This document shows, piece after piece, positions 1 to 64,000 of a DNA stretch of 64,000 nt; within the stretch, counting starts at the first letter, position 1; every line of letters starts with the position of its first letter. The notes under the pieces were generated by a model. The model was not told where the DNA came from, searched no databases, and saw only the letters and a program-made list of their open reading frames with translations. The translations under genes were made by a program, and so were the position numbers. This DNA comes from Amyelois transitella (taxonomy: Eukaryota > Arthropoda > Insecta > Lepidoptera > Pyralidae): assembly GCF_032362555.1 (NCBI RefSeq), contig NC_083509.1, positions 9,633,001 to 9,697,000 on the forward strand. The letters are read 5' to 3'.

Positions 1-680
1 CACTCCACTGCATAAGACGGTCCTACACTGCCTACAGAAGCAAGAGGCGCAAGTCTCTCACTAGGACAAGGCGATAATCGACGTTCAGGTAAAGCACACA
101 CCACAGAAGATCCACGTCGTTCTAAGTAAGAGCTTCCTGAGCTCGAACACGTTGCTGAACTCAAACGGCGATCACGAGGACCACCTGAAGCTCGCCGTTC
201 TGCAAATCGCAGGGCAGATCCGGGAAGTGAATCACCGCGTAGTGTTGATAATCTGCGAGGTGGTGCCAGTAAACTTCCGTAACCACCACCATACGATGCA
301 AATCGAGAAGTACGTGGCCAAGGCGGCTCTTCACCAATGGAGGGTCTCGAACGCGCCCGTTCGGATAGTGCTTCTTCGAGAGCCGCTGTCAGCTGGCGCT
401 CTTCTTCCACGGCTTGTTCTTCTGCCACGACTGCCTCAGCTAACTCTACTATTTTCGGATCATTTAAAGCTTTCATTGATTTGCTTCGACTTTTATAAAC
501 AATCAGAAACACCATCAGCGCAAAAAATCCGCCCAACGTGGCAGCTATACGCACACCCGTCATGACGTCATAAGTAGCATAGAATTCGATCCGTACTCGA
601 TCGCGTTCGGCTTGCGAGCGCTCAGTAGAATTCTCGGCTGCACCCACATCACCACCGCCCCATCCATCGCGATGCTCCAT
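1..680 (-). CDS. Unrecognised single-pass membrane protein, partial (3' end off window)
   Basis: An open frame starts at the ATG on the minus strand at 680 and stays open to base 1 (226 codons). An in-frame TGA lies seven codons upstream, so this is the first Met. Residues 1-42 are hydrophilic, with an N-glycosylation sequon (NST). Residues ~43-63 form one hydrophobic segment ending in the basic stop-transfer stretch VYKSRSKS. A Glu/Ala-rich helix-like stretch follows, then a long Ser/Arg/Pro-rich tail (RRLS, ERRAS, ERRGSS-type motifs) that looks cytosolic and phosphorylatable. There is no cleavable signal peptide, which suggests a signal-anchor topology with the N terminus outside. I do not recognise the family. 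The plus-strand frame at 152-565 is its antisense shadow. Confidence 0.6.
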   Translation of the reverse strand, partial: MEHRDGWGGGDVGAAENSTERSQAERDRVRIEFYATYDVMTGVRIAATLGGFFALMVFLIVYKSRSKSMKALNDPKIVELAEAVVAEEQAVEEERQLTAALEEALSERARSRPSIGEEPPWPRTSRFASYGGGYGSLLAPPRRLSTLRGDSLPGSALRFAERRASGGPRDRRLSSATCSSSGSSYLERRGSSVVCALPERRLSPCPSERLAPLASVGSVGPSYAVE

Positions 681-2748
681 CGTAAGGTCAAGTGTTCATG
701 GCCTGTGGACAATACAAAAATACCTTTATACATGTCCTTTTTTATCAATGTTTATCAGTTTGCTTTTTAAGTGGTACAATAAATTTATATGCAAGCTTTT
801 AGATAAAACGTATGTCAAACGTGTGTCGAACAACCTGAATGTAGTACTTGTAGTAAAACAAGGTTTAAGCGGCAACTAACCGCGCAAATTTCAAAAGTTA
901 ATTAATAGTCCTAAACTTATCAAGTGAATACCATATTCCCTTCACAATTTGGTTTACTCCTCCAACCCTCCCAGCACCATCGTTCACATTTTTATAAAAT
1001 AAGAAAGGGAGTGTGTAAATATAGACACCACTACCACCGGAAAAAGTTTTACAATATATATTTTAAAAGCGCTTTATCAAGTTACACCATACATTTAGCA
1101 TTTCACTGACTGGTTTCGTGCTTTTCTCATTCGAAAACTGTTATACAGATAATTTCCTAATATTTAAGGCTCCGAGATTTCAACTGTATACTGTGTTAAC
1201 CTGATTTCAACTGTAATACCGAGAGAGCCTTAGCCAATATTTTGTTGCCATTTCGAGTAGGTAAGGGAGGCAGAGAGACAGACCAAACAACAATGTTGTC
1301 GCTAGGCGATTTCCGTTCGCCCGTTGCAGCGCAATGTCGACGTATCTGGGACACGGCATAGCATAGATTTGCATGATGGTGCTTCGCTTTTTGTATTTAT
1401 ATCAATGTTTTGCGTTTAAGTATTGCTTTTACACGTACGTCTGATATTTGTTTCTCGGAGTAAGTCATTCCGATCACTTTGTTGTCTAAACGGATCTACT
1501 CATTGATGACAATGACGATTTTGACCTACTGTACTGTTCAATAACGACTGCTCTCAATGTGACTGTTCAATATAAACACGAAAATAATAATAATGTTATA
1601 ATTTGTGAAAAACGAAGGATAATAATGTTATAATTTACGGTTTATAGATTATTAAGAATGTGGTTTTAATTTAAGTAATTATGACTATCATAAGCATTTG
1701 GATACTAATTCGTGAAAACTTGATAATAATAATTGTGTTTCAGTTATGATTGTGGTATTATAAACTTTATTAGTTAAAAGCACTGTTAGTTTTCCAGTAA
1801 AATAAATAAAATAAAATAAAAAAAATTTAATGATAACAATCACGATTTCGCAATTTGGCACGCTGTTGCTCTGAAAATACCAGTTATTCTCAATATTACA
1901 AGATACCCTTCTGAAATCGTTAATGTTCCGAAAAAGTATTTAGAGAATCCCATAAATTACATTATCAAGGGCGAAACACCGCTCCGGCCGTTCTCGGCTC
2001 GACATCGTGTAAGGAAATTAGAACATTTTTTTAAATATTTTGCGACTCTTAGCATTTAAAGCACTAATTTTAAGCCCAAATTCTGCAAAATATTTATTAA
2101 ACTATTACGACAATATTAGCAAAACAATTTTCGATGTTACTCACACCTAAAGGGTAAACATGTCAGTAATATTTCGTCGTACATATAAATATTCTGGTGT
2201 GGTAAAACCGCTGATTGGGGTTATAATAAGAACGTTTTATATGATCAGTTTTATGGCAGCACGATGTACACATGCAGTTGTTCTAAATTTCGCAGTGTTT
2301 CGATTCGATATATTGCGCCCAACAAACAATGCTACTAAATATAGCAGTGCAGGCACGAGAAGTGACGACGTTCATTCTCAGATTGTCGAAGAAATGGAGT
2401 CATGTCATAACTAATTAGCAAAAAAGCTTTAAAAAAATAAACAAAATACATTATCGCAATGCAAAAGTTAAAAACAGTTGTAATTAATTAATATAATGCG
2501 CAGATTTATTGATCGGCGTGTATAGACACTAAAATACGGTTTACAATGCAAATAAATAATAATAAATTAATAAATTGGCCATATGGCTAGGATATATATT
2601 TTTGGCATCGGACAATGGACACAAGATTTCCACTAGTATGGGTTAAGAATATCTGAGAGCATAGATCATGGAGAGTTAGTTTTAGTTGAACATAATTGGA
2701 TCCGAAACCAACTTTATCTTTAATGTAGATTCTTTTCAGTTTTATAAT
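681..2748. other. Intergenic, no gene recognised
   Basis: AT-rich DNA upstream of the minus-strand membrane-protein gene, so it should hold that gene's promoter and any 5' untranslated exons. The short open frames at 924-1109 and 2160-2414 show no recognisable domain and no supporting splice structure. An A-rich AAAT/AAAAT simple stretch lies near 1797-1830. Confidence 0.4.
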
Positions 2749-3770
2749 CTATACTCTATACTAATATTATAAAGCTGAAGAGTTTGTTTTGTTTGTTTGT
2801 TTGTTTAAACGCGCTAATCTCAGAAACTACTGAACCGATTTGAATAATTCTTTCACTGTTAGATAGTCTATTTATCGAGGAAGGCTATAGGCTACATTTT
2901 ATCCCGGATTTCCTACGGGAAACGTCAACAATGTAGGTGAAAGTTGAATGAGTCGGCCATCTGCAAGCTTTCCACGCGAACGCTGCGCAAACCAACAAAG
3001 ATATAGTAAAACAATGTACTAAAAGATGTGAAGTACTCATTTTTTGCCACAAAAAAGTCCGCGAGAGTATATATCTATCTCTTAAGGTTTACTTACAATA
3101 ACCACTTTTATGTTCATTTTTTAAGATTATTTTTCATTATAAACATAAGTTATTTTGAAACCAATGTTCTTTAATTCAGTATTAATCCTTATCCTGACGG
3201 CCTCTGTGGCGCAACGGTAGTGCGCTTGTCTGCGACACCGGAGGTCCCGGGTTCGAATCCCGGCCAGGGCATGATAAGAAACGAACTTTTTCTGATTGGC
3301 CTGGGTCTTGGATGTTTATCTATACATATAAGTATTTATTATAAAATATAGTATCGTTGAGTTAGTATCTCGTAACACAAGTCTGGAAATTACTTCGAGG
3401 CTAACTCAATCTGTGTAATTTGTCCCGTATATATTTATATTTATCCAAATAAATATGTTTATTACTTTTGGCTATATTCATGTAGACTAAAATTGCCATT
3501 TACAGTATATAAATCAGACGAATAGGTTTTGAGATATAGTCGTTATAAGCAGTTTGCAGCGAAACATTTAATACGGCGAACCAGCGTTCTTACTAATACG
3601 CGTGACCCCCGTGACGTGAGTTTTGGAGATAATGATGTGGGCCAAGTCGTCGCCAAGTCGCATAACAATTAGCAGCTATAATTGATAAAGCCGAGGAGGA
3701 TGTTTGCAAAAATAAATATGATGCCCAAAATAACTATTCCACGCGGACGAAGTCGCGGGCACAGCTAGTA
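2749..3770 (+). mobile_element. Helitron-like non-autonomous element, interrupted by a SINE
   Basis: The left end reads CTATACTAATATTATAAAG followed by a GTTT-rich stretch. The same start is seen, inverted, at 15.9 kb and 44.0 kb. The right end near 3738-3769 has an imperfect hairpin (CGCGGAC, loop GAA, GTCGCG) about ten bases before CTAG, which is the Helitron 3' signature. There are no terminal inverted repeats and no coding capacity, so it is a non-autonomous copy of the kind common in moth genomes. A tRNA-headed SINE sits inside it at ~3196-3445. Confidence 0.7.
3196..3445 (+). mobile_element. tRNA-derived SINE
   Basis: A tRNA-like head with an A-box-like block (TGGCGCAACGGTAGTGC, ~3207) and a perfect B box (GGTTCGAATCC, ~3250) is followed by a non-tRNA body (CCTGGGTCTTGG and so on). 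It ends in TATATTTATATTTAT simple sequence, a typical SINE tail. The body carries on directly from the head with no mature tRNA 3' end, so this is a SINE and not a functional tRNA gene. A decayed copy of the same family lies on the minus strand at ~12070-12186. Confidence 0.8.
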
Positions 3771-5970
3771 AGTATATAATTTTGGTGTGAACTTTTAGTT
3801 TGTTGCTTTTTAGGGTTCCGTGGACAAATGGTTTTATACATGAAAAGGGTTATGGAGCAGTGTAGAGGGAGCAAAAGAAATTTTTTAATATTGTATCAAG
3901 TGGAAAGCCATAGCCTACACTTTGAGAAATAAGTGTGATGGTACATGAACTGATAGACGATTTGTATAAGAGGTGTATTGTTAGATGTATCTTCTTAAAT
4001 TATATTTATGTTGCTTAAGCATTTTTATGCTATGCTTCTGAAAGTAAATAAAATTACAAAAAAAAAACCCCAACTTCAAACTGATTTTTTTTACATTTTA
4101 GTAAAAAATAAATAAACTTCTACAAATAATTTCGACTTTATAAGTAATAAATTAAAAGGAATATAAACAATTAAATGAAATTAAGTATTTAATTATTTTG
4201 AAGACAATGCCAAGTAAATACTACAAAAACAAATACAAATACATTTTTTACTTTCAGAAAGAGAATGGGAAAGGGGAATATTATTTCCTTCCTGGAAAGA
4301 GAAAAATGGGAATATTTCCTGATCCAAATCCTACTAATGGGTTAGTAGTTCCTCTTATGACTACCATTGGATCATGTTTTAATACATCCAATTGATGATG
4401 GGCCAAATGATGTGTGACAAAGTACAGAAATGAGCACAACTTATCACAGACTGGAAAATTGTGAAAGACAGGTTGACAGAGAAAAAGAAGGATGGATGAA
4501 AGACAGGAAGATGGATAAGACAAAGGATGGTAAAGGTTTCTTTGTTCCTTTCTGCCAGAAGGGCACACTGGTGGATACATAAAACACAATTGTATTATAA
4601 TAAGAATCTATGTGTCTTTGAAAATTTTTAATCAGCAATAAATTAGAAATAAATAATATTATGTGAAAATATTTGAGATAATGTTTGTAAATAGTAAGCT
4701 CTAAAACTACTACACTGATTTTGCACAGAAAAGAGAAGACCTTCACAAGTAACATACTACTTCTTCTGGCTACTTTTTCTGGAAATTCCCATAGGAACAG
4801 GAATATAAATTGAATGTGGGTGGAGCTACAGTTTACTAAGTTCTGTTATAGTTTATAAACCTTTCTCTTGATTGATGTTTATAATGTGTATGGGAAATTT
4901 ATCATATGGCACATACCTTCTTTGTCTTATCTTCACTATCAGCACTTTAAAATGTGACTATCAATAAACTATTAGTACCTAACAACATTTATTTTTTACT
5001 TACATGACTCCCTGTGCACAGATTACAAAAATATCATTAAGAAACAAAACTAATGTTAAAATGAAAGTGAAAAACAAAATATATTAGGCATTATGCAAAA
5101 TTATTTCATTTGATGAGACATACTGTTACTATTAAATATAAAAAGCAAAACTGATGTTAAATAACCAATAGCGACATATAAAGCATTGTCAAGAAATAAA
5201 ACCAAATTCCTGTATAAAACAAGTAAACAAAATTATGAATAAATAATTACCAGTTGAAGAACATGATTCGTAGTCTGTAGAATTTGACGAATGGCAGCAG
5301 TTACGATGATTTATTATAAACATGTCCTTGGTAAATTATAGTTAAATTTTTTAAGCCCATTCATCGAATTAACTCCTGAGTAACTGGTGAACTACATTTT
5401 ATATTTGAAATATAAAATAGATAAAAACAATTAAACGCACCAACAAATCCATAACACATTTGACTATATGCTATCTTAATTCACTCGCATCGTAATATTT
5501 ACAGGATCTGTATATAACCTACAACAATACTTTTAAACAAATGTATTGAACACCAAGAACCACTGCCCAGATTTACATATTTTATTTTGTAAAAAATAAT
5601 AAAAAAAAATCCATTTTTTAACTGCTCCACTTCTTCGCAAATTGAAATTATGACACTGACGTGACGTTAAGTAAAAGTAGATTTTTTTTTTTCGATGCTA
5701 ATGTTGCGTTCTGTTGTTTTCTTTGTCTGTGTGGCCAAATCAATTGCTCCGAAATACCATAAAAGTAAAATTTGGTCTATGGTCAAACATCACTGTCATT
5801 TGTCACTAGTGTGTAGTGTCTAATTAGCAAGCTGATGGCTAGCGGACTGATCTATCTGTTGTTGTTTGTGGTTGTAGGCAGGAATTATAGTTTCATTGTG
5901 ATTTCTATATGTAACGAAGAATTATAATTTTTGTGAATTTGGACATCAAATTACCCATTGTAATAGCAAT
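3771..5970. other. Intergenic, no gene recognised; HPF1 promoter side
   Basis: AT-rich sequence with several oligo-A/T runs. The open frames at 4198-4395 and 4281-4755 are low-complexity and match no family I know. The last ~250 bases before 5971 should contain the HPF1 promoter and 5' UTR. No TATA element could be placed with confidence. Confidence 0.4.
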
Positions 5971-8707
5971 ATGTCACTTGAGTGGAAAAAATATATTGAT
6001 GACCCACGACAAGTCTGCAAGTATGGCGGGAAATGTTATCAAAAAAATCCAGTTCATCATCAAAGTTTTAAACATCCTCCAAATCTAAACAAGGGCAGGG
6101 TTTCGCCGCGCTTCCAGCCCTATATGAGAAAACAGAAAGTAGCACATGATTCATTCCATAGTAAAGATAAAGAGGCAGACATGATTCCAGAACAAAGTAA
6201 ACGGAAAGATGATGAAGTTGGTAGCTCTACTTCTGAACTGAAAGTTGATAATGAAAAGTTTCCCAAGGATCATGTGCCCGTTTTGCCAGAAAATATAACA
6301 TTTTTAGATGTAAGCAAGGATAATAGCGTTTTGAAAGATTTATTTTTAGTAGAAATGCCAACAGATTTCTTTAAATTTTATGAAATGCTTGGTGACTCAC
6401 TGTCTGCTATTGAAAAATCACTGTCGAGTGTTAACTTAGAAATGATCGGGCCTTTCGATTTGCTTCTGGGCAAATTGCCAAAACTAGACAACAAAAGTCT
6501 TTATTTGATTCATTGGAGATTTTTCTATGATCCTCCAGAATTTCAGGTAATAATAATGTACCTACTATATTATTCTTAATCATGTTGTATTCTTCTTATG
6601 TTCATAAAAGTTGTCTAAAGGCATTTGACATGGCTTTATTACTTTCATGTTTTGAATGTTGGTACCAACCGCCTAACATGCCTTCAGAATCACCAAGGAG
6701 CTTGAGAAAATTGTGCCACAGAATTCTCAGACATCTGTGTAATTTTTCATTTATATATTTATCAAAAACTATGAAAAAAAATTTAGAGGTAGGCATACAT
6801 TTTTTTATACATAATTATTCCAGGCAGTATTGAAAAGGAAAGGGAAAAGTGAATTCCACATAGGGTACTATCGAGACAATCCTGACCAGCAGCCGGTATT
6901 TGTAGCCAGTAGCGATAGCGCCAAGGACTGTCATATAACACCCATTTCTGATAATTTATTTGGAGCAGTGTAGTAAGTATCCAAGTCTTATATTTAGGTG
7001 TGTGCTAATCATTTTATTTATTTAAATTTCAAATGTAAACGAAATGTATATAATCTCATTTTCAGTCAGTACCTACAAAAGGAGAAAAAATCATCACCAT
7101 TTGTTTCAATAGCATGTGAGAAGCTAATGGAGAAAATTAAAAAAGCTGCAAGTGATAATGGCTACAGTTTAGAAGAATATAATATGAAAAAGAGATGGGC
7201 GGTGGCTGTGACAAAAACATTTCATGGGGCTGGCATTGTGGTGCCTGTTGAAAAGAAAACACAAGTGGGATACAGGCATTTGGTTGAAAAAGATGGTAAG
7301 ACCTTTTCACTGACCTTTTGTTTTTAAATCAACTAGAAAGAGTCAGAATGGTGAGGCCTTAAGAAAGAAGAATGAAGGAAGAATGGGAAACCTTACCGTG
7401 ATCAAAAAAAAGGCAAAAGTTCCGGTCAAGAGTACCTGAAGCTGCTGAGCTTGCATGAAGTGAGTTAAGAATGCAGATGTTGCAAAGAAGTATGCAGAGA
7501 TTGTGGCATATCAGAAAAAGGAGTGATTTTATGTATGTAAAATACCTCGATTAAAAGGCCAAAACATTGTTAGGAAATCTGCACATTCAGGCAACTAGAT
7601 GTGTAACCATATGATCTTATATGAGTTAGGTTCCACTGCAAAGGTAACGAAGGTAGTAGCCAACAGTCTTGAAAATACTGATAGACCTTGTTCAGCTGTT
7701 TGGTTTAATGATGGAATTGATATTCAAATAATGATAAATGCTAGAAGATTGATAACATAAATTCATCAATTCCCATGCATGCAAGGATGTAAAACTAACA
7801 TTAACAGATGGACTGATGAATCTGAGTTGTTAACATCAGTTTTGTACTCTTGATGTAAGTCTATTAAATAATCACATTTCTAAAAATAATAGATTTTTCT
7901 TTACAGGTAAAATAAAGCAACTTTTCACCCAGTTAGAGAATGCACAATCTGATTCTGACCGGGACAGAATACTATCAGAACTTCAACCAGTGATAACATA
8001 TGCAAACATAGCTGTAGATGAGTGTGACTTCGGTACTGGTCTAGAACTTGGCATAGATTTGTTCTGCTCTGGACTTAAAGTACTGGAGGGAAATACCGTA
8101 TGCAGTTTAACATCTGCTTATTCCTTGCTAAAAAGAGATGCTTTTGCTAAAATTATTGAGGTAAGAATGGTTATATTCTTGAAATATTTCAGAATGGCTT
8201 CTGTAAAAGTCATATAACTTCTTCTATAGTTTATTGGTGTAAATTATTTTATCGTTAGTTGGTTTATTTTACAATTTTCTTTGATTTTTTTAATCAGTTT
8301 TTTATGATAATTTAAGCGCGTTTGAACTTTATCTACTTGGTGGTACGCAAGATGTGGCCTAAGGTGGTGGTCGCAAGCTCAAATAATGCCTATTCACTCT
8401 TGCCTTGAAAATCCCCAAGTTCTTTGTATCAGGGAAGAGAGATGGCGGGGCAGGAAATCCAAATCACACATTTAAAGATTTTGCGAAGGGTGGGGATAAC
8501 GACCATGTACGGGTGGAATTCCTGCCCAAAACACGGCGTGACTTTAATCCTGCAATCAGTTCTAATGGCTTAAAGCAGATGTGATGCTAGTAGCCCTTCT
8601 GGAAATAATTTCTAAAGAAATACCTGCTAAAGAATGGATTTGTTCTGTTACAGGTTCATATGAAGTACCGTAGACGAGGGTCGAATATGTCAATACTGAA
8701 TTGGTGA
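5971..8707 (+). CDS. HPF1: Histone PARylation factor 1, with N-terminal PBZ zinc finger
   Basis: Five exons join in phase: 5971-6546, 6824-6972, 7066-7295, 7907-8160 and 8654-8707, giving 420 residues. HPF1 binds PARP1/2 at DNA breaks, completes their active site and directs ADP-ribosylation to serine on histones. Residues 16-35 match the PBZ (poly-ADP-ribose-binding) finger: C16, C22, a His pair at 29-30 and H35, with the C-x-Y-G-G-x-C core. The body has the family's [11 protein letters not shown] and [11 protein letters not shown] blocks. Near the C terminus lies [13 protein letters not shown]. Its D356-E357 pair corresponds to the human Asp283/Glu284, the catalytic glutamate. Human HPF1 lacks the PBZ finger and is shorter; insect forms carry it. 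All introns are GT-AG. Intron 3 holds two decayed retroelement pieces. A polyadenylation signal AATAAA lies at 8771. Confidence 0.93.
7335..7550 (+). mobile_element. Decayed 3' end of the RTE-like element
   Basis: This stretch in HPF1 intron 3 matches, with many substitutions, the 3' coding end and tail at 24405-24600: the GGTCAAGAGTACC, GAGCTTGCATGAAG and GCAGAGATTGTGGCA blocks, then GTGATTTTATGTATGTA. It is a short 5'-truncated, dead insertion. Confidence 0.7.
7595..7790 (-). repeat. Decayed copy of the ~260-bp interspersed repeat
   Basis: Blocks such as CCAACAGTCTTGAAAA, GTTCAGCTGTTTGG and ATGATGGAATTGATATTCAAAT match the well-preserved copies (for example 46000-46200), but the rest has drifted. 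It lies in HPF1 intron 3 just after an RTE 3' fragment. Confidence 0.6.
8335..8640. repeat. Probable old interspersed repeat in HPF1 intron 4
   Basis: Sequence of the type GATGTGGCCTAAGGTGG ... ATGCCTATTCACTCTTG has the look of a retroelement 3' untranslated region seen widely in moth genomes, but no second copy occurs in this window. Assignment rests on recall of the family pattern, so it is weak. Confidence 0.3.
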
Positions 8708-9476
8708 ATATTTATTTGGTATTTAAGTATTTTTATAATGTTAATTTATTTACTATAACAATATAAGTTCAATAAATTGTCTACTTAATTTATTTAATCT
8801 TTTTTTTTTACTTCTAATTAAAACTGTGAAATAATGAACGAACATAATGTCTCTTGCACAACCCCTTTTCTTGGTGGGCAGTGAAATGATGAATTTCTTC
8901 ACTTCCAAAATTTAAAGTAAATTAATTATGTGTTGCAGCACAAATGATACTTGTATACTGGCGTTTTTAGCACTAATCAGGAAAAAGTAATTAGAGATTA
9001 ATGTCAATTGACCGACTGACCTTGTGACTTTTATTTTGTTATGATTAGCTTTTACACAGGACTTCGCTCCCATACAGCCAGTGATACTCCTGAAGGTCTA
9101 TTCTACCTCTGTTCCAAATTGGTCCAGTAGTTTTTTAATGATTATTTGTTACAAACAAAAATTGTTTTATTCACATTTACAGCGTCTGTGACCATGATCT
9201 TGGAGTAAATCTAGGTTTTAAACGAAGCTACTCCCATCTGAACTCCGTAAGTTAGAATTTAACGGTTTCCTCGTGATGTTTATTGGGTTCTTTAACCGCT
9301 CGGCCACCGCCGCTTCTAAGTCTATAGTTTAGTTGGATGAGTGTTTTATGTATGAAAAGAAAACTAATTTTACCGGAAATAACTTTAATGTTCTCTCAAA
9401 AAAATATTACTTGTGTCAATGTCGATATAATGAAATTGTTGATATGAAAATTTATTGTGTAATGATTCTTAAGTGC
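8708..9476. other. Convergent intergenic region HPF1/Rrp1
   Basis: Holds the HPF1 3' UTR with AATAAA at 8771 and, for Rrp1 on the minus strand, AATAAA (TTTATT at 9451-9456) about 20 bases past its stop. About 9050-9170 is a decayed repeat fragment (CTGAAGGTCTATTCTACCTCTG) that recurs in LARS1 intron 9 at ~30185-30245. Confidence 0.5.
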
Positions 9477-12400
9477 CTATTTTGGTTTGTCAGCACTGCT
9501 CAGATGCAGGAAGAGGGTTATTGGGCAGTGATCGCTGCCATAGACTTGGTCCCTGATGATGCTATCACATAGTGACGGCAGGAGCCTCTCGGACACTATG
9601 AAGTAGTCTAGGCGCCTGAAATGAACAGAAAACATGACACATTAGATCCATTCAAAATATTCTCAGTAGTTCTTATATGATCTATATATAAAAAGAAACA
9701 AAATAATTATAAAAAACGGCAAAAGAAATCTTTCTTCCCCCGTGGCATGGCATGGCACGCGCGGCGCCATTTTTATAGCACGAAAAACTATCGCTATCCC
9801 GTTTCACGTCATAATAAAAAGCGAAACAGCGATAGTTTTTCATTACGTTGCCAAGTGGCCGAAAGGAAACATCAATGTAGGTACTTACCATCCCACATTT
9901 TTCGATCGGCTATTTTTCATATACGTCCAGAAGGTATATGCTCCGGTCTTGTCAGGGTTGAGATGGCGGAAGGTGTCGACAAAGCCATCGCCGAGTAAGT
10001 CGCTCATGCCAGTTCTCTCTTCAATGGTGAATCCAGCATTTTTTTTGTTAGTCTTAGGATTGGCCAAATCTGGAAAAAGTTAAGATTTTAAAGAAAAACT
10101 TTGCATACTTACGAAAATAACTCTCAACAATTCGACAATATTGAGATAATATAGTTAAACATCAATAACATGTTTGTAACATACCAATTTCTTCATGTGA
10201 CACGTTCATATCGCCGCATATTATCACAGGTTTTTTCTTATCTAAATCCTTAACGAATTTTCGGAATTCCTCGTTCCATTTCAGTCTCTTAGGGAGGGTG
10301 ACTAGGTTTCGACCAGCATTAGGAACATAAGTGCATATCAAATAAAAATGTTCATATTCAGCAGTAATTATACGGCCTTCACTGTCCAACTCTTCATCTT
10401 GTAGTCCATACTGGACATTCATCGCGAGTTTTGTAGTATAGATGCCAACGCCCGCATAACCATCCTTTTCACTACCGACCCAGTAAGAATGATAGCCTGG
10501 CAAATTGGCTACGTCATCTGGTAGTTTCTCCTGAGCACATTTGGTCTCCTGCAGGCACAGAATATCTGGTTTTTCATATTTTATGTAATCAAGACCACCT
10601 TTATTCAACCATGCTCTTATACCATCAACATTCCAACTAGCAATTTTGAAATTCCACTCCTTATCCTGCTTATTTTTCGAGGAATTGGAAAAATCTAATG
10701 AGTCATAATCTGTTGATGCTTTGTTTTTGGGTGGTGCAGTTTTAGTATCTTCAGATAGAGCTGAAATATTTGTAAAAATAGTTTAATACTCGTATCAAAC
10801 AAGACCAAATGACAGAATAAGGTATTGTAAAAAAAATAAGACAAAGGAGAACCATTCCATTGCATATTAATTAAAATTTTAGTATGTTAGTAATTGTCAT
10901 AAGAATTGTAATAATAAATGGTTATATTGTTATTTGTTAAAAATGCCCCCAAAGGTATTATACTACATAATGTTGAACCACAAAATTATTATTGAATTAG
11001 AAAGGTCAATGACGTTATATTTGAAAATCGACCATAAGATTCTCGGCCTATGTTCTGGGGGCAAACTTTAGAGGTAGTCTCACTAAGTTATGATCTGGTC
11101 ACCAATAATGACGCCACAACAATTAAGAGGAGCACTGCAAAAACTTACCTGTGCTTTCTGCAGTGAAGCATTATTTCCAGGGACCCCAGCGCCAATTTTT
11201 GCCAAAATTTCCAGAATGTTCAGATATTTCAGAACTTAATTTTTTAAGAAATTTGTACAATAAAATTTTTGCAGCGCTCTTTTTTACCGAGCATTTATTT
11301 TTTATGGTATGAATATCAGATAATAACCTTAAGTTCATCTAGATAAAGAGATATAGGTTAATGTGTGATATATGTATGTATCAAGTTTAAACAAATCAGC
11401 TCATTATGCAAACATTACATACCTTTCATTTATGAAATACATAATAATACAAAGTTTGTTACAGTCAGTTTAATTAATTAATAAACAAGATAGAAAAGAA
11501 TAAATCAGGCAATCTAATGAAGTTTAAGGGCTGGTCGATTTTAAAATTTAACATCACCAATAAAACAGGTGTAAATGATTAGAAAACCATTTATTAAGTA
11601 GTAAAGAAAACATTCATTCATAATAATAAAGTACAAAACAATTATTGTCAAACACCTCACCACTAGTTAACACTAACAACATTTATACATATTTACCCCT
11701 CTTCTTTTTCTTTGGTTCCCCTGTGTCTTGCATATCTTGAGACTCATCGTCGACTGCTGGAGTTTCCGCTGACCTTTTTTTTGGAGCCCGCTTGCCCTTG
11801 GCAGGCTTTATTTCTTCTTCCACCTCATCTGTTTCTTCAACAGCCTTTGCATCACCTGAATTTGAATCAGATTTAGCCAGTTTTCAAAGTTTTCTATAGC
11901 AAATTTGATGATCAGTTAATAAAAATAAGCTGTTTCTTAATGGTATTTATTGTGATAGATTATCTACTGGAGCTGCTCTAATGGCAATTCTTTTTTTTTT
12001 TTGTTAAATTTAATTTTTATTTTTGAAATTAGTGCACTAAGAACAAAATACTAATAGCAGCATATTATATAATAACCAAGACCCAGGACAATGGGAGAAA
12101 GTTTGTTTCTCAACATTGGTTGGATTTTATACCAGGGACCTCCTGTGTCACAGACAAGTGCACTAATGCTGCGCAAAAGAGGCAGTCAATTGTATCATAT
12201 TATCAGTAAAGCATTATCATTATTATAAAATTATATAATACCTACCATTTCCTTTTTCTTCTGTTTGTTCATCTTCTTCCTTGTCTTGAGGCACCTCTTC
12301 TTTAGGTTTCTTACCCCTTCCTTTCCGGCCTTTAGCCTCTTTCTTTTTAGGCTCCTCCACAACCTTTTCTTCTTCACTCTCTGGTGTTTTCTCTTTCACT

Positions 12401-14331
12401 TCTTTTGTTACTTTTTTTCTTCCTTTAGCCACGGGCTCAGACTTCACTTCTTCCTCATTACTAGCATCATCCTTGGACTGAGGTTTACGTCCTCTTCTCT
12501 TAGCTGAAGGTTTTTCAGCAACAGCTTCTTTTTCTACATCACCATTAGCTTTCCCTGGTTTTGCTTTCTTGCCTCTTCCAGCTTTAACTACTGTCGGCTC
12601 TTTTTTTGCTTGTTTACCACGTCCCCTGCCAGCAGGAGCCTTTTCTGCCTCTTCAGAGTCACCATTGGCTTCAATATCCCCATTTTTGTCAGCTTCATCC
12701 CCATCATTAGAAACATCATCAGGATCAGATTCCTCAGCCTTTTTCTTTTTACTCTTCTTGGCTGGGGGAGCAACATCCTCAGCTTTATCATCAACTGGTT
12801 TCAGTCCATTTTTGTCATTTATTGCTTTCTTCTTTCCGCGTTTTGCCTTCTTATCTGGCACTGCAACATCCTCAATGTTCTCTTCAAGTTCTGCTTTAGC
12901 TTCAATCACTGGCTCCTCAATTATTTTTCCCTTTCCTTTGCCTTTTGGTGCTTCATCAGCTACTTTGACATCTGTGGCTTTCTATAAGAAATAATTATAT
13001 ATATCAGGAATTAAGTTAAAAATCTACATGTGAGAGTTACATACTGGTACCCTGCTAGGGGTAGCTGGTGCCCATTTGGTAACTTTCTGTGTGGACTTCA
13101 TAAAGGTAGGCTTTCCACATTACCGGGAACAAAATCCAAAATTATTATACTGGATACTTTAATTTACCCTATTTTTACTGTTTAATATCTCTAATTCAAC
13201 ATGTGATAAATGAAGTAGTTCACAATATAATAAGTATCTTTATTGTATCAAAATTTAAATTGTTATAGGAATTGTACATAATTAAAAGAAAAAAATCCAA
13301 TTATATATTTCATACACTATGATACTATTTGCCGTGTGGTTCCTGGCACCATTACAAAAAAGAATAGGACCACTCCATCTCTTTCCCACGGATGTCGTAA
13401 AAGGCGACTAAGGGATAGGCTTATAAACTTGGGATTCCTCTTTTAGGCGATGGGCTAGCAACCTGTCACTATTTTGAATCTCAATTCTATCACAAAGCCA
13501 AACAGCTGAGCGTGGCCTATCAGTCTTTTCAAGACTGGTGGCTCTGTCTACCCCGCTAGGGATATAGACGTGATCATATGTATGTATATATGTATGATAC
13601 TATATACATACACTATTTACATAAATAATTGGATTTTTTTCAGCATCAAGCATCTAAATTAGTCATAACACTGTGTACAAATAATAAGTATTAGTTAAGG
13701 TAAAGTGTTACATTTGCATCTACAATGCAAAAGGGTTTTCCCCATTATGATAGGATGAAAATTGGTTCAGCATCTGTACAGAAAAAAACTACACACTGTT
13801 TTTAGTTATTTTCATATGTACACAATTTTAACTGTTTTTTCATGGACATATTAAAGAAACTAGATTGAAAGATAAGAATAACCTAATTTTGCAGCATGAA
13901 TACGATTATAGAATGCATCCATGATTAATCCTCGTTTTTACTAGTGACAATACAATGATTTCTAACAATTAATAATCTATTATTAATATAGGATGGCCTA
14001 CAAAATGTGATTCAATATATGAGAAAAATGACGCATACATTTTATAAAGAAATAATCGACTGCACAGCCATTGCAACTTTTGGAGGCAAAGCTCGTGTAA
14101 ATTTGCATATCCAACACACGCGGTGAATTAAATTGTACTCAAATTGCGTATTGATCATAAATCTAACACACACAAAAATGGGAACACAATATTATCTTTT
14201 AATAGGCTTTATTAACACAATTCCTTTAGAACAAAGAGTAAAACATAAAGTAGGCAATGTGTTAGCAAAACGGAGCAGGAAGAGTTGAAAAATGATGAAG
14301 ATACCTTGGTTTTTGTAGATCTTGGTGCCAT
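9477..14331 (-). CDS. Rrp1: Recombination repair protein 1: AP endonuclease with long charged N-terminal tail
   Basis: Six exons on the minus strand join in phase: 14305-14331, 12246-12981, 11697-11855, 10185-10760, 9889-10069 and 9477-9615, giving 605 residues. The C-terminal ~265 residues are an exonuclease III/APE1-type endonuclease, which cuts abasic sites in base-excision repair. It has LQETK (catalytic Glu379), [21 protein letters not shown] (Asp491, Asn493), TFWTY and GSDHCPI (His589). Residues ~10-305 are a Lys/Glu-rich tail with repeated [18 protein letters not shown] and [10 protein letters not shown] patches. They resemble the extended tail of Drosophila Rrp1 and AT-hook/DNA-binding tails. 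The first exon encodes only nine residues (MAPRSTKTK). A possible alternative small exon lies at 13045-13101. The promoter is shared head to head with the THAP gene. Confidence 0.93.
9782..9841. repeat. Inverted repeat in Rrp1 intron 5
   Basis: GAAAAACTATCGCT (9782-9795) pairs exactly with AGCGATAGTTTTTC (9828-9841), and inner GTTTC/GAAAC at 9801-9805 and 9823-9827 extend the fold after a bulge. It is probably part of a small palindromic MITE-like element. Confidence 0.6.
12070..12186 (-). mobile_element. Decayed tRNA-derived SINE, minus strand
   Basis: Read on the minus strand it aligns with the SINE at 3196: GACTGCCTC, then GTGCACTTGTCTGTGACAC, GGAGGTCCCTGG and the body block TGTCCTGGGTCTTGG. 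The B box is ruined (GGTATAAAATCC). It lies in Rrp1 intron 2. Confidence 0.65.
13331..13600 (+). repeat. ~260-bp interspersed repeat, near full length
   Basis: Starts TGCCGTGTGGTTCCTGG, runs through CCACTCCATCTCTTTCCC, AAAAGGCGACTAAGGGAT, GGCGATGGGCTAGCAACCTG and CAGTCTTTTCAAGACTG, and ends CTACCCCGCTAGGGATATAG plus an (ATGT)n tail. It lies in Rrp1 intron 1. Orientation is set by the simple-repeat tail. There is no coding capacity, so it is probably a SINE-like passenger of a LINE. Confidence 0.75.
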
Positions 14332-14987
14332 TTTATTTTTCAATTATTATAAAACAACTAAACCAGTTTCTTATTAAATTTATTTAAAGGAAACGATACC
14401 GGCGTTTACACTTTCTACTGAACGGCAACGGCAAGCGAAAAGTTTCCGGCAAAAATTAATGACAGATCCCAGATGACAGCAAGAAATGCCAATAAACCGC
14501 GAATTTTTTTGTTTTTTTTTTTTAGTGGAATGCGAAGAAAATGAAGCCTCACTTCACAAAAGCAAAGCAAAAAACCGGCAGAATGCAACGGACTACATGG
14601 CAATGATTTGTACTGCATTGTCTGTCAATGTAATTTTATTTGTGATATGTCATTGTCAGTGTTTCGAGTTTCATATGTACATCAGTCAATGAAATAATAT
14701 TCTATGGAGGTGCCCTAATTGTTCAACTTGACTCAGAAATAAAAACTGATATATCTGTCTCTTTCTCACAACAGTGGTTTAACGGGAGAAAAAACGTTTA
14801 CACTCTTTTATCAGCACCCTCTTCATTGGCTTCGATGTGTTTGTGCTGGAGCACCGCCATCTTAAGTAGCCCGCTTAGCTTACTCGTGGAAGTTATCACC
14901 GTGAGGATTTTACGTTTTTCCGAGGAAATCTCGTGTTTTTCTACTGTTTACCAAGTTGTGCTTATATTAATCGTTAATAAACAACAA
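14332..14987. promoter_or_regulatory. Head-to-head promoter interval Rrp1 / THAP gene
   Basis: About 655 bases separate the Rrp1 start codon (minus, 14331) from the THAP gene start codon (plus, 14988). This interval must hold both promoters and 5' UTRs. No TATA box stands out. The motif CACCGCCATCTTAAG at ~14849 is a possible promoter-proximal site but is not assigned. The short frames at 14415-14692 are not supported as genes. Confidence 0.45.
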
Positions 14988-15253
14988 ATGAAGTGTTCAA
15001 TAGCATATTGTGGCTTATGCCAAAGCAAAAATAGGCCGAATTTAACCTTTCACCGGTAAGTGGTTAATATTTGGTTAAATTATTGTCTATCATACAGTGT
15101 ATTTAATTAAATGTGTTTAAAAACCTTATTACTTTTAATCTTCTTTGTTGTGAGCTTTAAAAAATTGTAATATTCTCAATATTTCATTCACATCGAAAAC
15201 ATAAACACGTGTGCTAGTGTTGAACATCATCGAACATAGAATCTTATCGATAA

Positions 15254-15946
15254 ACTAGCTGTGCCCGCGACTTCGTCCGCGTGGAATAGTTATTTGGAAA
15301 TCATGAAAGCCCTCAAGGACGAATAATTTTCCCCGTTTTTTTTTCACATTTTCCATTATTTCTTTGCTTCTTATAGTTGCAGCGTGATGTTATATAGCCT
15401 AAACATTTTTTATTTTTAAATTGTTATATATTCTATGATGTTCATTGAAATTAAGTGATGTCCAAGACAATTTTGTTCACAATTAAGTACTCATAAGCAA
15501 CAATACATTTATTTGGATAAAGATTAATATTATTACGTTGATACAACTCTTAACAAATAATGCATTAATTTCGACCAAATTTGGTTTCCATAAGAACGGT
15601 TCTAGTGAGTTTATCTTAAAAGATAGACATATACTGTCGCGGACATTTTTTTAGATTATTACAAGAGGAATAATTCTTTCATACATATATTTTTGGTATC
15701 TTGAACCGTTTTTGCAGCGGAAGCCCTCAAGAATGAGTAATTTTCCCCGTTTTTTTCACATTTTCCATTATTTCTTCGCTTCTAATAGTTGCAGCGTGAT
15801 GTTTTATAGCCTATAGCCTTCCTCGATAAATGGTCTATTGAACACAAAAATAATTTTTCAATTGGAACCAGTAGTTCCTGAGATTAGCGCGTAAACAAAC
15901 TCTTCAGCTTTATAATAGTATGTATATGTATAGTATTAGTATAGAT
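15254..15946 (-). mobile_element. Helitron-like element(s), minus strand, in THAP gene intron 1
   Basis: The left side is the inverted Helitron 3' end (ACTAG then CTGTGCCCGCGACTTCGTCCGCG) and the right side is the inverted 5' end (CTTCAGCTTTATAATAG ... TAGTATTAGTATAG). An inner block, AAGCCCTCAAG ... TTTTCCCCGTTTTT ... GCAGCGTGATGTT, occurs twice (from ~15307 and ~15721), so this is a duplicated or nested copy. Confidence 0.7.
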
Positions 15947-16313
15947 AAGGGGCTAAGTTATGATATTGTATTTTTTTCTTGTTTTAGTTTACCAAGGAAC
16001 GAATCTCGGCGAAGGGAATGGCTACAAATAATTGGCATAGAAAATATCCGGCCGGGAACAAAAGACATCTATGTGTGCTCAATGCACTTTGAAGAGAGTG
16101 CATTCAATAAAACTTTAAATATAGTTAGATTGAGAGATGATGCTATCCCAACAATATTTGCAAAGGTAAATAATGTGTCAATCTATTTATTTTGGATCCA
16201 ATGAAGTTATTTAAATTTTACCCTGTAACTGTTGACCGATTATTCTGATTACCATATACTTCACAATTTCTATTTTGACTGATATTATTATTTAGCATGA
16301 CGTGTTGTGATTG

Positions 16314-16349
16314 TGACAAAAGTACATGAAGTCTCATGTACTTTTGTCA
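16314..16349. repeat. Perfect 16-bp inverted repeat, 4-base loop
   Basis: TGACAAAAGTACATGA (16314-16329), loop AGTC, then the exact reverse complement (16334-16349). It lies in THAP gene intron 2. Confidence 0.85.
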
Positions 16350-17079
16350 ACTCATAGAAAACATAATAAGCCTTTTTTCTACAATTTTGTTCTGATACTT
16401 ACTAATTTTCTTATTTCAATTTTGACTGAAATGTATTTTTATATTAATCGGAACAAATTTTGTTCTAGTACTCACAAAATATCTTATAAAAAGTAGTCGC
16501 AGGCCTCCATAAAAAAATTTTGAGTTGCAGGATGTCCACATTTTAATCTACCACAATCACTGGATTATCACAACCTATCACAAACACTGGTGATGAGGCT
16601 GGTGGTGTGATGAGTGTTCCTTAATGTTATTATGATATTTTTCTTTACAATGTTATAAAATGAAAAGATGTGATTGTTTTTACATGAATAAGCTCTAAAA
16701 CTATGGGTCCAATTATAAAAATTATTTTAATGCTAGAAAGCTGCGTTATCCCCAAGTAACTTATTATGTGTGTACCATGGGCAAAAGCGTGGGTGTCTGT
16801 TGGTGTACAATAAAAACTTTTAAGTTACAAAAAAATACTTATAGATTAACAATTTACCAAACATTTGAGTCCATGTTTCTATTTTACCTACCTATTATTA
16901 CTTGTAACCATGTCATTTGTTAAATCTTCAATTTTTTTCTCTTTCAGGCAGACCATCCATCCCCATCTGCATTAATGGACATTACAACTACCACTGATCA
17001 ACCACTTAACACCATTGATCAACCATCATGCTCAAGTAATCCTCCACATCCACATGATCTTGAATTGGTATGAGTTTAT

Positions 17080-17150
17080 ACATACATACATACATAAAAT
17101 CACGCCTCTTTCTCGGAGGGGTAGGCAGAGACTACCTCTTTCCACGTATG
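17080..17150 (-). mobile_element. RTE-like 3' tail fragment
   Basis: CATACATACATACATAAAAT then CACGCCTCTTTCTCGGAGG and TAGGCAGAGACTACCTCTTT is the reverse complement of the RTE-like 3' end at ~24535-24600. It is a severely 5'-truncated insertion in THAP gene intron 3. Confidence 0.75.
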
Positions 17151-19500
17151 AGTTTATGATGAAATAATTTTGGTTTGTCACGTAGAATTAATTTTTTTTT
17201 ATTTGATTAGTATGTCATTCATTCATGCTGTTATAAATGTTTATGTAATCATGAGTACCAATAATGAAAATTTCCCTAATGTTCCAGGATTCTGCACTCC
17301 GAGAATTAAAAAGATTAGAGGAAAAAGTGGAGAAACAGAAAAAGAAAATTAAATGCTTGAATGAAGTGGTCCGTCAACAAAAGATTAAACTTGACTCCTT
17401 TAAAAATATAATAATAGAGTTGAAGCAAAAAAATTTAATAAATGTGGAGACATCCATGTTATTAAGGCAATGCACTGGATCAAAGGACTTTTTAGAGAGG
17501 CAGATTTTAAAATGTAAAGGGATGCCATTGCCAAAACAGTACTCTGAAGAAATCAGAAAGTTTGCCCTTACCCTGCATTTTTATTCTCCAAAGGCTTATG
17601 ATTTCATCCGAAGAACATACGAGTCCTGTCTCCCACATCCACGGACCCTCAGCAAGTGGTATGAAAACGTAGATGCTGCACCTGGGCTGTGTCAAGAAGC
17701 CTTTCGTACCCTTGAAGCTAAGGTTAAGGCTAGTAAAGAGCCTGTCATCTGTGCCCTCGTGATAGATGAAATGTCTATCAGAAAATCCCTAATTTGGGAT
17801 CCACGACTAAAACAATATCACGGTCGAGTAAACATTGGGTCTGACTTAGATAGTGACATTGCTGAAGTAGCAAACCAAAGTTTGGTATTTCTTTTAAACT
17901 GTGTTAATGGAAAATGGAAGCTGCCCGTGGCATATTTTCTCATCACTAGTTTAAGTGGTGAGCAAAAGGCTGGTCTATTGCTTTCATGTTTACATAAATG
18001 TTTTGAAGTAGGTGTTAATGTTGTCAGCGTTACGTGTGATGGACCTGCATCGAATTTTTCAATGTTTGAATGTATGGGGTGCAATCTCATGCAAATGAAT
18101 GAGACCTTCTTTTTTTTGAGAATCATAAAATATATGCATTTATTGACCCTTGTCATGCGCTAAAATTAGTTAGAAACGCTTTTGGAGATAAACAAATTTT
18201 TTATGATTCATTAGGAGCAAAAATTGATTACAATTTATTAGTTAAACTTGTGGAATTGCAAGAGAGTGAAGGCTTGCATCTGGCCACTAAAGTCACGAAA
18301 GCCCATGTATTTTTCAATAAACAAAAAATGAAGGTCCGATTAGCGACGCAGCTGCTAAGTGAGTCCGTTGCCGACGCGCTTGAGTATTGCAGCAAAGAAT
18401 TAAAAATCGAAGGGTTCGAAGATTGTGATGGGACCATACTTTTTATTAGAATTCTGAATGACGTATTCGATGTGCTGAACAGCTATTCTGTGAGACCTCC
18501 AGGGTGGAAAAAAGCAATTTGCTCTAATAACATTGGACTTGTGGAAGCGCTTTTTGAAAAGGCCGAAAAGTACATTAGTACATTAAGATTTGCCGACGGA
18601 ACATTAGTAATAGAATCCCAGAGGAAGACCGGTTTCATTGGCTTAATCGTCGATATGAAAAGCGCTTTACAATTATTTATGGAATTAGTGCTCGAAAATT
18701 CAATCCTGGTGTACTTACCGATTTATAAATTTAGCCAAGACCATATCGAGTTGTTTTTTTCCGCAATCAGGGCCCGCGGAGGCTTTAATAATAATCCAAA
18801 TGCAGTGCAATTTAGGGCTGCATTTAAGCGGCTTTTAATACGCGCCGAGATACGCGATAGTGGGGTTGGGAACTGCATACCGTTAGAGCAGATTAATATC
18901 TTGAACTGCTCTAGTACTACAGATCCAGTTCGCACCATAAACGACCTCACAGAAAAAAAGTCATTTATAGAAGTTGAAGAAGACGATAGCGAGTTATTCG
19001 ATGAATATATAGACTGTCTTAATAGCAACATCTCAAAATATGCTGAGTCTGTTGTTACATATATTGCAGGGTTTGTTGCAAGGAAACTATCACGAAATTT
19101 AAAATGTTCAGTCTGTGAGTCATTGTTGCGTGGAGACCCTCAAATTTATTCAAAATCTTTAATAACTTACAAAACTCATGGAGGTCTTATTTATCCTTCA
19201 CAAGATCTCGAGAAGATTTGTCTTAAAACGGAAAAGATACTAAAAAGAAATTTCAGGAAAACTAACACTGAAAAATATTATCTCTACATATATTCATTCC
19301 TAATAGAGAACATTGAAGAATGTTCGAAAATATTATCTTCAGACTCCAGCGAGCATGATTCAAAACATCAACTTTTATTAATTAAATCAGTTATCAAAAC
19401 TTACCTTGACATTCGATTCAGATATTTCGGTAAAAAGACGACAGAAAAAATTTCTCTGAGAACCTATTTTAATAAGATTATTTTATTTCGCAACGAATAA

Positions 19501-21780
19501 ATATACATAAAATTAAAGTAGCCTTTGTGTTTTTGGAATGAGAATCGAAATTTAAATAATTGATTTTATAAAAAATGATTTTGTTGTGTTGTTTAATCAT
19601 CTGTCTTCCAATCCAAAGATGGCGCTACCGTTCTGTAAATTTTAGCTCCATGTTAATAAATTCATTATAATAGTATTTCTTGCCATTCAGACGTTGCAAC
19701 ATAAAAATCAGTGCATTATATTACAATTGAACTGTGTTATTGTTATCGATTATAAAGAAATGTGTTTTTGGCGCACTACAGTAGCACGAAGAAATATTGT
19801 GAAATAAATGTAAAAAGAACTAAAACTAGCTATAATTTTAATGTTAATTAAGAAAATATTATAATAAATGTAATATAGTGTTTCTTCGCTAAAAAGTATA
19901 TATAGTTTTGTATGGGTAATTTGTGATGAAAGTTGTAGTCAAGAAGTTGCCGGTTTATAACGTAAACAAAGGTTAGTTCGCCTGTTTTTGTAATTTTATT
20001 GTTTATCGTACTGCACACCATCAGGTATACTTTATCGACTCTTCTGTTGCCACACACCCAGACGGTAGTCATACTTAATACTTATAAAGTAGGTAGATCT
20101 TGCTAGGGTTAGGTAAGTTGGTTTATAAACTTAGCAAGCACTTTTATATCAAAAACTATATTCGTTCTGTTACCTCCACTCCTCTCTTAGACTCCAGTTA
20201 CTCAGTGTTGATCTCACAAGTGTGACCTCACTCATGTGAAATTAAAAAACAAACTACAGCTATTCGGTTTAGTCATAACAAATACAATAAAAAGAAGCAG
20301 AAAACTGAGAAAATTAAATAAATGTATACAAATATGTGTTCTTGTTTAGAATTAACTGAGTGTATATTGCTGGAAAGTCAGAAGTTATACAGACAGTAGT
20401 ACCGTGGTTCCCTCTCCATGTCTTGGGGGCTTGTCTGATAGTATGCCGGAGTGTCGTTGTTTGATACGTGTAGCCCACAGAACACTGTTTTTTTTTTCAG
20501 ACAGTATAGGACGCAACATGGGTAAACTGTTAAGTGAGAATTTAGAAAACATAATACATTATTGTCTAACCAATTCGAAAACTTCTCACAAATCATTAAG
20601 AGTATAAAAAACACACAATTGAGCAACACGTTATAATGGTTGGAAACAGTTAAAATATTAGCAAACAAGACCTTATTCAGGGTCTAGGTACTCTAAATAA
20701 TTTAAATGTATGTAAAATATTTTTTTGTGCTTTTCGTTATTTAAGTTGCCAGACGCTAAAAAGAAATCAATTTATTCATTTGATCAATAATATGGTTAAC
20801 AATATGTCATATCGTCATGACAAGTTCGTATTTTTTGATACGAATCTGTTTATAAAAAAATGTTTATTGACGAAAGATAATGTTTATATTTTAAGATTTT
20901 ATAAAAATAGAATTGCTACTTTGTTAGCAAACAACATAAAAGAACTGACGGGTTTACATTGTGGTAAACGATTCTTTACATTTCTTTACATTCTTTACAT
21001 AATCTGTCAAAATCGACAGAATCATCAAATTTTTGTAATGATGATTCTGTGGACGCAACACGTGATTTAAACTAAACCTTAGGACTGTTTGTATTAGTGT
21101 TTAGGTATCTTGTGCCGAACTTGAGGAACACATTGTTATTTGTATTTATAGTCCACTCAATAATAGTTTTATTAATTTTCTGAATGTAATAAATAAATAA
21201 TAATAATTTTATTTATTTTTTCACAAAATTTTTACATTTGGTGCATGCAAGTAACAGGGTTAACACTTATACTACTACTTTTAATAAAATAGGTACCTAA
21301 TTACTGTAAATTTTGTGAAGACTGGCGCTTGAAATAGGCTTAAACTGCCTGTCGTACAAGACACCAGGTCTCCACATCCTAGATAAGGCTTCTATTATAA
21401 TTTTAACAAATTGTGACATATATCTTTGAACTCAGTGCACACACATATAATTATATCTATAGAACCGAGATGCTTGCGTTGGGTGTATAAGATAAACAAT
21501 ATAGGAACATACAATATAAAAAAAAATATTTAAGGGCATACATAGGTACATATATAAAAATATACAAGATACATATAGACACAAACGCATATATAAATAT
21601 TCCTGCATAAGAAAGTGATTTTTTTTTCTTTATTTAAATTTATATTTCTCTTGTGTTGGGAGCCTTATGCCTTATTTTTATTTTATTTTATTTTTGTTAA
21701 TATGTGTTTTGGTTTTTTTTTTCATTATTTTAATGGTGTCAAGAGGTGATCTATATCATATTCATTTAGATGGAGTAAAT
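19501..21780. other. Intergenic, no gene recognised
   Basis: AT-rich sequence after the THAP gene. Open frames at 20378-20668 and 20780-21070 have no recognisable domain, no splice context and no composition bias. From ~21190 the sequence may be the untranslated tail of the minus-strand Jockey-like copy that follows. Confidence 0.35.
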
Positions 21781-22125
21781 AGTTAAATTACTTATCTTTT
21801 AATTGTTTGTTAGTGTACTTAATAATATTTAATCTGTTTTGAAGGATGGTATATATTCTTGGGGCTAGAAAGTTGTATAATCTTTGAGCAAAGCGAGTCT
21901 TTCATAGGGGTACATTAAACCGATATCTTCTAGTGTCAGACAGTAAGGTTTGTTCAGAATGACGGTGAAACCTGCGAACAACATTATATATGAAGAGCTT
22001 GCGTAAGCTTAGGGTCTTAGTTTTGAAATGAAGTGGCGCAGTTGGATGACGAATTGGCACAGACATGAGTACTTTCAAAACTGCTCTTTGTGCTCTTTCC
22101 ACTGGTAGGAAGTGTTCCTGCGCTG
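21780..22125 (-). mobile_element. Jockey-like LINE fragment: C-terminal end of the reverse transcriptase ORF
   Basis: The minus-strand frame reads HFLPVERAQRAVLKVLMS, then LRKLFIYNVVRRFHRH. After an in-frame TGA (21902-21904) it continues KTRFAQRLYNFLAPRIY. This is the usual C-terminal region of Jockey-type ORF2 proteins (LERAQRAVLK and LYN-x-LAPRI blocks). It is inactive: truncated and interrupted by a stop. Confidence 0.65.
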
Positions 22126-22345
22126 CAATGGAGGAAGTTCTAAGAGTAGTTGCAAAAAGTAATAAGAAAGTAATTGTTTGCGGTGATTTTAACATTGACC
22201 TATTAGTTAGCTCCACAGTGACAACACAGTTTCGTAACCTACTTAAATGTTTTAACTTAGATAATGCGTTCTTGGAACCAACCCGCTTCATTGCCACATC
22301 TGCTAAATGTATTGATAATGTTTTTAGTGAAAAGAAACCAAATAA
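22126..22345 (+). mobile_element. Jockey-like LINE fragment: endonuclease part, inverted relative to its neighbour
   Basis: The plus-strand frame contains KKVIVCGDFNIDLL, FRNLLKCFNLDNAF, EPTRF and KCIDNVFSE. These are the C-terminal half of an APE-type endonuclease domain of a CR1/Jockey-type LINE. It abuts, head to head, the minus-strand RT fragment at 21780-22125, as expected for a twin-priming inversion of one insertion. Confidence 0.6.
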
Positions 22346-22357
22346 TAAAAAAATAGA

Positions 22358-24600
22358 GGGGTACAACAACAGCAAAAAGAGAAAACGAGGAGTTCTGGAA
22401 TAGTGTAAGAGAAGTATTAAAAGTTACCAAGCCAAATGAAAAGATTATTATGCTACGTGTTATTTTAATGGATGGGTGGGGTTGTAAAGCGTGATGGATA
22501 TGAAAAGGTGTTTGTTGCGTTTGGTGACGAAAAGATGAATGATAATGGAAGAAGTGTATTAAAATTTGTCTAGAGTGGGATCTTTTTGTGTCGAACTCAA
22601 TGTTTCGACATAAAAAGATCCACACCTACACAAGAGTGAAAGGTATTTTAAAAAGTATGATAGACTTTGTGATTGTAGATAAAGGTTGAAGAAAAATTGT
22701 AAAAGTAGCTGTTGAAGTGTGTGGTGTAAATATAAGAAGAAAAGAAACAAAATCACAAAAGTGCGTGGATGAGTAAAGATGTGCAAGACTTGTGCGAGAA
22801 AAAAAGAAAGCATGGCTGGATTTGTTTGCAGCAAAAGCTAACTTAAGAATGCAAAAGGTCATGGATGAAGATGTGAATGAAGCACGTAAGGAATATAAAA
22901 AAATAACAAGATTTGGTTAAGAAAGCTGTGAATAGAAAGAAAGAAGAGTATAAAGAGGAATTTGATAAAAGGCTATCATAAGACTTTCAGTCAAATCTGA
23001 AAGTATTCTGGAAATCCGTAAGATCAGTCCGAGGAAAAACTATAACCAGAGAGATGACTAGGATCAGTTGCCAGGATGGTAGCGTTGTGAAAGGAGAAGA
23101 ATGTGTGCTAAAGATATGGAAGGACTATTTTGAAAGTTTATTTGAAAAAAAGGAAGGAAATTATAAAGATTTCTGATTTAGCGAAGAAAAAGAGAATGAG
23201 ATGGAAGGCGAAATTGAAATGTTCGAAATTGTGGAAGCACTTAAGAGAAGAGTATGAAAGCGGGTAAGGCTGCTGGGTATGATAGTGTCGGTCGAGATGC
23301 TAAAAGCAGGAAAAGGCGTAGTAGCTAGTCAGTTGTACTGCCTTTTCAATTTGTGTTGGAGAAGCGGCCGAGTACCAAAAGATTGGTGTAAGGATGTTAT
23401 CGTACCACTATTCTATAAAGTCTATTGCTCATTCGTAGATCTGGAAAAGGCCTATGACAGAGTTAAGAGGAATGAATTTGGTCAGCACTTTCTATACATG
23501 GGGTGAGCAGTTTTTTAATACGAGCACTGAAATCCTTATATGAGGATTCGAGTGCTTGTGTCAGGATAAACGGAGCGCACACTGAGTGGTTTAAGATTGA
23601 GAAAGGCGTTAGGTAAGGATGTGTTGCGTCACCGCAACTGTTCTGTTCTGTGGCTGTTCAACCTATTTATGGATAGTTTGACAGATTTGAAAGAATCTGA
23701 AATTGGATTAAGGATGAATGAGTTACTCGACAAATGTCTGCTCTATGCCGACGATCAGGTTATACTGGCGTCATCAGCGGAAGAATTACAGGAGATGGTA
23801 AACTGTATGCGTGAAGCTTTAAAAGAGAAAGGAATGAAAGTGAACGTAAGTAAAACTAAAACACTGGTTTTTGAAATGGAGAAAGAAATGACAGCATGTA
23901 ATATTTTGATTGGAGGAGAAAAAGTTGAGCAAGTGAAAGAGTTTGTATATCTAGGATCAAAGATTACATCAGATGGCAAGTGTGATAGTGATATTGAAAG
24001 GAGAGTGAACGCGGGGAACATGGTGAATGGAGCTTTGCATGCCTTTATGAGCAGTCAGAAACTATCCAAAAAGGCTCGACTGGCCACAGCCAGTATAGGG
24101 GCGTGTTGGTCCCGACATTAATGTATGGGAGTGAAAGTTGGGTATGGCAAAAGAAGCACGAAAGCAGAATAAATGCAGTGGAAAAGAGAGCGTTAAGGAG
24201 TATGATGGGTGTGAAATTGAGTGACCGGATAAGGAACATCGTGATAAGGAAATGTTGTGATGTGAAAGAAGATGTAGTTACAGGAATAGAAAAGGGTATG
24301 TTGAGATGGTTCGGTCATGTGGAGAGGATGAATGAAAGCGGGATGACTAAGCAGATATACAAGAAGAGTGTGGAGGGAAAGGTCGGAGTGGGAAGACCTA
24401 GACGAACGTATCTTGATCAAATTAAGGACGTCCTGGTAAAGGGTCAGGTCAAAAGTACCCGAAACCGCCGAGCTTGCATGAAGAGAGTTATGAATGCGGA
24501 TGAAGCGAAAGAAGTACGCAGAGATCGTGGCAAGTGGAAAGAGGTAGTCTCTGCCTACCCCTCCGGAAAAGAGGCGTGATTTTATTTATGTATGTAATTA
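22358..24600 (+). mobile_element. RTE-like non-LTR retrotransposon, 5'-truncated and frame-shifted
   Basis: Conceptual reading across several frames gives the end of an APE-type endonuclease (WNSVREVLK, WDLFVSN, FRHKKIHTYTR), then a reverse transcriptase. Fragments are VDLEKAYDRV (23430-23465), MDSLTD ... LLYADDQVILASS (YADD box, ~23740), FVYLGSKITSDGKCDSDIE, LMYGSESWVWQKKHE, RWFGHVERM, GRPRRTYLDQIKD and a terminal DRGKWKEVVSAYPSGKEA stop at 24579. It ends GTGATTTTATTTATGTATGTA. At least four frame breaks make it a dead copy. The host-like antisense frames here are shadows. Short 3' fragments of the same family lie at 7335, 17080 and 35427. Confidence 0.8.
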
Positions 24601-24949
24601 TATTTGATTTCCAAACACTTTATCAGAATGACATAGGTAATAGATACAATATTGTTGGACCTTAGATTATAGCCAAGATAGTAAGGATTCCCGATGTAAA
24701 TATTTTTTTTTTAATAAATTTAATTCGGAAATAAACATCTTTACTCACTCATCCATCGATAAAATATTATCGACTAAATGAACTTCTCTAGTCCGCCATG
24801 TTTGTATCCGGGTTTGTTTATTTAGGTATGCAGGAAAAGTACATGCATAGGGCACTTCCATAGGATTGTTCTTCTGAGACATCAGTGCAGCGTGTTCATG
24901 ACGAAACATTTATTTAAAATATAAATATTTCTGGAACATCTATTACGAT
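24601..24949. promoter_or_regulatory. LARS1 upstream region and 5' UTR
   Basis: Short AT-rich interval between the RTE-like tail and the LARS1 start codon, so the promoter lies here. An out-of-frame upstream ATG at 24799 (in CCGCCATGTTTG) could start a short upstream reading frame. This is inference only. Confidence 0.4.
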
Positions 24950-27900
24950 ATGGTAAATGTAATTATTTTTACTTTGATAAATACTTTTAATATCCAATTA
25001 TTAAAAAAAGGTCTTGCTTATGAAATATTTTTTATAACAATATTTACATACACATTTTACACCTTGATCTCAAATTAATATTTTTAGTCCATTTCCTTTA
25101 TAAATATTTATTTATTTTATTGTTGCTGGAACTTAAATCAAATGGATTTAAATACAACATCAACTTGTGTAGTATTCACGATGCAGCGTTATTTTATTTT
25201 GGTATGCAATTTGTATTACGTGGAGGCTCTTTGGACGTCATTAACTCACTATTTCCGTTATGCGACGATCTTTATTTAATTAATTAAACAAAATTCTCGT
25301 TGGGTGATGGTTTTTATATTTTCTGGTACCTTAATCACAAAAATACACATCAAAAGAAAGAGAATACTGTATAACCAGGCCTTTCATGTTAGGCAGATAA
25401 ATAAAAAAAGTATTCACTAGTAGTAAAAAAGTATTTCTTATTTTTTCCTAGATATATGAAGGTTTATTTCTTTTGTAGGCCACTCTTGACAGAAAAGGCA
25501 CATTCAAGGTTGAGTATCTTCAAGATATAGAGAAAAAAGTACAGCAACTATGGGAAAAGGAAAAAATCTTCGAAGTCGAAGCACCAGATGATGGCAAACC
25601 ACATGAAAAATTTATGTGTACTTTCCCATTTCCATACATGAATGGACGCTTACATCTTGGCCATACTTTCTCTCTTTCAAAATGTGAGGTAAGATCCAAT
25701 ATGTTTATAATTAACAACAAATACAAAGCAACTTACCAAGCTTGCGAACATTGGGAATCCATCCCCAGTGCATTCAAAATAACAGACATTCATTCATATC
25801 TACTTAAACATATTAATACCTACATTGAAGAGTCATATGTCAACATACCATAAATGTTCTATTGTTAACTCAATTTGAATCAGATATCTATAAATATGTA
25901 TATGCTGGACAAATTACAAAGATTGAGCTATCCCAAAAGTATGTTTGAGACTTGGTTCACAAAACAGTAACAACTAAGTAGGTAGGTAATGATTTATTTT
26001 CAAATGTTGTAGCTCTTAATATTATATTCATTTGAATTGTTTTGCAATTCACAAAATATGCCAAGCTTGCTTTCTAGCTTTATTCAGGTTGTGAAATCTC
26101 TTAGTAGGCAAATTGTTTCTTTAACCAACTTCAATAAAAATAGTCTATTTTGTTTTTCATTTGAAAAATTTTTGATATTAATTTTTTATTTAACATGTCA
26201 TCTATTAAATTAAGATCTAGGTATGAATCACATTAGGAAGGGTCATATACTGGGTATGGATGTGAAATGTATATAATGATGAAATGATTTATTAATTTTC
26301 AGTTTGCAGTAAGGTATCATCGCCTCAAAGGCAAAATGGTGCTATTTCCTTTTGGCTTCCATGGCACGGGAATGCCCATTAAGGCATGTGCTGATAAACT
26401 GAAGAGGGAAATTGAATTATATGGTTGCCCTCCAGTTTTCCCCAAAGAGGAAGAGGTAGTTGAAGAGGATCAAGGAGATATTCTTACTAAAGATAAAAGT
26501 AAGGGCAAGAAAAGTAAAGCAGTTGCAAAGGCAGGTACAGCAAAGTATCAGTGGCAGATCATGAGGAGTCTTGGCATTTCTGATGAAGAAATCAAGGAAT
26601 TTGCAGATGAGTTACATTGGCTTGAATACTTTCCACCAAGAGCTGTTGAAGATTTAAAGGAAATGGGTGTGCATGTATGTATAAATATATAGATGTCAGA
26701 AATGTTTTAAACTATATTTTTGGATTGTCAATTATATAGTTGCTTAAGGATTAAAAATTACTTTATCAATAACGTAATTAATTTTTTAAAGTAATTTATC
26801 AATCATTTTACTTTATTTTATAACAGGTTGATTGGCGTCGTAAGTTCATAACAACAGATGCAAATCCATTTTTCGATTCATTTGTCAGATGGCAGTATAA
26901 CCATCTGAAAGATCGTAAAAAAATTATGTTTGGCAAGCGGTACACCATATTTTCGCCTTTAGACAAGCAGCCGTGTATGGATCACGACCGTAGTACAGGA
27001 GAAGGCGCCGGGCCTCAAGAGTACACTCTTATCAAAATGGAAGTTTTAGAACCACTTCCAGATGTCCTGAAGTGAGTATCTCGAAATTTATATCGCTATT
27101 TATTTTCTACTATTAGTTTCCGTGTAAATTTAATTTTTGAACATTTGTCGTCCATTTCAGAATTTTCAAAGGAAAGAACGTAAGTTTTGTAGCAGCTACA
27201 CTTCGGCCCGAAACAATGTACGGTCAAACTAATTGCTGGGTCCATCCCGATATAAAGTACATAGCGTTTGAAACTGTTAAACACGGTGTTTTCATATGCA
27301 CGCGACGCGCCGCTAGAAACATGGCTTATCAGGATTTCACAGAGAAAGATGGAGAGTTTAAAATTCTCTTAGAAATTTTGGGGCACGACCTTCTAGGGAT
27401 AGCTTTAAAATCTCCGTTGACGTGTTATCCAAAAATTTACGCACTGCCCATGCTTACGATCAAAGAAGACAAAGGCACTGGCATTGTTACTAGCGTGCCT
27501 TCCGACTCGCCCGATGACTACGCCGCGCTTGTTGACCTGCAAAAGAAACCCGCTTTCCGGGAAAAGTATGATCTTAAAGATGAAATGGTTATGCCGTTCA
27601 CGCCCGTGCCGATTCTAGAGATACCCGAATTCGGTAATTTGTCTGCAGTGCACGTATATGATAAACTGAAGATTCAAAGTCAAAATGACAAGGAGAAGTT
27701 GGTCCAAGCGAAGGAAATGGTTTACCTCAAAGGTTTCTATGATGGTGTTTTATTAGTAGGTGATTATAAGGGTAGTAAAATTCAAGATGTTAAGAAGAAT
27801 TTGCAAAGCAAACTTGTTAAGGAGAATGGTGCTGTCATATATTATGAGCCTGAGAAGACAATTATGTCGCGGTCGGGAGACGAATGTGTCGTTGCTCTGT

Positions 27901-30900
27901 GTAACCAGTGGTACCTGGTGTACGGCACTGAAGACTGGAAGCGGCAGGCGGAGAAAGCGCTGGCTGCTATTAACACGTACCACGACGAGGTCAGAAAGAA
28001 TTTCCAGGCAACTCTAAACTGGCTGCATGAATATGCATGCTCTAGAACTTATGGCCTTGGTATGTTCTTATATAAATTACCCTAAACTAAACTATAATAT
28101 AGGGATTTAGATTAAAAATTCTAACATCTGACAGCAATCAATATCTACCTCTAAGACAGGAACTAAGTATTATTTAAATTCCGCATGATAAATCGGCATT
28201 GCAAACACTGGTTTATTTCTAGACTTGTTTTCGTAACTTCATTCTTTTTCAGGAACCAAATTACCCTGGGATGAGCAATGGGTGATAGAGTCGCTATCGG
28301 ACTCCACTATTTACAACGCCTACTACACTATATCTCATTTCCTACAAGGCGACACTTTCCGCGGTAACAAAGAGAACGCCCTGAAGATTAAACCTGAACA
28401 AATGACTGCTGAAGTGTGGGACTATATTTTCTTTAAAGATGCGCCATGCCCAAAGACCAACATACCGAAAAAGTCCCTAGATGCAATGAAAAAATCGTTC
28501 CAATTCTGGTTAGTATAACACAATTTTACATACACTAATAAAAATCTCTTTACGTTGCATTATTAGCACCAAACTCTTTCTCCTTTTGCTTTTCTGAACA
28601 GACATTCTAATTTATTCCAACTCAGGTATCCAGTAGATCTGAGGACATCAGGCAAGGATCTCATTCAAAACCATCTAACATTCTACATCTACAACCATTG
28701 CGCCATTTGGCCTAACGAAGAGGACAAATGGCCTAAGGGAATCCGCGCAAATGGTCATTTAATGTTGAATTCCGCTAAGATGTCGAAGTCTGAAGGCAAT
28801 TTTTTGACTTTGAAGGAGTCTATAGAAAAGTTCAGTGCTGACGGAATGAGGCTGACCTTAGCTGATGCGGGAGATTCGGTGGAAGACGCGAATTTTGTGG
28901 AGAGCACCGCGGACGCCGCCATATTGAGACTGTACACATTCATCGAGTGGGTTAAGGAGATGGTAGCTGCAAAACCTACTTTGAGAACGGGTAAATAAAT
29001 ATTTATTTTGATTTCAGAGTGACGTCTCCTCTTGCTTTTCATTAAAATTGGAATTTCATTTTATGGTATGGAATCTTTTATCTTGGTTGGTTTAATCTAT
29101 TCAAGTTAGTTACGGTACGTTTTGAATCGCGTAACTATAAACATTTAAAATGACTTGGATTAACTTTTATAATGCGTCATCATTACATTGTTTCTGCGTA
29201 TTTATTTTCTGATTCACGGGAATAATTTAATTTTTATCGTAGAATAAGCTAGAAGGTTATTTCCCATGCTAACAGGGTCACGTAAAGAACCTTTCCAGTC
29301 AGTAACAGTCTCCAAAAGACCAATAGGACATGTTCAGCTGTTTGGCTTAAGAATAGAATTGAGATTCAAATAGTGACAGGTTGCTAGCCCAACGCCTAAA
29401 AGAAATCCCTAAATTAGTCTATCCCTTAGTAGCCTTTTACGAAATCAATGGGAAAGAGATGGAGTGGTCCCGTTCTTTTTCAATTGGTGTCGTGAACCAC
29501 ACGGCAATCCATTTACATAGAATTTGATTCAATAAAGACTGAATCTTCTCTTCTACATTAGGTGAATACAACTTCCATGACAAAGTGTTTGTAAGCGAGA
29601 TGAGCACGAAGATATCGCAGACCGACGACAACTACAACAAGATGCTGTTCAAGGAGGCGCTGAAATCCGGCTTCTTCGAACTGCAGGCCGCGCGAGATAA
29701 ATACAGGTTATTTTATTTACTGTTATATTAATAAATATTATTTTTTAGGTTTTTAATTTCTTGCTGACTTTGACTTCTTTACCAACTATATTTGCTACAT
29801 GCAAAAGTGTAGTTTTTTTTTTTTTTTTTTATTATTGTCTTAAGTTTAAGCTTAAGTTCTAAGAGTTAGCATACCAAAGAATAAATAAAGAAATGTTTAG
29901 CGTATAATCTGACATATTCGTACGCCTGTAAACAGGACTTTTTAACGTGTTTTCACAACTCTCTCTTACTCTCAACTTTATGCAGTTGCAACCTCACCTA
30001 TGTTTTAAGGCCTGATACCGCCTTTAGCAAGTCGGCAAAGCAAGCCTTTGGACTTACAACTGAGGAGTTGTAAGTCCAAAGGCTTGCACTCTCTTTATCG
30101 AAGCCCGCATTTTAACATATAAAGATTACTAGCTTTTGCGCGGAGTTTCACTCCCTTGGGAATTTCCCGCAAAAAGCCTACGTTACACCTGAAGGTCTAT
30201 TCTATATCTGTGCCAAATTTCTCGAAAATTAGTCCAGTACTTTTTGTGTTTATTCAATCATACAATTCTTTTCTCTGTATTATTGTGGATATTTTTTATA
30301 AATACAGGGAGCTGTGTTCAGAGGCCGGTATGCACGCGGGCCTGGTGACGAGTTACATAGAGATCCAGGCCAAGTTGATGTCGCCGATCTGTCCGCACGT
30401 GGCCGAGCACGTGTGGGAACTACTGGGAAACGTGAGTTGCTACTAATACTTTAATATAGACAACATGGTGTGTTGGAACCAGGATCCTTGTTATTTCTGA
30501 ATTACAAGCATCCTGGTTATTATTTATATAGAGGAAAGCTTAGTCCACTTCACCACAGAGGTTGAAAAAGGAAACTTTATTTTTGGGTTTGCTGCAGATG
30601 TCAGCTTTGATTTTTTGTAGTTTTCTCAGCTCTCCCAATAAAATGGGCATTGTTTTTAATACCACCAGAATTCAAAGATTAGGAACAAAACAACATGCGT
30701 TTCATTACAGACACCGTCGCCATACACGGATCGCGAATGGTCTCTGTTAAAAAATATTTATTTTGTTTATTTATTATACAGAAAGCCAGTATTCTCCACG
30801 AGCGCTGGCCGACCCCTGGCCCAGTGGATGAAGTGGCAGTCAAAGCTAGCAACTACCTGATGGACGCGGCGCACTCTTTCCGCATCTATCTGAAGAACCA

Positions 30901-33293
30901 CTGCGCCGTGAAGAAGCCGAAGAAGGGCGAAGCGCCCAAGCCCGAGAGGAAGCCCAACAAAGCCACGATATGGGTCGCGAAGGAATACCCCAAGTGGCAG
31001 CACATCATATTGACTACCCTCAAGCAATTGAATGGGGTAAGACTTCTAAAACTTGCCAAGTATTTTTTTTAAATTTTGGAGTTGAAAACTCCCATGTCTC
31101 CCTTGTCAAATATTGGTGTAAAAACTAATAGAATGCTAAATAAATAAAGTTTTAACCTTTTGTCTCTTAGTAACACGTAAAACATATAATCATTGATTGA
31201 TATATTGTAAAGCCCTTACCGGCATTAAAATTGATAACTAGCCAAAATTAACTGTTAAAACCTGACAATTCACCAGGCAGGTGGTCTCCCTGACAACAAA
31301 ACCATCTCGACGGAACTCGGCAAGGTGCCCGAGCTGAAGAAGTACATGAAGAGGGTCATGCCATTCGTTCAAGCCACCAGGGAGAACATGGAGCGGGTGG
31401 GAGTGGAGGCTCTGTCCGTGGGGCTGCCGTTCGACGAGGCGGCCGTGCTGCTGGACAACAGGCAGTACCTACTCAGCACGCTAGATGTAAGTTCAGAACT
31501 GTATGGAGGGAATCATTACTTTTACACATACATATAATCACGTCTATTAGTTGCCTTTTACGACGTACATGGGAAAGAGATGGTGTGGTCCTCTTCTTTT
31601 TTCTATTCTTGCCGGGAACCACACGGCGCATTACTTAACATTACTTTTATGCATGCCAAAAAAGCCCTAGCACGCCAAAAGCAGGTCAGAAGCAATGCAG
31701 TTTGTAAGCGGGCCCGCAGCAAGTTGTAATACAACATCATACATATAATCACGTCTATATCCCTTGCGGGGTAGACAGACCCAGCAGTCTTGAAAGACTG
31801 ACAGGCCATGTTCAGCTGTTAGGCTTTATGATAGAGCTTTAAAAAGTGACAGTTGCTAGCCTGTCACTTTTTCTAAAGAATCCCAAGTTCCTAGCATTAT
31901 AGGGTAAACCTTTGCCATCATCAGTGACGTCAAAATAAAACGATAATTTCGAAAGGTCATGTACGTCGTAATGTGATAAGGCGTCCTTGATGATTTTATT
32001 GCTGTTTTATCTCCGAACCTCGCAATAGCGTTGTTATCTTTACCTTTATGTGAGGTGAGGAACTGATTATCACAGACTGTTAATACTGAGACGGCTGTCT
32101 GCACTTTAATTATACTTTTTTTCAAGTATGCTAGTTTTTGAGGTATTTTTCTTAGTACTAAATAATTAATTTTAAAATAGAATCAAGAAATACGTATTGG
32201 TCAATCGTCACACCATAACGTTTTCTGCATCTGTGCGGAAAAGTATGCGTGCAGGCTAGATGACGATACATCATTTGACTAATTTGAAGTACAATATTGC
32301 AATCTGACTGATTTTTTAACTGTTAACATCTTTCAATACCTACCTACTCATCGACTTGTTCGTGTTGATATCGTTGTGTTTTAATCTATTACATAGTGTT
32401 TAGGGTAACGGGAAAATATTTACAAATTCATTTGTCTTTTTTTTCCTTCAGCTGGACTCAATCGAAGTGAAGCACACGGAGTGCGCAGACGCCCCTGAGA
32501 AGACGAAAGAGGACTGCGCGCCGGGACAGCCGCACATCAACTTCACGGCGGAGGTCGGCGTGCGCGGGAGTTTCATCAACCCGACGCCGTTCAACGGACT
32601 GTTCACGGTGCACGTGGACCTGGTTGATGGTGACTCCGTGGAGAAGATCAAGGCCAAAATTGTTAAGGATGTCAAAGCGATTAAAGGTGGGTTTACAATA
32701 TGAGTTGATATTGTTGGAGCCTGTCAGTACTATTCACTTATTCTATCATTTACCAAATTTATTTTATTTTATTCTGACAGTAAGAAAAGAACTCGGTTGA
32801 GTAAATGTTAATAAAATTTGAATTATTTTCCTAGGCTAGAAACCTGACACTATTAGAATATCATTCCATTGCAGAGCATACATACAGCTGAAAGTGGTCA
32901 CCAGAGACGAGCTCTGTGTACCCCGTATGGTATAATGGCGTGATTATATTTTATTTACGTATTACGTTTGTAAATGCATAAACCTATTTTTAACCGACTT
33001 CAAATTTTTAATGTATGTCCGCGGAAAACTTCATCGTTTATAAAACGATTCAGATTATTTATTTTTTATTTATTATACTTTCAGACGCAAGTTCCTTGAA
33101 GTTATGGCGGTATGCCGACCCGCTCATGGGCCCCAGAAGGATCCCGGTCCCCGGGGACTACAAGGACAAGTGCGTGGTCATGGAAAACGCGACAGTATTA
33201 AAAGTAGACGTAGCTTCAAATAAAGTCGAGCTAGTCAGCGGAGGGAAAAGTATAGACGTTGGTACTCAATTCGTCTATACTTACGAGAAATAA
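24950..33293 (+). CDS. LARS1: Leucyl-tRNA synthetase, cytoplasmic
   Basis: Thirteen exons join in phase: 24950-24952 (the ATG alone), 25479-25688, 26303-26674, 26827-27071, 27161-28059, 28253-28508, 28626-28990, 29562-29706, 30308-30431, 30782-31036, 31277-31486, 32452-32686 and 33085-33293. They give 1175 residues, against 1176 in human. The enzyme charges tRNA-Leu with leucine in the cytosol. It has the class I signatures HLGH (60-63, in [13 protein letters not shown]) and KMSKS (713-717). The inserted editing domain carries [14 protein letters not shown] and [13 protein letters not shown]. The C-terminal part is the eukaryote-type extension. An initiator codon split off as its own exon is unusual but fits the sequence: ATG followed by GTAAAT, then [10 protein letters not shown]. 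Exons towards the 3' end are much more GC-rich than exons 2-3. AATAAA lies at 33322. Confidence 0.96.
29280..29508 (-). repeat. ~260-bp interspersed repeat, diverged
   Basis: In LARS1 intron 7. The blocks GTTCAGCTGTTTGGCTTAA, TTGAGATTCAAATAGTGACA, TTAGTAGCCTTTTACGA and GTGAACCACACGGCA are intact. The tail end at the left is decayed. Confidence 0.7.
30040..30087. repeat. Perfect 22-bp inverted repeat with a 4-base loop
   Basis: In LARS1 intron 8, the arm at 30040-30061 (starting GCAAGCCTTTGG) is repeated exactly as reverse complement at 30066-30087, with loop GAGG. No mismatches. No relation to a known element is visible. Confidence 0.9.
30125..30260. repeat. Decayed interspersed repeat fragment
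   Basis: Sequence of the style TAGCTTTTGCGCGGAGTTTCACTCCC ... CTGAAGGTCTATTCTATATCTGTGCC resembles the common moth repeat built around 'GGCTTCGCTCCCGTGGGAATTTC'. Its middle recurs at ~9090-9150. It ends ~50 bases before LARS1 exon 9. Confidence 0.45.
31527..31890 (-). repeat. Two partial copies of the ~260-bp interspersed repeat
   Basis: In LARS1 intron 11. The first (31527-31627) has lost its middle: ACATACATATAATCACGTCTAT joins directly to TTGCCTTTTACGAC and runs to GGGAACCACACGGC. The second (31738-31890) keeps the tail half, CTATATCCCTTGCGGGGTAG ... GTGACAGTTGCTAGCC, and is then cut off. Confidence 0.7.
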
Positions 33294-33659
33294 TTTGGAT
33301 TATGATGTTTTTTAAGATCGTAATAAATTATTTATTTATTATGCTGAATTTGTTTGTTTCTTTTCACTATTCCAAAACGGATTGGCCCGTGACGAATCTG
33401 TGACGTGTATTTACAAAAATTGCGCCATATCTCCAGATAATACAGCAATCTTTCCACTTATCCCTGTATATTCTCTTCAGCACTAAACACATAATTTGCC
33501 CTTTAGAAGTTGATTTATAGTATCAGTGTTGGACAGACTTTTCACCGGGACATCCCCAATAAATGGCAGCATGTATTTGGTAAACAATAAAAGCGAGTCT
33601 GGCGTTAACATAATTTAATATTCACAGGCGAGTACATATAGTATTGCGGGTAGATATGG
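33294..33659. terminator. Convergent 3' ends of LARS1 and XPO5
   Basis: Only ~366 bases lie between the two stop codons. LARS1 has AATAAA at 33322-33327. XPO5 on the minus strand has ATTAAA (TTTAAT at 33614-33619), about 40 bases past its stop. Nothing else is recognised. Confidence 0.55.
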
Positions 33660-36600
33660 CTACGTGGCGCCGTGGGCGAACAAGCCCTCGAGCCCGGCGC
33701 CCTCGGGCGCGTCCACGGCGCTGCGCGGCTTCTCCTTGGCGGGCGGCATCGCCGGCAAGTTCAGGATGAACACTTCTTTCCTGAACAGCTGGCCTACGTT
33801 CCGACCGATCAGCTGGAATATTTCAATAAAGAATAGTTTCAAATTAGATACGTTTTAGAAACAAAATTGAGTGAATAGATTGCCGTATCCGGCCAGTGTC
33901 GCTGTGATGTGAATGACGAATCAAATGATGACTTTAAATGATGATCTGTTTTGATTATGAGATAGATGCTGTATGATGACCCTTTGGGAATAGCCAAAAG
34001 AGCGCATCCCAAGGAAAAAGTTTAGGTTTAAACAATCCAATAACACAAGCAAAATTTTAATTCGAATCGCTAACCAGGCATAACGATCAGCCTGTTATAC
34101 CTTTGGTTTTGGTCGAGCACGAAATAAAGCCCTCGCTACAATACGGACTTAACAATTGTTTTGGATAACTAGTAGGTATAAATCAAAGGTCACTGAACTT
34201 ACAGAGTATAATACAACACATACCTTAGCGGTGATCTTCTTGAAGAGATCTCGCTTGCTCTTGTCAATCTTGCTGGGCTTGCCGGCCTGCGCGCACAGCT
34301 TGTCGTCGAGCCGCTGCAGGTCGTGCTCGTCCACGTCGGGAATCTCGCGGAGCAAGTTGGCCACGCCAGGGAATCGCGGCCGGAGGATCTCATAAGCCTA
34401 GCAAATAAACAGGAATGCTTTAAAACTTGCTGTAAAGTTAGTAGGTAAGCAGGAATAGTGCCTAACTTTTTGGAAACGACGCGTAACGATTGTATGTTAA
34501 AAGCAAATGAGTGCATAAATGGTTGAGTGGTCTGTATCCTGTTCCAAAGTGTAGTCGTTTAAATTTTACCGAGGTCAATTAGTAATGATTATTTTCCGAT
34601 AGTTAAGTTTGATATCTAATTTATAATAAGGGACCCGTCATAGGACATGATCCAATCTGAGTGAGGTTCTCGTGCAAGGTTGTGGAGGTTATAGTATAAA
34701 GGAGTCATCATTTGAAGGGTAAGGTGCGCTACCTGCAGGGCGAGCGCGAGCAGCGCGGCCTGGTTGGCGTCGTGCTGGCCGTGCGTGCGCAGCGCCGCCA
34801 GCGCGGCCGCCAGCGCGCCGCCCGCCTCGCCCGCGCCCACGCGACCGGCCGCCAGCGCGCCGCGCAGCAGCGGCAGCGCCAGCGCGCACGCGCGCAGCGA
34901 CGAGATCGAGTCGTTCCACACCAGCGCGCGGAGAACCTGCGACACGTATAACATTATCTTTCAAATAACCTGTGGGATTACTGCGACATTTATTCGATCA
35001 AATGCGTCGAGCAAGCAAACGCTAAACGGTATGGAATTAATGCCATCGCATTACCACTAGGTAGCGCTGATTAAATCACATACAAATTCGTGTTTACTTA
35101 CTCGTCGTTTAAACGATCAAATGAGTCGAACAAATAAACGTTAATATCAAACAATATGTACACGTTAATGTGTCTTTTCCCACGTCTATATAAGACAGAT
35201 AAACTCTTATATTTACACACACCACCGCTATGGTACGACATTTCTCACTCCGCTTTGTCTGTCCTTCGACATCCCTACTTTTAAGCCTGTGGTCTCATAT
35301 CTTTTTTTAGCTACGTAATGGAGCGATTTTGGTGACGGTGGCGGTATAGTCAGTCATTTATTTAAAAGACAATCTAAAAGATTCCACAAAACAACGCACC
35401 AGCATGTGCAGCTCTTTCTTTCTTCATACATACATAAAATCACGCCTCTTTCCTGGAGGGGTAGGCAGAGACTACCTCTTTCCACTTGCCACGACCTCTT
35501 TATACTTCCTTCGCTTCATCCACATTAAATTTTTTTTCTTGATGTTGTTCGCAATGTCATTGATGTGAAAGCTATCACGGATACGGGAGTTTGCCACGGC
35601 AAGTAGGTTACAATACTGACCGTGTGCAATATGGCGGGCCCAGCAACGGGATTCTGTAGCAAGGCAGCCCCCAACTCGGACACAGTATCGGGCTGCCTCA
35701 CGTTAGGCGGTAGTGGATCTTCTTCCATGCCGGCCTCGTTCGTGTTAGCGAGGCTCTCCGCTATCAACGGGGAGTCCACTAGCGAGATCTGTGCGACAAA
35801 TATATACTTGTTAGTGAAACATTTGACATTATTTTCCCCAAGGTCGCGTTTCCCCTAGGTCCGGGACCTATAACAAGATTATAACAGAATTAAAACTGTA
35901 AGTCACGACACGAGTCTTTGTTTCTTTTTATAATGTGCGCAGATTAACCTGCACTAGCACCTAGGTCAACTGAAAATCAGCTCTATAGCAATATATTCGA
36001 TGAGCTATGACCTTTTTGTATTGCTGCATCTCACATCCTTATTAATTTGTATTTCATATGTACATTGCAAATTGTGTGTAGCAAATCAAATAAATGAATT
36101 ATCTATCTAATATTCTTAAATTCTTTTATAAGATCATTCCATGTGTGTTAAATGAAGTAAAAGAAACTAAATAATCTGGATGTTAAAATAAGTATAGTTG
36201 GTAAGTTACACTGTTACATGGTCAAGTCTGAAACATCGCTCCAACTACAAAACTATTACCGTTAAGTTAGTTTCAAACGGAAGTGAGGTTATTAATGTGA
36301 AAATGTATTTCTTTTAAGCCATTAAATCTTAAGAATTTGACAATTGCTTTATACAATGTTGAGAAGATAGTATAACATTTTATCTAACAATAGACACCAG
36401 GGTTCAGACCGAAATTCAGACAACAAGAATCACCTTCAAAACCTCCAAGTATTCCCTGGTGAGATGCCTCACCATGATGTCCTCCAACACTTCCTGTGAC
36501 TCACTGCCGCCTTCCTCTTCCAGCTTCCCTGACTCATACAGTGATGTGATGTAATCCCAGCGCTGAGATAAATGCATTAGCACTGAAACAAATATATTTT

Positions 36601-39600
36601 ATTATTCTATTTTCTAATTTAAGACAATATTAATGACTTACTTAGTGTCTGAGTTGTAAATCTGATGACATATGAAATGACAAAACAAAATGATAATATT
36701 TCAGCTGTAGTCTGTAACGTTTAAGTATCACATGAATTCGACGTTTGTGTGCAAAGACTCATAATTAATTTTGCTTAGAAAACTATTTTGTAACAGGTGA
36801 AAAGGGTTGGAATTGTGACTTCGGATCACATTATACATTAAATCAAAACTTGTCTTAGTCAAATTGAAGTATCCATCGGTATCTCGACATTTTACTATCA
36901 TACTCACTGCACGGCGCGACGTGTTCGTGCAGTGGCAGTGCCACGTCCGCCCTGTGCGCGGGCGGACAGTGCCCCAGCAGCGGTTTGAGCGCGTTGCGCA
37001 GTATCGGGCGCAGCCAGTGGTCGGGCAGCGCGGGCAGGCCGTGCAGCAGCGAGCCGACGAGGTACTTGGCGAGGCCCGGCGCCGAGTACAGCTCGCGCCC
37101 GAGGTTGGCGGCCGCCGCGCCCACCAGGTGGCACACCTGTAGCCACGACAGATTATATATTATGTAGATCCTACTATGTAATATTATAAATGCGATAGTT
37201 TGTGCCGTGTGGACCTGTAGCAACGACAAATTATATGTTGATCCTACTTATATTATAACTAAATGCGAAAGTTTGTGCCGTGTGGACCTGTAGCAACGAC
37301 AAATTATATGTAGATCCTACTTATATTATAAATGCGAAAGTTTGTGCCGTGTGGACCTGTAGCAACGACAAATTATATATTATGTAGATCCTACTATGTA
37401 ATATTATAAATGCGATAGTTTGTGCCGTGTGGACCTGTAGCAACGACAAATTATATATTATGTAGATCCTACTATGTAATATTATAAATGCGAAAGTTTG
37501 TGCCGTGTGGACCTGTAGCAACGACAAATTATATATTATGTAGATCCTACTATGTAATATTATAAATGCGAAAGTTTGTGCCGTGTGGACCTGTAGCCAC
37601 GACAGATTATATATTATGTAGATCCTACTTATATTATAAATGCGATAGTTTGTGCCGTGTGGACCTGTAGCCACGACAGATTATATATTATGTAGATCCT
37701 ACTTATATTATAAATGCGAAAGTTTGCGCCGTGTGGTTCCCGGCACCAATGCAAAAAAGAATAGGACCACTCCATCCCATTACCATGGATGTCGTAAAAG
37801 GCGACTAAGGAATTGGTTCACAATCTTGGGATTCTTTTTTAGGCGATGGGCTAGCAACCTGTCACTATTTGAATCTCAATTCTATCATGAAGCCAAATAG
37901 CTGAACGTGGCCATTCAGTCTTTTCAAGACTGTTGGCTCTGTCTATATCCCACAAGGGATATAGACGTGACCATATATGCGAAAGTTTGTGAGTACGTCA
38001 GGATGTCAGTATGGAAGTTTGTTACTCTTTCACGCAAAAACTACTGAGCCGATTACGATGAAATTAGGTTTGTAGGTAGCTGAATACCCAGAATAACATA
38101 TAGGCTATTTTTTATCCCGGAGTTCCCGCGGGATGGATTCCACGCGGACGAAGTCACGGGCGACCTCTAGTTGAAAATAAAATTGTTTGTTGAGCGTACC
38201 ACTCAGCTTTGTTGTGCGTAGCGCGACATCTTAGAAGAGCAACGATTAATTAAGGATTGAAATACCATTTTCTGTGTAGCGCACCACTCATCTTCGAAGA
38301 AAATATGCTGTAGGTACAGGCTAACTAAAAATCTGCTCGCATGCGGGTCAATCTAATATGACATACATTCATTATCACATAAAGTGCAATATACACGTTT
38401 TCATGAAGTTTGGACAGCCAAGACTATTTCAACGCTGTTTAAAAATATAAAAGGAACGATTGCTTGATAAAGATTATGTCATAAAATTTACTTACATTAT
38501 CATGTAGCGTATGCAAGAAGTTTTGCATCCGATCCTGTGGCGTAGTCGCTACGGCCGAAATTTCCGGGTCTCTCGGGCCCAATAAGTTCTTTAGTTCTGC
38601 CATCGGCGGGGTCAAAGCTTTGGCGTGGCCGGGGTGTATAAGACCGGCTGCGGAGGGTAAGTGGAGGTCGTGGAGGGATCGACAGAGGGAAAGGGCATGT
38701 GGGAATAGGGGTAGGACGTGGGAGCCGCAAGGGTTCCGCCATATTGGATTCCCGGACGCTGTGACGCCGGCGCTGAAGCCGCCTCTTGACGCTCTGTGAA
38801 TGGAATTGTCATTTGGAATATACTGAGATTAATAGATATATTAATGGATTAATAGATATATTAATGGGGAGCTCTAATTGCTGGGTCCAGAGATTAAAAA
38901 TTTAAAAGAGTTTTCTAATATGGTTTAGGGGATGCACTAAGAAATTTCTCAATAACTGCAGATTAGTAGGATTTTTCGCCTTACGCGGTGTGAGCTGCTA
39001 GCGTACCTCAGTAAGCCGCCCATGCAGTATATATATACAGGGTTATTTTCAATTAACTAGAATCCTTTTAACAGGTGAATCTGTACATCAAACTGAGCAA
39101 CTTTTAGTAAGGGACCAACCACGAAATCACGAATAAAAAAATTCGGTAGCTAATAGACCGTGCTAATAGAATGTTTTATTCTTTTTTAGTCGATGGGCTA
39201 GCAACCTGTCACTATTTTGAATCTCAATTCTATCATTACGCCAAATAACTTAATGTGGCCAATCAGTCTTTTCAATACCGTTGGCTCTGTCTACCCCGCA
39301 AGGGATATAGACGCGATTATATGTATGTATGTAGAAGAGAGACACTGACTTGTCGGGGTCGGAGGGCACCATGGCGCGCTTGACGACGCCCAGCGTGAGC
39401 GTGAGCGCGTGCAGCAGCGTGCGGCGCGAGTCGCCGGCCGCGTCGGGCGCGGGCGCGGGCGCGGGCGCGGCCGCCAGCCCCACCAGCTGCGCCAGCGCCG
39501 CCGCGCTGCCCACGTGCGGCGCCAGCGCGGCCCAGCGCGCGCCGCAGTCGCCCAGCACCTGGCGGCGGACATCGCAAGTTACAACAAGTGAGCCGATAAC

Positions 39601-42600
39601 AATATTGTGATTCTGTTAGTGTCTTAGAATATACCCAAAAAAAAATTATCCAAACCGGATAAAAATAACGTAATAGTGAAACACAGAGGTCAAAAAAAAA
39701 ATTCAAAAAATTCAAAATTTTTATTCATTACTATAGGATACTATATATCGCTTAATAATTGTCAAAACGTATGGTTTAACAACATTGGTTGACGTCAAAT
39801 AAATTACTTAAAAACTAAGTTTACTGTCGCTTCCAAGGCGTCAGTGCAGAAGAAGCGGTAACAAACTGCACTGCAGAAGGTCAGATGGCATTTGAGGTAC
39901 TTCGTGATCCGAATCGTTATTGCTTAACTTACTGAACCCTGGATAAAATTAAGTTCTGAATACCCATGATAGAGTCGCAAAGATATATGGAATAGTATCA
40001 TCGATTTACTACCACTCATAAATAGCCAATTTAGTTAGCTGTAATCAACAAAGACGACCATATCAGCAACATTTCGAGCTGAGCGGATTGAAAACGAACA
40101 CATACCTCAGCTACAAGCGCGCTCTGTCGCTCGTAGCAACAGAAGTGGTTGGACACGAGGAGCAGAGCTTCTTGTATCGTCACACTCTCCACTGCACTGA
40201 GGTCGGGGCGAGCTAACGCTGATCGACATAGTTCGTGTAGACGAGGGAATACGGGCAGCAGGAGAAGCGGGTACTGAAACAGAAGTATCATGGTTAACAT
40301 GTCTGTTATCATTAACCAGTTAAGATCCAAAGCGATTAAGGTTTCCAAGTGGTAAAAAGCGTACCCAGGTGATGACTCTTTTGAGTAACAGTTACCAAAC
40401 TATGACAAAGAAAAAAACAATATTTGGGCGACAAAGTGTAACCAATTTTATTCATAAAAATACGTTTACAGATTAGACATTACACACCGGAGATCAGGCG
40501 CTTACATTATGGTCGTCAAACTCATGTCCTCCTATGCCTCGTCTCTGGGACAAACATCCTTTTAGCCTATAAAAGTCCACTGCTGGACTAAGTAACTAAT
40601 ACCTCCCCAGAAATTTTCTAATAGTCACCACGCTGGGCACGCGGATTGGTGACCAGTGCCTATTGATTTTGGACCATATTGTCATATAAGCGTAGGAGAC
40701 GCTGCTGCCCACTTCCCCCTTAATCGCATCTTGCGATACCCACGGGATGATATTATGGGTGGGTGCTATTCTACTCTGCCCGCACCACACGCTTGGACAA
40801 ACCCAGCCCAATAAAACACAATAATAGAGTTAGAATAATCACCTTATAGCCCAGCTTGACCAGCAGCCCGGCGGCGTGGCGCCTGACGTTCTTGACCTGC
40901 CGCGAGCGCCTGTCGTGCGGCGCCCGGCCCTCGTACACTAACGCTGCGAAAATCTTGTCCAGAACTCGCGGAAGAAGATCAGCTCCGGCCACTCCTACTC
41001 CTGGACCTAAAGAATGAAAAGCTTGTTAGGAAAAAATAAGGTACACAAATTAATTTCGAAAATAACTCGAAACTTTGGCAATAGTACATGCTGGCACGCT
41101 GGCCGTGCCCCAATCACATTTCATGACTGTCCTTTGCATAAAAACAATTGATGACAAATGAATAATATTACATCGGACTCCTTTACAGAAAGGTGAGGAT
41201 ATAACAGAGATTGATGCCAGTTGAAAGGATAATAAAACTATCAAAAGCAGCAGCTGCAGCCCTTCCACCACGTTCGCACGGGCTCCGCTTGAAGCGCTTG
41301 AAGCACTCACCCGCCAGTTGGCTGTAGGCACAGCTGAGGAACACGAACAGCGCCGATATCAGAGACAGCAGCAGCGACAGTATGAGCGGCGCGGCCGGGC
41401 TGCACGACACACAGCGCTGCAGCAGCTGCAGCCCTTCCACTACGTTGGGACGAGGTTCCGCTTGTAGCAAACGAGACAGCACTACGTCCAACACCTGGGA
41501 ACAAGTATATTAGTTTGTGTTTAAAATATGTTCTCGATTGAAGCAAAAGAGACGGTAATACGTCCAACACCTGGAAACTATCGTAACATTCTAATTATGT
41601 TCGGGCATCATCGGTGAGTAATACCGGGCGTGCGAGCAGGACGGAAGACCGGACCGACATTCTTCAGTACAACTCCAACCTAAACCTATTCATGATATTG
41701 TTTGTACGACCGTTTTATTGACGATGAAGTAAAAAGTCGGGGGAATTTGAGGCCTATACAGAGAGGGCAATTTCATTTTACTATTCTCATCCGAACCAAA
41801 CAATCATTCGTCCTTTTCAAAATTTAATCTTAATGTATTACAATAAAGCATACAATCCTTGGATATAAAACTCTGCTCATTAATAAGCATTTTTCATGGT
41901 AAATTTTTTTAATGGCATATATAAGCGGACGTTTGTTTTTGCTCTCATCTTAAAATCAAGTATATAGTAGATCGAAGACTTTCCAAACAATTAATAGATT
42001 TGTCAGTAAATGTTCAGTTCAGTTAATGAACCATTTCAGTCTAGTTGGCAGTATGAGCATGCATACCTGCGAGAGAGCTTCCCACTCGACGTGCAGCGGG
42101 TGGGCGGCGTCCGCGTCGGGCGGGCACGCGGCCACCTTGTCCAGCGCCGCGCGCGTCCACTGCTCCACGAACGACCACGTCACCAGCGACGCGGCCGACA
42201 TGCAATGTCTGAGATACACGCACATTTTTAATTCTTATTCAGATCGAGATTTGTATAACTTTGATTGTGTAATGGCTTATTATCGGAAATTAAAAAGGTG
42301 TTTCATAATGTATGACTCTACTATATATGTTTTTTTTATTCGCAATTTGCATTGTATTGTATTTTATTAGGGATGTACCACGGGAGAAGTCGTGGGTGGC
42401 AGGGTGCTAGTTAGTTACGGCCCTCTCAAACAGCCCACTCTGTTGCACTTCGCGCACGCCGACTATGAGGAGAGCAGGCTGCATTACAACAAGGTCATCT
42501 CACTCTTTATCTCATTGTGTTTGTTTGTTTGGAAATATGTTCAAAACTTTATTCAAGTAAATCAATCGCCATCACATGTGGCGACATTGGCTGATTGGAA

Positions 42601-45600
42601 ATCCCATTTATTTCTAGACGCTAAAAGATGCGTTTAGCGGGATAAGAGCAACATCATTTAAAAAAAAGATTTAATGGTACATTTAGTCATAAAAATGGGT
42701 ACACAATGACATTTTGACTAGAAAAAATAAGAAATTGATCCTCACCTAAAACTCTCCAATATTTCCGTGCGACATCTGCTGAAGAACACTGCAAACTCCT
42801 GTTCGCTGTCGTAGTCGATACAGGCGTACGCTACAGCATCATTCACGCCACTCACTCGCGACGACGGGTAAGTCACCTAAAAACATGTTTGCATTTGGTA
42901 AAAAATTAAACCCTAATAAGCACTAACCCAGAAGGGTTGGATTCCTCCATTGCCAGTACCTTATTGCTGGCGGTTTGTCTGCGACCGCACGGAAACAAAA
43001 ACTTACTGGCTGGCTTACTTGTAGAGGGTAGAATAAACAATGATCATTCATAGAAAAACAAAGTTTGTCTCAGCCAATCACAGCGAAGCAAGCTATGCGT
43101 TCAGCCAATAACAGCGAGTATGTTAAAGCTGAGTTTCCCAAGATATTGCTATGTCGGCGGTCGAGCCCGAAATGAAAAGAGTTATAAATGTGGAGGAAAT
43201 GAGAGATGTATGTATGTAAGGACCGTAGCAAGTGAAAATCCAGTTTCTTTTCTACCTTCCTTGCAGGCGTGATGGTATGTATGAGCCCTAAAACATCGCT
43301 CTTGCTACAATTACCTTGAGCAGTTTCGGAGCGGAAGCCTGCAGCCACCTGGGCACGATGGCCAGCAACTGCGGCAGTTTGGATATCTGCTCGTGCTTGA
43401 AGAACGCCAGCCACACGCTGTTTGTAGTGTGCACGATGCATAAAGATGGGTGCTGGCTCAAAAGGAGTAAGGTTTCGAGCAACACCGGCATCCAGGCTTC
43501 CACGTTGGTAGCGTTACTCCATAACGTGGTCAGTTGTTGGCCGAGACCGGCTAAAACCTAAAAAATAATTGAGACTATATATAAAGGTATACACATCGAG
43601 CATAAAATGAAGGTAGATTTTTAACCTTTCTGGTGATTCCTTGTGATGACGTTATTCTATTCCTTTATTTTGCCAACAATGGCAACTCAAAATTTGCTCC
43701 AAAGTTTTGACTGGCACAGAACGCCTTAAGGCATTACATTCGCATATTGTAAATTTTTTAGCACAATCAAGTTTAAATAAATATTGTACAGAAAATTCTC
43801 ATACATATTTTGTTATTTTGGGCATCATTGAAGCCCTCAAGGATGAATAATTTTCCCCTTCTTTTCACATTTTCCATTAATTCTTTGCTCCTTATAGTCG
43901 CAGCGTGATGTTATATAGCCCAAAGCCTTCCTCGATAAATGGGATATTCAACGCAAGAATTTTTTTTCAATTCAAACCAGTAGTTCTTGAGATTAGCGCG
44001 TTCAAACAAACAAACTCTTCAGCTTTATAATATTAGTATAGAAGATAAAAAAACATACCTGCGACAACTTCTTTAGGAACAAATAATGATTCTCATCAAC
44101 CATGCTGATGCTGGCGACAGCTGCACGGTGAATGCACCTGATCGCCTCTTCGCTAAATAATATCATAAGTGGTTTTCGCTCCTTAGTCTGAAATAATGAA
44201 TTATATTAACATTATTATATTTACATACATATGGTCACGGCTATATCCCTTGCGGGGTAGACAGAGCCAACAGTCTTGAAAAGACTGAATGGCCACGTTC
44301 AGCTATTTGGCTTAATGATAGAATTGAGATTCAAATAGTGATAGGTTGCTAGCTCATCGCCTAAAAAAGAATCCCAAGTTTCTAAGCCTACAGAGCCAAT
44401 AGTCTTAAAAAGACTGAATGGCCACGTTTAGCTATTTGGCTTAATGATAGAATTGAGATACAAATAGTGATAGGTTGCTAGCCCATCACCTTAAAAAGAA
44501 TCCCAAGTTTGTAAGCCTATCACTTAGTCGCCTTTTACGACATCCATGGGAAAGAGATTATAGACATTGGAAGACTTGGAGCGAAATAAAACGCGAAGCT
44601 CAAGACCGAGCGGGATGGCGACGCACTGTGGATGCCCTCTGCCCCAGCAAGGGGACATAGGACCTTAAGTCAAGTAAGTCATGGGAAAGAGATGGAATGG
44701 TCCTATTCTTTTTTGTATTGGTGCCGGGAACCACACGGCAACATTATTTATGTTACAATAATTTCACATATTTCATATCAATAATTCAATTAGCAGCGGA
44801 GGGTACAAAATATAAAGATGGAAGAGAATGCTTACAGAGCCCTTCCTATTGACTATTTGCAAGAGACACTCCGCAGCTGAGAGCTGGAACGCGTCGTCTT
44901 GCAGCAGAAAACACAGGATCTCGAGCAGGCGACCATTGTTTGTTACCACGTGGTTGATGGACACCCACTCCACGAAGCCGGTCAATGTCAGCAGTACTAC
45001 CTGCAGGATCACAATGTAAATACAGATTATAGAAGTAAGTTTTTGTTTATGTTATAACTTATTTAAACATCATTTAACCTAATAAGCATGCTGAAATTTT
45101 GGTATAAAATTTTTTTGTTGGTTTAAAACTCGTGGCATCGCCGTTTCCTATCAAAATTCGATTGCAATTTTAAACTTTAATGCCAAATGCTAATTAACGT
45201 TGGAGAACCACATATTATGATGAACAAACATACATACATATAATCACGTCTATATCCCTTGCGGGGTAGACAAAGCCAACAGTCTTGTGAAGACTGATAG
45301 GCCACGTTCAGATATTTGGCATTACGATAGAATTGAAATTCAAATAGTGACAGGTTGCTAGCCCATCGCCTAAAAGAAGAATCCTAAGTATATAAGCCTA
45401 CCCCTTAGTCGCCTTTTCCGACATCCATGGGCAAGAGATGGAGTGGTCCTATTCTTTTTTCTATTGGTGCCGGGAACCACTCGGCAAGATGATTATTATG
45501 ATGAAACATACCATTTTATAAATCTCACTCAATAAAGTTTCAATTACCAAATTTTATTCTATTGATTTAATGAAAAAAAAAAAAAAGAATTTCACTCACT

Positions 45601-48600
45601 TGTACAACCCGTCCATTGCTGGCCGCCGCCGCGTAGTCCCCGGCCGCGGTCTTCTCCCTAAACTCCTGAACGTGGAGTTCAATGAGACGCATGAAAAACG
45701 CGAAGATTTCAGACATGTTGCTAGTGAGCGCTTGGTAGATGTCCTTCCTTCGCTGGTTCTGCTCTAACGTCTGTGAAAGACACAATAATTTAAAATACAT
45801 TCATATATATAATATATATATATAACCGTTTTATATTAACCCGTAAGGGATTAAAATGTTATATATATATATATACATATATATATATCCCTTACGGTTT
45901 AGACAGAGCCAAGTCTTAAAAAGACTAAAAGGTCATGTTCAGCTCCGTAAATACATACATATGGTCACGTCTATATCCCTTGCGGGGTAGACAGAGCCAA
46001 CAGTCTTTAAAAGACTGAATGGCCACGTTCAGCTATTTGGCTTAATGATAGAATTGAGATTCAAATAGTGACAGGTTGCTAGCCCATCGCCTAAAAAAGA
46101 ATCCCAAGTTTGTAAGCCTATTCCTTAGTCGCCTTTTACGACATCCATGGGAAAGAGATGGAGTGGTCCTATTCTTTTTTTGTATTGGTGCCGGGAACTA
46201 CACGGCACAAAATCTTTATTCATTATTATAGGATAATATCATATTGCTTAATAATTGTCAAATCTTTTGGTTTCACAACATTGGTTGATGGTTGGTGATA
46301 GATTGAGTTACAAATAGTGACAGGTTGTTGATCACAGGTTGTTGACCATCTTCACAGGTTGTAATGGTCAACAGTCCAACAGTAAAGTGTGTCAATCTCA
46401 ATACATTATTCAGAAATTCTGTACAACCATCTTAATAACACACTGACACAGATGTTTGCTGTTCTACTTTTCATATTTATTGAATGAGCACATTTTAGAA
46501 TATCTATAAAATACATAAAGAAAACATGTTTTACAAGCTTTTGCCTGCTAACTCATCGGCATGGTTTCTTTATTGCAACAGAAAGAAGGTTCTGTATTGT
46601 TGGTTATTGTTTGGTGCCAAGATCAACAACCAACACACCAACATCAGAATTGGTTCAATGGTTTAATAAAAACGTAACATACATAGACAGAGTTACTATT
46701 GCATTTATAATATAAAGAAGGTTTATAATATAAAGGAATATTCTAATTTCATCCTGGCTGGTTGCATTTTCACCACTCCGGAAGAGCCAGGTCGCGGCGC
46801 CCCTTTTGATCCTGGACTGGGCAATCCAGGTTTTTACCTTTGCAGGGGAACCTAAACCATATTGGATCAGGCTAAAAGCTGGAATAGATGAACATGCCTA
46901 TTGCCTTAGTTGCCTTTAACAACATCTTTTATGTACTCTCAAGTGCTAGGTACCAAGGGGCAATAATTTTAATTATGTTAAATCACGTCTATATCCCCCT
47001 ATGGGGCAGACAGAGCGAACAGTAATCAAAAGACTGAAGGCCACATTAAAAAGTACAGATTCAATTTGTAAATCTTTACATGATGAAAAGATCATAGTTT
47101 TATCATATGTTTACCAATTCAGTTATGCGAATATTTCAAGGTCAAATTAATAGAAAAGCGTGAATGACGAATTTACAGCATCTCCTTATCAATGCACTTG
47201 CAACTCAATATGTTGAGTTGAGACTACTAGATTTTAATTGTATAAATAATTAGTGAATCAAGTTATTAAGATTCTGTTAACTATTGAGTTTATTGAAAAA
47301 CTGTCGTTATCTAACAGAAAATTGTAGTTTTTCAATTTCCTTTCAATTTCAAAAGCCTTTATTGCTGACTTACAGATTTACACAACAATACAATTACACA
47401 TATACAACTGTTTTAATAAAAACACATCAGCCTCCATCAGCATGTCCTTTAGACACAAAGACCTCCTCCAGATCTCTCCACTTTTTCTGGTCCCTTGTGA
47501 GCCTCACCCAAAAGGCACCTGTGTTGAAAATTGTAATTATGGCATATTAAAACTATTTCTGATCATACCTGTAGAGTAGCAACATCCTCAACCAATCGCA
47601 AGAATACATGCAACACAATCTGTGTGTGAGGGTGTCCCCTGGCACAAGCATCACTTAATTCCCCAAGCAATGTCGGCCACTGCTGGGGCCATTCCCGCTT
47701 TATCATCTCCACGATGACGCGCGCCAGAGCATCGTTCAGGTGCCCAATCTCCCAGCCACCCAAGTATAAAAGCTTCATAGCATTTTCCTAGAACAAAATC
47801 GAAATCCAAAATAAAATCAATAAGGCAAATATGTGAGCATGCTAGTATATTTAATAAATACATATATATAATATATATAAATAATAAAATATAACATCTA
47901 TACTGCAGCATAATATTTATACTACAGAAAGCCCACAGCTTAACAGGTGTAAAACGAAAAGACCTTTCTTAGTGGACGTCTTCTAGTTACAATCTACCTT
48001 CCTAACAAATTTCATCTTTATTGCCTTATGTTATTTTGTGATCAGAGAGTTTTTCAAAAACCAGATCATGAACAATGTAAATATGATATATTTATAAATA
48101 TAATTAGATGAGAAATAGATTTAGATGAATAATTTATTATTTTTAATAACTGATAAAAGAAAAATATTTGACAATTCTATTTTCATATTAACATTGTTCT
48201 GGTTCTGGTGTATATTTAGCTAGGAACATGATTTCACTGACATTTGCATGAAAACGAAAATCTTTCTATTAAAATGATAGGTGCCAGAAATAATTGGATG
48301 AAGAGCAGAATATCGTAGCACAGGTAAAGATAGAAAAATACAAATTTTATAAAGCAACCCATTCCTATTTTATTCAAAATATTAAAATACAATTAGGTTT
48401 AATTTGGCAATGAACACTGATAAATTAGTTTATTGTTTTTTATACCTTGATAAATATTTTTTCTGCTTGTGTAATCTGAGGCCATTTGTACTTGACTGTG
48501 TTCTCCATGAGCTGCAGGCCAAAATGTTTTACAACAGCAGAGTACTGGTTGCCGCTAGCTAGGAGCAGGCCTGCTTGAGCACACCATGGTGAGTTTTCTT

Positions 48601-48925
48601 TGAAGCTGAAAGTACCATTGACTGTCAAAATACTTATGGGTGTTAAATTTCAGAATGATATTAAGATTTTGGTCATATTATGTGTTTTCAACAATTTTAA
48701 AAATGTTGGTAAAGCTACTCTTTTAAAAGTAAAGTTGTTGAAAATAAAAATGAAAGTCAGAAAATCAAAAAGCATTATTGAATACCTTTCACATGCTATG
48801 TAGGCCTGGTTGCGGGCATCCTGTGACACATTAGGGTTCAGAGTGAGCTCCACAGCACGGCTCAAGTCATCAGCTATCAGTGCCACCTCCCCTGCTCCCT
48901 CGCCACACACACCTCCAATGTTCAT
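33660..48925 (-). CDS. XPO5: Exportin-5, nuclear export receptor for pre-miRNA and dsRNA-binding cargo
   Basis: Twenty exons join in phase on the minus strand: 48786-48925, 48446-48605, 47569-47787, 45600-45770, 44836-45000, 44059-44187, 43315-43557, 42746-42876, 42067-42208, 41311-41494, 40843-41006, 40106-40273, 39350-39558, 38496-38793, 36908-37136, 36434-36582, 35621-35788, 34733-34936, 34224-34397 and 33660-33812. The product is 1199 residues, against 1204 in human. It is a HEAT-repeat karyopherin that exports RNA hairpins with RanGTP. Family blocks include HFGLQLMENTVKYKWPQ, VIVEMIKREWPQQWP, FLRLVEDVATLQ, KNVRRHA, SGNPIWRNPC, HWLRPILRNALKPLL, THGQHDANQAALL, and a C-terminal FRKEVFILNLP. 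The fly orthologue is Ranbp21. Exons 9, 13, 15 and 18 are extremely GC-rich with Ala/Arg-biased shadow frames. Exon 13 ends at an uncommon GTCAGT donor. A minisatellite abuts exon 15. Confidence 0.95.
35427..35522 (-). mobile_element. RTE-like 3' tail fragment
   Basis: CATACATACATAAAATCACG, CCTCTTTCCTGGAGGGGTAG, then CACTTGCCACGACCTCTTT ... CTTCGCTTCATCC is the reverse complement of the element end at ~24505-24600. It lies in XPO5 intron 17, just beyond the donor side of exon 17. Confidence 0.75.
37134..37735. repeat. Minisatellite, 8 units of 69-78 bp, carrying copies of a 3' splice site
   Basis: The repeated landmark ACCTGTAGC(C/A)ACGACA begins at about 37135, 37213, 37286, 37355, 37433, 37511, 37589 and 37663. 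Unit spacings are therefore 78, 73, 69, 78, 78, 78 and 74. Each unit joins three pieces: the XPO5 exon 15 acceptor flank, a Helitron-like 5' start (TTATATTATAAATGCGAAAG) and the 5' head of the ~260-bp repeat (TGCCGTGTGG). The last unit runs straight into a full copy of that repeat at 37724. The hydrophobic open frame at 37321-37674 on the minus strand is a by-product of the 78-bp period. Confidence 0.9.
37724..37978 (+). repeat. ~260-bp interspersed repeat, full length
   Basis: Runs from TGTGCCGTGTGGTTCCC-type head (here GCGCCGTGTGGTTCC) to CAAGGGATATAGACGTGACC. It is inserted in a Helitron-like element whose sequence GCGAAAGTTTGTG continues on the far side at 37979. Confidence 0.8.
37979..38172 (+). 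mobile_element. Helitron-like element, 3' part
   Basis: Continues a Helitron-like start seen at ~37700 after the repeat insertion: TTACTCTTTCACGCAAAAAC, ACTGAGCCGATTACGATG, TTTTTATCCCGGAGTTCCC, then the terminal hairpin CGCGGACGAAGTCACGGGCG and CTAGT at 38167-38171. Confidence 0.7.
39178..39332 (+). repeat. ~260-bp interspersed repeat, 5'-truncated
   Basis: Starts within TTTTAGTCGATGGGCTAGC and ends CCCGCAAGGGATATAGACGC plus (ATGT)n. It stops only ~12 bases before the XPO5 exon 13 donor (GTCAGT on the minus strand). Confidence 0.75.
39712..39910. repeat. Interspersed repeat shared with 46208-46300
   Basis: TTATTCATTACTATAGGATA, CGCTTAATAATTGTCAAA and AACAACATTGGTTGACG match the stretch at 46212-46295 with few changes. 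The family is not identified. It is probably a retroelement 3' untranslated region. Confidence 0.5.
40540..40800. repeat. Probable MITE/SINE-like interspersed repeat in XPO5 intron 11
   Basis: AAGTCCACTGCTGGAC, CACCACGCTGGGCACGCGGA, GCTGCTGCCCACTTCC and GGTGCTATTCTACTCTGCC form an arrangement I recall as a frequent moth repeat. It has no second copy in this window, so the call rests on pattern memory only. Confidence 0.4.
43800..44042 (-). mobile_element. Helitron-like fragment, minus strand
   Basis: In XPO5 intron 6. It matches the 15.7-15.95 kb copy: AAGCCCTCAAGGATGAATAA, GCAGCGTGATGTTATATAGC, CTTCCTCGATAAATGG, CTTCAGCTTTATAATATTAG. The 3' hairpin end is missing. Confidence 0.7.
44222..44750 (-). 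repeat. Two partly duplicated copies of the ~260-bp repeat, split by a retroelement insertion
   Basis: The first copy starts CATACATATGGTCACGGC and reaches CCAAGTTTCTAAGCCTA (~44394). A second copy then restarts at AGAGCCAATAGTC and runs to GGGAACCACACGGCA (44750). It is interrupted at 44559-44679 by a short insert flanked by a 14-base duplication. In XPO5 intron 5. Confidence 0.75.
44559..44679 (+). mobile_element. 5'-truncated non-LTR retrotransposon insertion with 14-bp target duplication
   Basis: The insert encodes the end of a retrotransposon ORF (AQDRAGWRRTVDALCPSKGT then stop) and ends in TAAGTCAAGTAAGT. CATGGGAAAGAGAT occurs just before it (44545-44558) and just after it (44680-44693), which is a target-site duplication. 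Confidence 0.8.
45229..45486 (-). repeat. ~260-bp interspersed repeat, full length
   Basis: From CATACATACATATAATCACG to GGTGCCGGGAACCACTCGGC. In XPO5 intron 4. Confidence 0.8.
45870..46206 (-). repeat. ~260-bp interspersed repeat: one stub and one full copy
   Basis: A stub, TATATCCCTTACGGTTTAG ... GTCATGTTCAGCTCC (45880-45945), sits at the end of a TA-rich tract. It is followed by a full copy from ATACATACATATGGTCACG to GCCGGGAACTACACGGC (45950-46206). In XPO5 intron 3. Confidence 0.75.
46208..47060. repeat. XPO5 intron 3 repeat remnants
   Basis: 46212-46295 repeats the element at 39712. About 46980-47055 is a decayed tail of the ~260-bp repeat (AATCACGTCTATATCCCCC ... AAAAGACTGAAGGCCAC). 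The stretch ~46740-46960 has CG-bearing, moderately structured sequence that looks like another old repeat but has no second copy here. Confidence 0.4.
47428..47525 (-). mobile_element. Non-LTR retrotransposon C-terminal fragment
   Basis: The minus-strand frame reads VRLTRDQKKWRDLEEVFV then SKGHADGG and a stop. This fits the DRxKWRxLEE-type ending of RTE-like ORFs. It lies ~40 bases from the XPO5 exon 3 donor. Confidence 0.5.
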
Positions 48926-50197
48926 GACAGTTCTTGGAAACTTCTAATTATTAAAAAAATAACATATTATAAGACATTGATACACATCACAGCTAAATTA
49001 GTTCCCAGACAAACATAGTTCTCAAACTTATAATACAAAGTGGAGACATATTGTTAATTTGTAATTGGCACAAAATATTATGCAAACATGTGAAGAACAA
49101 AGGCAAAATATTGAGAGAATTTTATACTTACCAATAATCCACGAGAAAAAATCCCCCATAGATTAATGTCTATTATTCAGAATAGGAATGACACTGAAAT
49201 AAATAATTTTTATTTTTAATATTTAATTACTATTATTATGTACTCAAAAAGGTAGAAGAATTTTTTATTGACATATAGACACCCGGTAACAAGAGCATGC
49301 ATTTAAATTAATTACACCAACAAGGAGTCCACTTACACACTTCAAACATTGCAATTTTTAAAAAACATTAACCAATTTCTTGAATATTAAATCCTGGTTT
49401 ATCGTATTTGTCTTAAAACAAAAGTTAAACATTCAAAACATGAAAATTACACCTCGTGCCAAAGTCGTGCGAAGAAAAATCTGACTCGAATCTAAGTATA
49501 AGTAGGTACGGTAGGGCTTTTAATAAAATGTCACTCTGTCAATTTGACACACGTTTGACAGCATCAGTACTATGTATCAAGTAGAAATTATTTCATATCT
49601 GAGGTGTGCACGCAGCTTGAAACATGTGGTTCCTATGCAGTGGGCTTGGCAACGAAGCAATATTAGAGAAAAGCATTTCTTACCAACTACGTTCAAAAAT
49701 GCGAAGGATTTTTCTAAATGAGACATTAAAAACGCATTCCATCAAATTGAACTTAGCAAAGACTGCAGATATATAACAACATTTTTTTGCAAAAGAGGAT
49801 TGTTTAGATATAAGCGCCTCATATTTGGCATATTGTGCGCTCCTGAAAAATAATAAAAATGTGTAACACGAACGAGATGCATAATGCATTGCTTTTTTCT
49901 CTTTCTATCTCATGGATATCGTATAACACTTTCATTTGCCTTTTTTGTGAGACGTCACTCGACATTACTGCTGCTGTATTTAAATATCTTTGCCGCAATA
50001 GTTGGTAAACATTTTTTTTTAAGTTAAGTTCTCTCTGTCAATGATTTAGTTTGTGTTGTCAAATGTCAATTTCTTTGAATTTTGTTTGAATTGTTTAAAA
50101 ATTTGAATTCCAGATACTGTTTATCGAAAATCATTAATTAAGTTATTAAAGTTAAAGTAGGCACAGAGAAAAAACCCTTCTACCAATAAATTAAATA
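48926..50197. promoter_or_regulatory. Head-to-head promoter interval XPO5 / POC1
   Basis: About 1.27 kb between the XPO5 start (minus, 48925) and the POC1 start (plus, 50198). No gene was recognised inside. The frame at 49680-49889 has no domain. Both 5' UTRs and promoters must lie here. Confidence 0.45.
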
Positions 50198-53100
50198 ATG
50201 GACGATAAAAGTACACTCTTGGAGCCTTCCTTAGAAAAGCAGCTCAAAGGCCATCGGAATGGAATCACGGCATTGTTTTATAGTCCTAACGAACAACAAA
50301 TTGCTTCTAGTTCTTTGGATAATACTGTTTTAGTAAGCATTTATTTACCGCCTGTAAATATGACATACATTCTTATGGTTAAGTTAGAATATAAGCTAAT
50401 CATTTTTTTGTTATAGTTATGGGATCCTCGAGGTACAATGAGAAGCTATAGATTTCAAGGTCACGAAGAAGCCGTCATGGACGTAACATTCTCCCCATCT
50501 GGAAAATATATGGCAACTGCTTCTAGGGATAAAACTGTTAGGGTTTGGGTTCCTACAGTCACTGGAAGCACAGGCATGTTCAAAGCTCATTCACAGACTG
50601 TGCGATCTGTCCAGTTTAGTCCTGATGGATCTAAAGTATGTTTTGTTTTATTTGAAATTGTAACATTATGGCACACAAACTTTATGGTCCCATTGAAAAT
50701 TGCAGATAATCACAGCATCAGATGATAAAATTGTGAAAATGTGGTCTAGTAGCAACCACAAGTTTATATCTTCATTTGTTGGACACACCAACTGGGTGAG
50801 GAGTGCCCGCATGTCCAGTGATGGGTCAGTGATAGCATCCTGTTCTGATGATAAGACTGCCAAGCTGTGGAATCCAAACTCAGGAGAATGTATCCATACA
50901 TACAAAGAACAGAAAGGTCATGGTTTGTGCTTAGCGTGGCACCCCTCTGGTTGCTATATAGCTGTTGGCACATCTAATGGAAATGTCAAGCTCTATGACA
51001 CTAGAACACACACTTTAGTACAGTATTACAGGTAATGGTATTGTTGCTTTAACTTCATTTTATATTAAAATTAAATACCGACCTATGTACTGTTAACATA
51101 TCTATTTAGGTACATACTATATCAGTTGATGTAAATGGCTTTGTTTTAATTCCAGTATTCATAATGATGCAGTGACACAAGTGGCTTTTCATCCCAGTGG
51201 CAGTTATGTATTGACTGCAAGCAGAGATGGCAAAATGAAGGTTTTTAAATAACTATTTACAGTAATAGATGATTTTATCTTAATAATTTTGCCTCATGAG
51301 GCAGACAGCTGATAATTAACTAAACATTATACTATTTTACTATATCTAATTCACATCCTTTCATACATACATATAATCATGACAATATTCCTAGTGGGGT
51401 TAAATATAGACAGAGCCAGCAGGCTTGAACAGACTGAAAAGCCATATTCAACCTTATGGCTTAATGCCAGAATTGAGATTCAAAGTGACAGGTTGCTAGC
51501 CCACTGCCTACAAGAAGAATCCCAAGTTTAAAAGACATACATACATACATACATATGATCACGTCTATATCCCTTGCGGGGTAGACAGAGCCAACAGTCT
51601 TGAAAAGACTGAATGGCCACGTTCAGCTATTTGGCTTAATGATAGAACCGAGATTCAAATAGTGACAGGTTGCTAGCCCATCGCCTAAAAGAGGAATCCT
51701 AAGTTTATAAGCCTATCCCTTAGTCGCCTTTTACGACATCCATGGGAAAGAGATGGAGTGGTCCTATTCTTTTTTGTAATAGTGCCGGGAACCACACGGC
51801 ACGTTTAAAAGACATCCATGGGAAGATATGGAGTGGTTCTATTCTAAATCATCCTTTTCATGTAGAATACTGATAGCTTTAAACACATTTCCGCATATCC
51901 AAAAGAACTTTTTTTAAACAGATATTGGACCTACTTGAAGGGCATCCACTATTCACGCTAAGTGGACACAGTGGTGCTGTAAATGCAGTCACCTTTTCAC
52001 CCAGTGGTGATGCTTTTGCATCAGCCGGTGATGATAAACTGGTAAGTAGTCATATTATTTATATGAAACAACAAAGAAGTAAATGGTTAAAGAAAATGCA
52101 ACAAACTTGAGAGCAAATTCTGTGAAGGATGCAAATTTTGAAAGACATTTTTAATATAAGTGCTCACTCTTAACAACAGACACCAGCAAAAGTAAAAAGT
52201 CAATATCTATATACTTTGCAGTTTTTTTGCACTGTCTTCCCTGTAAGTGATATTAAAGAAAAATTATGTATTGACTCAAATATAAAATATATTTTTTCAG
52301 GTATTTTTGTGGAAAACCAATTTTACAGAGCTCAGTGATATTAAAGAGAATGTTCCACATAATCCTTCCATGCCCAGATCTACTTCTCAAACTTCCAAGG
52401 CCACATCCACCTCCAAGGGGCGACACCAGGTGGTCAAAAAAAGATAGTGTTGTTAGCTAACAATGTAATTTAGATGTAGTTTTAATTGGTTTTTGTAATT
52501 ATAATTAGATGTAAGTATAGTATTTAAAAAGTAAATTTGACATACATACATTATATTAATTATACAACTACAGATTTTTGCTTTTTCTCCCATTCAGGAA
52601 TGGTCATTGACACAGGTTGCAACAAAATATTCAATAGCTTTCCAAAAGCTTGAATTCAGAGAAAGTTGTAATATGAACCTGATGCTCAAACGTTCTTCTT
52701 CATATTAGGGTATTTATTAAAAGAATTAATGCTATTAATTATCAAATCAGGATGTAAGAGCCTGGTATCTGTGCTATCACAGCTCCAAATATCCAGTAAC
52801 TACATTTGTCTACTTGGATGACATAGCTGATACTGGGAGTTTTCAAGAACCAGCAGCCAATAGTACTGTCATCAGTCACAAGTCTGATGAACAGATTGGC
52901 TTTAATAAGTCCTCACCAAGGGTTGATTTGTCATCTGTTTCTGAACATGAGTCTGGACAAAGCTCCTACAGTGTGGGTCATATCAGTCACATCCCTCGCC
53001 CCCCGCCCAGTCGAACCACATACACCATACCCTCGATCATAGATAAATCTATTGGCACTGACACAGTCATACAGAAAGAAGAGGAAGATTTATTTGGAAT

Positions 53101-53431
53101 GATAAAGTTGAAAGAAAATGATGTGTGTTACACAAGTGGTACCATTGAATGGGTGGGTAAAAAAAGAAGTTTTCCTATAAACAGTGGATTTAAATTACTT
53201 GGTGACAGTAGACTGGGCAATGAGCCACTTTTAAAAAAACACAAGAGTATGAATAAGACTTTCACATGTGGGGTAAGCAGTAAGGTCAAGGAATGTGATT
53301 GTGCTGATATTCTGCCCACTGTTAATGCTATTGTTGATCATTTGAATGCCTTGCATGAAGCAGTGGACCTTGTGGACTTGAGAATCAATACACTTGAGGA
53401 TGCACTGAGCAAAGATAAAACAATTGATTAA
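50198..53431 (+). CDS. POC1: POC1 centriolar WD40 protein
   Basis: Seven exons join in phase: 50198-50332, 50417-50635, 50706-51031, 51156-51240, 51922-52041, 52301-52429 and 52751-53431, giving 564 residues. POC1 is a centriole and basal-body protein needed for centriole stability and cilia. The first ~300 residues are seven WD40 repeats with typical GH...D...WD steps (FQGHEEAVMDVTFSPSG, FVGHTNWVRSARMSSDG, LSGHSGAVNAVTFSPSG). KILDLLEGHPLFTL and FLWKTNFTEL are strongly POC1-like. The C-terminal ~35 residues (LPTVNAIVDHLNALHEAVDL) are a short coiled coil matching the POC1 C-terminal helix. If the donor after exon 6 (CAG/GTGGTC) is not used, reading continues VVKKR to a TAG at 52445 and gives a short form of about 343 residues. 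The exon 4 donor (GTTTTT) is weak. Confidence 0.9.
51363..51802 (-). repeat. Two copies of the ~260-bp interspersed repeat in POC1 intron 4
   Basis: An older, shortened copy (51363-51530) is followed, after (CATA)n, by a well-preserved copy from ATGATCACGTCTATATCCC to GGGAACCACACGGCACG (51537-51802). A further scrap, GACATCCATGGGAAGATATG, follows at ~51812. Confidence 0.8.
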
Positions 53432-53769
53432 AATTATGATGACTCAGTGACTTCTCTGTGTTATTTTATTATAATGAATAAAAGATTTATTTTAAAAATA
53501 TTAAAATTTATTAATCATAAAAATATTGTTACATACAAGTCATTTTTTACATGCTGAAGTTTTTTCAAAAACTCAAGACATTCAAATTGTAGGTCATAAT
53601 AAGCAGTAGCAAAGTATCTTCCTTAAAAATTATTGATTAAAAAAATGACTTCACAAAATTATACAAATTTCTAAAACAAGTATATAAATGTAAATTTTGT
53701 TTGTGAATAACTTATGTAAATATTGTTACTTATCATCACATTTATATTTTATATACAATTCAACCTTAA
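53432..53769. terminator. Convergent 3' ends of POC1 and ATOX1
   Basis: POC1 has AATAAA at 53477-53482. ATOX1 on the minus strand has AATAAA at 53507-53512 and 53486-53491. The predicted cleavage sites cross, so the two mRNAs probably overlap by some bases at their 3' ends. Confidence 0.5.
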
Positions 53770-54325
53770 TTATTGTGTGCCCACATAAGTTGTTTTCTTG
53801 CCTGTTTTTTTGATAACTTCTAAAAGCTGGTCACTGCTGAGAGACGATGTTACGACCACCTTTTGTTCAGGTAAACTAATCGCGACATTGTCCACTCCTT
53901 GGCCTTTTAATCTGTTGAGAACTCTTTCTACTGCCCCGCTGCAACCCTCGCAAGTCATTTCTACGTTGAAAACATGAGTCTGAAAAGTTAAATATTAATT
54001 GGTTGCCGATCTGTATAATATAGTTTTATGTTGAACACAGGTATTTTGTGATGACATTGTTGGTTATTTCTACCCCGTTAAGGATATGAACGTGATCATA
54101 TGTATGTGTGTACAATAAGAGCTTTCGACAGTGTAAAACAAATCCAGAGTGTAATTATACCAATTCATTAATTATGATCAGTTGAAAAATAATGTAAGTA
54201 TAATCTTAAACTGAACAGGACTTCATAGTCTGTGAAATTTTAAGCCACGTAGGATCAAAAAGAACATCGAACAATAGGTAGTGTAAATATAATCTATACT
54301 AAGATATAACCATACTTACAGACAT
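53770..54325 (-). CDS. ATOX1: Copper chaperone ATOX1 (ATX1-type)
   Basis: Two exons on the minus strand: 54320-54325 (encoding only Met-Ser) and 53770-53979, giving 71 residues. This is a small cytosolic protein that carries Cu(I) to the copper ATPases of the secretory pathway. It is a single ferredoxin-like HMA domain with the metal site MTCEGC (Cys12 and Cys15). The end, IKKTGKKTTYVG, carries the family's conserved lysine in the copper loop. Length matches human (68) and yeast (73) relatives. The ~340-base intron carries a scrap of the ~260-bp repeat (CTACCCCGTTAAGGATATG) at ~54070-54111. Confidence 0.93.
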
Positions 54326-54928
54326 GACGACTTTATTTATTTTTATTCGAATATAATGATGCCGAAACCAACATATAAGTAATACTATTTCTAATTGTGT
54401 AGTTTTCTTTGTCAATCTTATCAAGTTTAATCAAATCAAATATGAGATCAAATTGAAATTGTGAAGATACGCTTTGGCAGTATCTAGATACCTCATGCAT
54501 GACATTGACATGTACTGGGGTCATTAAACTTTTGACATTAAAAATTATAGGGTTGCCAATACCAATAAGTTTTTTAAATATTAGCAAGAGAATTTAATTA
54601 TTAAGAAGATCATATTCAGATGTAGATCTATATAATGAAATAATATGACTGTTGTAAATAAAACTAAGAGATCACAAAATTAGTAATCACGGAATATATT
54701 TAATGCGTGAATATTCCACGAATGCTACGAATGGAAAACCGCAAGCAAAACTAGTTGCCATGTAAAACAATAATTATGTCATCTTTTATTTTTATCTTAG
54801 CGCTACATAATCTGTGCAGTGCATGTCATGTCATTGAAAACCGTATGTCCGTGGGTTTTACGGTTTTACATTATTTTTATTGATAATTTCTTGTAAAGAC
54901 ATGGTGTAATTTAGCTTCAGATGAAAAT
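54326..54928. promoter_or_regulatory. Head-to-head promoter interval ATOX1 / TDRD3
   Basis: About 600 bases separate the two start codons. AT-rich. No TATA or named site could be placed. The minus-strand frame at 54333-54587 is not supported as coding. Confidence 0.4.
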
Positions 54929-57900
54929 ATGTCACTCCTAGACAATCTCAAGGAGTTAGGCTGGTAATTAATCTTTGAAATGATCTATAACAACTTGTAA
55001 ATGTGTTTCCTTCCCTAACAATATTTTTGGGTTTTCCAGGCATTTGAGTCAAGAAGGTATCGATAATATTAGTGAAAATGGACAAATACAAGATGTAAAT
55101 ATACTTAGCAAAAAAGCTTTAGATGTGAGTATGAATATTGTCTTTTATATTTTCTAATTTGCTGTCACTTTGAATTGTACTACAAGGTGCTCCTGTTGTT
55201 ACAGTATGACTTACGAGACATTGGGGACAGTGCTTTCCCCGAAGATTTCACAAAGGATCCGTCTAAGTTAGAAAGGCCTATAGTTGTTCAAATTCAGAAG
55301 ATACGGAATGTGTCTGCTCCTAAAGCTAATGAGGAATCCTCATCTGCACCCCGTATGTTGAAACTGACGCTACACGATGGGAAATCGTCGTGTACAGGCT
55401 TGGAGACCAGTCCTATACCAAGCCTTAGTATCAACACCCCACCAGGAACCAAATTGTTGTTAAAGAATGAAGGGTTGGAGGTGGTTCATGGAGTTATATG
55501 GCTCTCACCAAGTGTTATATCAATATTAGGTGGAAAGGTGTCCCATATGATAGAAAAATGGGAGCTGAACAGGAGTCTAGCCAAGCACACTAGAGGTAAT
55601 TGAATATACACTATTTAAGCAAAAGTGAATTATATTAAGGTTTTATAGCCAAGCAAGAAATAAAAAGAAAGACACTGTCATATCCCTCGTGGCTTTTGAA
55701 AAATACTGTCGTGTGAATATTCTTAATCTTTATAACTAAATAAATTATACATAAATTTATTATATTGTGTAGTAAATTTAAATAAATTAAATCTATTGTG
55801 TGCTACGCAGGCTATTCCTCTATTCCACTGCACGTTACAATCTTGGCCTTCATCAAATTAAACATTTGATTGTATCTCAAATTGAATATTAATAAAAAGC
55901 TCTCTATTTTATTGCTTCACCCAGTTTTTTCCACTAAGAGTAAAGACAAGTATGCTGCAAGCAATTTATTTAACACAACCTGTGGCCTGCGACTTGAGTC
56001 TATAATGGTACACCATCAGGTGTTTTAATAACCAAAATGAATTGTACCCTATATATTGCCCAGATCAATCCATTTAATAGGCTCGATGACAAATTGTTGG
56101 TTTTTGGTTAATAATTTAATTTGACATTTAAACATTAGTGAACACTTCAATAAACAAAAAATGTGACTAATCCAAAATGCAAAATGCTACTGAAGTGTGA
56201 TGTCACACCTGAGTATTTTGTTCAAATCATGAACCTTATTTGTTTGGTAGTTACCTTAATTATTGCTTTTATGGATATTATGTAAGAATCAAAGTTTTTC
56301 CAAATTTATTTTTTCACAGATGACAAATATTTTTAAACAGTTTTGATTTTTTTTAAATAGACTTTCCAGTTATATTTTAAATGAATATAAAACATTTATT
56401 GTGTCAAAATTCTAACTACAAATTCACATAATGTTTTTAATAAGGTGTTTATTCCTTAACATTATTAACTAATTTATATTGTTTAAAGACCTTGTCAGTA
56501 TCTCTATTGTTATTATTCTTTTCTTAATAGCTCACTCTCTCATCTTCTTTTGTACATTCCGGGCTGCATATTGAATTTTTAATTGCTAAGCAGCAAAATG
56601 GTTTCGTTAAAATTCATCATGTTGTTCTTAAAAAATAAACAAACAGATAAACTTATTTTCCCATTTCCTACAGTTTTATTAAATATGAATCAATGAATTA
56701 ATTATTGCATTACTTACAAAAACCAGCCGACCAATTGAAGATTTATTTTGGTTATCTCCAAGTAAGAGTAGACTTTCTCAATTTAGGATACATACAATAT
56801 TAACTACAAGTCACCAGATCTATAGCTAGCCATTGTCAGCAGCTCTGTATAAGCTTAAATTCTCCATTTTCCTGTTGCTGTGAAAAAAAATTGCCCATGT
56901 TTACCTTTGCAGCTCCAAATAATTAATAATTTTTCTTGGTTTTGCTGCACAACTATAACAGACAGAAAGATAGAATTTCTCACTTTTTGTATTAGTGGGG
57001 ACCCTTGAAAATCAGTCCAGTGTTTTACAGACAGATAAAATTATCTTGTATGTTAATTTTAGTATGTATTTGAATGTTTGTGGTTTGCTACGCAAGTCAT
57101 TAAAACAAAATTATTTTAGGTGGCATAGGAGTTGATGGTGGCCCACCCCCATGGATTCCGTTTGGGCAGCGGTTGGAGGCACAGACCGTTGACAAACAGT
57201 TTAAAAGTCTGCAGGAAGCTGCCAAGCAGGACAATGCAGAGTTTGAAGCCCAGAGGAAAGGTGCAATTGCTGAGGCCCAAAGACTCTCTGGTGTCAAGAA
57301 GGTGAATATTTTTTTTTACAGATGGATGGTGGGGAAGGCAGACCAATTCCAAGCATACATTTATGTTTATTTATGCTTTTAGACTAAATTATAACATGTT
57401 CATATGGTTTATGACTTAAGTTATTATGCTTCGGGACCCTTGGGCCGCATCGCAACAGTGTTCTTTTCACTTTCTCTGGTCTACATCTTTCATCTTTCCA
57501 TCTTTGGTTTTTAAGAAAATCAGTAGTAATTTATAAGAATTTGTCATTTTATTATACTCATAATTCATCTTCTTTCTTTTAAGGTATTTGGTGGTGGCAC
57601 TAAACCTTTACTGGATGCAAATGTTCAGAAGATAGTTGATGCTGGTTTCTCTGAGGAACAGGCTGAAAATGCTCTCAAGTATACTAAGAATAATGTTGAT
57701 AGGGCTTTAAAAATATTACAAAAGCGAGATAACTCGGAAAATAGGAATAAAGAGAAACCACAAAAAGAACCTGATCAGCCGAAGCGGAAAGGACGAAATA
57801 AAGAGCCAAATGATGAAGATGGGATACCTGTTAAACCATCGGGAAAAATAAGTCTTTTTGATTTTCTAGAAGACAAACTACCTAATGTACCCGAAAAAGA

Positions 57901-59862
57901 TAGGAATAATCGCCAATATAATTCTAATACTGATGATAGAAATGATAGGAACTATGGACAGAGGGAGAAGAACAGTGCCAAAAATAATTCTCGCGGTCAG
58001 TCGTCAAGGTATGATAACGGCAATCGACAGAGATCTGAAAATAGGGGCCACTTCTCAAACGACAACCATCATTCATCACATCGAGACGATCGTAAATATC
58101 AGACTGTAACTGAGAAACCTCCACGGTTCCAGAAGAAATTAGATGAGAGGAATAAGCAGCATCACCAACATCATCAACCACCTCCGCAGAGTACATCCAG
58201 TAGTAATGTAAACATGAATGTTCCGTATGGCAATTCATATCAGAACCCACCTCCTTCGTATTCTGATAGGAATATGAGGAACGATAGACTGAGCGACAAT
58301 AAAATGCAGCATCAGCAAAACTATCGCAATAACTCCAACATGGATAGTTTAGTGGAGGCGACGGCGAATTTGAATATGTTGGCTCAGCAGCGTCCAGTGG
58401 AAGAGCCACAGCGGACGTATCAGCACCCCGAGCAGTATCAACATAAGGCGTATAATCAGAACATGCAGGAGATTCCGCCGTTCAGGAGGAACAATGAAAT
58501 GAAGTACCAGGAGCAAGGGTACGGGCGACGGCAGCAGGCGCAGCCGAATGGCTACATGGAGCAGCCCAATGCCGTGTACCCCGGGGTCAACTACATGGCA
58601 ACAGGCGCAGCCGGCTATGGGGCCCGGCAGTACGGCTACGGCGCTCGTCCGCAAGAGATGCAGGTAACCACCATAAAATAATTACTGATAATTATTTTTA
58701 ATCCGTCAATGCAGTATAACATTGGCGGTTGTAATAGTTGCCTCTTCGCTAGCATAGTCTTCCAGGTGTTTTTTAATCTCTGGGCAGCACTTAGGGACCG
58801 CCAATGATCACGATTAGTGGAACTGTTAGTTCAATATACTTTGAAGAAAAAAACGTGGATTGAACACTTTCTTGTTATAAATGTAACGTAAAAGTATAGA
58901 TGTAAAAGGATGTAAAAGTATAAATGTAAAAGGGCTATTTATACATTGCACTTTGTCCAGGGCGCGCTTCGGGGCGCGGGTCCGTTCCTGCCGGGCTCGC
59001 TGCTGGGCTTCCAGAACGCGGCCGTCAACGAGCAGGCGCGCGCCATGCTCGGCGTCGCCGACATCAGCTGGAAGGTCGGCGACCGCTGCCTGGCGCTCTA
59101 CTGGGAGGACAACAACGTGAGTTCGCAACCAGGCACTGTGCTCCAGCAGGCGGCAGTCCGCTTCCGCCGGGCCGCCGGTAGGGGGTAGGGGGGTCATTAT
59201 CAGTTAGGTTTAGCCAAAAACTGGCTAAACCTGGCTGATGACATGAAACTGAAGACGTCAAAGACCGGACAAAGAGTAGATTGTGGAACCTGGAGCACAC
59301 AAAGATGTGAAAGAAAATAATTCTTAAATCTAATTCTAATCCGTTCTAATCTAAATTTGTAAATATATAACCTTTATTCTATTGTTTCAGTTTTATGAAG
59401 CTGAGATTACGGGCATCTCAGCGAATACTGTTGTAGTGAAATTTTGTGCATACGGTAATCATGAAGAAATTCTCAAGTCTAACTGCTTGCCCTTCCCTTC
59501 GCAGCGTAAGTATTAACTACTTTTTTCTTATAGTACTTTGTATGTCTTGTTAGTGATTAAGTAAACTTCCCAAGGAACCTCGTTTATTTATAACAAAAAT
59601 TGATAACATTTGATAGTAAATGTCATACGAGATCCTTCAACGCTACGGCAGAACATGCTAACGGGGAGCCACAATCATTATTGTAATAAATCAAAAAGGA
59701 GTATTGAAATTTTACGATGCCTCCATTTCTGTCTACTTTATTAGAAAGAGAGAAACGAAGAAAATGTAACTCCTTATTTCGAGTGAATTTGTCTATTTTG
59801 TAGCGTCAGGCCCCAATGGCGGCTACATGTCGCGCGGCGTGTTCGCCACGCGCCGGCCGTAG
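54929..59862 (+). CDS. TDRD3: Tudor domain-containing protein 3
   Basis: Eight exons join in phase: 54929-54963, 55040-55124, 55205-55595, 57120-57301, 57584-58663, 58961-59116, 59391-59505 and 59804-59862, giving 700 residues. TDRD3 reads methyl-arginine marks and partners topoisomerase 3-beta in transcription and mRNA handling. Residues ~1-170 form the OB-fold/DUF1767 region that binds TOP3B (GLEVVHGVIWLSPS). A UBA domain lies at ~239-276 (VQKIVDAGFSEEQAENAL). The exon-junction-complex-binding motif KPSGKISLFDFLEDKLP lies near 315-331. A long Asn/Gln/Arg-rich disordered stretch follows, then the Tudor domain at ~625-680 ([20 protein letters not shown] and CAYGNHEEI). The last three exons are far more GC-rich than the rest. 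Confidence 0.94.
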
Positions 59863-62198
59863 GGCCGCCGCAGCGTGTGCGGCGCACTGCCACCCGCGCA
59901 CGCCACGTGTGACGCGCACCCACACACGCTCGCCGTGTGCCACACCCCCCCACACCCGCACGCCGTGTGCCACACCCCCCCACACACGCACAGCGTGCCC
60001 GCACACACGCAGTGCGGCGCTCCGTCGCACGCCGCACACGCACACAGCGCGCGCTACAGCTGACAGCGCCGCCACCAGCGACTATGGAACACTCGATTCT
60101 CATCGGTTCATGCGTTCGACTACGGACTTATGTATTCTTGTACGCATTTTTAACTTCGAAAGCATGCGGTTCTAAATTCAACTGTATATTGTTTTATATA
60201 CTACCTATTCCTTTATGCCTTTTCAACTTTTAAAGATGAGGTTTTCGATTCAACTGTATTTTTTTTTTAATATTTCGTTTGGTCTTATGTTTACTATCAA
60301 AAGCATAACGCAACATGTATCAGAAATCGTATTTCATGCAAATTTAAACGACAATCAATTCATGTTGTTCATCATACTTAATATAAAATGTCAAAAAAAA
60401 ATATATCGAATTTTTAAAATTAACATCGTCGAATATTGTTCTTAGACGGTGTAAAATTATCGTGAAAGTTGTATAAGGTATTATTAGATTAATAAATGTA
60501 CACTAAAAATATCGAAAATGATCCATAAAAACTAACGGGTCTTAATACTATTAATGTTCATAAACGAGAATCGAGTCAGCCGACCGCTCTCCTATTGATA
60601 GGCCTATTTTCATGAATTCACAATTTTACTGATCCCCGTTGGTATTTGAAGTAAGCCATACATGAAACTTCGGAAAAAAATTAAATCATTAAAATAATAA
60701 AGGTATTTAACAACTGTTATATGATATTTAAATTATCATACCCATTTTCATCATTCAATTAGTTGATTAAGAAATAGATCTGAATGAGAAAATGTTCCCA
60801 ATTGTGACCAAATGGCAGCTTTGGATTCTAAAAGGAAATTAAATGCCAACGCAAGAGTAAGGAAAGTTGAAACTGTTCTGTTGTTTGAAATATATTTGGT
60901 GAAGTTCTTTTTTTCAATAATGTATTCTTAATTATTCAGGTTGGTTCCGTTATATTTTACAAACTTGCCTATATTTGGTAAAATTCATTACTTTTTTATA
61001 TGAAGGGAAATCAACTCTGCTTACTCGGGATCTGTCCTTTGCTTTATTGCGTAGCTTCCATTGTGTTGTGGTTAACTGTAAGTGTTCATCCTGTATTTCG
61101 ATTTCATTCCATATATCTTTTTATTATTTTTAACAGTGTGACAGATTTTGTTTCCGTTTTTGTTATTAACTCTTTCATGAAAAAAAAATCTTTTAATCAA
61201 TTATAACAGTGATTTAGTTCATGTTCATACAACCAAAAGCCTTAATAGTTTGGTTTAAGCCCAACAGTCAAATGCTTTTGTTTAGCTGAGCATCATAACA
61301 CCAAATTTAGTAGATAATGAGTTATTTATTATTATATATTTCCTGGAACTGTATATCTGCGAGATTTGTTTTTCGATAGAACACATTTGACTTCTCTTAA
61401 GAGTTGATTGTTCCTGTCAGTCTATTAATACTTTTTATTTACGTCTTTGGGAGTATGGACTCTGTTGTATTGGTAGAAAGTAAATTTTGTTTTGTAAAAT
61501 TATTTTTTTAACATTAAGTGTAAGTATGTAAATGTAAGTATATTTTATTTAATTCCTTTTAGCTAGCGGGAACCTGTTACATAGCGACGTTGTTGTACCT
61601 AAGCTTCACCTGTTACTTCAGCATTAATAATAATTAATCAGATAATAGTTGTAATCGGGAATATAACCCCATTTGTATAATCGGGAAGCTACGCAGGCGC
61701 CGAGGACTTCAAACAATAGTTAACGCGTTCTCAATGTTAAAATTAGGAAATCTAACGTCGATAAGGATGTAACTGATACTCTGGCATTAATTTATTGTCG
61801 ATATATAACCACCAAGTAGATCGTAGCTTGTAATAAGTGTATTTTGTTGTATTCTAGCGCAAAAACTATGTAATTATGATTATTTTTCAGTTTGATAACG
61901 GGATATTGTTTGAAAAGTATATGTTTTACTTTAGCAGTGTTTAAATATTGAGGCATATAAAGCGTGAAATACCAGTACGTGTTGTAGCTTTCATGTTTAT
62001 CGAGACGTTTTATGTAAATGAAATCTGGGTATATTTATTTGTAACATAGATTTTTATATACTTTGCTCGCAATGGTTACTTGAACTGTTGTGGAACAGAG
62101 TGCGAGCGAATTGAAATAATGTGTAGCATGGAATTGTAGCGAGCACTTAATACGAGTAGCCATTGCGTAGCCATATCTTGTGAACCTTAAGTGATATT
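59863..62198. other. TDRD3 3' UTR and intergenic DNA
   Basis: Just after the TDRD3 stop, 59870-60075 is a GC-rich CAC/CACACC tract with an imperfect ~30-bp repeat (CGCCGTGTGCCACACCCCCC at 59931 and 59961). The frames at 59774-60233 on both strands are products of this tract. The rest is AT-rich, with no gene recognised. Confidence 0.5.
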
Positions 62199-62565
62199 AG
62201 GGTTGCTACACACATAGGCGGGTCGGCACTGTCGGTTCGGCAGCATTTGTCGATCAACAAAGCCGACCCGAAGTAATCACTGCACTTGTTCGGCTTTATT
62301 CGGCTTGTGCCGATCGGGTAGTTCATTCGAGTAAACGCATCATTCGATTCGGCAACTGCCGAACGGTATTTGTGGAACGAAAAAGCCGACTCGCAACTAC
62401 TACTACAACATTCGGTTTCATTCGGCTTGTGCCGATCGGGTATATACGTAGTTCATTCGGGTTCAATCGGCACAATTCGGTTTTCATTCGGGCGTCACGC
62501 GTCGGCGTCGTCTCTGAATGTTTGTGGTCATTTTGTACATGCTTGTCGTAGTATACACACGTAAA

Positions 62566-62901
62566 ATGGAGTGGTCGCAGGAAAAAACAATCCAATTTAT
62601 CGAGTGCTATCGGTCTTACCCGTTGTTATGGGATTCAAAAGACGAATTCTATAAAAATAAAATCAAAAGACATGATGCCTTAGTAGAAATTGCAGCAAAG
62701 TTTGAAGTCGAAAAAGTTGAAGTTGAGAGAAAAATTAAAAACCTCCAAAGTCATTTTTTAAGGGAAAAAAAGAAAGAACAAGACAGCAAAAAGAGTGGAT
62801 CTGGGGCCGATGAATCATTTACTTCGAAATGGTTCGCCTACAAATCTTTATTATTTTTATCATCCAGAAATAAACCTCGCAAGACTATGGATTCGCAAAT
62901 G
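62566..62901 (+). CDS. MADF-domain DNA-binding protein, first exon (Harbinger-associated)
   Basis: ATG at 62566 (MEWSQEKTIQFIECYRSYPL) opens a MADF domain: W-x-K or E-x-x-I-x-F-I-E-x-Y, then YPLLWD, FYKNKIKRHDALVEIA, VERKIKNLQSHFLREKKK and SKWFAYKSLLFL. The frame is 112 codons and ends at a perfect donor (ATG/GTAAGT, 62902) in phase 0. Later exons were not recognised before the window ends. An upstream in-frame ATG at 62518 would add 16 hydrophobic residues and is less likely. In this setting it is most likely the accessory DNA-binding protein of a Harbinger element, though a host MADF gene is possible. Confidence 0.7.
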
Positions 62902-63019
62902 GTAAGTTGTCTACACAATTATAAATGGCCTTTTCTGTCTATGTTAAGTGTATCTGTGTTATAGATTAGATTAACTGATAATATCCATTCTCCTTATCCA
63001 TCCCATCCATGTAACCCTT

Positions 63020-63345
63020 ATCCTTGCGAAAGTATCTGTCTGTCTGTTACCTTTTCACGTCAAAGCCGCTAAACCGATTTACTTAGTTGAAAATCTAATA
63101 AAGTGCGGGCGAAGACACGGGGCGGGAAGCTAGTCCAAACTAATATTATAAAGAGGAAAGATTTGTTTTTTTGTTTTTTTGTTTGTAACGAATAAACTCA
63201 AAAACTACTGGACCGATTTGAATGAAATTTGGCACAGAGATAGACTTAACCTTCAGGAGTAACATAGGCTACTTTTTATCCCACTGCTGGGCATTGTTTG
63301 TAGTCCACGCGGGTGAAACTGCGCGCGGACCGATGATTTTTTACT
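63020..63345 (+). mobile_element. Two Helitron-like fragments in tandem
   Basis: 63020-63134 is a decayed 3' part ending GGGCGAAGACACGGGGCGGG and then AGCTAGT. A second copy starts at 63136 (AACTAATATTATAAAGAGG), has ACTACTGGACCGATTTGAAT and ATCCCACTGCTGGGC, and fades near CACGCGGGTGAAACTGCGCG. Confidence 0.55.
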
Positions 63346-63528
63346 AATCAATGCCCAGCCTAAACCATAGAAGCTATAAAAGCGAAATTTGGACAGTAGC
63401 TTATGTTATTAATGTTATGCAATAAAAAATAGGTTTTTTAAATTTGACTTTAAGAAAAGACCAAATGAGGTTGAAAAGAAAAATTTATAAGAATCCTATT
63501 CAAAATTTCGCCACCTGTAAGTATCATT

Positions 63529-63622
63529 CAATAGCTCAGTGGTAAATGCCAAGGGTCATATAGTTGATGTCGATGTCGATGGTTCGATCCGTGGTACCCG
63601 TGTGTAAGTTTTTTTTTTTTCA
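63529..63622 (+). mobile_element. tRNA-like SINE head
   Basis: ATAGCTCAGTGGTAAATGCC (A-box region) and GGTTCGATCC (B box, ~63591) sit at tRNA-like distance and are followed by a T-run. The helices do not fold as a functional tRNA and the spacing is stretched by a GATGTC duplication, so this is a SINE or tRNA-derived remnant. Confidence 0.5.
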
Positions 63623-63683
63623 TTTTATTTATTTTTATTGATTTTTAGAAAATATTTCTTATATTCATTGACATTTTGATTAA

Positions 63684-64000
63684 TTTTTATTAAAATTTGA
63701 AATTTTGCCCGTTTATAGTATGGAACGACAGAGGGCGCTATTAAAAAAATTAAAATGTGAATAATTGCGTTTTCGAATTAAATATTTTTTTTTATTAAAG
63801 GTGTATTTTTATGTTATTTTTTTAAACCGGTACTTCTATTTAAAATCGGCTTAACATGCAAAATTTTTTTATTAAAATTTGAAATTTTGCCAGTTTATAG
63901 TATGGAACGACAGATGGCACTGTTAAAAAAATTAAATTTGAATGATTGCGTTTTCGAATTAAATATTTTTTTTTATTGAGGGTGTATTTCTATGTAATTT
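63684..64000. repeat. ~182-bp tandem repeat, runs off window
   Basis: ATTAAAATTTGAAATTTTGC at 63689 returns at 63871. Both are followed by (C/A)GTTTATAGTATGGAACGA-type sequence, then GATTGCGTTTTCGAATTAAA-like and GGTGTATTT blocks. Nearly two periods are visible, and the array may continue past 64000. Confidence 0.8.

Follow-up and report, generated by a model that had tools for sequence, protein, structure and literature searches.

The XPO5 locus

The window (i.e., the whole 64,000-nucleotide stretch of the Amyelois transitella genome that was analyzed) carries on its minus strand exons of a gene that the initial annotation assigned to exportin-5 (XPO5), together with a minisatellite that abuts one of them. 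The exons flanking the minisatellite match Pfam PF19273 (E = 1.2e-29; 103.3 bits; cut-off, 27) and human exportin-5 (3a6p chain A; E = 4.8e-36), as found with a query that contained a single incorrect residue and began with some intron-encoded residues; both matches support the assignment. Exon 14 (298 nt; 38496 to 38793, minus strand) ends in phase 0, as had been proposed, with the donor AAT|GTAAGT and a frame that continues into GTG TGC CAC at the beginning of exon 15 (229 nt; 36908 to 37136, minus strand; numbered as in the initial annotation), which itself ends at the donor GCA|GTGAGT. Exon 16 starts at 36582 on the same strand, and the reading frame of exons 14 to 17 is intact. At the exon 14/15 joint the protein aligns with human exportin-5 without a gap (TLHDN-VCHLVG and TLYEN-CFHILG, respectively, in the 3a6p alignment), which establishes 37136 as the native acceptor. 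Exons 14 to 16, with this joint corrected, were searched against the genome (i.e., the 327-Mb assembly of 33 contigs); they matched only the gene's own three exons at the XPO5 locus, and no second XPO5 copy or retrocopy that would record splicing was found. Intron 14 (1359 nt; 37137 to 38495, minus strand) holds the minisatellite and two interspersed repeats (i.e., the Helitron-like repeat A and the SINE-like repeat B).

A tandem array of acceptors abutting exon 15

Tandem Repeats Finder reported one array at 37135 to 37736 (period, 78; 8.0 copies; 92% matches; score, 928). Cutting it after each CTACAG gave eight units (37137 to 37736, minus strand), which measure, from first to last along the transcript, 72, 74, 78, 78, 78, 69, 73, and 78 nt; the eighth abuts exon 15. 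The eight units beside the exon are those first described, but the array starts at 37736, with a first unit (72 nt) that lacks the leading GT. Units 2 to 8 each start with GT and end with CTACAG. Units 3 and 4 are identical 78-nt copies (37435 to 37590, minus strand), a sign of recent exchange or slippage.

The array adds seven acceptors to the native one, as had been claimed from the repeated CTACAG. They lie at 37214, 37287, 37356, 37434, 37512, 37590, and 37664 on the minus strand; five have the sequence GTTGCTACAG|GTCCACACGG, the other two have GTGGCTACAG|GTCCACACGG, and the native acceptor of exon 15 reads GTGGCTACAG|GTGTGCC. AGGT stands at every unit joint, and the ten occurrences of this tetranucleotide in intron 14 plus two exon bases include the seven in the array and the native one. 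The string CTACAGGT is invariant across all seven joints, in an array that holds too few changes for this constancy to inform on selection. Tandem arrays may be assembled wrongly and the copy number comes from a single assembly, but the units are told apart by point changes and indels and the flanks run cleanly into exon 15 and repeat B, so that an assembly artefact is extremely unlikely.

Nested transposable elements in intron 14

Repeat A (37697 to 38170) lies on the plus strand, antisense to XPO5; it starts at A|TCCTACT (37697, in unit 1), ends at CTAG|T (38170), and is split by repeat B. The end that lies in the array (CAAACTTTCGCATTTATAATATTAGTAGGAT when read in transcript sense) has 2243 genome-wide occurrences at up to one mismatch. 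Among the matches listed, the sequence past GTAGGAT varies between copies, and the copy closest to the array (L002) is alike for 18 bases past this point. The core is preceded by ATCCTACTA or ATCCTACTT in 52 of 68 start copies. For the other end, 61 loci were searched, 56 of which gave a match and 39 an alignment that reaches the end; CTAG was present in 33 and CTAGT in 32 of these 39. Helitrons have been described as having TC and CTRR ends and inserting between A and T (excerpts of PMC3789558, PMC4038834, and PMC4344730), and the copy in intron 14 has a 5'-TC, a 3'-CTRR, and flanking A and T. When its flanks are joined, an ordinary intron end results (...TTTTCAA|TCTACATAATATATAATCTGTCGTGGCTACAG). 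The segment of repeat A examined for the hairpin expected near a Helitron 3' end (38125 to 38166) has a predicted fold of -8.1 kcal/mol (z = -0.81), which 37 of 200 shuffles equalled. The lepidopteran Hel-2 Helitrons, as described in PMC4344730, end in TCC and CTAG and have a consensus of 250 bp; repeat A resembles them in its 5'-TCC, 3'-CTAG, flanking A and T, and similar size, a likeness by description rather than by consensus alignment, and differs in that the copy here is split by repeat B and has its start multiplied.

Repeat B (249 nt; 37728 to 37976, plus strand, antisense to XPO5) lies within the Helitron start, with its own-sense head GCCGTGTGG at 37728. It is flanked on both sides by the 13-nt CAAACTTTCGCAT (transcript sense), which represents a target-site duplication, as expected of an insertion. 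Past its ACGGC end the sequence varies between copies among the matches listed, and the longer alignments of the whole intron stop at the last base of this end or within 5 nt of it. An ATGTATG-type tail (own sense) is present in all eight other copies listed and missing in the copy here. From this tail and the own-sense head, we regard repeat B as a SINE-like element that lies antisense with its head bordering the array; of the features of a SINE, the repeat-type 3' tail is seen in the other copies and the target-site duplication in this one. Lepidopteran SINEs have been described, including one with an (ATGT)n tail (PMC8010984). A search of 36900 to 38500 gave no Rfam match up to E = 1. Elsewhere in the window, repeat B accounts for further matches (16 BLAST rows including its own, e.g., 45959 to 46206, 51553 to 51800, and 13579 to 13331). 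Several of these copies encode a similar peptide on one strand, perhaps by chance, and one copy contains a 129-bp two-copy tandem duplication (44261 to 44519).

Composition and origin of the repeat unit

In transcript sense, a unit consists of CCACACGGC (the head of repeat B), one base, CAAACTTTCGCAT, 17 nt of the Helitron start, the 32 nt of native intron that lead to CTACAG, and GT. The host part corresponds to the native end of intron 14 (37137 to 37168, minus strand), immediately to the left of exon 15, and the closing GT equals the first two bases of this exon. The proposed composition of the unit (i.e., the splice flank of the host gene, the start of a Helitron, and the head of a SINE-like repeat) is thus borne out by the ends of repeats A and B. 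We also considered that both repeat ends in the unit might be 3' tails, and rejected this on the antisense orientation of the two repeats.

The fusion of the ends of repeats A and B, searched as an exact degenerate pattern, has eight matches in 327 Mb, all of them in the array, and the intron end with the exon start matches the XPO5 locus only (E up to 0.001). A composite transposon that carries the whole unit was rejected on these grounds, since the fused junction, as an exact pattern, and the intron-end/exon-start sequence are found at this locus alone. Nor do the data support a general tendency of repeat A to form tandem arrays: against its 2243 start occurrences, pairs of the exact 17-nt core number five at a spacing of 50 to 80 nt and three at 19 to 49 nt, one of these eight being the XPO5 array, and these counts are lower bounds because matching was exact. 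Among 61 independent non-XPO5 loci (185.5 kb; taken from 91 after XPO5 copies and duplicates were dropped, and non-random in that they were mostly chosen for repeat-A ends), there was no array with a period of at least 30 and more than 3.9 copies. At five of the loci (L083, L084, L085, L086, and L088), the repeat-A ends lie within two-copy tandem duplications of 41 to 83 bp, perhaps early stages of the process that produced the XPO5 array.

At XPO5, a complete acceptor has been multiplied in tandem by a local minisatellite born of nested transposon insertions. The Helitron-like element lies in antisense orientation, separated from exon 15 by 32 nt, and repeat B inserted into the Helitron start, which generated the 13-nt target-site duplication. 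A stretch of roughly 74 nt (i.e., 9 nt of the B head, the duplicate, the Helitron start, the 32-nt intron end, and the first two bases of exon 15) subsequently became tandem and now stands at eight copies.

Strength of the array acceptors

We scored the acceptors with two weight matrices, one of 14 sites (i.e., the XPO5 acceptors of the window without the native exon 15 acceptor) and one of 23 sites (i.e., the same set plus nine acceptors of the neighboring plus-strand gene, which we take to encode a leucyl-tRNA synthetase from its reading frames). The splice-site models, including the donor model used below, rest on 14 to 26 sites that were hand-picked in two window genes by open frame, phase, and motif, and are therefore biased to motif-like sites. 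With the 14-site matrix, the seven array acceptors and the native one were the top eight of the 63 AGs in intron 14; the native site scored 7.76, two array sites 7.67, and five array sites 9.14 to 9.63. With the 23-site matrix, the same five array sites scored 8.91 (16 of 23 real acceptors lower) and were the top five of 63, while the native site and the other two array sites scored 4.89 (7 of 23 real acceptors lower). Four AGs outside the array (38164, 38166, 38434, and 38291) also outscored the native acceptor in the 23-site model, which indicates that this model discriminates sites poorly. The common array acceptor exceeded the native one in both models, a difference that traces to two substitutions (C to T and G to T) within the pyrimidine stretch.

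Each array copy brings its own AG-free zone of 27 to 32 nt and GCTACAG. These zones contain candidate branch points of the TNA type at -17 and, in most cases, at -24 or -25; the YTNAY motif was absent from the AG-free zones of the acceptors. By motif, the array acceptors are plausible splice sites.

These scores bear on the possibility that the array is a silent passenger, with exon 15 and its donor defining the exon such that the native acceptor alone is used and the mRNA is unaffected. Exon definition is likely in an intron of 1359 nt. The intact frame of exons 14 to 17 is in keeping with this possibility, as is the finding of no second XPO5 copy in the genome, and the array copies contain just 2 nt of exon, so that no exonic enhancers were carried along. 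Against it, five array acceptors lie about 4 bits above the native site at distances of 78 to 376 nt from it. We consider an unaffected mRNA a serious alternative, although on balance an unlikely one.

Donor potential of the unit joints

Dual use of the AG|GT joints, by which units would leave as micro-introns of 69 to 78 nt or by stepwise recursive splicing, is suggested by the GT...AG structure of all of units 2 to 8. There is also a precedent: Duan et al. (2024) reported tandem arrays of dual-specific AGGT splice sites in UBC and VCX3A, where weak motifs are usable according to the excerpt consulted (PMC10809524). The XPO5 array shares with these the AG|GT at each repeat joint and a unit that resembles a GT-AG intron; it differs from what that excerpt describes in that its units consist of intron and transposon sequence, its donor half is very weak, and its sites are candidates by motif. 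As a donor, the array joint CAG|GTCCAC scored -0.79 (only 1 of 26 real donors lower), and the joint formed after joining to exon 14, AAT|GTCCAC, scored -4.65 (none of 26 lower). Recursive splice sites have been described (PMC6110457 and PMC8605326, in part), and a strong donor regenerated by joining to the upstream exon, which is expected of such sites, is not provided by the array joints; in flies, recursive splicing is reportedly confined to very long introns (PMC6110457, same excerpt). The poor donor scores of the AG|GT joints make micro-intron or recursive removal improbable, and we give this reading very little weight. To judge from these scores, the array resembles a ladder of acceptors rather than a set of sites for dual or recursive splicing.

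The native exon 15 border (CAG|GTGTGC), by comparison, had a donor score of 8.49, which exceeds that of 17 of 26 real donors. Because this border is donor-like, it is conceivable that unit 8 could form a 78-nt cassette exon ending at this border (37136, minus strand), with a strong array acceptor upstream and a shifted frame once joined to exon 16.

Predicted effects on message and protein

The seven extra acceptors would extend exon 15 by 78, 151, 220, 298, 376, 454, and 528 nt, respectively. Only the nearest (37214) leaves the frame open: if the acceptor just upstream of 37214 were used, unit 8 (37137 to 37214, minus strand; VHTAQTIAFIILHSRIYIIYNLSWLQ) would be read through 26 codons into exon 15, in agreement with the 26-residue extension originally predicted. 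The prediction that the next acceptor (37287, before the 73-nt unit 7 at 37215 to 37287, minus strand) shifts the frame likewise holds, with a stop after 18 codons in the 151-nt extension. This extension and four others (220, 298, 376, and 454 nt) are off by one and run into stops after 11 to 89 codons, and the 528-nt extension keeps the frame length and meets a stop after 11 codons. All six premature stops lie 323 to 721 nt before the exon 15/16 joint, a position at which nonsense-mediated decay is expected.

On a reading that follows the initial annotation, the -78 acceptor would be the source of a real alternative XPO5 isoform with 26 additional residues, and array length would tune the balance. 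The 26 open codons of this acceptor and its score (8.91; native site, 4.89) speak for such an isoform. The insert, however, would part residues that align gap-free with human XPO5, and structure models suggest that it would probably fall inside a helix. In these models, which were computed without alignments and are of low confidence (mean pLDDT of 55.3 and 53.5, with 39 to 42 for the four further models of exon 14), the end of exon 14 is a predicted helix (residues 85 to 98 of 99; block pLDDT, 73 to 76), and exon 15 has a predicted helix that starts at residue 3 (pLDDT there, 38). A helix continuous across the exon 14/15 joint is likely. The stops that follow the other six acceptors also weigh against this isoform, the open 78-nt frame is explicable without selection, and the -78 site is independent of array length, contrary to the supposed tuning. 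We therefore judge a functional isoform of this kind to be improbable.

A probable tolerated splicing burden

We favor the explanation that the array, a local minisatellite with seven decoy acceptors beside the native one, burdens splicing to a degree that is tolerated and does not act as a regulated switch; this is the most likely reading, held with moderate confidence. The native acceptor at 37136, which adjoins the coding exon, would still take most of the splicing from exon 14, with some leakage to the array. Leaked splicing to six of the seven decoys would meet a premature stop and yield mostly nonsense mRNA, to be removed by nonsense-mediated decay, while leakage to the -78 site would add 26 residues and likely give a weak or inactive protein. 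The length of the array may set the size of the burden. The native acceptor probably dominates over the candidate array sites; against this, five decoys outscore it, so that it could be non-dominant.

The same ladder, several decoys of which outscore the native acceptor and which would be free to vary in unit number, could instead act as a length-dependent dimmer, in which each added unit diverts more XPO5 pre-mRNA to nonsense transcripts and the +26 isoform is a by-product. We regard such a dimmer as unlikely; if it were true, repeat length would determine the dose of the pre-miRNA exporter.

Relation to known splice-site repeats

Minisatellites that copy splice sites have precedents. Turri et al. 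(1995), as cited in parts of PMC2915984 and PMC4526556, described a minisatellite that supplies multiple splice donors to the interferon-induced transcript IFI6 (6-16). In XPO5, too, a minisatellite repeats a splice site of its own host gene, with tandem units that each carry splice-site sequence at an exon border; the differences are that IFI6 repeats donors, the use of which in mRNA is stated in these sources, whereas XPO5 repeats candidate acceptors. The AGGT duplication model of intron gain, summarized in PMC4974935 (excerpt), likewise involves a tandem duplication that puts GT and AG at the two ends of a segment. The model copies exon sequence, whereas the XPO5 piece is intronic apart from two exon bases, so that no new intron is necessary. 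In human genes, internal tandem repeats (minisatellites) that sit where exon meets intron have been reported to bring about alternative splicing by way of new introns (PMC2812944, in part); that work concerns paralogs with transcripts, as far as the excerpt goes, whereas XPO5 is one insect gene read from its genome. Among the open-licence papers listed by our searches, none dealt with a minisatellite that repeats splice acceptors. By analogy, the XPO5 array would join the group of splice-site-repeating minisatellites as a member that repeats acceptors and is assembled from the ends of transposons.

The array offers a natural experiment in 3' splice site choice, with eight near-identical acceptors, 69 to 78 nt apart and in similar upstream contexts, that differ chiefly by their distance to the exon and by two bases of the pyrimidine stretch. 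It also illustrates how a repeat that duplicates a splice site can arise from nested insertions of transposons next to an exon. If array length varies and leakage is real, the array would tie repeat length in an insect to miRNA pathway dosage.

A separate cluster of AGs occurs elsewhere in XPO5, where three in-phase AGs lie within 12 nt at one exon start (TTTAG GTCCAG GAGTAG; 41006 to 40994, minus strand); judged from its sequence, this may be a tandem acceptor of the usual type.
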